From positions 1-50,875 of the forward strand of contig JAMPIW010000009.1 in the NCBI GenBank assembly GCA_040183005.1: a stretch of 50,875 bases of DNA, written 5' to 3'. The notes under the pieces were generated by a model, which saw nothing but the letters and a program-made list of their open reading frames with translations, was not told the origin of the DNA and made no database searches. Origin of the DNA: Gammaproteobacteria bacterium (GTDB lineage Bacteria > Pseudomonadota > Gammaproteobacteria > Ga0077554 > Ga007554). Positions 1 to 50,875 of this stretch are shown here, piece after piece (position 1 is the first letter of the stretch; every line of letters begins with the position of its first letter). The translations under genes and the position numbers were made by a program.

Positions 1-926
1 TGCAGCACATGCAAAAGGCGCTCACGCAGATGAACATCCAACTGGCCAATGTCATCTCCGACGTGGTTGGCGAGACGGGGCAGAAAATTCTGCGCGCCAT
101 CGTGGCTGGAGAACGTGACGGGCGGGTGCTGGCCGCGATGAAGAATGTGCGCATCCATGCCAGTGCCGAGGACATCGCCAAGAGCCTGCAGGGCAACTGG
201 CGAGCTGAGCATCTGTTTGCACTCAAGCAGGCGCTGGCCTTGTTCGACTTCTATGGCGCGCAACTGACCGAGTGCGACCGGGAGATTGAGCAGCAACTGC
301 AAAGCCTGCAAGTTCACGACGGCGAGCCCGCCAAGGGCAAGAAGAGAGGCCGCGCGCGCAATGCCCCGAAGTTTGATCTGCGCACGCAGCTGTTCAAGAT
401 GTGCGGCGTAGACCTCACGCGCATCGACGGTATCGACGTCACCACAGCGCTGGTGGTGGCCTCAGAGGTGGGCACCGATATGTCACGGTTCCCCACGGAC
501 AAGCACTTCGCCTCGTGGATGGGGTTGTGCCCGGGCACCAGGATTACTGGCGGCAAGGTGCTCTCCGGCAAGACCAAGCGCTGCGCCAATCGCGCCGCCC
601 AGGCTCTGCGATTGGCTGCTGCCGCGTTACGCAGCAGCCAATCGGCGCTGGGCGCATACTTCCGTCGGATGTGCTCACGCATGGACAAACCCAAAGCAGT
701 GACAGCCACCGCTCACAAGCTGGCTCGGTTGATCTACGCAATGCTGACCAAGGGCGAGGAGTACACCGACCAGGGGCAGCACTACTACGAGGAGCGGTAC
801 CGCGAACGCGTGCTACATCAGTTGAACAAGCGCGCCGAAAAGCTCGGTATGAAACTCGTCGCCACTGAGCAGCCTGCCTAAAACACTCATGCTAAATCAA
901 TCACTTGGTAGGTGTTTCTTAAGAGG
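1..926 (+). mobile_element. IS110-family insertion sequence, copy 1 (left end outside window)
   Basis: This is the right-hand part of an element whose complete copy lies at 11284-12954; position 1 here aligns with 12030 there. The two copies match through the shared terminal sequence ending in cttaagag, then diverge into different flanks. I saw one base difference in the transposase (t at 273, c at 12302; Cys versus Arg). The right flank is the 3' end of the brnA cassette gene. Comparison with copy 2 implies insertion in an attC core, in the R'' half-site next to the gene. Confidence 0.88.
9..881 (+). CDS. IS110-family transposase, C-terminal part
   Basis: The transposase of IS110 elements is a DEDD recombinase that inserts circular intermediates at specific short targets. 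Only the C-terminal ~290 residues are in the window; the reading frame enters from outside, so the Met at 9 is internal. The Transposase_20 part is visible (GIDVTTALVVASEVG, then FASWMGLCPG and the Arg/Lys-rich stretch GKTKRCANRAAQ). It is nearly identical to the full-length 473-residue protein at 11489-12910. The N-terminal DEDD catalytic half is missing only because the window starts here. Confidence 0.9.
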   Translation: MQKALTQMNIQLANVISDVVGETGQKILRAIVAGERDGRVLAAMKNVRIHASAEDIAKSLQGNWRAEHLFALKQALALFDFYGAQLTECDREIEQQLQSLQVHDGEPAKGKKRGRARNAPKFDLRTQLFKMCGVDLTRIDGIDVTTALVVASEVGTDMSRFPTDKHFASWMGLCPGTRITGGKVLSGKTKRCANRAAQALRLAAAALRSSQSALGAYFRRMCSRMDKPKAVTATAHKLARLIYAMLTKGEEYTDQGQHYYEERYRERVLHQLNKRAEKLGMKLVATEQPA

Positions 927-1146
927 GTGTTGTGCGCCAAGAAATATCAATTTTCCGGTGATGCGCTATACAGTCACGGAGGTATAAATTTATGAGGCTT
1001 TGATAGGGAACCCCAGCTTCTTCAGCCATTTTCTTAAAGTAACCAATGACATCTTCGCTTAACCGCATAGTTACGGACTTTTTTAATTTTGTGGCATATG
1101 GATTCTTTCGAGATTTCATTTTTGAAAGGTCGTATTCAGTTTTCAT
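919..1146 (-). CDS. brnA: BrnA-type antitoxin, 3' end altered by IS insertion
   Basis: BrnA-like proteins are CopG/ribbon-helix-helix antitoxins that bind BrnT and repress their own operon. The 75-residue product has a basic N-terminus and a segment VTMRLSEDVIGYFKKMAE (about residues 25-42), the usual strand-helix of the fold. Its start overlaps the end of brnT by 4 bases, the usual toxin-first order. The last codon and stop (TCT TAA) lie in the end of IS110 copy 1. Replacing the IS with an attC core gives ACA ACA CCC TAA C, so the original protein probably ended at TTP with its stop inside attC. Function is probably retained. Confidence 0.8.
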   Translation of the reverse strand: MKTEYDLSKMKSRKNPYATKLKKSVTMRLSEDVIGYFKKMAEEAGVPYQSLINLYLRDCIAHHRKIDISWRTTPS

Positions 1147-1430
1147 AGCTTTGCTCCTGGGTAGTATTTGCCCTCTTTTTTCGTGGCCTTTCTTGCAGAG
1201 ATGATGCGAATAACGTTTCCGTTTTCTCGCTCACAGTGGCACACAATTAGAAGGCGAGCCTCGTCACTGAAACCAAGCATAAGGAAACGATCTTCAGATC
1301 CAGAGCTTTCGTCATCGAAGAACTGCGCCGCGAACTCATCATAGAAGACGGAGCGAGCCTCTTCAAAAGAAACGCCATGCTTCTTCTGGTTTGAGGCGGC
1401 CTTGGCTTGATCCCACTCGAACGTTATCAT
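1143..1430 (-). CDS. brnT: BrnT-type ribonuclease toxin
   Basis: BrnT is a RelE-fold RNase toxin of type II toxin-antitoxin modules. The 95-residue protein shows the family signature: FEWDQAKAASNQKKHGVSFE at the N-terminus, an FYDE stretch, DRFLMLGFSDEARLLIVCH in the middle, and the C-terminal VIRIISARKATKKE. The length is normal. It comes first in the operon and overlaps brnA. The pair forms one cassette, minus strand like all cassette genes here. Plain family match; activity is inferred. Confidence 0.9.
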   Translation of the reverse strand: MITFEWDQAKAASNQKKHGVSFEEARSVFYDEFAAQFFDDESSGSEDRFLMLGFSDEARLLIVCHCERENGNVIRIISARKATKKEGKYYPGAKL

Positions 1431-1468
1431 AAATACATTGTATGCACGATTTCGGGTAAGTCAAGAAC

Positions 1469-1538
1469 CCTAACGACCAAGTTGTGCGGCGCAAATGAAG
1501 CGCAGCGTAATTTGCGTCCGAACGAGCACCTTGTTAGG
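1469..1538 (-). other. attC site of the DUF4062-like cassette (short type)
   Basis: About 70 bp, bounded by complementary cores (plus strand ccctaac at the left, gttaggc at the right). The inner arms gttgtgcggcgcaaat and atttgcgtccgaac are imperfectly complementary. It is the only attC left of 7.7 kb and belongs to the interrupted cassette gene on its right. Confidence 0.75.
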
Positions 1539-1763
1539 CGCCGTCTCTTACCACACGCGATTCAGTCATTAGCTGTTCGCCTTTTGGTGTTAACGACCAG
1601 AATAAAGCCATTCCACCCTTTGTGGTTTGCGTATATACCGTCTTCACCAACCCATACGCTTTGAGCTGGATCGTGATGGTTTTGAACTCTTGGTCATTGA
1701 TGGATATTGAGCTGCCACTATCACTATAGTGGACCCCACAGTCAAGACAATAATGCATCGAGT

Positions 1764-2663
1764 TTAAGAGGGTAACCTTTCACATGCAGCAGAACGGCGC
1801 TGCCCCGTTATTGCTTCTATTTTTGAGTGAGTTTTTTCTGTCTCACTGAATTTGTCTACAATGCTTGCACCGCCTCCGCTCGCTGTACGGTAAACCTCAT
1901 CAGGCGTAATGTAGTTCAATGATTGGTGTATTCTTTCTGTGTTATAAAACACAAAATATTCCGTCAATCCCAGCAGTAATTCAGGCATCGTGGTGTAGCC
2001 TTTCAGATACACATCTTCGTGTTTGACGCTACGCCAGAGCCGCTCCACAAAGATGTTATCCAGTGCCCGCCCACGTCCGTCCATGCTGATGGCAATACCG
2101 CGCGCCTTGAGGACGCCCGTAAAAGCTTCACTGGTAAACTGGCAGCCCTGATCGGTGTTGAATATCTCGGGGATGCCATAGGCCAGTAGCGCCTGCCCCA
2201 AACAATCCACACAGAACACGCTGTCGAGCGTGTTCGATAATCGCCATGCCAGCACTTTGCGTGAGTACCAGTCGATCACTGCCACCAAGTACACAAACCC
2301 CCGCGTCAGGCGGATATACGTAATGTCAGTACTCCACACCTGGTTGGGTCGTGTCACCACCACGCCTCTGAGCAGATACGGATAAACCTTGTGCTGCGGG
2401 TGCGGTCGGCCGGTGTTCGGCCCCGGCGCCATGCCTGCCAGTCCCAATAGTCCCATCAACCGTTGCACCCGCTTGCGATTGATATTGTGACCTAAACCTC
2501 GCAGGTAATGCCGCATCTTGCGGCTGCCGTAAAACGGATGCCGTGTGTATTCGGCATCAATCGCCGATAACAACGCTAATTCCTGTTCGCCCGGTTTCGC
2601 GGCCATTTGCGGCGCGTAGACGGTGGAACGGGCAATACCCGCCAGTTCACATTGCCGGGTCAA
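1764..2663 (-). CDS. IS3-family transposase OrfB (DDE integrase domain)
   Basis: OrfB carries the catalytic rve-type DDE domain; in this family it is made mainly as an OrfAB fusion. The N-terminal HTH_21-like region ends in HPFYGSRKMRHYLRGLG. The catalytic residues are in WSTDITYI (D), FNTDQGCQF (D) and NIFVERLWRSVKHE (E). The frame overlaps OrfA in the -1 register, and an A-rich run (minus strand CTCAAAAAAAGT, near 2724-2733) is a good slippery site for a programmed -1 shift. The gene looks intact. Confidence 0.9.
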   Translation of the reverse strand: MTRQCELAGIARSTVYAPQMAAKPGEQELALLSAIDAEYTRHPFYGSRKMRHYLRGLGHNINRKRVQRLMGLLGLAGMAPGPNTGRPHPQHKVYPYLLRGVVVTRPNQVWSTDITYIRLTRGFVYLVAVIDWYSRKVLAWRLSNTLDSVFCVDCLGQALLAYGIPEIFNTDQGCQFTSEAFTGVLKARGIAISMDGRGRALDNIFVERLWRSVKHEDVYLKGYTTMPELLLGLTEYFVFYNTERIHQSLNYITPDEVYRTASGGGASIVDKFSETEKTHSKIEAITGQRRSAACERLPS

Positions 2664-2694
2664 CGTCAGTGGCTCGATGGCGCTGATCCATTGC

Positions 2695-2997
2695 TTACGC
2701 GCCGCTACTGGCTGATCCCGGACTTTTTTTGAGCCAGTCCAGCTCCATCTTCAACCGCCCGATCTCAGAGTAGAGTCGCTCAGGACTCGCCGAGGGGTCG
2801 GCAGGCTTCGGGCCGCGCTTGGCATCAAACAGGCTGGATGCCTGCTCCAGGAGATCTTTCTTCCATACCCCAACCTGGGTCGGATGAACCCCAAACTCCT
2901 GACCAATTTCGTTCGCTGTCTTGACCCCTCGGATCGCTTCAAGTGCAACCTTGGCCTTCAACTCACCACTAAAATTCTTCCGCTTCGTTTCACTCAT
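2695..2997 (-). CDS. IS3-family OrfA (helix-turn-helix protein)
   Basis: OrfA of IS3 elements binds the IS ends through an HTH_Tnp_1 domain. The ~100-residue product starts MSETKRKNFSGELKAKVALE and has the helix-turn-helix segment TANEIGQEFGVHPTQVGVWK (about residues 27-46). A leucine-rich C-terminal part ends at the frameshift window. The start at 2997 is preceded by AAAAAGGAGCAGGTC, a clear ribosome binding site; the longer in-frame Met at 3027 is less likely. Confidence 0.88.
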   Translation of the reverse strand: MSETKRKNFSGELKAKVALEAIRGVKTANEIGQEFGVHPTQVGVWKKDLLEQASSLFDAKRGPKPADPSASPERLYSEIGRLKMELDWLKKSPGSASSGA

Positions 2998-3072
2998 GAC
3001 CTGCTCCTTTTTACAGCAGGCTACCATCTTAATTTACTGTCCGAAAACTGGGGTCCACTATAGGCTGGACGC

Positions 3073-3240
3073 TTACTTTCCATCAAAATTCAAATCCGCA
3101 AGAAGGGCGTAGGGTTCACTTGGCCCTTGAAATTGACATTCAACTTTCACCCAACTCCCGGAAAGTTTAATGGCATGCGTTTTATCGCCTTCTGATGAAT
3201 AGTAAACGCGAAGCTTGAGTGATTTCAGTATTTCGCTCAT
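3073..3240 (-). CDS. Small protein of unknown function, possibly 5'-truncated
   Basis: A 55-residue frame (MSEILKSLKLRVYYS... ending LADLNFDGK) with no family I recognise. Two Trp/Gly-rich strands, SGSWVKVECQF, suggest a small beta-rich fold. The frame stays open upstream into the end of the ISL3-family element, and no clear ribosome binding site precedes the Met at 3240, so the true start may have been lost. Its stop overlaps the ATG of the IS3-split gene, suggesting coupling or a once-fused gene. Confidence 0.45.
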   Translation of the reverse strand: MSEILKSLKLRVYYSSEGDKTHAIKLSGSWVKVECQFQGPSEPYALLADLNFDGK

Positions 3241-3270
3241 TGCCAACCCAGGCTGAAGGCTGCGAAATTT

Positions 3271-4650
3271 GGGTCTTCGTGAAATCGAGTGGGTGAAATT
3301 TAACATGAAAACCTCCGCAAGCCTTGTGGCATCAGGCAAAATGCATCCTGCACCTGTTGCAGAAAATGGGAGGTTTTTTCAATGGCTATTTCACGCAAAC
3401 CCAAACGCATTCTCGACGCATATCGATTCCCCTGTTTTCGCCCGCTGGAAAAGATACGCGGCATCTTTGGCGACTCCAAAGCACGGATCATCACGCTCGT
3501 TCGGCGCTCAAAAAAACGGCCTGCAACAGTTGCGGCAGAACGCGCTCTGGTTGGTACGACAAGAGGCTTCGACGAGTTCGCGACCTCTCCTGTGGCGACA
3601 CACGTATCTATCTGGAAATCGAAATTCGACGGGTGCTTTGTCGGCACTGCGGGAAAGTGAAACGCGAACGACTCGACTTTCTCGCCGACAACCCACTCTA
3701 TACAAAGCGATTTTCTTGGTATGTAGGCAGACGGTGTCGCGCCAGCACGGTGTCGGACATTGCCCGCGAATTGCTTCTGGACTGGCACACCGTCAAGGAA
3801 CTGGACAAGCAATACATGACCGCGCAACTGGAACGCGCCGGAACGCCAGCACCCAAGGCCATTGGCATCGACGAAATATCGATTCGCAAAGGACATACCT
3901 ATCGCATTGTAGTCAGCGACTTGATCCGTGGTCGTCCCATCTGGTTTGGCGGTGCCGACCGTTCGGAGGACAGCATGCGACAGTTCTATGACTGGCTAGG
4001 GAGAGAAGAAATCCAAAGGCATTTGTCTTGCAGTGATGGATATGTGGAAGCCCTTTCGTAACGTAACCAACGAACGCGCCCCGCAGGCGGCCATCCTGTT
4101 CGACAAATTCCACATCATGAGCCATCTCGGCGATGCTCTGGATAAAGTCAGAAAGATGGAATATGCACGTCTTCAGGGCAAGGATAGGCGCTACATTAAG
4201 GGGCAGAAATACGTACTGCTTTCCAATCACGAAAATCTGACACTGGACGGCAGACGTTCTTTGAAGGCTTTGCTGGCAGCGAACAAACGGCTGAACACGG
4301 CGTACCTGCTGAAAGAGTCGTTTGGCCAGTTGTGGGATTACAGGAGCGAAGCATGGGCGCGGTGTTTCTTCGAGAATTGGAAAACCAGCCTGAAGTGGCA
4401 GCGCCTGAAACCTTACGAGAAATTTGCCGAGATGGTTGAGCGCCATTGGGATGGGATCGCAGCCTATTGCAAGCCAGAGAATAAAGTTTCACTCGGCTTT
4501 GTTGAGGGGCTCAACAATAAGATATGCGTCATCCAACGCCGTGCATATGGTCTGCGCGATGAAGAATATCTGCGACTAAAAATACTCACGTCTATGCTCC
4601 CGAGGCTCTAAAAAACATGAAATTTACCCACACGATCACGCGAAGAGCCA
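3271..4650 (+). mobile_element. ISL3-family insertion sequence (defective)
   Basis: About 1.38 kb. The ends are imperfect inverted repeats: left GGGTCTTCGTGAAATCGAGT, right (reverse complement) GGCTCTTCGCGTGATCGTGT, continuing into gggtgaaattt / gggtaaattt. GGCTCTTCG ends are typical of ISL3. No matching 8-bp duplication is visible (cgaaattt left, aataaagg right), so one side was probably deleted or rearranged after insertion. The transposase frame is broken twice. The right end truncates the ankyrin-repeat gene. Confidence 0.85.
3382..4611 (+). pseudogene. ISL3-family transposase with two frameshifts
   Basis: Joined across frames the product is a DDE_Tnp_ISL3 transposase. It starts MAISRKPKR at 3382, changes frame in a run of seven A near 3510-3516, then shows a zinc-binding segment (ACNSCG ... 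VLCRHCGK) and AIGIDEISIRKGHTY with the first catalytic Asp. It shifts again near 4007-4015 and continues as MDMWKPFRNV, FDKFHIM and the C-terminal GFVEGLNNKICVIQRRAYG, which carries the catalytic Glu. Both shifts are single-base indels relative to the family. The A7 run could in principle be a slippery site; the second shift has no such motif, so I call it inactive. Confidence 0.8.
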
Positions 4651-5544
4651 ATAAAGGGTTGAGACGCCGTACTTGCTAACGGCATTTACGTCAGCCCCGT
4701 AATTGAGAAGTAATTTTACAATTTCAACATCGCCCCGTGCTATTGCCTTGTGAAAAGGGGTTTCTCCATCACGAGTAGTTTTCGCGTTGACGTTCGCTCC
4801 ACCCTTTATAAGAATTTCAACTACTGTTTTTCTTGTGTCATTTTTTCCGTATGATACGGCACCATGTAGCGGAGTATAACCTTCGTTATTGCCAGCATTT
4901 ACATCTGCCTTATTAGCAAGTAATAGCTCGATAATTTTTATTGCACCTTGAGAAGCGGCTTGATGGAGGGCTGTACCTCCGTGCATATTTTTGGCGTTGG
5001 GCTTGGCGCCATGACTCAATAGGGCTGCCGCAGTGGAGAGGCCGTAATCGCTTCCTGCCGCCGAATAGAGCGCTGTGAATCCTGCACGATCAGCAGCATT
5101 TGGGTCAGCTCCTCGCGCAAGAAAATAATTCATCACTTTGATATTGCCTCGCCCCGCAGCCGTCATTGGCGGATACCATCCCGTTGGCGATGGTGCGTTT
5201 ACCTTCGCTCCATTTTCCACCAAAAGTTGTGCTATCTCTACGAAATCACCATTCACGCCGGCAGAACTTAAGGGCGAAGAGCTTCCCCCTTCAACATCTG
5301 CGCCACGAGCTATTAGCAGTTTAGCGACAGGGAGGTTGTTCGACTCGGCGGCATAATTCAGAGGCGTCTTGTACGACCTGCCTTCACCTGTTTTTTTGTT
5401 TACGTCGGCTCCATGCGAGATCAAGACATCTGCAAATTCCACTAAGTCAACTTGTTTGCCAAATCCATTTACACCACTTGCCGCCCAATGCAGCGGTGTT
5501 TCTCCATAATTAGTAGGTGCATCGTAACTACTCACTCCCTTCAC
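4636..5544 (-). pseudogene. Ankyrin-repeat protein gene, cut at both ends by IS elements
   Basis: The frame encodes about eight ankyrin repeats in tandem (recognisable by TPLHWAA, ARGADVE, TALYSAAGS, TALHQAASQG, TPLHGAVSYG and LLNYGADVNA). Such repeats are protein-binding scaffolds. The last residues (WLFA) and stop come from the ISL3 end. The first residues (MKGVSSY) come from the IS66 terminal repeat, with a GTG that is not a natural start. The authentic gene is therefore about 4651-5525. No signal peptide or attC remains, so cassette origin cannot be shown. Confidence 0.75.
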
Positions 5545-7235
5545 ACGAAAAATAACTTAAAAATCTCTTGACAGGTTTTTTCTATCGAAAAAACCACTTC
5601 CTTATCTCGGTGTAAAATCTATTCTCTATTGCCGCTGGCAGGGGCTTTGATCTCTTCAATGAGCCGCCTTGCCATTTCAAGTCGAAAAAACCATTTCAGC
5701 CTGATCTGACCGTTATCAGGGGGTCGAAAAATGCCATGTTATCCTTTGGCTATTCCAAACGTATAGCCCCCCATTATTAATGGCAAGCCTAGACAAAACC
5801 TCGGTCAGAAACGAAGTCAGCCGGTTGAAAGCGGATTTTGAGCAGCTCAGTTGCGACGGTAAAGTGCCTCGCGAAACTCAGGTGCTTATGAATAGCATGT
5901 TCATGATGATGGAGCTGATGCTCTCCATTTTTCTGGAAAGAATAACCAAGAAAGACAGCCGCAACTCCAGCAAGCCCTCCTCCCAAACGGAAAAGGACGA
6001 CTCCTCGTTGAGTCATCCGGGGAGCCAGGGTAAGGGGAAAAACGAAAACGGCGCCCTGCTGAAAAACACGCGCGTCAAAGAGAGTGTGACTCTTTCTAGA
6101 GTCCGCCTCTGCGATGTATGTGGCGAAGATCTGGATAATACGCCCTGTAGTCACCATGAAAGACGGACGAAGATCGATATTGTTTTTGAGAAAGTCGTTG
6201 AGCATGTGGATGCCGAGGTCAAGCAGTGCCCGGTCTGCGATGCGACGGTCAAAGGGAAGTTCCCGGCGGATATGCACGGCCCGTTGCAATACGGCGATGG
6301 CTTAAAGGCCTTTGTCATCAATTTACTGGTGTCTCAGATGGTCGCGATCAATCGCGCGCAAACGCTGCTGACCTCCATGATCGGTGTTGTGATCTCTGAA
6401 GCCACTCTTCTGGCTTTTGTGCTGCGGCTTCATCGTGCCTTGGAGCGGTGGGAGCAGCACGCCACCGCACAGCTGCTGAAAGCACCCTCTATGCATGTGG
6501 ATGAGACCTCCTTGCGGGTGGATAAGCAAAACCACTGGATACACGTGTACTCCGCAGGGGAGATCACCCTCAAGTTTTTACATCGAAAACGGGGCACGGC
6601 AGCGATCACGTCGATCGATATTATTCCGCGCTACGATGGCGTCATCATTCATGACTGCTGGTCATCCTACTTGTCCTATGATCACTGCTCTCACGGCCTG
6701 TGCGGCTCGCATCTGCTGCGCGAATTGACGTTCATTGTTGACGCCAATGACTATGCCTGGGCGCGCCACATGAAACGCCTTTTACAGGAGAGCTGCGCCA
6801 CCGTCTCCAGAAGCACGGAAAAGAGATTGACCGATGAAGCGCTGGCGCGGTTGCAAAAGCGCTACCGCACGATTCTCACCCGTGGCGAAAAAGAGCTTCC
6901 ACCTATTCCCCAAAAGCCCAGCGGGAAACGCGGCAAACTCGCCAAGTCAGATGCACACAATCTGCTGGACCGATTGCAAAAACATGAGGCATCCGTCCTG
7001 CTGTTCGCCAAAAACCCTCATGTCGCCTTCACCAATAACCGGGCCGAGCGTGATTTGAGAATGTCCAAGGTGAAGCAAAAGGTCTCTGGCTGTTTCCGCT
7101 CAGAGATTTATGCTCAGGCTTATTGCCGAATATCAAGCTATCTGCAAACTATGGCCAACAAGGGACATAATCCTCTTATTGCGATTCAAATGGCTCTCGC
7201 GGGTGAGGTCAACATAATCGGGGGTGAGTAGTTAC
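5526..7235 (+). mobile_element. IS66-family insertion sequence, single-gene type
   Basis: The left end gtaactactcactccc pairs with the right end gggggtgagtagttac; GTAA ends are usual for IS66. It contains only a tnpC-like transposase, without tnpA or tnpB, as in the ISBst12 subgroup. No matching 8-bp target duplication was found. A 32-bp inverted repeat blurs the boundaries: it lies inside the left end at 5657-5688 and immediately outside the right end at 7236-7267. The element separates the ankyrin gene from the membrane-protein gene. The 235 bp before the transposase hold no other gene. Confidence 0.8.
5780..7231 (+). CDS. IS66-family transposase (TnpC-like)
   Basis: A 483-residue DDE transposase with family architecture. 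There is a helical leucine-rich N-terminus, a low-complexity linker rich in Ser, Lys and Gly, and a zinc-binding segment (RLCDVCGEDL ... CPVCDATVKG). The catalytic core has MHVDETSLRVDKQNHWIHVY (first D), IIHDCWSSYLSYDHC (second D) and NNRAERDLRMSKVKQKVSGC (E). The length fits. The frame is uninterrupted and the stop lies in the right terminal repeat, as is common for the family. Probably still functional. Confidence 0.9.
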   Translation: MASLDKTSVRNEVSRLKADFEQLSCDGKVPRETQVLMNSMFMMMELMLSIFLERITKKDSRNSSKPSSQTEKDDSSLSHPGSQGKGKNENGALLKNTRVKESVTLSRVRLCDVCGEDLDNTPCSHHERRTKIDIVFEKVVEHVDAEVKQCPVCDATVKGKFPADMHGPLQYGDGLKAFVINLLVSQMVAINRAQTLLTSMIGVVISEATLLAFVLRLHRALERWEQHATAQLLKAPSMHVDETSLRVDKQNHWIHVYSAGEITLKFLHRKRGTAAITSIDIIPRYDGVIIHDCWSSYLSYDHCSHGLCGSHLLRELTFIVDANDYAWARHMKRLLQESCATVSRSTEKRLTDEALARLQKRYRTILTRGEKELPPIPQKPSGKRGKLAKSDAHNLLDRLQKHEASVLLFAKNPHVAFTNNRAERDLRMSKVKQKVSGCFRSEIYAQAYCRISSYLQTMANKGHNPLIAIQMALAGEVNIIGGE

Positions 7236-7775
7236 TTTTCGACTTGAAATGGCAAGGCGGCTCATTGCCGAATCTGGCTTTGCCTTCAAAACGATTACAC
7301 GGAACCCAAGCAAGGCAATCAACACCAGCATGGCAGTAAAGCCGAAACCAATAAACAAGTTGATCCTGATTGGAGCAGACGCCGGATGTTCAAACTGGAT
7401 GTAGTAACCCAGATAACCAAGAAAGCTTGCACCAAGCCCAAACGCGGCGAGAAGGATGTCGGTAGCAAGCTTAGTGAGAACGGACGTTACGGCAAAACCA
7501 GCGGAAGACAAATTTCGGTTTTCAGGAAGTTTCAGCGAGATATTTTTCGAGAAGCAACCAACGATCCAGAAAATCAGGCCAAAGGAACCGAGGACATTCC
7601 AATATTCGCCTTTGTTACCTCCACGCACCGCATCGGAAACGTATTGCCCACCGTTTTCATTTGCGAGAGATGCCAAATAGTAAAATAGAAAAGCAATTCC
7701 AGCCCAAAGCACCAGACGATAAAGTAGGTCGCCGACCGGATGTTTCTCCAACAGCTTAGCAAAGTCGAATGTCAT
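7209..7775 (-). pseudogene. Membrane protein of unknown function, 3' end replaced by IS66
   Basis: Starts MTFDFAKLLEKHPVGD. Four hydrophobic segments are visible (LVLWAGIAFLFYYLA, VLGSFGLIFWIVGCF, ILLAAFGLGASFLGYLGY, INLFIGFGFTAMLVLIALLG), so it is an inner-membrane protein. I do not recognise the family. The final residues VTTHPRLC derive from the IS66 end and the natural C-terminus and attC are gone. The residues just before them (SAMSRLAISSRK) lie in the 32-bp inverted repeat, so they too may not be original. It is the cassette next to C40 in the same orientation. Confidence 0.6.
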
Positions 7776-7778
7776 GAT

Positions 7779-7898
7779 GGCTAACGTTAAATTAAGGGGC
7801 ACGCCAACGATGAAGTCGGAACAACGCCCCTGCGTTGATGCAACCCATGACATAAAAATGCCTCGCCAAGGCGTGTCCCCTTGAATGCAATGTTAGAA
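7779..7898 (-). other. attC of cassette C40 (long type)
   Basis: 120 bp; outer cores ggctaac and gttagaa on the plus strand, inner arms aaggggcacgcc and ggcgtgtcccctt. First surviving attC to the right of the IS-rich zone. Confidence 0.9.
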
Positions 7899-8453
7899 CG
7901 CGGCGGTGCAGCGAACGATAAACATGAAAAGAACTCTGCACCTGGCACCGCCACTGTTTTTCAAACCTTCGATAGGATTACTGTACTCGAACCGTTTACC
8001 GTTGAACAGCGCCCGTGAACGGGCTTTATCTGACGCGGCTAAAAAAGGCCTTGCTACCGGCGGCGCCGCCCGAAAAGAAATGACGCTGATGGATAGAACT
8101 TTTTGGCTGCAAAGCTCACAGGCACCGGAAAGAAATAACACCCCTGGCAAAAACGCTGCTCCTGGCGCCGCCACTGTTTTTAAAACCCTAAATTAGGATT
8201 ACTGCACCTGCACCGTTTACCGTTGAACAGAACCCATGAACGGGCTTTATCTGACGCGGCCAAAAAAGACTCTGCTACACGCAGCACCGCCCAAAAAGAA
8301 ATGACGCTGCTGGAAGGGGTGCTTGCTCTGGCAAAGCTCAAATGCACTGGAAAGAAATAACACCATTGGCAAGAACCTAAAACCAAAAGCCACCCGTGTG
8401 GCTGATGCCAGACTCTCGCCAACACGCTCGACAGAACTACAGCCTGATGAGCG
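7899..8453 (-). repeat. Body of cassette C40: no convincing gene, internal 220-bp duplication
   Basis: The segment repeats itself with a 220-bp period: cctggcaccgccactgtttt at 7941 and cctggcgccgccactgtttt at 8161, both followed by related sequence including gaacgggctttatctgacgcg. The whole cassette (7785-8459) recurs unchanged, as far as I compared, at 29040-29714 (C13). A minus-strand frame at 7893-8174 ends in CTAAF-type sequence at the attC, like the frames in C24-C26 (LFMFIVRCTAAF), but it has no strong ribosome site. Confidence 0.75.
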
Positions 8454-8574
8454 CTCTAACGTGAGAATTAAGGGGCACGCCAACGATGAGGCCAGAACAA
8501 CGCTCCAACACTGACAATACCCGACACCCAAAAATGCCTCGCCAAGGCGTGTCCCCTTGAATGACGTGTTAGCC
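8454..8574 (-). other. attC of cassette C39 (long type)
   Basis: 121 bp, cores ctctaac and gttagcc; gacgtgttag subtype. The stop codon of the antitoxin gene lies inside the right core. Confidence 0.9.
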
Positions 8575-8877
8575 AGCTTGCCTTAATGACTCTGCAATAA
8601 CTTCTGGGTGTTTGAAGGCAATTTGTATAAGTGCTTGGGCTGCGCCAGAGGGTTGACGACGTCCTTGCTCCCACTCTTGCAATGTGCGTGCAGAAATATG
8701 CAGAGCTTGAGCAAACTGTGACTGAGAGAGGCCAGTTTTGAGGCGAGCAGCAGCTACCTCATTAGGGGCGACCTGGGTGGCGCGAGCAGCTTTGCCAGCC
8801 TTCATTTCACGAACCGACCGCAGAAGCTTTTCACCAAGCTCTTCTCCTGTCATTACTTTGCGCTTATTCATTTTCAA
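8569..8877 (-). CDS. HigA-like XRE antitoxin (C39)
   Basis: A 102-residue DNA-binding antitoxin partner of the RelE-fold toxin upstream. The helix-turn-helix is plain at about residues 46-72 (AARLKTGLSQSQFAQALHIS, then TLQEWEQGRRQPSGAA). The N-terminal ~40 residues (GEELGEKLLRSVREMKAG) would neutralise the toxin. It overlaps the toxin gene by 14 bases. This toxin-first arrangement matches HigB2/HigA2-type modules, which are frequent in chromosomal integrons. Confidence 0.88.
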   Translation of the reverse strand: MKMNKRKVMTGEELGEKLLRSVREMKAGKAARATQVAPNEVAAARLKTGLSQSQFAQALHISARTLQEWEQGRRQPSGAAQALIQIAFKHPEVIAESLRQAG

Positions 8878-9178
8878 TGGCTTCCCGAATAGATTTCAGT
8901 ATGTGAGGCGGGATGTTTCCGCGAACACTCTTTGCATATATGACCAATAGCCATAATTCACCATTGGTAAGTCGAGTGAAGTAAATAACACGGACACCAC
9001 CACTCTTGCCTTTTCCCGGCCTGCTCCAGCGCACTTTACGGCAACCGCCACTGCCTGGAATGACATCCCCTACTTCTGGATGGGCGGACAACCAGGCACA
9101 GAAGGCACCTCGTTCTTCCTCTGTCCAGAGGTCTTTGGCATCTGCCGCAAAGGTTGGGGTTTCTACAATCGTAAACAT
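8864..9178 (-). CDS. RelE/HigB2-like toxin (C39)
   Basis: A 104-residue mRNA interferase of the RelE superfamily. Visible family features are FTIVETPTFAADAKDLWTEE, the loop VIPGSGGCRKVRWSRPGKGK, SGGVRVIYFTRL (core strand with the usual Arg) and the C-terminal LVIYAKSVRGNI. It comes first in a self-promoted operon. The start at 9178 lies 10 bp past a perfect palindrome that overlaps a strong promoter. Confidence 0.9.
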   Translation of the reverse strand: MFTIVETPTFAADAKDLWTEEERGAFCAWLSAHPEVGDVIPGSGGCRKVRWSRPGKGKSGGVRVIYFTRLTNGELWLLVIYAKSVRGNIPPHILKSIREAIENE

Positions 9179-9184
9179 TCAGAT

Positions 9185-9213
9185 AATATACGTCATTGAC
9201 GTATTATTGTCAA
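9185..9213 (-). promoter_or_regulatory. Promoter and operator of the C39 toxin-antitoxin pair
   Basis: On the minus strand TTGACA (9208-9213), a 17-bp spacer, then TATATT (9185-9190). A perfect palindrome TACGTCATTGACGTA (9189-9203) covers the spacer and -10 edge and is a good autorepression site for the antitoxin. This cassette therefore does not depend on the array promoter. Confidence 0.75.
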
Positions 9214-9225
9214 GCCTTCTCAAAG

Positions 9226-9347
9226 GGCTAACGTAAGAATTAAGGGGCACGCCAACGATGAGGCCAGAACAACGCACCTGCGCTGATGACACCCGTGAAC
9301 CTAAAAATGCCTCGCCAAGGCGTGTCCCCTTGAATGACGTGTTAGGC
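9226..9347 (-). other. attC of cassette C38 (long type)
   Basis: 122 bp, cores ggctaac and gttaggc; gacgtgttag subtype. Confidence 0.9.
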
Positions 9348-9351
9348 TCAC

Positions 9352-9651
9352 TTAGCCGTGACTGGCTTCGGCATGCAACTTCAGTCCAAGTGCCCCGATG
9401 ACTTTGAGGATGGTGTCAAAGCCAGGGCTACGGTCGCCAGAAAGCGCCTTGTAAAGACTTTCACGGGATAGCCCGGCATCTCGTGCGACCTGTGTCATGC
9501 CCTTGGCGCGAGCAATATCGCCGAGCGCTTTGGCAATGAATGCGGCATCTCCGTCGGCTTCCTCAAGGCAGGCTTCAAGATAAGCGGCCATTTCTTCAGG
9601 GGTTCTTAGGTGTTCAGTGACGTCATAGCGAGTGGTAACAATCTTGGCCAT
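9352..9651 (-). CDS. HigA-like addiction-module antidote protein (C38)
   Basis: A 99-residue antitoxin with a central-to-C-terminal helix-turn-helix (IARAKGMTQVARDAGLSRES, then LYKALSGDRSPGFDTILKVI). The N-terminal half, EHLRTPEEMAAYLEACLEEA, is typical of the probable addiction module antidote family paired with short RelE-like killer proteins. It follows the toxin gene after a 5-bp gap. The pair is unrelated in sequence to the C39 pair next door. Confidence 0.9.
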   Translation of the reverse strand: MAKIVTTRYDVTEHLRTPEEMAAYLEACLEEADGDAAFIAKALGDIARAKGMTQVARDAGLSRESLYKALSGDRSPGFDTILKVIGALGLKLHAEASHG

Positions 9652-9656
9652 GCTGG

Positions 9657-9953
9657 TTACTCCGAAAGATTACGTGCGAGGCGCAAGGCGACCTTGATGT
9701 CCTTGGCCTGGGTGGTTTTGTCACCACCGACCAGCAGAATGATCAGACCTTGACCTCGCTTCTTGAAATACACCCGGTAACCGGGGCCATAGTTGATTCG
9801 CAACTCCGAGACACCTTCGCCAACCGGCTCGACGTCTCCGGGGTTTCCAGCGGCGAGCCGTTCGATTCTTACTTGGACGCGCGCTCTCGCCTGAATGTCG
9901 CGCAAGGCATCCAGCCATTGCGCGAAGAGGTCTGTTTTGCGAATTTCAATCAT
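9657..9953 (-). CDS. RelE-like addiction-module killer protein (C38)
   Basis: A 98-residue toxin of the short HigB/RelE-like killer family. Diagnostic stretches are MIEIRKTDLFAQWLDALRD, the Arg/Gly segment RVQVRIERLAAGNPGDVEPV, SELRINYGPGYRVYF (core strands) and LLVGGDKTTQAKDI. I place the start at 9953 because the family begins with this Met; an in-frame Met 9 codons upstream lies within the operator. Together with the antidote it forms a self-maintaining cassette. Confidence 0.9.
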   Translation of the reverse strand: MIEIRKTDLFAQWLDALRDIQARARVQVRIERLAAGNPGDVEPVGEGVSELRINYGPGYRVYFKKRGQGLIILLVGGDKTTQAKDIKVALRLARNLSE

Positions 9954-9961
9954 GGAGCAAC

Positions 9962-9988
9962 TGTATCCCATAGGATACAAATTGTCAA
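9962..9988 (-). promoter_or_regulatory. Promoter and operator of the C38 toxin-antitoxin pair
   Basis: An 18-bp inverted repeat tgtatcc-cata-ggataca (9962-9979) lies directly upstream of the toxin start. A -35 like TTGACA is at 9983-9988 on the minus strand, with a weaker -10 (TACAGT, 9960-9965) after 17 bp. The repeat sits between the hexamers, as expected for antitoxin autorepression. Confidence 0.65.
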
Positions 9989-10011
9989 TGCCATGTACGC
10001 TGCCCTGAGGC

Positions 10012-10075
10012 GCCTAACGTTCAAATTGAGGGGCGCCGCGCTTTTGCGGCGTCCCTCTCGAATGCGTGGTTGGGC
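10012..10075 (-). other. attC of cassette C37 (short type)
   Basis: 64 bp, cores gcctaac and gttgggc, central hairpin ggcgccgcgcttttgcggcgtc. Confidence 0.88.
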
Positions 10076-10088
10076 GTCATGCACGAGG

Positions 10089-10709
10089 TCACCTCTTGGT
10101 GTCGGATGAAGCAGCAGCGGACGCTACCCATTTGCCCTGTAAGTAGGAGAAGTTCTGGCCGTCAACCACCACTTGGGCACCAGTCGAAAACGTTACTAGG
10201 CCATCCAAACCCGTGATCTCGGCGTCACCGCTGATTATGACGATCTTCTTGCCATTGGCCAAGAATGTGCCAGCACATTCATACTTTCCAGACTTCACCC
10301 GCAGTCTTCCTGCGACAATCTCCACCCACACATTCGGATCCTTTGCGCGTTCCTTGTTTGCAGCGGGGTCTGTGTCATCGACGGCCAGCTCGATTTTCTT
10401 GGCGGTAATTGATGCCGTGCCAGACACAGTAGCCGACTTGTACGTATGTTCCAGCGTCACGTCCTTAGCATCTGACTCCGAGAATGCAATGCGAACAGGG
10501 TATTCCTTCGACGGTGTCAGTTCGCCAGGCGGGAAGCCACGTTTGTAGTAGCGTTTAATGGTGTCAAACGCAGCTCTACTGATTCCCGTGGTCGCATCTG
10601 CGACGAACGATGCTGGTACGGCTGGTTCAGCCGCGATCGACCGTGACAGCGCCCCGAACAGAAGTGCCAAAAGGAACAGCAGTCTCTTTGTGCTTTTTAC
10701 CCGATTCAT
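10089..10709 (-). CDS. Secreted protein of unknown function (C37)
   Basis: A 206-residue protein with a signal peptide (MNRVKSTKRLLFLLALLFGA, cleavage probably after SIAA near residue 27), so periplasmic or surface-located. The mature part is rich in beta-strand patterns (KSATVSGTASITAKKIELAV, GRLRVKSGKYECAG, KKIVIISGDAEITG), suggesting a beta-sandwich or beta-helix. I recognise no family. The upstream region AAGGAGAGAGAA is a strong ribosome site for the Met at 10709. Confidence 0.75.
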   Translation of the reverse strand: MNRVKSTKRLLFLLALLFGALSRSIAAEPAVPASFVADATTGISRAAFDTIKRYYKRGFPPGELTPSKEYPVRIAFSESDAKDVTLEHTYKSATVSGTASITAKKIELAVDDTDPAANKERAKDPNVWVEIVAGRLRVKSGKYECAGTFLANGKKIVIISGDAEITGLDGLVTFSTGAQVVVDGQNFSYLQGKWVASAAASSDTKR

Positions 10710-10758
10710 TTCTCTCTCCTTGTGCTTTGGTTGAAAGTTTCAGCTCCCTACGTTTAGC

Positions 10759-10807
10759 GCCCAACGTAAAGCTAAGGGGCGCGCCCCTCTCGAACGTCAT
10801 GTTGGGC
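10759..10807 (-). other. attC of cassette C36 (very short, 49 bp)
   Basis: Cores gcccaac and gttgggc enclose ggggcgcgcccct, a perfect small hairpin. It is the shortest attC here and may be a shrunken site. Confidence 0.75.
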
Positions 10808-10810
10808 CTA

Positions 10811-11140
10811 TTACTTTGACAGCTTGTCATTGACGTAATGGGAATCTGTTTTCTTCTGAGCGACTGGTCGCAACTTTGCCTTGTATAGCCAGAACGCTGC
10901 CAGGAGGCCAAGACCGATGCCAACAAGCCCAAGCGCAAACCCAACGAGCCAATCAGGGGTATCCCCAAGATCGGATTCAGCTAGGCGCGGGATGATGCTT
11001 CTGATAAACAGAAGCCACGGTAGGCTAGGCGCTAGGAAGGCAAGGACACCGGCGATTGCCCACGAGATGCCGTTCTTGCCAACAGCACGAGCTGAGCGAA
11101 AGAACCAAACGGCGACGATGATGGCGATGATTGATTGCAT
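10811..11140 (-). CDS. Small membrane protein of unknown function (C36)
   Basis: A 109-residue protein with three hydrophobic segments: SIIAIIVAVWFF (2-14), WAIAGVLAFLAPSLPWLLFI (about 27-47) and LVGFALGLVGIGLGLLAAFW (about 65-84), then a basic tail (YKAKLRPVAQKKTD). The start at 11140 has a good ribosome site (AAGGAGA, 8-9 bp upstream on the minus strand). A longer frame continues upstream through attC and the IS but is not coding. Family unknown. Confidence 0.7.
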   Translation of the reverse strand: MQSIIAIIVAVWFFRSARAVGKNGISWAIAGVLAFLAPSLPWLLFIRSIIPRLAESDLGDTPDWLVGFALGLVGIGLGLLAAFWLYKAKLRPVAQKKTDSHYVNDKLSK

Positions 11141-11164
11141 GTGATGCGTCTCCTTGGTATTGAC

Positions 11165-11283
11165 GCCCAACGTTAAATTAAGGGGCACGCCAACGATGAA
11201 GCCGGAACAACGCCTCTGCGTTGATGATACCCGGCACCCAAAAATGCCTCGCCAAGGCGTGTCCCTCTTGAATGCAATGTTAG
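11165..11283 (-). other. attC of cassette C35, right core split by IS110 copy 2
   Basis: Long type. Left core gcccaac; the right core should read gttaggc but is interrupted after gttag (11279-11283). The missing gc continues at 12955 beyond the insertion sequence. Recombination at this site is probably impaired. Confidence 0.88.
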
Positions 11284-11488
11284 CGTAGTAATCGGCCCGT
11301 TGCCGCAAATCGCGCCGAAGAAACACGTGGTGGCCACGTTGTGGCAAACTGGAATGCGGCGCTGGGGAAGACCGGAATAGCAATGGTGCACATTGCCCGC
11401 ATGTTAGCGTGGTCATGGGTGACGTCATCGACATTGGTGAATCGATTCGCAGGCCATTGGCCGACGGTTCGATATCCCGTTTAAGAGA
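11284..11488 (+). ncRNA. Candidate guide (bridge/seek) RNA region of the IS110 element
   Basis: Long non-coding left end of the IS. IS110-family elements are known to encode a guide RNA in a long non-coding end that pairs with donor and target. Here 11401-11416 (atgttagcgtggtcat) matches 14 of 16 bases of the actual left junction at 11277-11292 (atgttagcgtagtaat), as a target-specifying loop might. Several short inverted repeats (cacgtggtggccacgtggg-like around 11325-11341) could fold. Structure was not computed. Confidence 0.35.
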
Positions 11489-12910
11489 GTGAGCAAGACG
11501 ACGTACCCGATCCGGCGCCACATTCCACAACGAATAATGGAGCAAGTCATGGCGCAACGCAATCGATCGCTGAGTTTGAAGTCCCCGACGTCCCGACAGG
11601 CCTTGTGCCTGACCCACCCCAACGCTGCCGGTATCGACATAGGCAGCGCCGCGCATTTTGTGGCTGTACCGCCTGATCGAGACGACGAGCCGGTGCGCGA
11701 GTTCCCGAGTTTCACCGCCGATCTCAATCGTCTGGCCGACTGGCTGGCCGCGTGCGGCGTGGACACCGTGGCGATGGAGTCCACGGGTGTGTATTGGATC
11801 CCCTTGTATGAACTGCTGGAGGCGCGTGGCTTCACCGTGCTGCTGGTCAACGCACGGCATGTCAAGAATGTCTCGGGCCGCAAGTCCGACGTGCTGGACT
11901 GCCAATGGCTGCAACAGCTCATGAGCTACGGCCTGTTGCACGGCGCGTTTCGTCCGGCCGACAACGTATGCGCGCTGCGCTCGCTGTCGCGCCAGCGGGC
12001 GATGCTGCTACGCAGCCAGGCACGGCATGTGCAGCACATGCAAAAGGCGCTCACGCAGATGAACATCCAACTGGCCAATGTCATCTCCGACGTGGTTGGC
12101 GAGACGGGGCAGAAAATTCTGCGCGCCATCGTGGCTGGAGAACGTGACGGGCGGGTGCTGGCCGCGATGAAGAATGTGCGCATCCATGCCAGTGCCGAGG
12201 ACATCGCCAAGAGCCTGCAGGGCAACTGGCGAGCTGAGCATCTGTTTGCACTCAAGCAGGCGCTGGCCTTGTTCGACTTCTATGGCGCGCAACTGACCGA
12301 GCGCGACCGGGAGATTGAGCAGCAACTGCAAAGCCTGCAAGTTCACGACGGCGAGCCCGCCAAGGGCAAGAAGAGAGGCCGCGCGCGCAATGCCCCGAAG
12401 TTTGATCTGCGCACGCAGCTGTTCAAGATGTGCGGCGTAGACCTCACGCGCATCGACGGTATCGACGTCACCACAGCGCTGGTGGTGGCCTCAGAGGTGG
12501 GCACCGATATGTCACGGTTCCCCACGGACAAGCACTTCGCCTCGTGGATGGGGTTGTGCCCGGGCACCAGGATTACTGGCGGCAAGGTGCTCTCCGGCAA
12601 GACCAAGCGCTGCGCCAATCGCGCCGCCCAGGCTCTGCGATTGGCTGCTGCCGCGTTACGCAGCAGCCAATCGGCGCTGGGCGCATACTTCCGTCGGATG
12701 TGCTCACGCATGGACAAACCCAAAGCAGTGACAGCCACCGCTCACAAGCTGGCTCGGTTGATCTACGCAATGCTGACCAAGGGCGAGGAGTACACCGACC
12801 AGGGGCAGCACTACTACGAGGAGCGGTACCGCGAACGCGTGCTACATCAGTTGAACAAGCGCGCCGAAAAGCTCGGTATGAAACTCGTCGCCACTGAGCA
12901 GCCTGCCTAA
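11489..12910 (+). CDS. IS110-family transposase (DEDD recombinase)
   Basis: A 473-residue transposase. The N-terminal RuvC-like DEDD domain has AAGIDIGSAAHFVAV (first D), VAMESTGVYWIPLYELLEA (E) and GRKSDVLDCQWLQQLMSYGL (D pair). A coiled middle follows (QHMQKALTQMN ...), then the C-terminal Transposase_20 domain with GIDVTTALVVASEVG and the RSSQSALGAYFRRM segment. The length is slightly above average because of a basic N-terminal extension; the frame begins with GTG at 11489, with an in-frame ATG at 11537. Intact, and nearly identical to copy 1. Confidence 0.9.
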   Translation: MSKTTYPIRRHIPQRIMEQVMAQRNRSLSLKSPTSRQALCLTHPNAAGIDIGSAAHFVAVPPDRDDEPVREFPSFTADLNRLADWLAACGVDTVAMESTGVYWIPLYELLEARGFTVLLVNARHVKNVSGRKSDVLDCQWLQQLMSYGLLHGAFRPADNVCALRSLSRQRAMLLRSQARHVQHMQKALTQMNIQLANVISDVVGETGQKILRAIVAGERDGRVLAAMKNVRIHASAEDIAKSLQGNWRAEHLFALKQALALFDFYGAQLTERDREIEQQLQSLQVHDGEPAKGKKRGRARNAPKFDLRTQLFKMCGVDLTRIDGIDVTTALVVASEVGTDMSRFPTDKHFASWMGLCPGTRITGGKVLSGKTKRCANRAAQALRLAAAALRSSQSALGAYFRRMCSRMDKPKAVTATAHKLARLIYAMLTKGEEYTDQGQHYYEERYRERVLHQLNKRAEKLGMKLVATEQPA

Positions 12911-12954
12911 AACACTCATGCTAAATCAATCACTTGGTAGGTGTTTCTTAAGAG

Positions 12955-13271
12955 GCCTGGGAAGACACTGCACAAGACGTACCCACCCGCCAAAACTTTG
13001 AACAACATTAACAGGCTGATGTTACTCGCGCCAGTGCGAACCCTTTGCGCGTGACCCCGGCTTGCGTCACGCGGTGGAGACGACGATAACTGAGGGGTAA
13101 CACCACAGATCGGAGAACCCCCATCATTACTCGCAACCTTAGCGTGTCGCAAACGGATAAAAGGCTGGGAAGAACCCTGTACCCGAAGCGACCCTCGCAC
13201 AGATAACGCTGGGCAGGACGATGCCGCCGGAATCTTGCCAACACACTTGGCCGAACCAAAGTCTGATGACC
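12955..13271 (-). repeat. Body of cassette C35: ORF-less, family A
   Basis: Begins gcctgggaagacactgcacaagacg, the same opening as C31, C14, C8 and C7, but has diverged inside. No frame in cassette orientation has a credible start and codon pattern. Confidence 0.65.
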
Positions 13272-13326
13272 GCCTAACGCAAAGCTAAGCGGCGGCGCAG
13301 CCGTCCGCTTGAGCGCCGGGTTATGC
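13272..13326 (-). other. attC of cassette C34 (short type)
   Basis: 55 bp, cores gcctaac and gttatgc, central hairpin gcggcggcgcagccgtccgc. The stop codon of the C34 gene is in the right core. Confidence 0.85.
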
Positions 13327-13974
13327 CTGCTTGTGTGTGATCTCATCGCTGATAAGCTCGCTGAGTCTTGAGCTTTGAACATAGTCGATGAGCTCGAGCC
13401 GCTTTGACTTGGGATTGAGATAGATCAGCTGTTGCCAATCCATCGGGGGCAGCTCGCGAGATTCCAGTAAACTCGAAAGCGGATCAGCGCCACCACTAGC
13501 ATGATGTTGGAGCATTAATAATTCGAATTTCTCGATCGCCAACACAAAGTCTTCAGATGTCACGTCCCGCGGAAAGAGGAGAGTGATTTTGGTCCCGTGC
13601 ACACTCTGTGCTGTGATCGAGAATGACCTTGAGAAGGGTGATTCCTTTACAACCCCTCCGCGTCCGTGGACGGCCCTCTCGATCTCGGGCTTCGGGCCAA
13701 AGAACTTCTTCCAAAGCTTTCCGGTTGCGGATTTCAAAATCGCATAGTGATCCTCCGCCATTTTCTTAAGGATGGTTTCAAAGTACGGCTTTGCGATGAA
13801 CAGGATTATTCCTGTGGGGATTAGCCAGTCGAGTGCGGCAAACGGGCCTTCGGGTGGGCGGCGCACAACGGTGGTATCAATGTGATCTCTCGATAGGTCA
13901 CCCAGAAACGCGGTGAACTGCTCCTCTGACGCGTCCTTGTCGATTAGTAGCGATACTGACGCAGTTGTGGTCAT
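13321..13974 (-). CDS. Protein of unknown function with one membrane-like segment (C34)
   Basis: About 217 residues starting MTTTASVSLLIDKDAS; GAGGAG lies 6 bp upstream of this ATG, which favours it over the ATG two codons earlier. One hydrophobic stretch, ALDWLIPTGIILFIAKPYF (about residues 47-65), could be a membrane anchor or buried helix. The rest is mixed alpha/beta with a basic patch (KLWKKFFGPKPEI). I recognise no family. Short effector-like proteins with one central hydrophobic segment occur in bacterial conflict systems, but that is only an impression. Confidence 0.7.
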   Translation of the reverse strand: MTTTASVSLLIDKDASEEQFTAFLGDLSRDHIDTTVVRRPPEGPFAALDWLIPTGIILFIAKPYFETILKKMAEDHYAILKSATGKLWKKFFGPKPEIERAVHGRGGVVKESPFSRSFSITAQSVHGTKITLLFPRDVTSEDFVLAIEKFELLMLQHHASGGADPLSSLLESRELPPMDWQQLIYLNPKSKRLELIDYVQSSRLSELISDEITHKQA

Positions 13975-13998
13975 TGTCATCTCCTCGGTGTGACACAG

Positions 13999-14120
13999 GT
14001 ATAACGTGAGAATTAAGGGGCGCGCCAACGACGAGGCCAGAACAACGCCCCAACGCTGATGAAACCCACGAACCTAAAAATGCCTCGCCAAGGCGTGTCC
14101 CCTTGAATGACGTGTTAGGC
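13999..14120 (-). other. attC of cassette C33 (long type)
   Basis: 122 bp, cores gtataac and gttaggc. Confidence 0.88.
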
Positions 14121-14397
14121 CCGACGCGCTCTGAGAGCTATGTTAGACCAACGCGCTCAAGAAAAAAGCCCGTTTTATTTCCTTGCGCTTGATGCCACCC
14201 GCACAAAAACTAGCCAAGTCGAGAAAGCCAAAAAAGTTACCCAATGCTTGCCAAGAAACGACTCACCACGGAGAGGAGTGAAGCTTGTCCGCGACCGCTG
14301 CACTTTCCAGCAAGCCGCACTCCTTGGCCAGAAATAGGCTGAACGTGTGATGCGACGTGTTACTCCTGCACTGAAAAGTAACTGCTCTTTTCAGATT
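14121..14397 (-). repeat. Body of cassette C33: ORF-less, family B
   Basis: Shares blocks with C23 (22193-22468): gaaaaaagccc, ccttgcgcttgatgccacccgcacaaaaact, gccaagaaacgactc and the end ctgaaaagtaactgctcttttcagatt. No credible gene in cassette orientation. Confidence 0.65.
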
Positions 14398-14518
14398 GCC
14401 TAACGTAAGAATTAAGGGGCACGCCAACGATGAGGCCGGAACAACGCCCCTGCGCTGATGAAACCCGTGACCTAAAAATGCCTCGCCAAGGCGTGTCCCC
14501 TTGAATGACGTGTTAGGC
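14398..14518 (-). other. attC of cassette C32 (long type)
   Basis: 121 bp, cores gcctaac and gttaggc; gacgtgttag subtype. Confidence 0.9.
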
Positions 14519-14521
14519 GTC

Positions 14522-15556
14522 TCAGAATGAGGCGATAACGCCGTGACCCCATTCGTCCAAAACTGGCGCAGTTTCATCTGGCCTTTTCCTATCAGAGTAA
14601 GAAACGCTCTGCTCAAAGAGCATCATGCGTGAAAAAATGTACCGCTTCTTATCCTCGGGAAGGCCTTCATACCACGTCGGATTCAGCGCGAAGTTCTCAG
14701 TATTGTCGAGCACAGCATGAAGGACTGCAGAAGTGAGATTGGAGCCTGCAGCAACGGAGTCAAAGAAGCGTGAGGGAGCGGAATTGGCTGAATCCAACCA
14801 CGAGAAGACCGCAGCAGCGCCAGTTTCAACCGGGATAACAGACATGCAGATCTGGCTCATTTCGGCTTCAAGATCTTCGAAATCTTGCAACTGAACACCG
14901 TTCATGTCAAAGAAGGGTTGGAATGCTGCGGTTGCCAGCACTGACGGCGACTTTGGAAAGAGTATTGCACGGGTAATTAACCGTCCCCATGCCTGGTTCA
15001 TTAGGTGGCTATCAAGTGATGCCTTCAGCCCTTCCGCCTCTTCGGCTCCGCGAAGCGATGCTGCTTGAAATATAAGTGCTGCTTCGCTGAGCCTGAGCTT
15101 CTCTTCAATTCCGTGAATGTCTGCATAGTCGTCCGGCGATGGAAGGGTCTCGTACTGCTTCCGCTTCAGATAGCACTCGCGCGCCGCACCTCGGTACGCG
15201 AGCATGAAGATCTGTTGCCGACCAAATCGAAACGGTTCCGTTTCGAGGCATGCGAATAGCTCACGATCATGCTTTTGGCAGAATCCGTTGAATACTGACA
15301 CGTCGCGCAGACCACGCCTCTGTATCTCGATAGGAAACGTGTCTCGCGCAATGCGCTTGGCCTGCCCTGCGGAATATACGTGCGAATCTACGGCAATTTT
15401 TCGAAGCATCGCTTCCACAGAAAGGGTATGAGCGGAGATGATTGACCCTTCGTGATCTGCGTGTGGTGCCATGCAGACCTTCGAGCTGAATCGCTTGCGG
15501 AAGCGATCGATCATTTCCGCTGCCGCTTTTGGATTGTGGAGATCAGAGAGAGACAT
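14522..15556 (-). CDS. Protein with an N-terminal Cys/His zinc-finger-like motif, unknown function (C32)
   Basis: A 344-residue protein, MSLSDLHNPKAAAEMIDRF at the start. Residues ~28-110 carry a spaced Cys/His pattern: VCMAPHADHEG, IISAHTLS, then FNGFCQKHDRELF. This is reminiscent of an HNH/treble-clef-like zinc site found in uncharacterised bacterial proteins (SHSIS ... GFCxxHD). The middle is helical (RQQIFMLAYRGAARECYLKR); the C-terminal ~150 residues form an uncharacterised domain (PTWYEGLPEDKKRYIF). Cytoplasmic, no signal. Nuclease activity is only a suspicion. Confidence 0.7.
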   Translation of the reverse strand: MSLSDLHNPKAAAEMIDRFRKRFSSKVCMAPHADHEGSIISAHTLSVEAMLRKIAVDSHVYSAGQAKRIARDTFPIEIQRRGLRDVSVFNGFCQKHDRELFACLETEPFRFGRQQIFMLAYRGAARECYLKRKQYETLPSPDDYADIHGIEEKLRLSEAALIFQAASLRGAEEAEGLKASLDSHLMNQAWGRLITRAILFPKSPSVLATAAFQPFFDMNGVQLQDFEDLEAEMSQICMSVIPVETGAAAVFSWLDSANSAPSRFFDSVAAGSNLTSAVLHAVLDNTENFALNPTWYEGLPEDKKRYIFSRMMLFEQSVSYSDRKRPDETAPVLDEWGHGVIASF

Positions 15557-15565
15557 GTTGGAGAC

Positions 15566-15685
15566 GCCTAACGCCGAATTAAGGGGCACGCCAACGAGGA
15601 GGCCGGAACAACGCCCCTGCGCTGATGAAACCCATGACTAAAAAATGCCTCGCCAAGGCGTGTCCCCTTGAATGACGTGTTAGGC
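15566..15685 (-). other. attC of cassette C31 (long type)
   Basis: 120 bp, cores gcctaac and gttaggc; interior identical to the C14 attC at 28449-28568. Confidence 0.9.
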
Positions 15686-16150
15686 CTGGGAAGGCGCTGC
15701 ACAAGACGCGCCCACACACCAAAACCCTTGAACGCAACATTAACAGGCCAATGTGACCCACCCCGGCTTGCGTCGCGCCGCATGGCGTGGCGCAAACGGA
15801 AAGGGCTACAGCGTAAAATCTGCCCGCAACCACCGCGCCGCTGCCCGCACTCCTTGGCCCGCAATGGAATGGGTGCGTGATGCGAAGAGCACCGTTCTTT
15901 TGCCTTGCGCTTGATGCCACCCGCACAAGAAACGTGCTAAAGCATAGAAGCTAAAAAGTTATCCGGCACTGGCACATCATAGGACGGAGTGAAGACTGTC
16001 CGCAACCGCTGAGATTGCCCTCTGGCCGTAACCCATAACCGGAGAGAGGACGAAACTCAGTGGGCAACGAAGTAAATACTTCTCGGGCATTCTTGAGCCA
16101 GCTTTCCGGAACTTACCCACACACCGAAAAACGAACACGCTTTTCAGATT
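15686..16150 (-). repeat. Body of cassette C31: ORF-less, family A; duplicate of C14
   Basis: The cassette from the crossover base at 15572 to 16156 (585 bp) matches 28455-29039 wherever I compared it. It begins ctgggaaggcgctgcacaagacgcg and contains cgccgcatggcgtggcgcaaacggaaagg. No frame in cassette orientation has a ribosome site and credible start. Confidence 0.8.
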
Positions 16151-16213
16151 GCCTAACGTAAAGTTGAGGGGCGCGCCGCTTTTGGCGCGTCCCTCTCGAA
16201 CGCGTTGTTGGAC
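16151..16213 (-). other. attC of cassette C30 (short type)
   Basis: 63 bp, cores gcctaac and gttggac, hairpin ggcgcgccgcttttggcgcgtcc. Confidence 0.88.
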
Positions 16214-16256
16214 AATGCACTCTCAGAGGGTCGCATAGTGATCGGTGCCCCTAGGT

Positions 16257-17237
16257 TCAATCCTCATGCTCCAGAGTTATGACGACATTTCCCTTCTTGC
16301 GCCCGGTGTCGACGTAGCGGTGAGCTTCGGCGATCTGCTCGAACGGATAGCGCCGATCGATGACGGGTTTGTATTCTCCCGCCTCCGCCAGCTTCGCAAG
16401 GAAACGCAAATCCTTGGCGTGCCCGGTTGCCGGTCCAGCGATGATTTTCTTACTGCTCGCCATCGACACCCATGGAGCCCGAAGCATTGCTGGCAGCCCT
16501 GCTAAAACCAGAAGCAGGCGTCAGCCCTTCTTTAACGAATCCTTGCTGCGGGAGAACGGGGCCGTGCCGGCGGTATCGACAATGACATCATAGGTTTCGC
16601 CATTGCACGTGAAGCCCTCTTTGGTGTAGTCGATGACCCGCGTCGCGCCCAGAGATTTCACCAGTTCCAAGTTCGCGGTGCTGCACACCCCGGTCACCTC
16701 TGCTCCGAAGTGCCTGGCAAGCTGCACCGCCGCGGTGCCTACCGCGCCGGAAGCGCCATTGATAAGCACCCGTTCCCCGCGCTGAAGTTTTGCCCTCTTA
16801 AAGAAACTCAACGCCGTGGTGCCACCAAAGGAAAGTGCGGCGGCTTCATCGTAGGTCAGGTTGTGCGGTTTTAATGCCACTGCTCCGTCTTCCGGCATGC
16901 ATTTGTACTCCGCATGACAACCCATGCTGAAATCGCTAAATGCAAAGACCGGGTCGCCGACTTTGAATTTGCTGACCTGTTTGCCGACCGACTCAATTTC
17001 ACCGGCGAGCTCGGTTCCTAGAATCGGCTGCCTGGGTTTTGAAATTCCAAAAATCAAAGGCGCAATGAGTCCGAAGCCGGAAGGCAGATTGAGACTTCGC
17101 ACCCTCCAGTCCCCGGATGTCACCGTTGTCGCACGAATTTTTATCAGGACTTCATTGTCCTTGGGGACAGGCGTATCGACCTCCTTCACCTGAAGAACAT
17201 CGGGTGGCCCATATTTTTCATACACAATTGCTTTCAT
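16257..17237 (-). pseudogene. Zinc-independent NAD(P)-dependent oxidoreductase (quinone reductase/MDR type) with internal stop (C30)
   Basis: A medium-chain dehydrogenase of about 326 codons. The GroES-like N-terminus begins MKAIVYEKYGPPDVLQVKEV; GTELAGEIESVGKQV and the Rossmann glycine motif LINGASGAVGTAAVQLARHF are intact. An in-frame TGA at 16521-16523 interrupts the frame after DSLKKG; the same frame resumes as [13 protein letters not shown] and runs to LEHED at 16257. The family has Gly or Arg here, so one substitution (GGA or CGA to TGA) explains it. It lacks the structural zinc cysteines, as in quinone oxidoreductases. The longer upstream fragment lacks the last Rossmann strands and is probably inactive. 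Confidence 0.88.
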
Positions 17238-17283
17238 ACGTTATCGCCCTCGAAAGTTGCTTTGAACCGCAGTCTTTCGCATT

Positions 17284-17405
17284 GTCCAACGTAAGAATTA
17301 AGGGGCACGCCAACGAGGATGCCAGAACAACGCCCCTGCGCTGATGAAACCCATCACTTGAAAATGCCTCGCCAAGGCGTGTCCCTCTTGAATGACGTGT
17401 TGGAC
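17284..17405 (-). other. attC of cassette C29 (long type)
   Basis: 122 bp, cores gtccaac and gttggac. Confidence 0.9.
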
Positions 17406-17406
17406 G

Positions 17407-18648
17407 TCAATGCGCCGCAGCCTGCGGTACGTCAAAAGCAAGGATCGCCAAGAACAACTCTCGATTCTTGTCGTCCTTGTGGGCGAAACAATAACGAAAG
17501 ACTGTCTCAGTCGAGCCAGCTAACTCGCGCTTGAAATTGGCGTGATTCTTCGCCGTCTCGGGAATGGCCGCCAACACGCGCGAAAAATCTTTGTTCCTGT
17601 TAAAGACAACCACGGCGACCTTTGTGTCTCTCCACGATGTGTAGCCGAGGAGTTGGTCGATAGTGTCGGTGAGCATCTTCGGCCCCGACCAGAATTTGCA
17701 CTCGGCGATAAAGATGTTTTTACCTTCAGATCGGACAAGAATATCCGTCTTTCCCTGGTAGTTGAACGTCTCGCCCGTTGCCTGACCTTCGTAGTGTCCG
17801 TTCAGTTGAACCAAGAAATGCGATCGGATTGACTCTTCGTCCATAGTGACGAATGCCGAAGGGCTCCGCTCCATGACTTCAACCATGTTTTGGAGCACTC
17901 CAAGGATGTGCTCATAGTCTGCATTTGAAAGAGTTGGTTCGGGTTTGTATGGCGCTGAACTGGCCGCTGGTAGCGTGGGAGCAATTTTCTTCCGTACTTC
18001 AGGGGCGGCAAACGTTTGTTGTGTCCCCGGACGTTCCTTCATCTTGAACCCGAGGCCGCCAACAAGGTTGCGATCAGCGAGCAACTTTTGGCGGCGCGAT
18101 TCGATGGTCGATCGGACCTGATTTTGTAGCTGGGTCTTTAGCCCTGCCACATTCCCGCGAAGCGTGGAGAGGTGATTCTGGATTTCATTGACGGTACGAT
18201 CAATTTCCGAACGTACTCCGTCGGCGTTGAGGTTGGTTCCGACAATCCGTAAGGCAAGTACATTTCCCCCTACCTCAGCACGAGGGGGACTCATTGTGTA
18301 CGCTGTCGGTTGAATCTTGAATGCCTCAGCTTCGCCCGTGAACGGTATCTCCACCTCTATTTCGGTTCCTGTGATGTGGACAGGTTTGCTGCGGTCACGG
18401 ATCATGCGGTTTTGATCTTGACTGATGTCAATCTTCGTTTCGCGTTGGTCAACGATGATTTCATCGGTAAGAAGTGTCGGAATCTCAATTTGAAACTTTT
18501 GTTCAAAGTGGCTGGTGAGATCGTCCACTGATGTATTGAGTAAGCGGTTTCCGTCCATAGCCTCAACGGCCTTGCGCATCTCTTGAAGCTGGTTTCTCTC
18601 TACATCGTGCCAGTTAGCGTCGGAGAATAGATATTGTCGATCTCTCAT
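17407..18648 (-). CDS. Large protein with C-terminal PD-(D/E)xK nuclease-like domain (C29)
   Basis: A 413-residue protein starting MRDRQYLFSDANWHDVERNQ. The N-terminal ~250 residues are an uncharacterised region with a helical, coiled-coil-prone segment (RTVNEIQNHLSTLRGNVAGL). The C-terminal ~130 residues show the restriction-endonuclease fold signature: YQGKTDILVRSEGKNIFIAE followed by CKFW, giving D...ECK with Glu-Cys-Lys as the E-x-K catalytic pair, then TDTIDQLLGYTSW. Related C-terminal domains occur in uncharacterised defence-like proteins. Cytoplasmic; single-gene cassette. The nuclease assignment rests on the motif only. Confidence 0.75.
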   Translation of the reverse strand: MRDRQYLFSDANWHDVERNQLQEMRKAVEAMDGNRLLNTSVDDLTSHFEQKFQIEIPTLLTDEIIVDQRETKIDISQDQNRMIRDRSKPVHITGTEIEVEIPFTGEAEAFKIQPTAYTMSPPRAEVGGNVLALRIVGTNLNADGVRSEIDRTVNEIQNHLSTLRGNVAGLKTQLQNQVRSTIESRRQKLLADRNLVGGLGFKMKERPGTQQTFAAPEVRKKIAPTLPAASSAPYKPEPTLSNADYEHILGVLQNMVEVMERSPSAFVTMDEESIRSHFLVQLNGHYEGQATGETFNYQGKTDILVRSEGKNIFIAECKFWSGPKMLTDTIDQLLGYTSWRDTKVAVVVFNRNKDFSRVLAAIPETAKNHANFKRELAGSTETVFRYCFAHKDDKNRELFLAILAFDVPQAAAH

Positions 18649-18671
18649 GTACGTAATCCTAGATTTTTGAC

Positions 18672-18737
18672 GCCCAACGTGGAGTTGAGGCGCCTGCGCG
18701 GCTTTTCGCGCAGGTCGCCTCGAACGCAGGGTTAGGC
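18672..18737 (-). other. attC of cassette C28 (short type)
   Basis: 66 bp, cores gcccaac and gttaggc, hairpin gcctgcgcggcttttcgcgcaggtcgcc. The gene stop is in the right core. Confidence 0.88.
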
Positions 18738-19787
18738 GCCGACATTGGAATCGGCGGCATTGTGTCGCAGCCGCATCTCTACACACTTCTGGATATATTG
18801 GTCAGAAAACGCCTGAAGTCGACTCTTTCGAACCAAACGCTGCTGCGGAGAAGTACGTTCAAGTCTTCGCGGTAAATGCTGTTCGATAGTAGGACCGAGA
18901 TGAGTGCTGACTACCCCAGTCGATTTCAGCGCCCATGAGCCGTTGGCTCGGCCATCTGGCAACTTCTCGATCAATCCGCACGACACCTCGGACAGAAACA
19001 GTTGAACAAGCTTGTCCCGCGTTGCAACGTACGGCCACACGAGTTGATTGGGCGTCGCCGTCGGGAAGATCGAAACTGCGGGCAAAGCTAAGTCATTCGA
19101 CAAGTTCAGTACCTTCTTCTTCTGTTTCTCGAACGAAGCTTCAAGTTTCATTTCATCGCGGACCTTCTCCAGATCGCCTGCCCGAAAAAGGTCCGGGCGT
19201 TCTCTGGTTAGGAAGAGCAACGCTGCGAAATAGAACTGTAGTTGAAGGTACGGTATATCCGAACTCTGGATCATGCCGGACAGCCATTCAAGCTTTTGTG
19301 AAGCGGGAACGTCTTGGTGATACAGGAATATCATTGCACCGAGATAGCCGGATAGCAAATCGATGTTTGAAATGAGTTGTTCCTTTGCCGAGGCCAGCGC
19401 TGAATCGAACGCCGCAGCACCAACTTTTGCAGCCGACCAACCGAAGTTCTCTTCAAGATATTCGCTGTACGCATGGAGTACCGCTGTTGCACCGGCGTAC
19501 TTCTGTCTCTGTTCAATCATCGCGAAGACTGGATTTAGTTCTACCGGTTTGGCACGAAGAAGATCAATCAGGAACTTGTTGTTGCTTGGCCGTCTATTCT
19601 CAACCAGATCGGAGAGCACATTGTTGTCAAGCACCAAAGAGTGGATCACGCGAATTCCAGCCGGTACCACTCCAGTGCTGTTTAGCAATGGTCGAATGTA
19701 AAGAGCATCGTCCTCGCTAGGTCGGACTGAATGAGTTTGTCCATCAACGATCCATTGCTCCTCAAGGAGCGGGGTGACAAGTTGCAT
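18732..19787 (-). CDS. Protein of unknown function, possibly PIN-like N-terminal domain (C28)
   Basis: A 351-residue cytoplasmic protein. The stretch IHSLVLDNNVLSDLVENRRP (about residues 48-67) looks like the first strand and helix of a PIN nuclease (conserved Asp after hydrophobic strand). I cannot confirm the remaining acidic residues, so the assignment is weak. The middle is strongly helical (EQLISNIDLLSGYLGAMIFL). No signal peptide. The TAA stop is built into the attC core, as in several other cassettes. Confidence 0.65.
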   Translation of the reverse strand: MQLVTPLLEEQWIVDGQTHSVRPSEDDALYIRPLLNSTGVVPAGIRVIHSLVLDNNVLSDLVENRRPSNNKFLIDLLRAKPVELNPVFAMIEQRQKYAGATAVLHAYSEYLEENFGWSAAKVGAAAFDSALASAKEQLISNIDLLSGYLGAMIFLYHQDVPASQKLEWLSGMIQSSDIPYLQLQFYFAALLFLTRERPDLFRAGDLEKVRDEMKLEASFEKQKKKVLNLSNDLALPAVSIFPTATPNQLVWPYVATRDKLVQLFLSEVSCGLIEKLPDGRANGSWALKSTGVVSTHLGPTIEQHLPRRLERTSPQQRLVRKSRLQAFSDQYIQKCVEMRLRHNAADSNVGA

Positions 19788-19827
19788 CGTTTTGTGCCCT
19801 AGTGTGCATAGCGTAGTGATAGAAGGC

Positions 19828-19948
19828 GCCTAACGCTGAATTAAGGGGCACGCCAACGATGCGGCCGGAACAACACCCCTGCGCTGATGAAACCCGTGAA
19901 CCTAAAAATGCCTCGCCAAGGCGTGTCCCCTTGAATGCAATGTTAGGC
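19828..19948 (-). other. attC of cassette C27 (long type)
   Basis: 121 bp, cores gcctaac and gttaggc; tgcaatgttag subtype. Confidence 0.9.
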
Positions 19949-20030
19949 AACTTTATCCAGCTCTGCACTTCGCGGGAAAATGTCGAGGGCCCACAAAGCG
20001 ATCCAAGTATGGTCAAGCTCAGTAGCGAAG

Positions 20031-20756
20031 TCATGCATGGTCCTCCCAGTAGCCCGATAAATCAAAGTACTTTCTTGCGAAAGAGCTGAGTTGATCCGGG
20101 GAGGGCTGCCACCTGCCATAGATTCTTGCCCGAATGTAGTCCGGGCGTTCGCACGATTCGTCGAGTTCGACGAGTTCGAGCGCTCCAGGTTGCCAACACT
20201 CCAGGATGTCAGCCACTAGAACCTCCCCCGAAACTTTAATATTCCACGACCCATCGAACTCGGGGCAGAACCTCAGGGACCGGTTCTCTGAGTCGCACCA
20301 GAAGATCACGTCATCCAGTTTCATAGTAAGAAGTGAATCAGTGCTCTTCAGGAAGTACCAGACGAAGTCAACGTATCTGCGGCATTCATCAACGCTCGGT
20401 GGAGCACGATCCATATGCTCGATTGAGTTTCGTATCTCGAACAATTCCTTCAGCAATGCAGGTCGAATTATTCCGTAGAACTGAAACTTCTCTAGCGTCT
20501 TCTTTTGATTTAAAAATGGCAGCGCGTCAAACGAGTAGGCATTCGAAAGCGCCTTCAACCGGTGATTGACTGCGCGCTTCAAACCAGTGATCGCGTCCGC
20601 AAGAGAGAACTCAGAGCTGCCTGGAGAGATCAACGAGCTCGCATGCCGCCATATATCGTGAGCTCTCCCGACGATGCGCTCTTCTTCATCGTCTGAAAGA
20701 CCAGAGCCATTGTCGCTGTAGTAGTTCCAATCCAGGACTTCACCACAAATGAACAT
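20031..20756 (-). CDS. Protein of unknown function, HEPN/DUF4145-like middle (C27)
   Basis: A 241-residue cytoplasmic protein beginning MFICGEVLDWNYYSD. A helical middle part includes GLKRAVNHRLKALSNAY and LLKELFEIRNSIEHMDRAPP. The RNSIEH segment fits the HEPN R-N-x-x-x-H active-site motif of metal-independent RNases. A beta-rich C-terminal part follows (GSWNIKVSGEVLVADILECW). I see no named family. About 80 bp separate the stop from attC; a short ATGA-coupled frame there runs through attC and is not credible. Confidence 0.65.
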   Translation of the reverse strand: MFICGEVLDWNYYSDNGSGLSDDEEERIVGRAHDIWRHASSLISPGSSEFSLADAITGLKRAVNHRLKALSNAYSFDALPFLNQKKTLEKFQFYGIIRPALLKELFEIRNSIEHMDRAPPSVDECRRYVDFVWYFLKSTDSLLTMKLDDVIFWCDSENRSLRFCPEFDGSWNIKVSGEVLVADILECWQPGALELVELDESCERPDYIRARIYGRWQPSPDQLSSFARKYFDLSGYWEDHA

Positions 20757-20779
20757 TGAAGAACCTACAGGTTGTGGTT

Positions 20780-20900
20780 GCCTAACGTTAAATTAAGGGG
20801 CACGCCAACGATGAAGCCGGAACAATACCCCAATGCTGACGAAACCCGTGAACCCAAAAATGCCTCGCTAAGGCGTGTCCCCTTGAATGCAATGTTAGAA
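20780..20900 (-). other. attC of cassette C26 (long type)
   Basis: 121 bp, cores gcctaac and gttagaa; first of three near-identical tandem cassettes. Confidence 0.9.
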
Positions 20901-21209
20901 CGCGGCGGTGCAGTGAATTATGAACATGAAAAGAAGTGAACACGTTGCACCACCGCTGTTTTTCAAGACCTGGAAAGGATTACTGTAGCCGAATCGTTTA
21001 CTGTTTAACAGCGCCCGTGAACCTGACTTTACCCTGGAGAGTCGAGAAACCCGCATCGGCGGGGACACGGCCCAAAAAGAACCGGCGCGGCGAGAAAGAA
21101 CCCTTGCGCTTGCAAGGCTTGACGACACCGCAAAGAAACAACGCCGCTGGCAAAAACACCGCGCCTGAATGCCGCCAATGCGCCCAACAAAATAAACACC
21201 TTATGAGCG
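20901..21209 (-). repeat. Body of cassette C26: family C, tandem unit 1
   Basis: About 310 bp; with its attC the cassette is 430 bp (20786-21215). A minus-strand frame (20895-21128) ends LFMFIIHCTAAF with its stop at the attC, as in C25 and C40. No strong ribosome site. Confidence 0.7.
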
Positions 21210-21330
21210 CTCTAACGTTAAATTAAGGGGCACGCCAATGATGAAGCCAGAGCAACGCCCCAACGATGACGAAACCCGTGAACCCAAAAATGCCTCGCTA
21301 AGGCGTGTCCCCTTGAATGCAATGTTAGAA
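21210..21330 (-). other. attC of cassette C25 (long type)
   Basis: 121 bp, cores ctctaac and gttagaa. Confidence 0.9.
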
Positions 21331-21639
21331 CGCGGCGGTGCAGTGAATGATGATCATGAAAAGAATTGAACACTTGGCACCGCCACTGTTTTTCAAGCCC
21401 CGAATAGAATTACTGTAGCCGAATCGTTTACTGTTTAACAGCGCCCGTGAACCTGATTTTACCCTGGAGAGTTGAGAAACCCATACCAGTGGGGACACGG
21501 CCAAAAAAGAACCGGCGCGGTGAGAAAGAACCCATGCGCTTGCAAGGCTTGATGACACCGCAAAGAAACAACGCCGCTGGCAAAAACACCGCGCCTGAAT
21601 GCCGCCAATGCGCCCAACAAAATAAACACCTTATGAGCG
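21331..21639 (-). repeat. Body of cassette C25: family C, tandem unit 2
   Basis: 430-bp cassette (21216-21645), very similar to C26 and C24 with scattered substitutions. The minus-strand frame at 21325-21558 ends LFMIIIHCTAAF. Confidence 0.7.
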
Positions 21640-21760
21640 CTCTAACGTTAAATTAAGGGGCACGCCAACGATGAAGCCGGAACAATACCCCAATGCTGAC
21701 GAAACCCGTGAACCCAAAAATGCCTCGCTAAGGCGTGTCCCCTTGAATGCAATGTTAGAA
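21640..21760 (-). other. attC of cassette C24 (long type)
   Basis: 121 bp, cores ctctaac and gttagaa. Confidence 0.9.
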
Positions 21761-22070
21761 CGCGGCGGTGCGGCGAATTATGAACATGAAAAGAAGTGAA
21801 CACGTTGCACCACCGCTGTTTTTCAAGCCCTGGAAAAGGATTACTTTAGCCGAACCCTTCACCGTTGAACAGCGCCCGTGAACCTGATTTTACCCTGGAG
21901 ATTTGAGAAACCCATACCAGTGGGGACACGGCCAAAAAAGAACCGGCGCGGCGATAAAGAACCCCTGCGCTTGCAAGGCTTGGCGACACCGCAAAGAAAC
22001 AACGCCGCTGGCAAAAACACCGCGCCTGAATGCCGCCAATTCGCCCAACAAAATAAACACCTTATGAGCG
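21761..22070 (-). repeat. Body of cassette C24: family C, tandem unit 3
   Basis: 431-bp cassette (21646-22076). One extra A (ggaaaagg versus ggaaagg in C26) breaks the upstream part of the shared minus-strand frame, but the last codons (FMFIIRRTAAF) are kept. Confidence 0.7.
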
Positions 22071-22192
22071 CTCTAACGTAAGAATTAAGGGGCACGCCAA
22101 CGATAAGGCCGGAACAACGCCCCTGCGCTGATGAAACCCGTGAGCCTAAAAATGCCTCGCCAAGGCGTGTCCCCTTGAATGACGTGTTAGGC
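22071..22192 (-). other. attC of cassette C23 (long type)
   Basis: 122 bp, cores ctctaac and gttaggc; gacgtgttag subtype. Confidence 0.9.
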
Positions 22193-22468
22193 CTGGCGTT
22201 CCTGAGCACTATATTAGTACCAACGCGCCCGAGAAAAAAGCCTTGTAAGTGCCTTGCGCTTGATGCCACCCGCACAAAAACTTGCCAGGGCTAGAAAGCT
22301 GAAAAAGTTACCCAACGCTTGCCAAGAAACAACTCGCCACGGAGCAGCGTGATGTCTGTCCGAGACCGCTGGGCCTGCTCTCTGGCCGCACTTCTTGGCC
22401 GGAAATGGACTGAGTGCGTGATGCGACGTGTTACCCCTGCACTGAAAAGTAACTGCTCTTTTCAGATT
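22193..22468 (-). repeat. Body of cassette C23: ORF-less, family B
   Basis: Similar along its length to C33 (14121-14397) and, at its start, to 24462-24580 (ctggcgttcctgagca). No credible gene. Confidence 0.65.
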
Positions 22469-22523
22469 GCCTAACGCAAAGCTAAACGGCGGCGCAGCCG
22501 TCCGCTTGAGCGCCGGGTTAGCC
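22469..22523 (-). other. attC of cassette C22 (short type)
   Basis: 55 bp, cores gcctaac and gttagcc; interior nearly the same as the C34 attC. Gene stop in right core. Confidence 0.88.
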
Positions 22524-23261
22524 ATTATCAATTCCAATTAGTTTAAGAAAATCTTTACCACCTAGTTCTTTGATGTTCTTTGCTGTTGATATAGTTTTAT
22601 TTAAGCCCTCGATGAATTTGAAATACTTGCTCAAAAGCGCACTTTCTTTTCCAGAGATTGATTTTGAGCGTATTTCCTCTCTGTGCAAAATAATAGAGCC
22701 AAGATTTAATTCCACCTCTCGCTGAATACCTTCGATTCCCTTGATTTTGAAAGAAATGATAGCTTGCCTCAGGCCCTCTAAATTTCTAACCAATAGTTCC
22801 TTTAATGAATTATCCAATTCCGAATTAAGTATTTGATCAGTTAACTCAGATAACGACTGTTTTATAGAATCGATTTCTTCATTAGGTATTTTCGTATAAT
22901 TCGTAACCCGATTTAATTTGTCAGAGCAAAACTGAAGCCCATAAATTGTTGGCTCATCTATTTGGTCTTTCCAGTGCTTCCAGCCAGCATCCAAGTTTAT
23001 ATGCGAAAGAACACGCTCTATTTGGGAGAAAGGACGAAGGTATAACTCGTGATTTATATCATTCAACTTTTCTAGTTTTTCTTTTGTTGCGTGAGTAAGC
23101 TGAATTAACTCAGCCAACATTTTGAGTATTGTACCCGTGTCTTCTTCGGGAACATCAAACACTTCAGCCCATACTTTTCTTGAAGAGTGAGCCTCGGGCT
23201 TCAGTTTTGCCTCATGAAATATGTCATACAAACGCCCGGCTGGTTCAGTTTTTACTTCCAT
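22518..23261 (-). CDS. AT-rich helical protein of unknown function (C22)
   Basis: A 247-residue cytoplasmic protein, almost entirely helical with coiled-coil-like stretches (HATKEKLEKLNDINHELY and EIDSIKQSLSELTDQILNSE). Base composition is clearly more AT-rich than neighbouring cassettes, suggesting a different origin. No nuclease or membrane motif seen; family not recognised. The TAA stop is part of the attC core. Confidence 0.7.
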   Translation of the reverse strand: MEVKTEPAGRLYDIFHEAKLKPEAHSSRKVWAEVFDVPEEDTGTILKMLAELIQLTHATKEKLEKLNDINHELYLRPFSQIERVLSHINLDAGWKHWKDQIDEPTIYGLQFCSDKLNRVTNYTKIPNEEIDSIKQSLSELTDQILNSELDNSLKELLVRNLEGLRQAIISFKIKGIEGIQREVELNLGSIILHREEIRSKSISGKESALLSKYFKFIEGLNKTISTAKNIKELGGKDFLKLIGIDNG

Positions 23262-23286
23262 TAATATGTCCCCAAATTTTATTTAT

Positions 23287-23407
23287 GGCTAACGTGAGAA
23301 TTAAGGGGCACGCCAACGATGAAGCCAGAACAACGCTCCTGCGCTGACGAAACCCGACACCTAAAAATGCCTCGCCAAGACGTGTCCCCTTGAATGCAAT
23401 GTTGGCC
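23287..23407 (-). other. attC of cassette C21 (long type)
   Basis: 121 bp, cores ggctaac and gttggcc. Confidence 0.9.
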
Positions 23408-23410
23408 GTC

Positions 23411-24319
23411 TTAACCTTCAATGAAGTAGTCACTGTCAATTTTCTTCGTTTCATACGATGTGATAGGAGTAACCCCAACATTATGGTCAATCATAAGCTG
23501 GGCTAAATGCTCGCCATCTATGAGCACGATCTTTGACTCGATTTTTGCCACGTATTCCCCGGCCTCGCGGGTGAAGTCGGAAGTGGTGATGAAGACTCCT
23601 TTCTTCGCGCGGTGACCTTGTAGGGCTCCTGCGAATTTCTGGATTTCAGGCCGTCCAATCGTAGCCTGCCACCGTTTGGCTTGAATATAAATGACATCAA
23701 GGCCAAGGCGATCTTCGTTAATGATGCCGTCAATACCTTCGTCGCCGCTGCGGCCAATGGCTTTGCCGGCTTCTTTTCGGGAACCGCCGTAACCCATTTT
23801 AACAAGAACGTCGATGACGAGTCTCTCGAAGAAAGACGGGGAACATTCCCTTACGAATTTTAGAAGCTCAGCCGTGAGATCTTCCCTCAGTTTCTGATAT
23901 GCGGTTTCCAAAAGCTCGCCGGGTGTTTGGAGGGTTTCTGTTTCGGTAGTTTCTGTGGTTTCTTCCCGGTCTTGGTGTTTTTCTCTGAACTCTACGAACT
24001 CAGGAAATTGATTCAAGAATTTCACATTAATTTCGGGTGGATTCTTGGACAGAACTTCCTGACCGCGATGTGTTATGCGGAAGTGGCCGCGCCGTGTGGC
24101 CTCTAACAAGGCCGCTTTACTCATATAAGAACGTGCCCAGGCAACACGGTTGTCGAATCTCGGTTGCTGCCCGCTCGGCAGCAGTTCATTTTTTTCTGCG
24201 TCCGTAAGCCCGAATTGTTCGGACAGGCCATCAATTGCTTCCCGGGAGGAATGTTCATTTCCGTCCGCAGCGAAACGGAGCAGGGGAAGCATGATTGACT
24301 GGTAATCAGGTATCGGCAT
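23411..24319 (-). CDS. mrr: Mrr-type restriction endonuclease (C21)
   Basis: A 302-residue protein close in length and architecture to Escherichia coli Mrr, a type IV enzyme that cuts modified DNA. N-terminal Mrr_N winged helix (about 1-95): LPLLRFAADGNEHSSREAID and GHFRITHRGQEVL. A short acidic/Thr-rich linker follows. The C-terminal Mrr_cat domain (about 155-300) has FFERLVIDVLVKMGYGGS, GRSGDEGIDGII (D197), the catalytic Q213-x-K215 in IYIQAKRW, and GVFITTSDFTREA. All expected active-site residues are present. Single-gene cassette; an innate anti-DNA defence role is inferred from the family. Confidence 0.93.
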   Translation of the reverse strand: MPIPDYQSIMLPLLRFAADGNEHSSREAIDGLSEQFGLTDAEKNELLPSGQQPRFDNRVAWARSYMSKAALLEATRRGHFRITHRGQEVLSKNPPEINVKFLNQFPEFVEFREKHQDREETTETTETETLQTPGELLETAYQKLREDLTAELLKFVRECSPSFFERLVIDVLVKMGYGGSRKEAGKAIGRSGDEGIDGIINEDRLGLDVIYIQAKRWQATIGRPEIQKFAGALQGHRAKKGVFITTSDFTREAGEYVAKIESKIVLIDGEHLAQLMIDHNVGVTPITSYETKKIDSDYFIEG

Positions 24320-24341
24320 GTTTGGTTTTTCTGCTGTTGAC

Positions 24342-24461
24342 GGCTAACGTTAAATTAAGGGGCACGCCAATGATGAAGCCAGAATAGCGCCCCAACGCTG
24401 ACGAAACCCGACACCTAAAAATGCCTCGCCAAGGCGTGTCCCCTTGAATGCAATGTTAGGC
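24342..24461 (-). other. attC of cassette C20 (long type)
   Basis: 120 bp, cores ggctaac and gttaggc. Confidence 0.9.
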
Positions 24462-24596
24462 CTGGCGTTCCTGAGCATTATAGTAGTACTGACTCGCTAA
24501 AGAAAAAAGCCCTGGAAATAACCTGCGTTTGATGTCACCCACACAAAAAACCGTAAAGGTGACCATGCCACCAAAGCACAATATTAGGCCTGGGGT
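24462..24596 (-). other. Family-B fragment and relic of a lost attC inside C20
   Basis: The left part matches family-B cassettes (ctggcgttcctgagcat ... gaaaaaagccc). It ends in caatattaggcctggg (24580-24594), a degenerate version of the usual attC end caatgttaggcctggg. This suggests a former cassette junction between an ORF-less cassette and the AP2 gene. Confidence 0.55.
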
Positions 24597-25049
24597 TTAG
24601 GCGCACTTAGCGGCACACGCTTGTTTTAACTGCCGCTCGCGCTCAGCCACGGCGAGCTGCTTGGCATTACGCTCACCATAACGCAGAACTGAAAATTTGC
24701 GTTTGCGACTGGCGCCATGTTCATCAACCCACGAAGCAAGCCAGAACACCACGCGGCGGCCGGTCTTGGGATTGTCAATTTTTTCGTAGCGCCCAACCCC
24801 GGGAATGCCGGAAGTGTTATTACGGCGCAAAATCGAGCGTCGCCGAATTTGATACTCGTAAAATGATACTTCCTCCAGAAGTTTGGCACGATAGCTGATA
24901 GCAGCTTGTAATGCCTTGCGCTTGCCACCGTATACAGAATCAGAAAACATTTTTATGGTGATTTGACTGTCGCGCTGCACCTGCACCAACCAAGCGTAGG
25001 TGCGGTTAGTTTCATTATCAATGCGACGAATATTGCGGAGGCGCTTCAT
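24597..25049 (-). CDS. AP2-domain DNA-binding protein (C20)
   Basis: About 150 residues starting MKRLRNIRRIDNETNR. The AP2-like region is at about residues 75-130: NNTSGIPGVGRYEK, RRVVFWLASWVDEHG and RKRKFSVLRYGERNAKQLA. It matches the three-strand and helix pattern of AP2 integrase-like DNA-binding domains, seen in HNH endonucleases and integrases. An N-terminal strand pair (YAWLVQVQRDSQITIKMF) may be a second copy. No nuclease domain is attached. Very basic, likely DNA-binding. The start has an upstream AAGGAAC. Confidence 0.82.
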   Translation of the reverse strand: MKRLRNIRRIDNETNRTYAWLVQVQRDSQITIKMFSDSVYGGKRKALQAAISYRAKLLEEVSFYEYQIRRRSILRRNNTSGIPGVGRYEKIDNPKTGRRVVFWLASWVDEHGASRKRKFSVLRYGERNAKQLAVAERERQLKQACAAKCA

Positions 25050-25066
25050 TGTTCCTTGCAGATATG

Positions 25067-25187
25067 GCCTAACGTAAGAATTAAGGGGCACGCCAACGAT
25101 GAGGCCGGAACAACGCCCCTGCGTTGATGATACCCGGCACCCAAAAATGCCTCGCCAAGGCGTGTCCCCTTGAATGACGTGTTAGGC
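25067..25187 (-). other. attC of cassette C19 (long type)
   Basis: 121 bp, cores gcctaac and gttaggc. Confidence 0.9.
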
Positions 25188-25212
25188 CAACGATATTCGA
25201 GAACTAGATTAA

Positions 25213-25872
25213 TCAACATGTAATCAATTCCCAATTTATCTCTGTCGAGCTAACTCGATATTGAACACAGCTTTCGCACCCTATTAATTGATTGGGAACT
25301 GGATAACGTGCATGTGGGTTATGATAGAAAAAAGTCACCAATCTATTTTGGTAATGTTCGTACAACGTGAGGATACCGCTTAAGTAACTATTTTGTTCGG
25401 GGGTAACTGATTTCTTTGGGCCGAAAAAATCAGGTCCAAATGACACAGGAATAGCCGAGTCATGTGAAACTCTGACTGGTACCGTTTGCAGCCCAAACAT
25501 CGCCGTAAGTACATTATAGTGATTCAGCCTTCCCAAGCCAGCCATTCCAGAATTATTGTAAAGAACCAGAATGGCACTGGTTTTATCGCGTTTCGAGAGT
25601 CGCTTGAGTTGCCCGTAAGACTCTTTTATTTTTGCTCTGACGGTTTTCCCTGGTTCCTCCCCATAAGCATCTCCGCAACCACATTCTTCTAACTGCTTAA
25701 GAACCTTGATCTCTTCATCGTTCGCTACTATTTCTTTTACTTCGGCATAAACGACTGTTCCATCAATTTTAAGGATGTAGTCAGGTGTCCGCTCAGCTTC
25801 CTCTGGTATTCTTGCGCATTTCCACCCCTTTTGGGAACACCAATTTTCCAGTAGTTCTTCGGATATGTTCAT
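25213..25872 (-). CDS. PD-(D/E)xK nuclease-like protein (C19)
   Basis: A 219-residue protein. The N-terminal part gives a textbook PD-(D/E)xK signature: helix MNISEELLENWCSQKGW, then P30-D31 in ERTPDYILKIDG, and E44-V-K46 in VVYAEVKEI. A Cys/Gly-rich insert (LEECGCGDAYGEEPG) follows, then helix and strand ESYGQLKRL ... SAILVLYNNSG. Closest in type to uncharacterised restriction-fold proteins; a nuclease role is inferred. AT-rich relative to neighbours. Confidence 0.75.
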   Translation of the reverse strand: MNISEELLENWCSQKGWKCARIPEEAERTPDYILKIDGTVVYAEVKEIVANDEEIKVLKQLEECGCGDAYGEEPGKTVRAKIKESYGQLKRLSKRDKTSAILVLYNNSGMAGLGRLNHYNVLTAMFGLQTVPVRVSHDSAIPVSFGPDFFGPKKSVTPEQNSYLSGILTLYEHYQNRLVTFFYHNPHARYPVPNQLIGCESCVQYRVSSTEINWELITC

Positions 25873-25877
25873 AGTTG

Positions 25878-25937
25878 GCCTAACGTTTGACTTAAGCGGC
25901 TGGCCGAAGGCCAGTCCGCTTGAAGGCTGGGTTAGGT
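25878..25937 (-). other. attC of cassette C18 (short type)
   Basis: 60 bp, cores gcctaac and gttaggt, hairpin agcggctggccgaaggccagtccgct. Gene stop in right core. Confidence 0.88.
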
Positions 25938-26510
25938 TTCAGGGTAAAAGAACTGAGTGCCGTATGGATCGTTTTCAGTGAAGTTGCCCCAGAGAAGCCA
26001 GCGAGACTGATCAAGTTCTGCGCTTCCGAAAACCCATAGAGATCCAATATTGAGTTTTGGTATCTCAAGCAAGTTGGGCTCGAATCGACCAGCCTGGTTC
26101 AGATGAATTGCCACGGTGAGTCCGTTTGAGTCTGGGTATTTCCCTAAATTTTGCACAAGATCTTGAATTGACGCTTTTGGATTCGTCTCTATTGGCACCA
26201 CCTCTTTAAGTTGCACGGCAGCGAAATGACGCTCTTCGTGAGTAACCCAAGAAGCAACAAAGTCGTAATCTTGATCTTCTTTGTGAGCAAACCAGACCTT
26301 CGCCCCAATTCGTTTCCCTATGCCGTGGCAAAACAGGGCCGCCTCCCTTTGCTCGCGGGAAACCTTTAAAGAATTGGTGCGCAAAGCTTTTACCTTCGGG
26401 TCTGCATCACTTAACGCTACTTCTATTTCAAGGTGCCGAAGTCGGACAAGGAAAGACGCCGGGTCAACGAAATTTAAATTTTCCACCGATCGAAGCCAGA
26501 GACGATCCAT
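25932..26510 (-). CDS. Protein of unknown function (C18)
   Basis: A 192-residue cytoplasmic protein from the Met at 26510 (MDRLWLRSVENLNFVDPASF); a longer frame to 26675 runs through attC and is rejected. The pattern WFAHKEDQDYDFVASWVTHE followed by HFAAVQLKEVVP could be a degenerate nuclease fold (D...QLK), as in other cassettes here, but this is weak. C-terminal GSLWVFGSAELDQSRWLLWG is strand-rich. Family not recognised. Confidence 0.68.
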   Translation of the reverse strand: MDRLWLRSVENLNFVDPASFLVRLRHLEIEVALSDADPKVKALRTNSLKVSREQREAALFCHGIGKRIGAKVWFAHKEDQDYDFVASWVTHEERHFAAVQLKEVVPIETNPKASIQDLVQNLGKYPDSNGLTVAIHLNQAGRFEPNLLEIPKLNIGSLWVFGSAELDQSRWLLWGNFTENDPYGTQFFYPET

Positions 26511-26516
26511 TTTCGA

Positions 26517-26637
26517 GCCTAACGTAAGAATTAAGGGGCACGCCAACGATGAGGCCGGAACAACGCCCCTGCGCTGATGAAACCCATGGCCTGAAAATGC
26601 CTCGCCAAGGCGTGCCCCCTTGAATGACGTGTTAGGC
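26517..26637 (-). other. attC of cassette C17 (long type)
   Basis: 121 bp, cores gcctaac and gttaggc. Antitoxin stop in right core. Confidence 0.9.
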
Positions 26638-26949
26638 CAATTTTTGCATGTGGTGAAAATCTTGAATGGAATCAAGCTCTCGCTTCTCTATGGCTTGCGC
26701 CTTGAAAAGATCGCATCGAATTTGTAAATTGAGCCAAAAGTCTGCTGACACACCGAAGAACTTACCTAGGCGTAGCGCAGTACTTGGAGTTACGCCACGT
26801 TTTTGGTTTACAAGCTCGTTGATTCGCTGATAGGGAACATGAATCGCGTTTGCAAGATCACGTTGGCTTATATTCATGGGAACAAGAAACTCATCGCGAA
26901 GCATTTCGCCGGGGTGAGTAGGCTCCCTTTTGGTTGGAATTCGAACCAT
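26632..26949 (-). CDS. higA: HigA antitoxin, XRE family (C17)
   Basis: A 105-residue HigA/VapI-type antitoxin. The canonical opening TKREPTHPGEMLRDEFLVPM is followed by the helix-turn-helix ISQRDLANAIHVPYQRINEL and RLGKFFGVSADFWLNLQ. It binds HigB and the operator upstream of the toxin. It follows higB after an 11-bp gap. The start at 26949 is set by the family's MVRIPTKR-type N-terminus and a GAGGTGAAATT ribosome site. Confidence 0.92.
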   Translation of the reverse strand: MVRIPTKREPTHPGEMLRDEFLVPMNISQRDLANAIHVPYQRINELVNQKRGVTPSTALRLGKFFGVSADFWLNLQIRCDLFKAQAIEKRELDSIQDFHHMQKLA

Positions 26950-26960
26950 AATTTCACCTC

Positions 26961-27254
26961 TTAATGGTAGTCGGTTATTTCTACATTGCAGGGGCCTGAC
27001 TTTCCCCACAAAAAGCAAATCCTATACTGTTCGTTGATACGAATGCTGTACTCAGTTTTTCTATCCCCAGAGAGGCGCTCAAGCCGATTACCTGGGGGAA
27101 CTTTCAATTCCTCCAGCGATTGAACAGAATCCAATTGGTCCAATTTCCTGGCCGCAACCTGCCAAAGTGTTTGCGGACATGCCTTCCGGGCCGCTTTCGA
27201 ATTGACGCCGTTGAATATGTCTTCACTTGCTTGATCTTTAAACGACTCTATCAT
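26961..27254 (-). CDS. higB: HigB toxin (C17)
   Basis: A 97-residue ribosome-dependent mRNA interferase. It matches HigB of the short type: MIESFKDQASEDIFNG, then AARKLDQLDSVQSLEELKVP, PGNRLERLSGDRKTEYSIRI and NEQYRICFLW, with the catalytic-type Arg in the last strand. First gene of the higBA pair, with its own promoter and operator. Confidence 0.92.
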   Translation of the reverse strand: MIESFKDQASEDIFNGVNSKAARKACPQTLWQVAARKLDQLDSVQSLEELKVPPGNRLERLSGDRKTEYSIRINEQYRICFLWGKSGPCNVEITDYH

Positions 27255-27289
27255 GAAAGCATGATAGCACGGATACTATGCCATGCAAG
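27248..27289 (-). promoter_or_regulatory. higBA promoter and operator (C17)
   Basis: A perfect 20-bp inverted repeat ctatcatg-aaag-catgatag (27248-27267) overlaps the higB start codon. Upstream on the minus strand TTGCAT and TATCAT are separated by 16 bp. This is suited to HigA autorepression. Confidence 0.65.
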
Positions 27290-27300
27290 TGGTTCCGATA

Positions 27301-27363
27301 GCCTAACGTGAAGCTAAGGGGCTGCGCGCTTTTGCGCAGTCCCGCTTGAGCGTAGGGTTAGAC
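27301..27363 (-). other. attC of cassette C16 (short type)
   Basis: 63 bp, cores gcctaac and gttagac, hairpin ggggctgcgcgcttttgcgcagtccc; nearly identical to the C9 attC. Confidence 0.88.
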
Positions 27364-27367
27364 AAAC

Positions 27368-27775
27368 TCATAATTTGCACCCAGAAAGACTTTGCATCAA
27401 CTGCGCACCTAGCGTTGCCGAATGATAGCAACCCCTATTAACCCACGAATTGGTATTGAGCCAATTTGTGTGTTGACCAACTTTTTCGATAAGCGTGTCG
27501 TGCTCAACCAGATACCAGTGTCCGTTGAGTGGGAAGGCCACAAATAACTCTTTGCCTTTGTACTTTTCGTCGATAGTGAGCCTCGATTTCAACTGTACTT
27601 TCAACGTGTCGAGCCTGTCTTTGTGGTAGGCGAGAAAATCTGCTCCTTGCCAGTCATCAGCCAACTTGATGCAGTTGAACCCGTAGTCAGCAAGCACCCC
27701 TGAAATCTTTTGGAAGTTGAAGATTTCCTTTTGCCGAGGGTTAAGGCTCTCGTAATCAATTTTATTGAGCTGCAT
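27368..27775 (-). CDS. Small protein with PD-(D/E)xK-like core (C16)
   Basis: A 135-residue cytoplasmic protein. A helix (QKEIFNFQKISGVLADYGF) is followed by KLADDWQGADFLAY with D46, then the strand LDTLKVQLKSRL with Q61-x-K63, the D...QxK variant of the nuclease active site. The C-terminal part is GKELFVAFPLNGHWYLVEHD. It resembles short restriction-fold proteins of unknown role; the catalytic claim rests on motif spacing only. Confidence 0.68.
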   Translation of the reverse strand: MQLNKIDYESLNPRQKEIFNFQKISGVLADYGFNCIKLADDWQGADFLAYHKDRLDTLKVQLKSRLTIDEKYKGKELFVAFPLNGHWYLVEHDTLIEKVGQHTNWLNTNSWVNRGCYHSATLGAQLMQSLSGCKL

Positions 27776-27786
27776 AGGCTGAGTTT

Positions 27787-27858
27787 GTCTAACGTGCGAA
27801 TTCAGCGGATGGCAAAAAGCGCAGCTTTTTGACGGTCCGCTGGAATGATTGGTTGGGT
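27787..27858 (-). other. attC of cassette C15 (short type)
   Basis: 72 bp, cores gtctaac and gttgggt, arms agcggatggc and gacggtccgct around aaaaagcgcagcttttt. Confidence 0.85.
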
Positions 27859-27859
27859 G

Positions 27860-28432
27860 TCACTTGAGAGCGCCGCAGCATTTTTTGTACTTTTTTTCGC
27901 TGCCACATGGGCATGGCTCGTTACGGCCAATTTTCTTGGATTGCGATGGTTTTTGCTTCGGAGTCGATGCATTTGCAAGTGTTTGCTCGACAACCTGAGA
28001 CACATTAATTGTTATGTTTTGAGAGGGTTGTGGAGACTGGGTAAGCAACGTGATAACGGCAAGTACCACGCCGAGAAAGCCATAAAGTTCCCCTCGATTC
28101 TTCGGCAGGATGTCAGCCAGCGAAGATAGCCCTGGAAGCTCTTGTTTGATTTGTGCCGCAAGTTGCTCGTTTGATTGTTGCTTTGCTTTGGCTTCGTGAA
28201 TTATTTGAACTAAGCGAGTGAGTTCATTAACGGTCCGTTGGGGTGCAGACAATATCTCTATGGTGTTCCCAATAAAGTTGAAAACACCGTCTGGGACATG
28301 TCCCATGCCTCCGCAACTTGGACATGGGCCAGACCTGTTTCCAGATAGAGTTACGTTTGATGCGTTCTCAAAGAAAAAACCGGATGGAAACGCTGTGCCG
28401 CAAGTATCACAGAAGGCTGGAATTGATGGCAT
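27860..28432 (-). CDS. SEC-C motif protein with N-terminal zinc ribbon (C15)
   Basis: A 190-residue protein. The N-terminus has two CxxC pairs ([16 protein letters not shown] and [10 protein letters not shown]), a likely zinc ribbon. A helical middle ([20 protein letters not shown]) and a hydrophobic segment ([15 protein letters not shown], about 117-131) follow, possibly a membrane span. The C-terminus is a classic SEC-C zinc motif, [24 protein letters not shown] tails, best known from SecA, occur on many uncharacterised proteins. Role unknown. Confidence 0.82.
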
Positions 28433-28448
28433 GAATGCTCCTTATGAC

Positions 28449-28568
28449 ACCCAACGCCGAATTAAGGGGCACGCCAACGAGGAGGCCGGAACAACGCCCC
28501 TGCGCTGATGAAACCCATGACTAAAAAATGCCTCGCCAAGGCGTGTCCCCTTGAATGACGTGTTAGGC
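28449..28568 (-). other. attC of cassette C14 (long type)
   Basis: 120 bp, cores acccaac and gttaggc. From the crossover base inward it is identical to the C31 attC; only the outer left bases differ. Confidence 0.9.
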
Positions 28569-29033
28569 CTGGGAAGGCGCTGCACAAGACGCGCCCACAC
28601 ACCAAAACCCTTGAACGCAACATTAACAGGCCAATGTGACCCACCCCGGCTTGCGTCGCGCCGCATGGCGTGGCGCAAACGGAAAGGGCTACAGCGTAAA
28701 ATCTGCCCGCAACCACCGCGCCGCTGCCCGCACTCCTTGGCCCGCAATGGAATGGGTGCGTGATGCGAAGAGCACCGTTCTTTTGCCTTGCGCTTGATGC
28801 CACCCGCACAAGAAACGTGCTAAAGCATAGAAGCTAAAAAGTTATCCGGCACTGGCACATCATAGGACGGAGTGAAGACTGTCCGCAACCGCTGAGATTG
28901 CCCTCTGGCCGTAACCCATAACCGGAGAGAGGACGAAACTCAGTGGGCAACGAAGTAAATACTTCTCGGGCATTCTTGAGCCAGCTTTCCGGAACTTACC
29001 CACACACCGAAAAACGAACACGCTTTTCAGATT
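28569..29033 (-). repeat. Body of cassette C14: ORF-less, family A; duplicate of C31
   Basis: Same sequence as 15686-16150 wherever compared. It sits directly next to C13, the duplicate of C40. Confidence 0.8.
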
Positions 29034-29153
29034 GCCTAACGTTAAATTAAGGGGCACGCCAACGATGAAGTCGGAACAACGCCCCTGCGTTGATGCAACC
29101 CATGACATAAAAATGCCTCGCCAAGGCGTGTCCCCTTGAATGCAATGTTAGAA
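29034..29153 (-). other. attC of cassette C13 (long type)
   Basis: 120 bp, cores gcctaac and gttagaa; interior identical to the C40 attC. Confidence 0.9.
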
Positions 29154-29708
29154 CGCGGCGGTGCAGCGAACGATAAACATGAAAAGAACTCTGCACCTGG
29201 CACCGCCACTGTTTTTCAAACCTTCGATAGGATTACTGTACTCGAACCGTTTACCGTTGAACAGCGCCCGTGAACGGGCTTTATCTGACGCGGCTAAAAA
29301 AGGCCTTGCTACCGGCGGCGCCGCCCGAAAAGAAATGACGCTGATGGATAGAACTTTTTGGCTGCAAAGCTCACAGGCACCGGAAAGAAATAACACCCCT
29401 GGCAAAAACGCTGCTCCTGGCGCCGCCACTGTTTTTAAAACCCTAAATTAGGATTACTGCACCTGCACCGTTTACCGTTGAACAGAACCCATGAACGGGC
29501 TTTATCTGACGCGGCCAAAAAAGACTCTGCTACACGCAGCACCGCCCAAAAAGAAATGACGCTGCTGGAAGGGGTGCTTGCTCTGGCAAAGCTCAAATGC
29601 ACTGGAAAGAAATAACACCATTGGCAAGAACCTAAAACCAAAAGCCACCCGTGTGGCTGATGCCAGACTCTCGCCAACACGCTCGACAGAACTACAGCCT
29701 GATGAGCG
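29154..29708 (-). repeat. Body of cassette C13: family C; duplicate of C40
   Basis: The 675-bp cassette at 29040-29714 equals 7785-8459, including the internal 220-bp duplication. No convincing gene. Confidence 0.8.
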
Positions 29709-29767
29709 CTCTAACGTTAAATTAAGGGGCGCGCTTTAGCGCGTCCCGCTTGAATGATAGGTTAGCC
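29709..29767 (-). other. attC of cassette C12 (short type)
   Basis: 59 bp, cores ctctaac and gttagcc, hairpin ggggcgcgctttagcgcgtccc. Gene stop in right core. Confidence 0.88.
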
Positions 29768-30589
29768 ATTGGGTATAAGCATCTTTCTGAAGTCTGCAAT
29801 TTTGTGAGCTTTAACAACAAAACCCAGATTGTTTGGAATCTTGGACAAACTGATAGGGATTTGGGCAAGCGGCACTTCGATGGTTTGGATTTCTCCCTCA
29901 GCAACATGTTGAGGGCCAGCAAACAAGACGCCAAGCAGAATGATGCGACCGCCACCAAGGTTTAGATTACCTTTTGCATCAAGGTAGCCGCCTTGGTCGA
30001 AGATTAGCACCGGGCTTCCGCTTGACCCTGGAAAACAAGCACAATCAATCACGAATATTGGAAGCCCGTTGTAGTCGTTCTTCGGGTTCGTGGCTGTAAT
30101 TCCACGCCGTACGATTGGCATGTTGTTCTTTTCATCCCAAATGCCGTTCGGATATCCAATCATGGTTATGTTTTCAAGACCAGAAAGATCGGCAAGTTTC
30201 TCGGGTGTGATCAGTAGGTCTTCGCCAATCGGTGGGGCGAAGAATTTGATCCCTTTCGCTTCGGCTTCGTGATAAAGGGGGGCTATTGGGAAAATCGCTA
30301 GGTCGACGTTTTCCTCAGGATGCTTTATCCAGAGGCTTTCAAAATTGTCGAGGACAATTCGTTCAGTTGAGCCAAGAATTGGCTCACCCTGTTCGTTGCT
30401 CTTTGTCAAAACGAATGTGCCGACTTTTGAATCTTTGATTACGTGTTTATTAGTGACAATAACTGGCACGTGGGTTTTGTCATCGATCTTGAACGAGAAG
30501 AAGAACCCTGTTCCGGTGGACGCACGATTTCCAACCAGCGAGCACTCAAGCCGGACAGTGGTATGCATTAGAGTTTCAGCGGGAGTCAT
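29762..30589 (-). CDS. Trypsin-like serine protease (C12)
   Basis: A 275-residue protein of the chymotrypsin/Deg fold with a complete triad. H49 is in VIVTNKHVIKD, D96 in NVDLAIFP, and S190 in CFPGSSGSPV. GTGFFF precedes the His loop as usual. No signal peptide or PDZ domain, so it acts in the cytoplasm. Cytoplasmic stand-alone trypsin-like proteases of this kind occur in bacterial conflict and defence loci, often cleaving a partner; none is adjacent here because each cassette is a unit. An alternative start is the Met at residue 8. Confidence 0.85.
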   Translation of the reverse strand: MTPAETLMHTTVRLECSLVGNRASTGTGFFFSFKIDDKTHVPVIVTNKHVIKDSKVGTFVLTKSNEQGEPILGSTERIVLDNFESLWIKHPEENVDLAIFPIAPLYHEAEAKGIKFFAPPIGEDLLITPEKLADLSGLENITMIGYPNGIWDEKNNMPIVRRGITATNPKNDYNGLPIFVIDCACFPGSSGSPVLIFDQGGYLDAKGNLNLGGGRIILLGVLFAGPQHVAEGEIQTIEVPLAQIPISLSKIPNNLGFVVKAHKIADFRKMLIPNG

Positions 30590-30601
30590 AGACTATAAAA
30601 T

Positions 30602-30687
30602 GGCTAACGTAGAGCTAAGCCGCGCCGCCACGAACACCACCACGAAGTGCGCCGCTGACCGGCGTCGGCTTGAGTGACGTGTTAGAA
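30602..30687 (-). other. attC of cassette C11 (86 bp)
   Basis: Cores ggctaac and gttagaa, arms agccgcgccgcc and ggcgtcggct around an unpaired-looking middle. Confidence 0.8.
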
Positions 30688-31020
30688 GACGAAGCTAACC
30701 CAGCTGAAGATACCCAGGCTGTGAATGAAACTGTTTTTTGAAAAGCCACTGACAACCCCCTGTTGTTCACTGATTGGCGCCGCCCCCGAAAGAACCAGCG
30801 AAATGCCCCGTGCCAGAGTTGATAGTAACGCCACAGTACGTGGCTGGCCAGTGCAACAAACAACGCCCGATGTGCATGGGGCATTTTGCCCTGACGTAAA
30901 CAAAAGAACCCGCACACGTTCAGAGCCACGCCACTGAACTGAACACGGCGCATAACGGAGCCACAACCCTTGAACTGTGGCAACGCCCTTAATGAGACGC
31001 CGCTGTAAAACCAAACTGAC
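30688..31020 (-). other. Body of cassette C11: no clear gene
   Basis: 333 bp between attC sites. Minus-strand frames cross it (30615-30983 and 30682-31095), but the second begins inside attC and neither has a ribosome site; I would not call them. Unlike families A-C it has no other copy in the window. Confidence 0.5.
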
Positions 31021-31140
31021 TTCTAACGTAAGATTAAGGGGCACGCCAATGACGATGCCGGAACAACGCCCCAACGCTGATGAAACCCATGACATAAAAA
31101 TGCCTCGCCAAGGCGTGTCCCCTTGAATGACGTGTTAGGG
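31021..31140 (-). other. attC of cassette C10 (long type)
   Basis: 120 bp, cores ttctaac and gttaggg. Confidence 0.9.
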
Positions 31141-31149
31141 GCGAATTAA

Positions 31150-31494
31150 CTAACGACATCGCTGATGACCACGCACATAAGTTCCATTTTTTCTATAGTA
31201 ACCATCGACCCAATGACAATTGCTACCCGAAGAATTTGAGGAAGAGCTGGCAACCGATTCTTTGCATCGATAATGACCAGAAACAAATGTGCCGTCATTT
31301 TTTGTATATGGATTAACCCATGAACAACTCCCAGGTTTCAATAGACTAGACTTTGCTGACTCTGGGCATCTGTAATACCCATCACTGTAACTACAGCCAA
31401 ACTCCGTATACTCACTTGCAGTGTAACCGCCAATTGTCGAGCAGCCACAAAGAAAAAGCGCGACCACAATTATACTAGCAGAAAACCATTTCAT
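31150..31494 (-). CDS. Lipoprotein with two Trp/Tyr-rich repeats (C10, gene 2)
   Basis: A 114-residue protein with a lipoprotein signal: MKWFSASIIVVALFLCGCST, lipidated Cys at residue 16 or 18. The mature part contains two copies of a W-V-x(6-7)-G-T-x-V-x-G-H-x-R unit: SWVNPYTKNDGTFVSGHYRC and HWVDGYYRKNGTYVRGHQR, plus a related first unit (CSYSDGYYRCPES). Cys pairs suggest disulfides in the periplasm. Similar YRKNGTYVxGHxR units occur in short envelope proteins of unknown function. Confidence 0.8.
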   Translation of the reverse strand: MKWFSASIIVVALFLCGCSTIGGYTASEYTEFGCSYSDGYYRCPESAKSSLLKPGSCSWVNPYTKNDGTFVSGHYRCKESVASSSSNSSGSNCHWVDGYYRKNGTYVRGHQRCR

Positions 31495-31506
31495 ACTTTG
31501 TACATG

Positions 31507-31526
31507 CCCTCCATGTGTTAGGGCGC
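31507..31526 (-). other. Relic attC core between the two genes of C10
   Basis: Only the right end of an attC remains (ccatgtgttagggc). The left arm and core are missing, so two former cassettes are now fused. Confidence 0.55.
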
Positions 31527-31541
31527 TCTGTGCAACTGGGG

Positions 31542-32048
31542 CTATTGTGGATACGCATTGAGAATAACTTCTCTATTCTGGCTCTCTTTTACCTCGACTA
31601 CTTGACCTACCAAGCCGCCTTGCGTTGGGTTGTAGCCTCCGATTTCCCATGTGACTTCCGTGCGGACATAGTACTTTCCGGCTGGAAGATCTTGGAATCG
31701 GAATTTCCCATCAGCGTCTGCGGTGGTAGTGCGGCGAGCTTTGAGAAAGCCAGGCGATGGTGGAGTTAGCGCGCGATGAACCCAGAATTTCCCGGCCTTA
31801 CCCCACCATTCGTTGCCAATCGAAGTGGCGGGATCAAGAGTAACGGTACGTCCAGCAGCCTTGACGACGCCACCGTTTTGTTGAGTAAGAAATGCTTGGC
31901 CTGACAGGGTGGCTGAGCCACCCTGTAGATATTGTCCGTACTCTGTCTCAGAGGCTTCTGGTGACATACTCCATTGCGGGAGTGGGACAACCGTCGCGCA
32001 GCCGGAGATGCCAGCGAGCAATGCAAGTGCAAAAATAAAAGTCCTCAT
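31542..32048 (-). CDS. Lipoprotein with carboxypeptidase-regulatory-like domain (C10, gene 1)
   Basis: A 168-residue lipoprotein: MRTFIFALALLAGISGCATV with lipobox IS-G-C, lipidated Cys at 17. The mature region has a beta-sandwich of the CarboxypepD_reg-like/prealbumin type, judged from GGSATLSGQAFLTQQNGG, TTTADADGKFRFQDLPAGKY and YVRTEVTWE. Such domains are carbohydrate- or surface-associated modules. Asp after signal position +2 is absent, so outer-membrane sorting is likely. Separated from the next gene only by a relic attC. Confidence 0.78.
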   Translation of the reverse strand: MRTFIFALALLAGISGCATVVPLPQWSMSPEASETEYGQYLQGGSATLSGQAFLTQQNGGVVKAAGRTVTLDPATSIGNEWWGKAGKFWVHRALTPPSPGFLKARRTTTADADGKFRFQDLPAGKYYVRTEVTWEIGGYNPTQGGLVGQVVEVKESQNREVILNAYPQ

Positions 32049-32072
32049 CGTTTCTCCGAAAATTGGCGTGTG

Positions 32073-32135
32073 CCCTAACGTGAAGCTAAGGGGCTGCGCG
32101 CTTTTGCGCAGTCCCGCTTGAGCATAGGGTTAGAA
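32073..32135 (-). other. attC of cassette C9 (short type)
   Basis: 63 bp, cores ccctaac and gttagaa; differs from the C16 attC at only a few positions. Confidence 0.88.
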
Positions 32136-32139
32136 GGCA

Positions 32140-32655
32140 TTACTGAATTGCGCTCGCTGTTTCGGCACTTAGCTCCAAGATTAGGCTGCGCATCTGCTCC
32201 GCTGTAGAGGGATTAACGACGACCGTTATGGTTTGCCATGTACCTGCTCGAATTGTATTTGTTGTGGAAATCTCCACCTGATTTGAGAACGCATCCCATA
32301 TTTCCTTCCCATAAAAGAGATGTCCTTTCACATTGCTGAAATTGAAGGCATGTGGGTTGCCTATTTGTACAGTGATCCGGTGCCCTTCCAGGTATGGCTC
32401 TATCTTTGTGCACGATGCGAAGAAGACAAGTTTGCTTAATTGGAACATGAACTCGTCATATTTCCCTGTATCGCAGTTCAGCGATGCGTACTGAGATGAG
32501 ACACGCGACTCAAGTGCTGAGATGCGCGATTCAAGTATCTTGACACTGCTCTCCAAGGAGGGAACAGTCTTTTTGCCCGGTTTTTGTTCCTCAGCAATCG
32601 CGTTACAGCAGTAGAAAGCGCAAAGCATTAGAAGGACTGACGACATTGCTTTCAT
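32140..32655 (-). CDS. Secreted protein of unknown function with N-terminal coiled coil (C9)
   Basis: 171 residues with a signal peptide (MKAMSSVLLMLCAFYCCNAI, cleavage near AIA-EE). A short heptad stretch SVKILESRISALESRVSSQY follows (about 37-56), then a beta-rich domain (HRITVQIGNPHAFNFSNVKG, RAGTWQTITVVVNPS). The latter part resembles DUF3251-like or FxLD-type periplasmic domains only loosely. Periplasmic role inferred; family uncertain. Confidence 0.72.
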   Translation of the reverse strand: MKAMSSVLLMLCAFYCCNAIAEEQKPGKKTVPSLESSVKILESRISALESRVSSQYASLNCDTGKYDEFMFQLSKLVFFASCTKIEPYLEGHRITVQIGNPHAFNFSNVKGHLFYGKEIWDAFSNQVEISTTNTIRAGTWQTITVVVNPSTAEQMRSLILELSAETASAIQ

Positions 32656-32689
32656 TGTTCCCCCGATCTATTAGCCATCTCAAAGTGCT

Positions 32690-32810
32690 TTCTAACGTTA
32701 AATTAAGGGGCGCGCCAACGATGAAGCCAGAACAACGCCCCTGCGCTGACGATGCCCGTGAACCTAAAAATGCCTCGCCAAGGCGTGTCCCCTTGAATGC
32801 AATGTTAGGC
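32690..32810 (-). other. attC of cassette C8 (long type)
   Basis: 121 bp, cores ttctaac and gttaggc. Confidence 0.9.
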
Positions 32811-33353
32811 CGGGGAAGACGCTGCTCAAGATGCACCCACACACCAAAACCCTTTAAAGCAACATTAACTGGCCGATGTGACCCGCACCGGCTTGCGTCG
32901 CGCCGTAGGCGTGGGGCAAACGGAAAGGGCTACAGCGTAAATTCTCTCCACAACCCCTGCGCCTCGGCCCGCGTTCCTTCCTCGTGGCAGATTGAACACA
33001 TGACACGAGAAGCACCGTTCTTTCGCCCTGCACGTGACGCGACCCGTACAAGAAACTTGCTAAAGCAAAAAAAGTAACAGATTACCCAGCACTGGCACAT
33101 CATATGGCGAAGTGAAACCTGCCCGCAACCCCTGTTGTGTCATCTGGCCGCAACCCATGATTGGGGAGAGTATCAAGCCCAGTGGGCGACGGAGTGAAAA
33201 CTGCTCACAACCACTAAACTTGATTCCGGCCGGTACCCATAACCGTGAAAAAGATGAAACTCAGCGAGCCACGAAGAAAACACTTTCAGGCATTCTTGCG
33301 CCAGCTCTCTGGACGTTACCCACGCAACAAAAAACGAATGCGCTTTTCAGGTT
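32811..33353 (-). repeat. Body of cassette C8: ORF-less, family A
   Basis: Shares with C7 the opening cggggaag..ctgctcaagacgcacccacacaccaaaaccc, the block ggcttgcgtcgcgccg, and the end acgaagaaaacactttcaggcattcttgcgcc. Longer than C31 because of an extra related segment near 33110-33240. No credible gene. Confidence 0.7.
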
Positions 33354-33473
33354 GCCTAACGTTAAATTAAGGGGCACGCCAACGATGAAGCCAGAACAGC
33401 ACCCCTGCACTGATGAAACTCATGCCCTAAAAATGCCTCGCCAAGGCGTGTCCCCTTGAATGCAATGTTAGGC
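33354..33473 (-). other. attC of cassette C7 (long type)
   Basis: 120 bp, cores gcctaac and gttaggc. Confidence 0.9.
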
Positions 33474-33925
33474 CGGGGAAGGCTATGCTCAAGACGCACC
33501 CACACACCAAAACCCTTGATGCAACATGAACAGGCCGATGTGACCCGCCCCGGCTTGCGTCGCGCCGCATGGCGTGGGGCAAACGGAAAAGGCTACAGCG
33601 TAAGCTCTCTCCGTAACCACTGCACCACTGCCCGCGCTCATTGGCTAGCAATGGAATGGGCAAGAGCACCGTTTTTTCGCCCTGCGCGTGACGCGACCCA
33701 CACAAGAAACTTGTTAAAGCAAAAAAGTAACAGACTGCCCAGCACTGGCACATCATATGGCGGAGTGAAGACTTCTCGCCACACTTGGGCTTGACTGCTG
33801 GCCGTAACCCATAACCGTGAAAAAGATGAAGCTCAGTGAGCTACGAAGAAAACACTTTCAGGCATTCTTGCGCCCGCATTCTGGATGTTACCCACGCACC
33901 GAAAAAAGAACGTTCTTTTCGGGTT
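33474..33925 (-). repeat. Body of cassette C7: ORF-less, family A
   Basis: Adjacent relative of C8; nearest ORF-less cassette to attI. No credible gene in cassette orientation. Confidence 0.7.
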
Positions 33926-33997
33926 GCCTAACGTAAAGGTAAGGGGCGCGGAGCCGTGCTTTTCGGCGGAGCGTCCCACTTGACCGCCGGGTTAGAG
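33926..33997 (-). other. attC of cassette C6 (short type)
   Basis: 72 bp, cores gcctaac and gttagag. Confidence 0.87.
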
Positions 33998-34001
33998 GTT
34001 T

Positions 34002-34280
34002 TCACTTCAATGCTTGCGCCACTGTTGCCAACGCTCCAACTACTGTGGCAATAGCAATAAGTACATTTAGCCAGAAAACCTTCCCAGAAAGTCGGTCATT
34101 TGACTCTGAGTTTTTTGCAAGCTGTGATGTAAGTGCTGAAAAAGCTGACTCAATGTCTTCTGTACAACGAACCGTTATTGCGGATTTCTGCTGCTCATGA
34201 ATGATTGAACCAGGTTGTGCAGCCAATGCCAGCTCGGCAAGAATTTCATTTTTAGTTTTCCCTTCAACATAACCTGCCAC
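34002..34280 (-). CDS. Small tail-anchored membrane protein (C6)
   Basis: A 92-residue protein. The N-terminal ~65 residues are soluble and helical (TKNEILAELALAAQPGSIIH, SAFSALTSQLAKNSESNDRL); the C-terminus is a single membrane span, FWLNVLIAIATVVGALATVA. The frame starts with a GTG- or ATG-type codon just after a GGAGG-like site (AATAGGAGGCTG). Resembles small uncharacterised integron-cassette membrane proteins; function unknown. Confidence 0.75.
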   Translation of the reverse strand: MAGYVEGKTKNEILAELALAAQPGSIIHEQQKSAITVRCTEDIESAFSALTSQLAKNSESNDRLSGKVFWLNVLIAIATVVGALATVAQALK

Positions 34281-34332
34281 AATCAGCCTCCTATTAATTT
34301 TTCACTGCGAATCAAATAACTCTCACCAATAC

Positions 34333-34395
34333 CTCTAACGTAAAGTTGAGGGGCGCCGCGCTTTTGCGGCGTCCCGCTCGAACGCAAGGTTAGCC
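34333..34395 (-). other. attC of cassette C5 (short type)
   Basis: 63 bp, cores ctctaac and gttagcc, hairpin ggcgccgcgcttttgcggcgtcc. Confidence 0.88.
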
Positions 34396-34413
34396 ATCTT
34401 CAGTATCATTTGG

Positions 34414-34722
34414 CTACCTCTTTTCAGGTGATATTGTTTTTATCGCCGCTGAAAATTTCGCATGAGCGTCAGGGTCAACTGGCCTGTGCTTGACCTTGGT
34501 ACTCGCAGGATCCTTTCCGAGAAAATTGTCTCCTTTCCAATTCTTCGACGGCCTGACTGGTCTAGAAACAAATCCGCCGCCACAATTTGGACAGACGTTG
34601 CCCAATACTGTGTCAACGCAGTGAGCGCAGAACGTACACTCGTAGGTGCAGATACGCGCATCAAGTGAGTCAGGGGGCAACGCCCGATTGCAATTCTCAC
34701 AGGTTGGTCTCAGTTCAAGCAT
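34414..34722 (-). CDS. DUF1272 zinc-ribbon protein (C5)
   Basis: A 102-residue protein matching the DUF1272 family from the first residue: MLELRPTCENCNRALPPDSL, then DARICTYECTFCAHCVDTVL and GNVCPNCGGGF. Four Cys pairs (CxxC-type) probably bind zinc. A Pro/Arg-rich tail follows (SRPVRPSKNWKG). Length slightly above the ~60-95 usual. Cytoplasmic; family role unknown. Confidence 0.88.
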   Translation of the reverse strand: MLELRPTCENCNRALPPDSLDARICTYECTFCAHCVDTVLGNVCPNCGGGFVSRPVRPSKNWKGDNFLGKDPASTKVKHRPVDPDAHAKFSAAIKTISPEKR

Positions 34723-34741
34723 GGCATGTCCTTTCTGTGAT

Positions 34742-34804
34742 GGCTAACGTAAAGTTGAGGGGCGCGCCGCTTTTGGCGCGTCCCTCTCGAACGCCATGTT
34801 AGGC
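34742..34804 (-). other. attC of cassette C4 (short type)
   Basis: 63 bp, cores ggctaac and gttaggc. Gene stop in right core. Confidence 0.88.
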
Positions 34805-35365
34805 CTTAATCTTCGATACATGTTCAATGGCCTTGAGCGCACCAGAGAGTAGTGCCTCTTCTCTGTGAAGAATATTTCCCCATTCGGCATCAGTATCCTT
34901 TGCAGCCTTGTGTAGGTGAACAAAGTTACGTACCTCATGCATGGCCTTTATGTCCGGCCAAACCTGCGCAACGTCGGGTCTCGGCGCGCCATTCTGTTCC
35001 CAAGCCTTGATGACATTGCCAAATGTCCGACGGCGCGGCTCTGCGTTGAGCGGATATTTTCTTGCTTCTGCAAGTGCACGGAGCGCGGCTTCAATGATAG
35101 ATGCTGCTATCAGTACAGCGGCTTTAACTGCCCCCGCTCTGACTGAGAGACCAAGTTCGTATTCATACGGACGCTGTGTTAGTTGACCAGCCTTGGTATG
35201 GCGGAGATTTTCGAGCATGTAGAGATGAAAATTCAGGTACTGTTCCTCTGCGGCGATTGAGTACCTTATGTCTTCATCGGGAAGCTCATGCCACTTAAAA
35301 GCCGCCACTGTCGCCAGCGGCTGGATAGTGAACGTTGGATTTTTAAAGTAGAAGTCGGCTGCCAT
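34799..35365 (-). CDS. Helical HEPN-like protein (C4, gene 2)
   Basis: A 188-residue cytoplasmic protein. Long helices (SVRAGAVKAAVLIAASIIEA and ALRALAEARKYPL) and the segment AMHEVRNFVHLHKAAKD fit a HEPN fold. R-N-F-V-H-L-H resembles the R-N-x-x-x-H RNase motif. No partner nucleotidyltransferase is present. It shares its cassette with the secreted protein upstream, separated only by a remnant attC. Assignment by motif and helix pattern; moderate. Confidence 0.65.
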   Translation of the reverse strand: MAADFYFKNPTFTIQPLATVAAFKWHELPDEDIRYSIAAEEQYLNFHLYMLENLRHTKAGQLTQRPYEYELGLSVRAGAVKAAVLIAASIIEAALRALAEARKYPLNAEPRRRTFGNVIKAWEQNGAPRPDVAQVWPDIKAMHEVRNFVHLHKAAKDTDAEWGNILHREEALLSGALKAIEHVSKIKA

Positions 35366-35392
35366 GATGTGTTGAACGCGTTGTTAGCGTCC
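35366..35392 (-). other. Relic attC between the two genes of C4
   Basis: ttgaacgcgttgttagcg is the right arm and core of a short attC (compare ctcgaacgcgttgttggac at 16196-16213). The left arm is deleted, fusing two cassettes. Confidence 0.6.
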
Positions 35393-35830
35393 ATTTCCAA
35401 TGATTTCGCAATTACCAGAGGTGAATTTGCGTGATGCAATGGCCTCCTGCAAGTCTTTATGCAGGACGGATTCAGTCGTGATCACATCTTTGAGCGCATT
35501 CTCCTGTGCAGACTCAAAGACGCGCCCAAGTATGAAGTCAGCAGTTGGGCCTTGAGCGACCATGAGCAGGCCCGAAGGCGCAATGGACTTCAAGTCCTCG
35601 GCTGTAATTCGCCCACCCTGTAAGGCGTGAAGAAACTCTTTTCCTTGCTCATAGCCGAACCGGAAGAGACGCTCTTGGTCCTTAGGCCTTTCCAAGACTG
35701 ACGCAAGGGACGAGCACTCGAACGCGGCCCAAGTGGCACGCCCCTTCTTCGCGAAGTCTGTAGACTCTGCAGCAATTAATGCGGGTGAGGTAGTGAACAG
35801 CACGACCGCTACCAGAGTGTTTCTGATCAC
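35384..35830 (-). CDS. Secreted protein of unknown function (C4, gene 1)
   Basis: A 148-residue protein with a signal peptide (MIRNTLVAVVLFTTSPALIA, cleavage after ALIAA). The helical mature part has one Cys near each end (AFECSSLA and SGNCEII), probably a disulfide. FLHALQGGRITAEDLKSIAP and GPTADFILGRVFE are its clearest features. Periplasmic. Family not recognised. Confidence 0.72.
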   Translation of the reverse strand: MIRNTLVAVVLFTTSPALIAAESTDFAKKGRATWAAFECSSLASVLERPKDQERLFRFGYEQGKEFLHALQGGRITAEDLKSIAPSGLLMVAQGPTADFILGRVFESAQENALKDVITTESVLHKDLQEAIASRKFTSGNCEIIGNGR

Positions 35831-35847
35831 GTTGGATCTCCTTTGGG

Positions 35848-35934
35848 CTCTAACGTAGAGCTAACCGGCGCGGCGCGGCTTTATCGCGCAGCGTCCAGCG
35901 ACTGAAAGGAGCGAGGTTGAGCGCCGGGTTGGGC
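35848..35934 (-). other. attC of cassette C3 (87 bp)
   Basis: Cores ctctaac and gttgggc; an inserted ~25-bp segment (agcgactgaaaggagcgagg) lengthens the loop. Confidence 0.82.
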
Positions 35935-35935
35935 G

Positions 35936-36478
35936 TCATTTTGATTCTCCGGGGACAGTGGCGAGTAGGCGTTCGAACAATGAACGTAAACGGACTTGCT
36001 CGTCGGCGGACGAATTTCGGATGATGTCCATAAGTGCTTCGTCGTAGAGAGGTGAGGCGTCCATCGGGGTAACGTACTTTCCTAGCCAGACCACGTGCTC
36101 TTGGAGTTTCTGAAGCAGTTGGTAATCCTTTGGGTCAATTTCGGAGAGCACTAACTCACAAAGGTCAACAAGACCATGCCCACCTTTGCCGCCAAGTTTC
36201 TTACGATCAATCCGTCCGTCGCTTTGGATGAGCATTGGGTCTCGATGGACCAAATAGGCTTTTGCTGCGTTTTCGATTGCGAGACCAGCGTGAAAGTAGG
36301 CAGCTGCAATACAGCCCGACCGCTCTTCAACGGACTCGCTACTGAAAGGTCCGTAAGTGGCCCGGCGGTCGAGAAGTATTTCCGCGACGGCCATTTGTCG
36401 GCGGGCGGCAAAGAGCCAAGTTCCCGGTCGTCGAGCGTACAAGAGGAAGTCAGCAATCTGGTGCGGCTTAACGCTCAT
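35936..36478 (-). CDS. HEPN-domain protein (C3)
   Basis: A 180-residue protein starting MSVKPHQIADFLLYARRPGT. The central helix YFHAGLAIENAAKAYLVHRD is the hallmark of HEPN proteins (family pattern: A-x-x-A-x-E-x-x-x-K). A basic loop (DRKKLGGKGGHGLVDLCELV) and C-terminal helices follow. A canonical RxxxxH RNase motif is not evident. HEPN proteins act in toxin-antitoxin or antiviral systems; no cognate partner is encoded in the cassette. Confidence 0.72.
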   Translation of the reverse strand: MSVKPHQIADFLLYARRPGTWLFAARRQMAVAEILLDRRATYGPFSSESVEERSGCIAAAYFHAGLAIENAAKAYLVHRDPMLIQSDGRIDRKKLGGKGGHGLVDLCELVLSEIDPKDYQLLQKLQEHVVWLGKYVTPMDASPLYDEALMDIIRNSSADEQVRLRSLFERLLATVPGESK

Positions 36479-36484
36479 GATGAC

Positions 36485-36547
36485 GCCCAACGTAAAGTTG
36501 AGGGGCGCGCCGCTTTTGGCGCGTCCCTCTCGAACGCAATGTTAGGC
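36485..36547 (-). other. attC of cassette C2 (short type)
   Basis: 63 bp, cores gcccaac and gttaggc; interior matches the C4 and C30 attC sites. Confidence 0.88.
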
Positions 36548-36562
36548 ATAGATTTCCATGTT

Positions 36563-36973
36563 TTAATGTGGTGCCTTGGGAAACTTCGGCAGATCGGGGT
36601 TCATGAAATCCCAATGCGCTGCACTTGAAGTATAAATATCGAGCGTGGGCTTAAACATCGACGGATCATCAAGGGTTCCTGCACGAAGTCCCAATATATT
36701 TGGCATCATCTCTAATTTGGCAAACAATTGGGAACCACAATTAGGACAAAATCCTCGCCCCACCTTATTTCCGCTGTCCGCTGTTGATTCGTAGTATTTT
36801 ACCGTGCCGCTTATCTTCACCGTTTGCTCCGGGACAAACAACGCTGGTGTAAAAGCACCGCCGGATGTTCGCTGACAATCACGACAATGACAATTTCCCG
36901 AGAAGACTGCTTCTCCAGTGGATTCATAGCGAACCTCACCGCAGAAGCAACCGCCAACCAGTAATTCTTTCAT
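36563..36973 (-). CDS. GFA-family (glutathione-dependent formaldehyde-activating-like) protein (C2)
   Basis: A 136-residue zinc protein of the GFA/CENP-V fold. Zinc ligands are visible: GGCFCGEVRYES, NCHCRDCQRTSGGAFTPALF and FCPNCGSQLFAKLE. The original enzyme adds glutathione to formaldehyde, but most members have unknown substrates. A single-gene cassette with a clear ribosome site (GAGGGGATT) upstream of the Met at 36973. GFA proteins are frequent integron cargo. Confidence 0.9.
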   Translation of the reverse strand: MKELLVGGCFCGEVRYESTGEAVFSGNCHCRDCQRTSGGAFTPALFVPEQTVKISGTVKYYESTADSGNKVGRGFCPNCGSQLFAKLEMMPNILGLRAGTLDDPSMFKPTLDIYTSSAAHWDFMNPDLPKFPKAPH

Positions 36974-37012
36974 AAAATCCCCTCATAAGTCAGTGGAAAA
37001 CTTTTTGTCTAT

Positions 37013-37067
37013 GCCTAACGCAAAGTTGAGCCGACGCGTAGCGGTCGGCTCGAACGCCGGGTTAGCC
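37013..37067 (-). other. attC of cassette C1 (short type)
   Basis: 55 bp, cores gcctaac and gttagcc, hairpin agccgacgcgtagcggtcggct. Confidence 0.88.
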
Positions 37068-37075
37068 ATCAACAC

Positions 37076-37945
37076 TTAAGTGACTTTGTTCAAGTCAATA
37101 TCGATTCCAGACGCCTTCATTTCCTTGGCAAGCAGAAACCGCCAGCCACCTGCATCGTCGAGCGAGTGGTAAAGGATGCCGGAATAGTCGGAGGGAATTT
37201 CGACGCCACCCTTGTAGAGGACGCAGACCCGATCGCGACCAAGAGCAGACATGAAAAAGCCCAACTCAAGAACCACGTTCTGGCGTGCGCGAGGTTTGGC
37301 TTCTTCGGGTTTTCCTACAGCGTGGCCCATGTCGTCTGGAGTGAGCAGTACCACGGCGAACGCTACCCCGGTGTGTGCTTCGAACTTTTCGATGACGGTG
37401 CGGCCTTGGTTCGGCTGCTCATGGAGAATGACTGGTTCAAGGTCGAGTTTGGAGAGGTACCTCGCGATGGATTCCTTGGCGCCGTGATCATGGCCATGCA
37501 CAACGAAGACACGTCGATCTGACGGCAATGGTTGATCGCCCGGCAGCTGAGCCTCGGCGGCTGAACTTCCGGCGTCTTCGATTCGCTCTTCGAATAGCTC
37601 CCTCAGTGTTTTGAGCTTTAGAAGGCATCGATGAATGCCTTCCTTGTACCCCTCTTGGACGCGAGGTAGCGGCTCGCTACCTCGCCCCATGATGAGTGGG
37701 AGTGTGTCGAACGACCCCACAGAGTACCGGCGATATTCGTCTGTGTCATGTCCAAGAATATCCTGCAGCGTCCCGTTGACTTTTATGGCAAGTGTCGCAG
37801 CGACTGGGTCGAATCGCTGACTAACTGTCGCCACATCAAAGTCCTCAAGATCTGCAATACGACGATCTAGTTTGGGTATAGCGGCTCTCATCTGCTCGAC
37901 GAACAGATTCGCAGCCTTAGATTCCTGTGAACGGGCGCGAGCCAT
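37076..37945 (-). CDS. TIR-like nucleotide-binding effector protein (C1, first cassette)
   Basis: 289 residues. The N-terminal ~140 form a helical region of unknown function (AANLFVEQMRAAIPKLDRRI, KLKTLRELFEERIE). Residues ~145-285 are a TIR-like domain of the predicted nucleotide-binding type (CAP12/Pycsar-effector TIR, PF10137): RRVFVVHGHDHGAKESIARY, GRTVIEKFEAHTGVAFAVVL, RARQNVVLELGFFMSALGRD and the C-terminal GGWRFLLAKEMKASG. Glu190-type and Glu227 positions could serve NAD cleavage. Related proteins deplete NAD in abortive anti-phage responses. No cyclase partner is in the cassette. Its place next to attI means strongest expression from array promoters. Confidence 0.88.
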   Translation of the reverse strand: MARARSQESKAANLFVEQMRAAIPKLDRRIADLEDFDVATVSQRFDPVAATLAIKVNGTLQDILGHDTDEYRRYSVGSFDTLPLIMGRGSEPLPRVQEGYKEGIHRCLLKLKTLRELFEERIEDAGSSAAEAQLPGDQPLPSDRRVFVVHGHDHGAKESIARYLSKLDLEPVILHEQPNQGRTVIEKFEAHTGVAFAVVLLTPDDMGHAVGKPEEAKPRARQNVVLELGFFMSALGRDRVCVLYKGGVEIPSDYSGILYHSLDDAGGWRFLLAKEMKASGIDIDLNKVT

Positions 37946-37960
37946 ATGTGGTGTCCTGAG

Positions 37961-38060
37961 GGCTAACTAAAAGTAGACACCAATAAAATACCTAAAATTG
38001 TATCGACTGTCGCCATATACGCCAATTAAATACCTAAAATTATGTCAGGCTGTCGTCTAA
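37961..38060 (-). other. attI recombination site region
   Basis: The crossover core is ggctaac at 37961-37967 (GTTAGCC on the minus strand), directly between the first cassette and the integrase side. The segment beyond has two direct repeats, 37979-38014 and 38021-38057, sharing ccaat-aaatacctaaaatt and ctgtcg. Direct repeats next to attI are typical IntI-binding positions in class 1 integrons; here this is an inference. Confidence 0.7.
37997..38025 (-). promoter_or_regulatory. Candidate cassette promoter within attI
   Basis: Minus strand TTGGCG (38020-38025), 17-bp spacer, TACAAT (37997-38002). It points into the array and lies ~50 bp from the C1 start codon. Confidence 0.5.
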
Positions 38061-38071
38061 AACTAGATTTG

Positions 38072-38101
38072 ACTATATTTTTCATTTAGAATCAACGTAA
38101 A
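38072..38101 (-). promoter_or_regulatory. Candidate cassette promoter Pc
   Basis: Minus strand TTTACG (38096-38101), 18-bp spacer, TATAGT (38072-38077), in the AT-rich gap between intI and attI and pointing into the array. Confidence 0.5.
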
Positions 38102-38154
38102 CCTCACTTTATTGGCGACATTTTCCATTTTTTATCACACCTTTGGTTTTATCC

Positions 38155-39129
38155 ATGCCGCACACTCAAAATCCACCCAAATTATTAGAGCAAGTCCAGG
38201 CGAGAATTCGGGTAAAGCATTACAGTATTCGCACCGAGCGTGCATATCTCGACTGGGTTAGGCGCTACATTTTATTTCATCAGAAAAAGCATCCGGCGCA
38301 GATGGGGGCGCAGGAGGTGGAGGCTTTTTTGTCGCATTTGGCTGTGGAAGGCAATGTCGCGGCTTCGACTCAGAATCAGGCGAAAAGCGCGCTGCTGTTT
38401 TTGTACCGCGAGGTGCTGGAAATCGATCTGCCTTGGCTGGACAATGTGACGAAGGCCAGGGTGCCGCAACGCTTGCCGGTGGTGTTGACCCATGCTGAGG
38501 TGAGAATGCTTTTGGACCAGATGGAAGGGTCGCAGTGGTTGATGGCGAGCCTTTTGTATGGCGCGGGGTTGCGTCTGATGGAGTGTGTGCGACTGCGGGT
38601 AAAGGATGTCGAGTTCGAGCGGGGCGAGTTGATTGTTCGTGATGGCAAGGGACAAAAAGATCGTATGACCATGCTCCCCGCCAAGTTGGCCGAGCCGTTG
38701 CGCATGCATCTTGAGCGGGTGCAACGGCTACACGAGCAAGATCTGGCGGCGGGCTATGGCGACGCGTATCTGCCTAACGCGCTTAGTCGCAAATACCCCA
38801 ATGGTGGGCGGATGTGGGGCTGGCAATATGTCTTTCCTTCAGGCCAGCGCTCCGTTGATCCGCGCTCGGGTGTTACGCGCCGTCATCACGCGGACGAGAA
38901 GGGCCTGCAAAGAGCAGTGAAACGGGCTGTGCATGCCGCCGAGATCGTTAAACCGGCCACGCCGCACACCCTGCGGCATTCATTTGCTACCCATTTGTTG
39001 CAGTCCGGCTATGACATCCGCACTGTTCAGGAGCTGCTCGGCCATAATGACGTGAGCACTACGATGATTTATACACATGTGCTGAACAAGGGTGGCAAGG
39101 GTGTAAACAGTCCGCTGGATTTGTTGTAA
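38155..39129 (+). CDS. intI: Integron integrase IntI
   Basis: A 324-residue tyrosine recombinase that joins attC and attI sites. Counting from the ATG at 38155: the SAM-like core-binding domain holds the N-terminus, then catalytic R140 ([17 protein letters not shown]), H271/R274 ([19 protein letters not shown]), H297 ([11 protein letters not shown]) and Y306 (MIYTHVL). The integron-specific extra patch is present between ([20 protein letters not shown]). All residues needed for activity are there. A TTG 4 codons upstream is a weaker start. Divergent from all cassettes, the normal integron geometry. The gene is intact, so the array may still be dynamic. Confidence 0.96.
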
Positions 39130-39151
39130 TGCCCGCCGACAATATACGCCA

Positions 39152-41284
39152 TTGAACAAGGCGCCCTCACACTCCCCCTTGGAGTCCCTGCCTGTTACCG
39201 CCCTTAAAGGCGCCGGTCCGCGCATGGCGGAGCGCTTGGCGCGGCTCGGCCTTCGCACGGTGCAAGATGTGCTGTTTCACCTTCCTCTGCGTTATCAGGA
39301 CCGTACTCGCGTGGTGCCCATCGGGACATTGAGGGGGGGCGATGAGGCGGTGATTTTGGGCGAAGTGCAGCTAAGCGAGATCAAGCTCGGTAAGCGCCGC
39401 ATGTTGCTGGTGCGGGTGGCTGATGGCAGCGGAGGCATTCTGTTGCGGTTTTTCCATTTCTCGGCACAGCAGCAGGCAGGGCTGGCGCGAGGTGCAATGG
39501 TGCGTTGTTTCGGTGAGGTGCGCGCCGGACCGGCAATGCTGGAAATGGTGCATCCCGAATACCGCGTCATTACTGACGTGGGGGCCGATGCTCAAGGATA
39601 TGCGACCACGGCGGTGGATGAGTGTCTGACGCCGGTTTATCCGGCCACCGAGGGCCTGCAGCAATATACCTTGCGTGCTTTAAGCAGCGCGGCGCTGGAT
39701 CTCGCCGCTGGCGAGCTAGGGCTGCAAGAGCTGCTGCCCGCCGAAATTCTAGCGCGTCTTAAGCTGCCGCCGCTGCTGGATGCGCTGGTATATGTTCACC
39801 GCCCGCCGCCGGATGCGCCGCTGGCCATGTTGCAGGAGGGTAGCCACCCGGCGCAGCAGCGCCTGGCCTTCGAGGAGCTGCTCGCCCATCATCTCAGTCT
39901 GCGCCTGTTGCGCAATAAAATACAGGCGAGCCGTGCGCCGCAGCTGAATGCGCCGGGCCGGTTGATGAAGATACTTCTGGACAGCCTGCCGTTTGCGCTG
40001 ACCGGCGCGCAGCAGCGCGTGATTGGCGAAATCGTGCGGGATCTGCGCCGTGCCAGCCCGATGCAGCGGCTGGTGCAGGGCGATGTCGGGTCGGGTAAAA
40101 CCATTATCGCGGCACTTGCTGTACTGCACGCGGTGGAGGCGGGATTCCAGGCGGCAGTGATGGCGCCGACCGAGTTGCTGGCCGAGCAGCATCTACAAAA
40201 TTTCACGCGCTGGCTGGCGCCGCTGGATCTGGATATCGCCTGGCTGTCAGGGAAGCAGCCGGGCAAGGCGCGCCGCACGATGCTGGAGCGGCTTGCGTCG
40301 GGACAGGCCGCTGTGGCGGTGGGCACTCATGCGCTGTTTCAGGAGGGTGTCGAGTTCGCCAGCCTGGGGCTGATCGTTGTGGATGAACAGCACCGCTTCG
40401 GCGTCCACCAGCGCCTCGCCTTACGCGAAAAAGGCGTCCAATATGAACATGGGCAGAGCCGTCATCCCCATCAGTTGATCATGACCGCAACCCCGATCCC
40501 GCGCACGCTGGCGATGACCGCCTATGCCGATCTCGACAGCTCGATTATCGACGAGCTGCCGCCGGGCCGCACGCCGGTAGAAACGGTGGTGGTGCCAGAC
40601 ACGCGGCGCGCTGAGGTGGTGGAGCGCGTGCGCGGCGCCTGCCGCACCGGTCGGCAGGCCTATTGGGTGTGCACGCTGATTGAAGAGTCCGAGACGTTGC
40701 AGTGCCAAGCCGCCGCCGATACCGCTGTGCAGTTGACTGAGGCTCTGCCGGAGTTGCGCGTGGGGTTGGTGCATGGGCGCTTGAAGACCAGCGAAAAGGC
40801 GCAAGTGATGGCCGCATTCAAGGCGGGCGAGCTAGATCTTTTGGTGGCGACTACGGTGATCGAGGTGGGCGTGGATGTGCCCAACGCCAGCCTGATGATC
40901 ATCGAAAACGCCGAGCGGCTGGGGCTGGCGCAGCTCCATCAATTACGCGGCCGGGTGGGACGCGGCGCGCAGAAAAGCAGCTGCATTTTGATGTATCATG
41001 GGCCACTTTCACGGGACGGCCGCGCGCGCCTTGCGGCACTGCGCGAAACGAACGACGGTTTTGAAATCGCGCGCCGCGATCTGGCGTTGCGCGGGCCGGG
41101 CGAGGTGCTCGGCACGCGCCAGAGCGGCATGCTGCAATTGCACATCGCCGACCTGGTGCGCGACCAGGCGCTGACCCCCAAAATCGAGCAGGCAGCGGAG
41201 CTGCTATTGCAACATTATCCCGAGCGCGTTCCGCTGTTGATCAGCCGTTGGCTGGGCGAGGCGGCGCGGTATGGGGAAGTTTGA
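39152..41284 (+). CDS. recG: ATP-dependent DNA helicase RecG
   Basis: 710 residues (E. coli 693). RecG reverses stalled replication forks and processes Holliday junctions. Wedge/OB domain at the N-terminus (ALKGAGPRMAERLARLGLRT, LPLRYQDRTRVVPIG). Helicase motifs: Walker A GDVGSGKTIIAAL, motif II DEQHRFG, motif III TATPIPRTLAMT, motif V/VI ATTVIEVGVDVPNA and HQLRGRVGRG. Starts with TTG at 39152, 22 bp after intI; no nearby ATG is in frame. The intI-recG junction marks the end of the mobile region. Confidence 0.95.
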   Translation: MNKAPSHSPLESLPVTALKGAGPRMAERLARLGLRTVQDVLFHLPLRYQDRTRVVPIGTLRGGDEAVILGEVQLSEIKLGKRRMLLVRVADGSGGILLRFFHFSAQQQAGLARGAMVRCFGEVRAGPAMLEMVHPEYRVITDVGADAQGYATTAVDECLTPVYPATEGLQQYTLRALSSAALDLAAGELGLQELLPAEILARLKLPPLLDALVYVHRPPPDAPLAMLQEGSHPAQQRLAFEELLAHHLSLRLLRNKIQASRAPQLNAPGRLMKILLDSLPFALTGAQQRVIGEIVRDLRRASPMQRLVQGDVGSGKTIIAALAVLHAVEAGFQAAVMAPTELLAEQHLQNFTRWLAPLDLDIAWLSGKQPGKARRTMLERLASGQAAVAVGTHALFQEGVEFASLGLIVVDEQHRFGVHQRLALREKGVQYEHGQSRHPHQLIMTATPIPRTLAMTAYADLDSSIIDELPPGRTPVETVVVPDTRRAEVVERVRGACRTGRQAYWVCTLIEESETLQCQAAADTAVQLTEALPELRVGLVHGRLKTSEKAQVMAAFKAGELDLLVATTVIEVGVDVPNASLMIIENAERLGLAQLHQLRGRVGRGAQKSSCILMYHGPLSRDGRARLAALRETNDGFEIARRDLALRGPGEVLGTRQSGMLQLHIADLVRDQALTPKIEQAAELLLQHYPERVPLLISRWLGEAARYGEV

Positions 41285-41469
41285 TTTTTTGCCACTGGAC
41301 ACACAGAGGGCATGGAGAATAAAAATTTAATCGGCCTTCTCCAGAATCTCCATGGCTCAAACAAGTAGGGGTGCGCCGTACCCGTGGAGGGCATAATGTG
41401 CGCGCCATTAGATCCGGTGCGTGGAACGCACCCTACGTTTGCTGAAAACTGAGCAAGAGGAACAACTCT
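41285..41469 (+). repeat. Intergenic region with a palindromic element
   Basis: Contains a 17-bp hairpin ggtgcgt-gga-acgcacc (41416-41432) followed by ctacg, a type of dispersed palindrome common in gammaproteobacterial genomes. Nothing else recognisable. Confidence 0.5.
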
Positions 41470-41673
41470 ATGAAGATCAAAGTAGTGGTTCACGAGGCCG
41501 AGGAAGGCGGTTATTGGGCCGAAGTGCCTGCCATCCCTGGTTGTATAACGCAGGGTGATACCTTTGAAGAACTGTTGGCTAATCTTTATGAAGCAGTGGA
41601 AGGCTGCCTGTCTGTTGATATAGTGCAACCAGAATCGACAAGCAGAGACCGGGTGCTGGAAATTGCCGTATGA
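41470..41673 (+). CDS. hicB: HicB-type antitoxin
   Basis: A 67-residue HicB-like protein with the partial RNase-H-like fold: MKIKVVVHEAEEGGYWAEVP, then AIPGCITQGDTFEELLANLY and EAVEGCLSVD. The short form lacks a C-terminal DNA-binding domain, so self-regulation may rely on other contacts. A ribosome site AGAGGAAC lies upstream. It overlaps hicA by 4 bases (ATGA). Antitoxin-first order, the reverse of the usual hicAB. Confidence 0.9.
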   Translation: MKIKVVVHEAEEGGYWAEVPAIPGCITQGDTFEELLANLYEAVEGCLSVDIVQPESTSRDRVLEIAV

Positions 41674-41879
41674 AGTCCGTATCCGGCAAAACGTTCGCGA
41701 AGATTATCGAGCGCCATGGATGGACATTGTTACGCATCAACGGTAGTCATCACATTTATGGCAAAGGAGGCAGCATCGTGCGATTGTCGATTCCAATCCA
41801 CGGCAATACACCTTTGAAAACTGGATTACTGAAACATCTGGTCAAACTGGCAGGGCTTCAAGAAAGCGACCTGGAATAA
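41670..41879 (+). CDS. hicA: HicA-type mRNA interferase toxin
   Basis: A 69-residue double-stranded-RNA-binding-fold toxin. The catalytic His is in INGSHHIYGKGG (family G-S-H-x-x-x), preceded by KTFAKIIERHGWTLLRI and followed by LSIPIHGNTPLKTGLLKHLV. Length is normal. Its stop (41877-41879) abuts the ubiC ATG, so the pair is inserted tightly between recG and ubiC. Confidence 0.92.
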   Translation: MKSVSGKTFAKIIERHGWTLLRINGSHHIYGKGGSIVRLSIPIHGNTPLKTGLLKHLVKLAGLQESDLE

Positions 41880-42476
41880 ATGCACGTGTCTCAAGTTAAG
41901 CGCCAGCCCAACATGTTGGTGGTGAAGGCGGGCAAGCCGTTATGGCGCCCACGACGCCATCTGCCACGCGGCATTGTGCCATCGGTCCTGTCGTCCTGGC
42001 TATTTGACACAACCTCGCTGACACAACGTTTGCGGCAAGCGTGTCATGGGCACTTTCAGGTGCGGGTGATGAGCGAGGCACAAGCTCGCCCGTTGCGCGA
42101 TGAGCGCGTCACACTAAGGATGCGTGGTTATGAAGGCGCCGTAGTGCGCATGGTGTATTTGTTGTGCGACGAGCGGCCCTGGGTGTTTGCACGCACGGTG
42201 ATTCCACTACGTACCTTGAGCGGGCCACAGCGGCGGCTGGCGTATCTGGGAAACAAGCCACTGGGAGAAATGCTGTTCGCCGATAAATCCATGCGCCGCA
42301 GTGAAGTGGAAGTGGCGCGCCTTGCCGCAGGGAGCGCGGTGTTCAGGATGGCTACGCAGGCGCTGGAACATAAGCCGGATGAAATTTGGGGCAGGCGCTC
42401 AGTGTTTTATCTGCAAGACAAACCGCTGCTGGTGAGCGAGATATTTTTGCCGGATCTTCTTGAAAATGAATCCTGA
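41880..42476 (+). CDS. ubiC: Chorismate lyase UbiC
   Basis: Cleaves chorismate to 4-hydroxybenzoate and pyruvate, the first committed step of ubiquinone synthesis. 198 residues, slightly longer than E. coli (165). Family features: [28 protein letters not shown] with the conserved Arg, [13 protein letters not shown] (substrate-binding Arg) and [12 protein letters not shown]-terminal [20 protein letters not shown] carries the conserved Glu. It overlaps ubiA, consistent with a two-gene operon. Confidence 0.93.
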
Positions 42477-43332
42477 TACCAAGGCGCGCCTGCATCAATA
42501 TGTGCTCCTGACGCGGCTCAACCGGCCCATCGGCATCCTTTTATTGTTGTGGCCTACGCTGTGGGCATTGTGGATCGCGGGCGCGGGCCGTCCCGACCCG
42601 CTGGTGTTGGTCGTGTTCGTGCTGGGCGTAGTGTTGATGCGTTCGGCGGGGTGCGTGATCAACGATTACGCGGACCGGAACATCGACCCGCACGTGGCCC
42701 GCACGAGTGACCGGCCCATCGCCGCCGGGCGCGTCTCACCCCGGGAGGCGCTGACGCTGTTTGCTGCGCTGTGTCTGATGGCCTTCGGGCTGGTGTTATT
42801 GATGAACCGGCTGACCATCCTGCTGTCCTTGATTGGCGTGCTACTCGCGGCGGTTTACCCGTTCATGAAACGCTACACCCATCTGCCACAGGTGGTGCTG
42901 GGCATGGCGTTCGGCTGGGCAGTGCCGATGGTGTTCGCGGCGCAGACGGGCGAGATACCCAAAGTCGCCTGGCTGCTGTTCACCGCCACCGTGCTGTGGG
43001 CCACCGCCTACGACACCATGTATGCCATGGTGGACCGTCCCGATGACCTGAAGATTGGCGTCAAATCCACTGCGATTCTGTTTGGCGACGCCGACCGCCC
43101 GATCATCGGCGCCATCCAGATTTTGTTCCTGCTGGCACTGCTGCTGATCGGTAGGCAACTGGAAATGGGGCTGGCGTATTATATTGGCCTGGCTGCCGCC
43201 GCTGGCTTGGGTGTTTACCAGCAATACCTGATCAGAAACCGCGATGCGGCAGGCTGTTTCAAGGCGTTTCTCAACAACAGCTGGTTCGGCGCGGCGATAT
43301 TTTGTGGCATAGTACTGGATTACCTTTTCTAA
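42466..43332 (+). CDS. ubiA: 4-hydroxybenzoate polyprenyltransferase UbiA
   Basis: Inner-membrane prenyltransferase that attaches the polyprenyl tail to 4-hydroxybenzoate. 288 residues from the ATG at 42466, with about eight membrane segments. The two Asp-rich motifs that bind the prenyl diphosphate via Mg are present: [20 protein letters not shown] and the second [20 protein letters not shown]. Its start lies inside the 3' end of ubiC (11-bp overlap), so translation is likely coupled. Confidence 0.95.
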
Positions 43333-43365
43333 AAATTGTCATTGATACGCAAGGATATTCTTGAA

Positions 43366-44358
43366 ATGACTTTAAAATCCGCGCCGCAGGAAGCGCAAAA
43401 ACTGCAACGACTCGGGCTGGCGGTGATCGAAACCGAAGCGCGAGCGGTGTCTGCGCTTGTCTCGCGCATTGATGGCAACTTCGTCCAGGCCTGTCAGTAC
43501 ATGCTGGCCTGCGAGGGGCGCATCGTGGTGCTCGGCATGGGCAAGTCCGGCCATATCGGCGGCAAGATCGCGGCGACACTCGCCTCCACCGGTAGCCCGG
43601 CATTTTTTGTGCATCCCGGCGAGGCGAGCCACGGCGACCTGGGCATGATCACCGCCAAGGACGTCGTGATGGCGCTGTCCAACTCCGGCGAGACTGACGA
43701 GATCCTCACCATTTTGCCGCTGATCAAGCGGCTTGGTGTGCCTTTGATCGCACTTACCGGCAACCCGCGCTCCACGCTGGCGCACGCGGCGACGGTGCAT
43801 GTCGACGTCAGTGTGGAACAGGAAGCCTGTCCACTCGGGCTGGCCCCCACCTCCAGCACCACGGCGACATTGGTGATGGGCGATGCGCTGGCCGTCGCGC
43901 TGCTCGAAGCGCGCGGCTTCACTGCCGAGGACTTCGCGCGCTCCCACCCCGGCGGACGGCTGGGGCGGCGTCTGCTGCTGCTGATCAATGACATCATGCA
44001 CACCGGCGAGGCCATCCCCAAAGTGCGCGAGGACGCGCTGCTCAAAGAAGCATTGGTGGAAATGTCGCGCAAGGGGCTGGGCATGACGGCAATAGTCGAT
44101 GAGCAAGGGCGCGCCATCGGCGTCTTCACCGATGGCGACCTGCGCCGCGCGCTGGATCATGAATTAGATGTGCATAGCACCGGCATCGCCGAGGTGATGA
44201 CCCGCAACGGCAAAACCGTGCGCCCCGACAAGCTCGCCGCCGAGGCGCTCGCCATCATGGAAACCTGCAAGATCAGCGCGCTGCTGGTGGTAGATGAGAA
44301 CGGCGCTCTGGTCGGCGCCCTGAATATGCACGACCTGCTGCGTGCGGGTGTGGTTTGA
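43366..44358 (+). CDS. kdsD: D-arabinose 5-phosphate isomerase KdsD
   Basis: Converts ribulose 5-phosphate to arabinose 5-phosphate, first step toward Kdo of lipopolysaccharide. About 330 residues: SIS domain (RIVVLGMGKSGHIGGKIAAT, FVHPGEASHGDLGMI, ALSNSGETDEI, conserved catalytic His in HPGGRLGRRLLL), then two CBS domains (IVDEQGRAIGVFTDGDLRRA and LVVDENGALVGALNMHDLLR). I use the ATG at 43366 (AAGGA 10 bp upstream); an in-frame TTG at 43336 is possible. Normally next to kdsC and lpt genes, but here it stands alone after ubiA. Confidence 0.93.
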   Translation: MTLKSAPQEAQKLQRLGLAVIETEARAVSALVSRIDGNFVQACQYMLACEGRIVVLGMGKSGHIGGKIAATLASTGSPAFFVHPGEASHGDLGMITAKDVVMALSNSGETDEILTILPLIKRLGVPLIALTGNPRSTLAHAATVHVDVSVEQEACPLGLAPTSSTTATLVMGDALAVALLEARGFTAEDFARSHPGGRLGRRLLLLINDIMHTGEAIPKVREDALLKEALVEMSRKGLGMTAIVDEQGRAIGVFTDGDLRRALDHELDVHSTGIAEVMTRNGKTVRPDKLAAEALAIMETCKISALLVVDENGALVGALNMHDLLRAGVV

Positions 44359-44370
44359 TGAGTTTAGGTT

Positions 44371-44472
44371 TCAGTCCGACTCCAATAACAGAACCGGGGC
44401 GCATCCTTTGATGAGTACAATTAGGCACAGCGTAAAAGAAGTCCAGGCGATGATAAAACGCTCAAAGTCCAT
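44371..44472 (-). CDS. Candidate 33-residue membrane peptide
   Basis: Small frame with an excellent ribosome site: GGAGGTGAAT directly precedes the ATG at 44472. The product MDFERFIIAWTSFTLCLIVL followed by a short tail is one likely transmembrane helix. It lies between kdsD (plus strand) and the HIT gene (minus), upstream of neither start in the same direction except as a trailing gene after HIT. Too short for family assignment; supported only by the Shine-Dalgarno and hydrophobic pattern. Confidence 0.5.
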   Translation of the reverse strand: MDFERFIIAWTSFTLCLIVLIKGCAPVLLLESD

Positions 44473-44518
44473 ATTCACCTCCGTAACCACCAGCCTCACA
44501 ACCTAACGCCACCCTCTA

Positions 44519-44941
44519 TCACTGGCTGCTCCAGCCCGCAGAGAGATACCTTGCCAGCGCCTGAGTGAGCTGTTCCACATCCACCTGCCGTGCCTGGCCC
44601 TCACGCCGCGCCACGGCCCAGATGGGGTCGGGAAAGTGGGCGTCATCCGCAAGGCGCGGGATGACGTGCCAGTGAAGATGCGGCACCTGATTGCCGAGCG
44701 ACGCCAGGTTGATCTTGTCTGGCTGTAGGGTTTCACGCAGCGCCTGCTCCACGGCAAACACCACGGACATCAGGTCATGCCGTTGCGCCAGGGCAAGATC
44801 GGTCATTTCTTTCACATGGGCCTGCCAGATAACCCGACAAAACCCAGGATAAGCGGCATCCTCCACAAGGATGACGCGGCACTGGCCGTCGCTCCAGAGC
44901 ACTGTCTCCCGCGCCGGGTGACATAAAAGGCATACAGACAT
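44519..44941 (-). CDS. HIT-family nucleotide-binding protein
   Basis: 140 residues from MSVCLLCHPARETVLW. The histidine triad HLHWHVIPRLADD is intact and hydrolyses nucleotide phosphoramidates or dinucleotide polyphosphates. The N-terminal CxxC pair (CLLCH) and RVIWQAHVKEMTDL are typical of the branch annotated as HIT family or diadenosine tetraphosphate hydrolase. The Met at 44941 fits the family; an upstream start at 44983 adds a lysine-rich unlike tail. Substrate not predictable. Confidence 0.92.
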   Translation of the reverse strand: MSVCLLCHPARETVLWSDGQCRVILVEDAAYPGFCRVIWQAHVKEMTDLALAQRHDLMSVVFAVEQALRETLQPDKINLASLGNQVPHLHWHVIPRLADDAHFPDPIWAVARREGQARQVDVEQLTQALARYLSAGWSSQ

Positions 44942-44991
44942 GGAATAATTGTCCTTTTTCGTTGTCTTATTGTTTGAACGCACGCCTTAAT

Positions 44992-45029
44992 TTGTATCGT
45001 GACGCGTTGCGGGTTATGCTAAAGCATAG
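44992..45029 (+). promoter_or_regulatory. Possible promoter and palindrome upstream of slt
   Basis: TTGTAT (44992-44997), 17 bp, TATGCT (45015-45020); the -10 is part of an inverted repeat tatgct-aa-agcata (45015-45028). Confidence 0.35.
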
Positions 45030-45094
45030 CGCTTTTCAGGACGATAACAAGGATGTGCCGTGTCGGTTTAATCAGTGCTGGCGGAGGAAACGTG

Positions 45095-47077
45095 ATGTTC
45101 CGCAGTACAAAATACATAATGGTTCTGCTGGGCGCGTTGTGGACTACCCTGGTCTGCGCCACGCCTGATATTGCCCAGCAACGCGCCAGCTTTGAGGCCG
45201 CCGAACGTGCCTTGAAGCAAGGCAACCAGCCCGAGTTTCAGCGTCAGCTCTCATCGCTGGGCGACTACCCCCTTTATCCCTACCTCCTTTACCAGGATTT
45301 GCAGCCGCGCCTCGACAAGGCCAACGCGCCGGAAGTGCTCGCCTTTCTGCGGGATTACCCTGATACCCCGCTCGCCCCCCGCCTGCGCGCCACGTGGCTG
45401 CAGCTGCTCGCTGGCCGCAACCGTTGGGATGAGATTGTTGCCACTTACCGTTCCACCAGCGATGTGGAGATGCAATGCCTTTACCGCAAGGCACTGCTGG
45501 AGACCGGCAATAGCACCGAAGCGCTCCGTCAAATCGACACTTTATGGCTGTCGGGGCGCTCCCAGCCCGCCGCCTGTGACAGCGTATTTGATGCGTGGCG
45601 CGCCACCGGGGGCATGACCAGAGATCTGGTGTGGCAGCGTTTGCGCCTGACGCTGGAGGCGGGCCAGATTGACTTGGCGCGAGCGCTGGGCCGGTTTGTG
45701 GTGCCGGATGAGCAGCCCTGGGCGGATCTGTGGCTGCAGGTTCACGAAAAACCGGAACTGACCCTCAATCTAGTAGGTTTTGAGGGTGATCAGCCCGTCA
45801 TAGCTTCGATTCTTGCCCACGGCATCAAACGCATGGCGCGCAGCGATGCGGCGAGGGCTGTGGCAATCTGGGATGACATCAGTACGCGCCGCGCCTTTAC
45901 CATGGAAGAGCGCAACACCGCGCAGCGTGTGCTGGCCCTAGCGCTCGTTTCCCAGAAACAGCCGGGGGCGCGGGCGAGACTGGACGCTCTCACTCCCGCC
46001 CAGGAAGACCCACAGGTGCGTGAAAAACGGATATTGCTGGCGCTCAATGATGGCGACTGGGGCGCCGCACGGCGCTGGATAGAACAGATGAATGAAGAGG
46101 AGCGGACCCTCCCCCGCTGGCGTTACTGGCGTGCGCGCGCGCTCGAACAGCTAGGGCTTGCCGGGGAAGCCGCACCACTCTACACCGAATTGGCGTCCGG
46201 CCGCGATTATTACGGCTTTCTTGCCGCTGACCGCATGAGCACGCCTTATGCGTTGACCCATCGTCCCCTGTCCTTTCCCGCGACCGAGCTTGCCGTGCTG
46301 GAACAGACGCCCGGTGTGATGCGCTCCCGCGAATTCCATCTGCTGGGACGCACGGCGGATTCGCGCCGCGAATGGAACCACGTCACCCGCGACATGAACG
46401 AGGCACAACTGCTGCGCGCCGCCAAACTGGCGCACGACTGGGGCTGGCATGACCGCGCCATCTTCACCGTGGCGCGCGCCCCGCGCCAGGACGATCTGGA
46501 TCTGCTGTTCCCCCTTGAGCACCGCGAACGGGTCGAATCCCAGGCCAGGGATCGTGATATCGACCCCGCCTGGGTGTACGGCATCCTGCGCCAGGAAAGC
46601 GCCTTTGTGCCGGATGCACGCTCACCCGTCGGCGCCCTGGGTCTGATGCAGATCATGCCCGCTACTGGCGGGATGATCGCCAAATCACTGAAAACCAGAC
46701 TCAGCAACCCCAATGACCTGTTGTTGCCGGACACCAGCATCCGCTTCGGCGCCGCCTATCTGCGCAGCCGCCTGGATACTTTCGACAACAACGCCATGCT
46801 GGCCACCGCCGCCTACAACGCGGGAGCGGGCCGGGTGAAGCAATGGCTGCCGCAAGACCGCGTGATCGCAGCGGATCTGTGGGTGGAAAACGTCCCCTTC
46901 AAGGAAACGCGCGACTATGTGCGTCGCGTGTTGACCTATACCGTGATTTACCAGCAACGTCTGGGCAGCAGCCCAACACTTTTGTCGCGCATCATGTTGC
47001 CGGTGGGCACGGCGGCGATTGCTTCCAGTAATCCACTGATAGCGGGAGACATTCCAGGCGGCAGGATGCGCCAATAA
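45095..47077 (+). CDS. slt: Soluble lytic murein transglycosylase Slt
   Basis: Periplasmic exolytic transglycosylase that cuts peptidoglycan between MurNAc and GlcNAc. 660 residues (E. coli Slt70 645). Signal peptide MFRSTKYIMVLLGALWTTLV ending near CATP. A long superhelical U-ring of paired helices (FRRQ-like repeats, about 30-460) follows. The C-terminal lysozyme-like SLT domain has catalytic Glu in YGILRQESAFVPDARSPVGA, then LGLMQIMPATGG and ATAAYNAGAGRVKQWL. Start at 45095 chosen for the GGAGGA ribosome site 8 bp upstream. Confidence 0.95.
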   Translation: MFRSTKYIMVLLGALWTTLVCATPDIAQQRASFEAAERALKQGNQPEFQRQLSSLGDYPLYPYLLYQDLQPRLDKANAPEVLAFLRDYPDTPLAPRLRATWLQLLAGRNRWDEIVATYRSTSDVEMQCLYRKALLETGNSTEALRQIDTLWLSGRSQPAACDSVFDAWRATGGMTRDLVWQRLRLTLEAGQIDLARALGRFVVPDEQPWADLWLQVHEKPELTLNLVGFEGDQPVIASILAHGIKRMARSDAARAVAIWDDISTRRAFTMEERNTAQRVLALALVSQKQPGARARLDALTPAQEDPQVREKRILLALNDGDWGAARRWIEQMNEEERTLPRWRYWRARALEQLGLAGEAAPLYTELASGRDYYGFLAADRMSTPYALTHRPLSFPATELAVLEQTPGVMRSREFHLLGRTADSRREWNHVTRDMNEAQLLRAAKLAHDWGWHDRAIFTVARAPRQDDLDLLFPLEHRERVESQARDRDIDPAWVYGILRQESAFVPDARSPVGALGLMQIMPATGGMIAKSLKTRLSNPNDLLLPDTSIRFGAAYLRSRLDTFDNNAMLATAAYNAGAGRVKQWLPQDRVIAADLWVENVPFKETRDYVRRVLTYTVIYQQRLGSSPTLLSRIMLPVGTAAIASSNPLIAGDIPGGRMRQ

Positions 47078-47099
47078 GGCGTTTTTTCGCAAATTGCGG

Positions 47100-47105
47100 T
47101 ATAAT
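47100..47105 (+). promoter_or_regulatory. -10 box upstream of slyD
   Basis: A perfect TATAAT at 47100-47105, 36 bp before the slyD start; the -35 is not clear. GAGGAAA precedes the ATG. Confidence 0.45.
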
Positions 47106-47141
47106 TTTTGCGTTAAAATTTCAATCTTTGAGGAAATCCGC

Positions 47142-47624
47142 ATGAAAATAGCCAATGGCATGGTGGTCTCCATGCACTATCTGCTGACTGACGAAAACAA
47201 CGACACCCTCGACAGCACCGAGGAGGGCGAGCTGTTTAGCTACCTCCACGGACACGGCAACATCATTCCCGGATTGGAAAATGGCCTGGAAGGACTCGAG
47301 GCTGGTCAAAAGACCCACGTTATCGTTCACCCGAAGCAGGGCTATGGTGAGCGGAATCCCGAAGCGGAAATCGAAGTCCCCTTGTCACAATTCCCCCCGG
47401 ATGCCGACCTTGCCCCAGGCGACCGTGTGTCCATGGATAGCCCGGAAGGCGATATGATCTTCACCGTGACGGATATTTCCGATTCCTCCGTGACCCTCGA
47501 TGGAAATCACCCCCTGTCGGGCATGATCCTGCACTTTGATGTCGAAATTGTGGATATCCGTCCGGCAACCGCCGAAGAGATCAGTCACGGCCATGCACAT
47601 ACCGGTGAGCATCACCATCATTAA
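47142..47624 (+). CDS. slyD: FKBP-type peptidyl-prolyl isomerase SlyD
   Basis: 160 residues: FKBP domain split by an IF chaperone insertion (about 70-130), as in SlyD. MVVSMHYLLTDENNDTLDST, PGLENGLEGLEAGQKTHVIV, HPKQGYGERNPEAEIEVPLS and VTLDGNHPLSGMILHFDVEI are clear. The C-terminal metal-binding tail HGHAHTGEHHHH is short but retained; SlyD donates nickel to hydrogenase maturation in E. coli. The gene has its own -10 and a strong terminator, so it is likely monocistronic. Confidence 0.95.
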   Translation: MKIANGMVVSMHYLLTDENNDTLDSTEEGELFSYLHGHGNIIPGLENGLEGLEAGQKTHVIVHPKQGYGERNPEAEIEVPLSQFPPDADLAPGDRVSMDSPEGDMIFTVTDISDSSVTLDGNHPLSGMILHFDVEIVDIRPATAEEISHGHAHTGEHHHH

Positions 47625-47634
47625 GTCGCTTCAA

Positions 47635-47671
47635 AGCCCTAAAAACACAGTGCCACTGTGTGTTTAGGGCT
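47635..47671 (+). terminator. Rho-independent terminator after slyD
   Basis: Long inverted repeat agccctaaaaacacagtg-cc-actgtgtgtttagggct followed by tattt; the symmetrical stem could serve both directions. Confidence 0.85.
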
Positions 47672-47824
47672 TATTTCCTGATGCATTGTGTCGGAATACT
47701 TTACACACATCTGGCAGGAAGAACGTCAAAATAAAATAAATTTTATTGAAATCAATTAAATAATGTTTATGGCGTTAAAATTGCCTATGTAGCGTTAAGC
47801 CAATTAATACTGCGGATACAAAAT

Positions 47825-48202
47825 ATGAGCGACCCTTCATCTTCATTTGACTTTGATGAATGGATGACGCTAGCGAAGACTGATCCAGAGGCCTTTGCCG
47901 TGCGGCGCAGGGATGCCATAGAAAGCGTTTTTTTAAACGCCCCCGAGGAGCGCCAGCAGCGCCTTCGCGGCTTGCAGTGGAGTATTGATATGGAACTGCA
48001 AACATGCAGCAACCCCATGCAGGGCTGCATGCGCCTGTTTAACAGGATGTGGGACTCCGTATACGGAGAAAAAGGATTGCTGAACGCCCTGCGCTTGCTC
48101 GGAGAGCTGGAATCCTATCCCTCTACTAAAAAACGGCCAGACAGCAAGCCGCCGGAATCCGCCACAATATTACCTTTCAAGGCCACCAAGCCCATTGCCT
48201 GA
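47825..48202 (+). CDS. DUF3135-family protein
   Basis: 125 residues. Matches the DUF3135 pattern FDEWMTLAKTDPEAFAVRRR and DAIESVFLNAPEERQQRLRG, then LQWSIDMELQTCSNPMQGCM with two conserved Cys. The C-terminal tail is Pro/Ser-rich and variable. Cytoplasmic protein of unknown function found in gammaproteobacteria. Preceded by an AT-rich 150-bp region; no clear operon partner. Confidence 0.88.
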   Translation: MSDPSSSFDFDEWMTLAKTDPEAFAVRRRDAIESVFLNAPEERQQRLRGLQWSIDMELQTCSNPMQGCMRLFNRMWDSVYGEKGLLNALRLLGELESYPSTKKRPDSKPPESATILPFKATKPIA

Positions 48203-48353
48203 CAAGCCTAAATGGCGAATGGGTTACAGCGTGAAAGCAACGCACCTGAGTGTGGCCACCTGATTCGATGAAGGAGCACAGGGAAGCCAAGAACCAATAT
48301 CTGGAACCCCGATCCTGCCAGAAGAAGTGCCCCTTTGTTAGTCCTAATGTGTC
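48203..48353 (+). other. Intergenic region before the IS1380 remnant
   Basis: About 150 bp with no recognised gene or hairpin terminator. Confidence 0.4.
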
Positions 48354-48358
48354 ATAAA

Positions 48359-49399
48359 CCGAGATTTTCCATTAGAGATTCATCAAGGCGGATAAACCGG
48401 CGTAAACTGGGCAAGCAGATCGAAGGTTTTCGAAGCATCCCACAAGCCCTGCGTCCACGCTCGCTGTTGCATCGCCATGGCCAGATTCAAGATGGGTTTT
48501 CGACTTTCTGTGGTAATGTAGGCCGCCTTGGCAAACAGTTTGTAACGCAGCGTTTGCAATGTGTGTTGCACCGAGTTCGAAGAATGTTTTACTGCGCTGG
48601 TTTTGAGCAGAACCTGACACAATAAACTCATCAGGTTATAGGCCAGCATGACGGTGTTAAGTGCCGCTTCAGTTGCCCAAAAATCCCTCATAGGGTGTTG
48701 GCCAAAAATGCTTGTACGTTATTGGCAGAACTGCTGTTGCCAGGACGCAGCCAGCAATTGGCAATCATGCGCGTGTCAGCGACAAAGGCCATCAATGGAT
48801 GATGGCAGCACGTCCGCGCTTGGTTGGGTTGTAGCCGCGTGCCGCGCCTTCTTGCGCGCCATAACGGGTCATCACGGTGGAATCTAAATCGAGGGTGATG
48901 CCATTGATGGACAATTGAGAAAACATCCAGTTGTACAGAGCGTCCATCACAGACTCATTGGCGCTTTGGCCAAATTTATTGAATAGCCGCATGACGGCTT
49001 TAAAGTTAGCCATACGTTTGAAGCCGAATAATCGTTTCAAAACGGGATCATGCCGGGTGACTTCACCATGCTCAAAACCATTGGCACCGCACCATACCGA
49101 GAGCATGAATTGGGTGATGAGTTGTTCTGGACGATATCCCCGATTGCTGCCGGGCTGCGGCAAACCAGAAGCAGTAAGGGCGAAATCAAATCCCAGGTGA
49201 TCGAGCATACGCTTCATCAACTCCATCCCGCCCCAGGCAGTGATTTCTTTGTCGGTAAAACACAGGTCAAATTCCATAAATCCTCCGCACTGAAATCGCG
49301 ACGGCTTATTTTAGATGAAGAATGCCATAATATTAATTAGAATCAATTAGTTAGCCAAATATCTTCCATTAGAAAAGTGGCTCTAATGGAAAATCTCGG
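48359..49399 (-). mobile_element. IS1380-family element, internally deleted
   Basis: Ends are inverted repeats ccgagattttccattagag (48359-48377) and ctctaatggaaaatctcgg (49381-49399). ataaa flanks both sides (48354-48358 and 49400-49404), a target duplication. At 1.04 kb it is shorter than the ~1.6-1.7 kb usual for the family; the middle of the transposase is missing. It can move only with an active copy elsewhere. Confidence 0.85.
48383..49277 (-). pseudogene. IS1380-family transposase, N- and C-terminal parts only
   Basis: The N-terminal 161-codon piece (48792-49277) begins MEFDLCFTDKEITAWGGMEL and carries the first catalytic Asp region ITLDLDSTVMTRYGAQEGAA. It stops at a deletion of the central catalytic domain. 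The C-terminal piece (48383-48691) has the typical family end AYNLMSLLCQVLLKTSAV and YKLFAKAAYITTESRKPIL. About 600 bp of coding sequence are lost between them. Confidence 0.85.
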
Positions 49400-49404
49400 A
49401 TAAA

Positions 49405-49862
49405 GTGACGCAGCAGGACTGGCAGTCTTGTCGGGCTTAGGTCGAATCTGCTGCAAAAGGAATTGAATGAGTGGGCGGGCGGGCGGAGGGAGCGATTTAC
49501 GATCCAAAGAAAGGAAAAACGTATAGCTGTAAAGCTACGCTTGCCGGTTCAGATCGCCTTGAGCTGTGAGACTGCACGGGATATCATTGTTTGGGCGTAC
49601 AAGCACGTGGACGCGATAAATGATGGTGGCGATGCCCCCCTGACATAAACTTTGCGGTCGCCGCGCAGCGCAAGGCACCATATTTTTCCCCGAGGCGCCG
49701 TACGCCCCCCTAACCAGCCAAAGAGCGAATGATTGTAGTGATCTGCTACGCTGTTCGCATCTGATCATTTATGCCTGCTATAATATAAAGAGTTATTTTC
49801 TATCCATTTTGTGCATGGGCATGGCTGCGGTGACCTGCAGGCTGTGCGACAAGGTGCTCTAA
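49405..49862 (+). other. Intergenic region before mlaF
   Basis: A 60-codon frame at 49463-49648 has no family resemblance and no ribosome site; I do not call it. An extended -10 (TGcTATAAT, TATAAT at 49779-49784) lies ~80 bp before mlaF and is its likely promoter. Confidence 0.5.
49779..49784 (+). promoter_or_regulatory. Extended -10 upstream of mlaF
   Basis: TATAAT preceded by TGc at 49776-49778; no good -35, as is usual for extended -10 promoters. Confidence 0.5.
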
Positions 49863-50678
49863 GTGTCAAAAAACAACAATGATGAGCCTATCGTAAAAAT
49901 CCGTGGCTTGCGTTTCGCGCACGGCGCTCGCGTGATTTTTGACGGTGTGGACATCGACATCCCGCGCGGCAAGATTACCGCCATCATGGGGCCCAGCGGC
50001 ACCGGCAAGACCACGCTGCTGAAGTTGATCGGCGGTCAGTTGCAGCCCACCGCAGGCAGCGTCATGGTGGACGGCGAGGATGTCAACAAAGTGTCCCGTG
50101 ATGCGCTGTTTCGCTTGCGCAAGCGCATGAGCCTGTTGTTCCAGACCGGCGCGCTGTTTACCGACCTCACCGTATTTGAAAACGTGGCTTTTCCGCTGCG
50201 CGAACACACCCGCTTGCCCGAATCGATACTGCGCGACCTGGTACTGATGAAGCTGCAGGCAGTAGGGCTGCGCGGCGCGCGGGATCTGCTGCCTGCCGAA
50301 TTGTCGGGCGGCATGGCGCGGCGCGTGGCGCTGGCCAGGGCAATTGCGCTGGATCCGATGATGATCATGTACGATGAGCCTTTCACCGGCCAGGATCCGA
50401 TCACCGTGGGCGTGATCATGCAGCTTATCCGTATGCTCAACGACACTTTGGGATTGACCAGCATCATTGTCTCTCACGATGTTCATGAGTTGACGATGAT
50501 CTGTGACCATATGTATATGATTTCGGGCGGCAAGATCATGGGGCACGGGACGCCCGATGAAATGGCCCGTTCGGAATCAGGCTGGGTGCGGCAGTTTATG
50601 GCCGGATTGCCGGATGGCCCGGTGCCGTTCCATTATCCGGCGCCGGATTACGCCGACGATCTGCTGGCTGGGGCATAA
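49863..50678 (+). CDS. mlaF: Phospholipid ABC transporter ATP-binding protein MlaF
   Basis: ATPase of the MlaFEDB complex, which moves phospholipids between inner membrane and periplasmic MlaC to keep outer-membrane asymmetry. 271 residues. Walker A GPSGTGKTTLL, Q-loop LLFQTGALF, signature LSGGMARRVALARAI, Walker B PMMIMYDEPFTGQDP and the H-loop SIIVSHDVHEL are complete. The DEPFTGQDP variant is characteristic of MlaF. GTG start at 49863. mlaE follows 38-40 bp downstream. Confidence 0.95.
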   Translation: MSKNNNDEPIVKIRGLRFAHGARVIFDGVDIDIPRGKITAIMGPSGTGKTTLLKLIGGQLQPTAGSVMVDGEDVNKVSRDALFRLRKRMSLLFQTGALFTDLTVFENVAFPLREHTRLPESILRDLVLMKLQAVGLRGARDLLPAELSGGMARRVALARAIALDPMMIMYDEPFTGQDPITVGVIMQLIRMLNDTLGLTSIIVSHDVHELTMICDHMYMISGGKIMGHGTPDEMARSESGWVRQFMAGLPDGPVPFHYPAPDYADDLLAGA

Positions 50679-50716
50679 CCAATGAAAAGACATTTCACAT
50701 CCGAGGTATGCGCTGC

Positions 50717-50875
50717 ATGATGGACTGGTTGCAGCGGCTGGGAAGCACCAGCCTGAGCGTTTTTGAACGGTTGGGGCGCGGCAATCTGTTCCTGTTGCGC
50801 GTGCTGGCAGCCTTGCCAAGCCTGGTGGCGCGGCCAGGACTTGTGATTGCGCAACTCTATTCGGTGGGTGTGCTG
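50717..50875 (+). CDS. mlaE: Phospholipid ABC transporter permease MlaE, N-terminal part
   Basis: Only the first ~53 codons are present; the frame runs off the window. MMDWLQRLGSTSLSVFERLG followed by LFLLRVLAALPSL matches the amphipathic N-terminal helix and first membrane segment of MlaE. Start among in-frame ATGs at 50708, 50717 and 50720 is uncertain. Follows mlaF in the standard mla order. Confidence 0.85.
   Translation, partial: MMDWLQRLGSTSLSVFERLGRGNLFLLRVLAALPSLVARPGLVIAQLYSVGVL

Follow-up and report, generated by a model that had tools for sequence, protein, structure and literature searches.

Three consecutive integron cassettes (C26, C25 and C24) in the window, which denotes the whole 50,875-nucleotide stretch of DNA analysed (positions 1-50875 of contig C9 in a 3.33 Mb genome), are best explained, with a probability of about one half, as members of a lineage-restricted family of short-ORF cassettes, duplicated and recombining within the array, of which the extra copies are decaying. 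According to this explanation, the three would be tandem duplicates of a single cassette with a short protein-coding frame on the sense strand that ends at the attC core, the last 42 codons of which would have been, or in some copy would still be, under purifying selection. The surplus copies would have arisen in the array, swapped sequence with one another and entered decay, as exemplified by C24, and their retention may mainly reflect the low cost of duplication within the array. We infer translation of the frame, now or in the past; the transcript would probably start at the integron promoter or in cassettes lying upstream. If this is right, part of the "gene-less" integron cassettes would be genes that are small or in decay and that length cut-offs overlook; this bears on the practice of inferring promoter or RNA roles for gene-less cassettes.

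The integron and its cassette array

The cassette array is situated to the left of an integron integrase gene, with the minus strand as cassette-sense strand (Table 1). As the integrase model also gave sub-cut-off matches in 14/14 control genomes, part of the integrase call is carried by the linked attC sites. The latter were located by a search for cores plus complementarity, supplemented by hand. In the general anatomy of attC sites, recombination takes place at the G/TT point of the core, and the cassette boundaries drawn in a preliminary description of the window coincide with this point. Each member of the triplet is an attC-bounded unit with matching recombination cores (117-bp attCs, scores 12-14). 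Well away from the window, contig C9 bears a single attC-like match (89 % identity; G000:C9:123089-123205; L008). The array region also includes an insertion-sequence-like element, with perfect 32-bp inverted repeats (5657-5688 and 7236-7267) around a 483-codon ORF (5780-7231). Furthermore, positions 1-926 and 12030-12955 are 99.9 % identical; the 473-codon ORF at 11489-12910 probably encodes a transposase, and the second copy forms the left edge of the window.

Table 1. Cassettes, reading frames, multi-copy families and integrase gene in the window
Feature	Position	Strand	Remarks
Cassette C26	20786-21215	-	430 bp; insert 20898-21210, attC 20781-20897
77-codon GTG ORF of C26	20895-21128	-	conserved module is the last 42 codons, 20898-21023; stop TAA within attC core
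Cassette C25	21216-21645	-	430 bp; insert 21328-21640, attC 21211-21327
77-codon GTG ORF of C25	21325-21558	-	conserved module 21328-21453
Cassette C24	21646-22076	-	431 bp; insert 21758-22071, attC 21641-21757
Broken homologue of the frame in C24	21755-21989	-	module with stop codon and 1-bp insertion
Cassette C13	7785-8459	-	675 bp; 93-codon ORF 7893-8174; decayed internal repeat
Cassette C40	29040-29714	-	675 bp; identical to C13; 93-codon ORF 29148-29429
Family A	C26, C25, C24, C13, C40		five copies
Family B	15686-16145, 28569-29028, 33476-33920, 32813-33348		four copies, two identical over 460 bases
Family C	14131-14392, 22202-22463		two copies, 83 % identity
Integron integrase gene	38143-39129	+	E 7e-121; 403.5 bits to integrase model, under its cut-off of 435

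Tandem duplication and exchange among the cassettes

The lengths given for the triplet in the preliminary description (430, 430 and 431 bp) were confirmed, as was the high similarity of its members, with inserts that are 91-93 % identical and 43 variable columns among the 431 of the whole cassettes. These variants lie in blocks: in columns 1-194 C26 mostly agrees with C24, in columns 201-222 C26 agrees with C25 throughout, and in columns 243-289 C25 mostly agrees with C24. This block-wise sharing points to exchange of sequence among the copies after duplication. The attC sites of C24 and C26 are identical, while that of C25 is 93.8 % identical to them.

The proposed kinship of the triplet with C40 and C13 also held, with 71-73 % identity over approximately 280 bp. 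When C13 was compared with C40, the sole difference among 675 compared positions fell outside the cassette, and both contain the unit a second time in decayed form (82 % identity over 229 bp). When the whole genome was searched with a profile, with 52/52 candidates scored, eight matches resulted, all inside C26, C25, C24, C40 and C13.

Distribution in other genomes

Of 185 related genomes searched at the DNA level, five gave matches, namely the window genome, G004, G006, and G037 and G031, the last two of which matched weakly, over 24 and 36 bases, and were left out of the analysis. Within the bacterial family, a profile search located the frame in 3/8 genomes, the window genome included; the corresponding search of the order covered these same eight genomes. 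All homologues found belong to this one family; G004 and G006 are both from another genus. By eye, the two copies in G006 (G6a and G6b) carry attCs of another and shorter type, and one copy is the first cassette next to the attI region, while in G004 a single module (G4) is left beside an apparent partial attC, likewise by eye. The G006 integrase homologue next to the array (L014:2009-2170) seems by eye to be truncated after approximately 50 codons, and this array may be frozen. Both ends of the cassette are conserved between the genera. At the 3' end this extends over 126 bases, while at the 5' end 47/60 positions are identical between C40 and G6a; past the first 11 bases the two share 36/49 identities, versus a mean of 25.5 and a maximum of 32 in 500 shuffles.

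In broader samples, a peptide search was positive for 2/369 genomes of the class (the window genome and G004), and a profile search for 5/398 genomes of the phylum, comprising the window genome and four others that matched weakly (E 3.6e-4 to 0.009). On inspection of the translated loci these four matches, three of which have internal stops, were taken as chance. At least 119 stretches in genome contigs matched a 16-base pattern; these were also taken as chance and were not used. Among viral contigs a 20-base pattern gave no match and none of the 61 pattern matches of a peptide profile was confirmed, while protein and DNA searches of plasmids found no relative.

A reading frame on the cassette-sense strand

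The triplet had been described as ORF-less. This stands for C24, whose longest sense ORF comprises 56 codons, but not for C26 and C25, each of which has a 77-codon sense ORF with conservation of the coding type, nor can it be extended to the relatives C40 and C13, with their 93-codon sense ORFs. The frames of C26, C25 and C13/C40 are in the same register, and their common terminus is TTC TAA, located within the attC core. Since cores of this kind introduce a stop codon into one of the frames in any case, the shared ending proves nothing by itself. Over the whole insert, the sense frame contains one stop in 106 or 121 codons (C25, C26, G6a and G6b) versus two to six in each other frame. The corresponding counts are four versus five and nine in C40, where the decayed repeat is included, and two versus four and two in C24, where the frame is shifted.

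The coding test was performed on an ungapped alignment of the 43-codon tail (the 42-codon module plus the stop) of C25, C26, C40, G6a, G6b and G4, omitting C24 on account of its indel and C13 as it equals C40. In the permutations the reference sequence was kept and the substitution patterns were moved among like bases. For these six sequences, the sense frame ending at attC gave z = 3.76, a value reached in 0/1000 permutations, while the other five frames of the module showed no signal (z ≤ 0.50); antisense coding was rejected, with z-scores from -1.54 to 0.50 for the module frames of the plus strand. When one copy per genome was retained (C40, G6b and G4), the sense frame still yielded z = 2.78 (p = 0.003), with the others at or below 0.97. 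The variable columns numbered 13, 12 and 23 at codon positions 1, 2 and 3, respectively, which represents a modest bias only.

Pairwise permutation tests in the sense frame covered 7/15 possible pairs. Five of these gave low p-values (C40-G4, 0.0065; C40-G6b, 0.004; C40-G6a, 0/2000; C26-G4, 0.003; C26-G6b, 0.039), while G4-G6b (p = 0.067) and the recent copies C25-C26 (p = 0.14) fell short of significance. The pN/pS ratios ranged from 0.12 to 0.42 for all eleven pairs between genomes (C40-G4, 0.12; C40-G6, 0.27-0.29), and within genomes were 0.42 for both C25-C26 and C26-C40, 0.67 for C25-C40 and 0.74 for G6a-G6b. The frame is thus conserved at the protein level across genomes, as is expected of a small-protein gene cassette, with a signal that is restricted to the final 42 codons and is larger between genomes than between recent copies. 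In the gene-poor families B and C, which served as controls, z was at most 1.66 in 30 and six block-frame tests, respectively, on blocks less powerful than the module (B, five blocks of 60-73 bp in three sequences; C, one 220-bp block in two sequences).

Several features count against a working gene. The position of the GTG start differs between C26/C25 and C40 and no start codon is common to the copies, while no ribosome-binding motif is visible before the starts on inspection by eye. The part of the frame upstream of the module drifts, with no significant coding signal in the 105 bases preceding the 42 codons (z = 1.11; p = 0.15), and one of the tandem copies, C24, is broken. The frame matched zero Pfam and NCBIfam families above cut-off, and a single-sequence structure prediction of the 93-residue frame was of low confidence (pLDDT 46) and uninformative.

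Alternative explanations

The preliminary description held that repeated gene-less cassettes are hard to explain as cargo, and that they may encode an RNA, carry a promoter or terminator, or simply be efficient attC donors. The recurrence of the triplet was borne out, while the conserved reading frame weakens the premise that it lacks a gene. It is fairly unlikely that the triplet consists of gene-less promoter cassettes that drive cassettes further down the array, where having multiple copies would be of benefit at a distance from the integron promoter. Sense promoters in gene-less cassettes have been demonstrated in Vibrio (PMC11014356) and Treponema (PMC6557892), according to the available portions of these reports, and an "empty" cassette that may recur within an array is reported in Xanthomonas (PMC12444791); the multi-copy class in the window's array is made up of gene-poor families and one of the G006 copies is located beside the attI region, both of which accord with this role. 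However, a promoter role does not predict codon-type conservation, and the inserts are not A+T-rich (G+C 0.51-0.53 versus 0.53 for the window). A sigma-70 consensus was also absent from both strands of 20500-22600, where 1.2 would be expected by chance, although this is weak evidence, as in silico detection is unreliable for gene-less cassettes, the promoters of which Blanco et al. state, in the part of their report at hand, not to be identifiable in this way (PMC11014356). The suggestion of a terminator is unsupported: the eight terminator-like sites in 20500-22600 compare with an expected 4.2 ± 2.2 in this region alone, and 4/8 represent one attC stem recurring in four attCs.

Equally, the triplet could comprise neutral or selfish passengers, that is, remnants without a present function that are equipped with good attC sites and become duplicated within the array. 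The broken C24, the decayed internal repeat of C40/C13, the slight constraint on the recent copies and the identical attCs of C24 and C26 would all suit such passengers, yet the constraint on the 42 codons between genera and the occurrence of the insert on two attC types, by which the attC is not the sole thing kept, render them unlikely. Moreover, among 19 other long-type attCs that were compared (78-91 % identical to that of C26), eleven are on single-copy cassettes. Efficient attC donation alone is similarly disfavoured, since the presence of the same insert on the shorter attC type in G006, as judged by eye, identifies the insert itself as a conserved unit. A small regulatory RNA is highly improbable. 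Precedents are provided by sRNA-Xcc1, an integron-cassette sRNA known in Xanthomonas and named in the accessible text of PMC12444791, and by the tandem amplification in Acinetobacter of a cassette array that includes a putative sRNA, which is reviewed in PMC8876359 as far as its available text extends. Close to the attC the sequence can adopt a 10-bp stem enclosing a long loop (92.9 % of cells paired), and a named two-helix structure showed a slight and weak pairing excess over shuffles (85.7 versus 83.9 %, reached by 16/500; covariation score reached by 36/500). Against this, changes on both sides of a pair were observed for 0/15 pairs of the named structure and 0/27 pairs of the predicted consensus, and the 10-bp stem is interrupted in G6a, G6b and G4. 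The z-scores of six module folds (four sequences, of which two were folded on both strands) were -1.53 to 0.31, and that of the whole cassette, attC stem included, was -2.0. Nothing in the window attained an Rfam gathering score, with the sub-threshold hits of the region at chance level (E 0.12-0.31). The cassettes share with sRNA-Xcc1 the carriage of non-classical cargo, but differ in that they show neither an RNA family match nor covarying structure; RF02221 was absent from the genome search, in which the control genomes were also blank.

Comparison with known cassettes

As in the Vibrionaceae gene-less (promoter) cassettes, in the portion of PMC11014356 available, the triplet cassettes are short, lack annotated genes and occur several times per array. 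According to the same portion, the degeneration of gene cassettes is the source of gene-less ones in at least some cases, an origin that fits the short-ORF cassette family considered here. The gene-less class was there defined by the lack of an ORF longer than 70 codons, with one cassette with a 78-aa ORF added as an exception; C26, C25, C40 and C13, at 77, 77, 93 and 93 codons, exceed this limit, and only C24 (56 codons) complies. The conserved frame likewise sets the present family apart from the Vibrionaceae cassettes as presented in that portion. The recurrent "empty" cassette of Xanthomonas (PMC12444791) is also gene-poor and may occur several times in one array, but neither a reading frame nor a tandem triplet is mentioned in the available part of that account. 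In Vibrio sp. DAT722 (PMC2945992) a large array includes multi-copy and non-coding cassettes, the latter at 25/116 positions, and both coding and non-coding cassettes are detectably expressed; this is a different organism, for which the accessible text reports no frame conservation.

Gene-poor cassettes and copy number

With the attCs masked and insertion-sequence DNA aside, the multi-copy inserts of the array fall into three gene-poor families (Table 1, families A to C). Where the longest sense ORF is shorter than 100 codons, a line that was chosen after inspection of the data, 11/12 cassettes are multi-copy, while 0/23 cassettes with longer ORFs have a full second copy, insertion-sequence DNA aside (three partial matches of 62-88 bp). 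Fisher's test of gene-poor against multi-copy status gave 2.9e-8 by cassette and 0.0014 by family. The cassettes were counted from a partly hand-compiled attC list with 34 intervals, 15683-17283 being split into two cassettes and the first cassette beside the integrase excluded. Cassettes of this kind are already known, in that recurring empty cassettes (PMC12444791) and multi-copy and non-coding cassettes (PMC2945992) have been reported in the available portions of earlier accounts. No earlier report of a link between gene-poor and multi-copy status was found in a limited literature search. This link forms a simple pattern that is testable in other chromosomal integrons. It is possible, though doubtful, that the cassettes which scans set aside as "ORF-less" include a family encoding a small protein, short and non-canonically initiated, on which purifying selection acts across genera, and that such gene-poor families constitute the integron's own multi-copy class, kept multiple while gene cassettes stay single.

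Parts of family B occur in 5/7 other genomes of the bacterial family, the best match being that in G002 (89 % over 309 bases), while family C is also found in G001 (84 %). Families B and C have a 73 % segment in common, and both family C copies as well as the family B copy at 28569-29028 start with TTAGGCAATCTGAAAAG on the sense strand. Elsewhere on the chromosome, between other genes, lies an isolated 90-bp fragment of the family C 5' end (L188:1501-1590; G000:C7:1126470-1126559). It is preceded on its sense strand by AGTTAGGC and may represent a cassette inserted outside the array.
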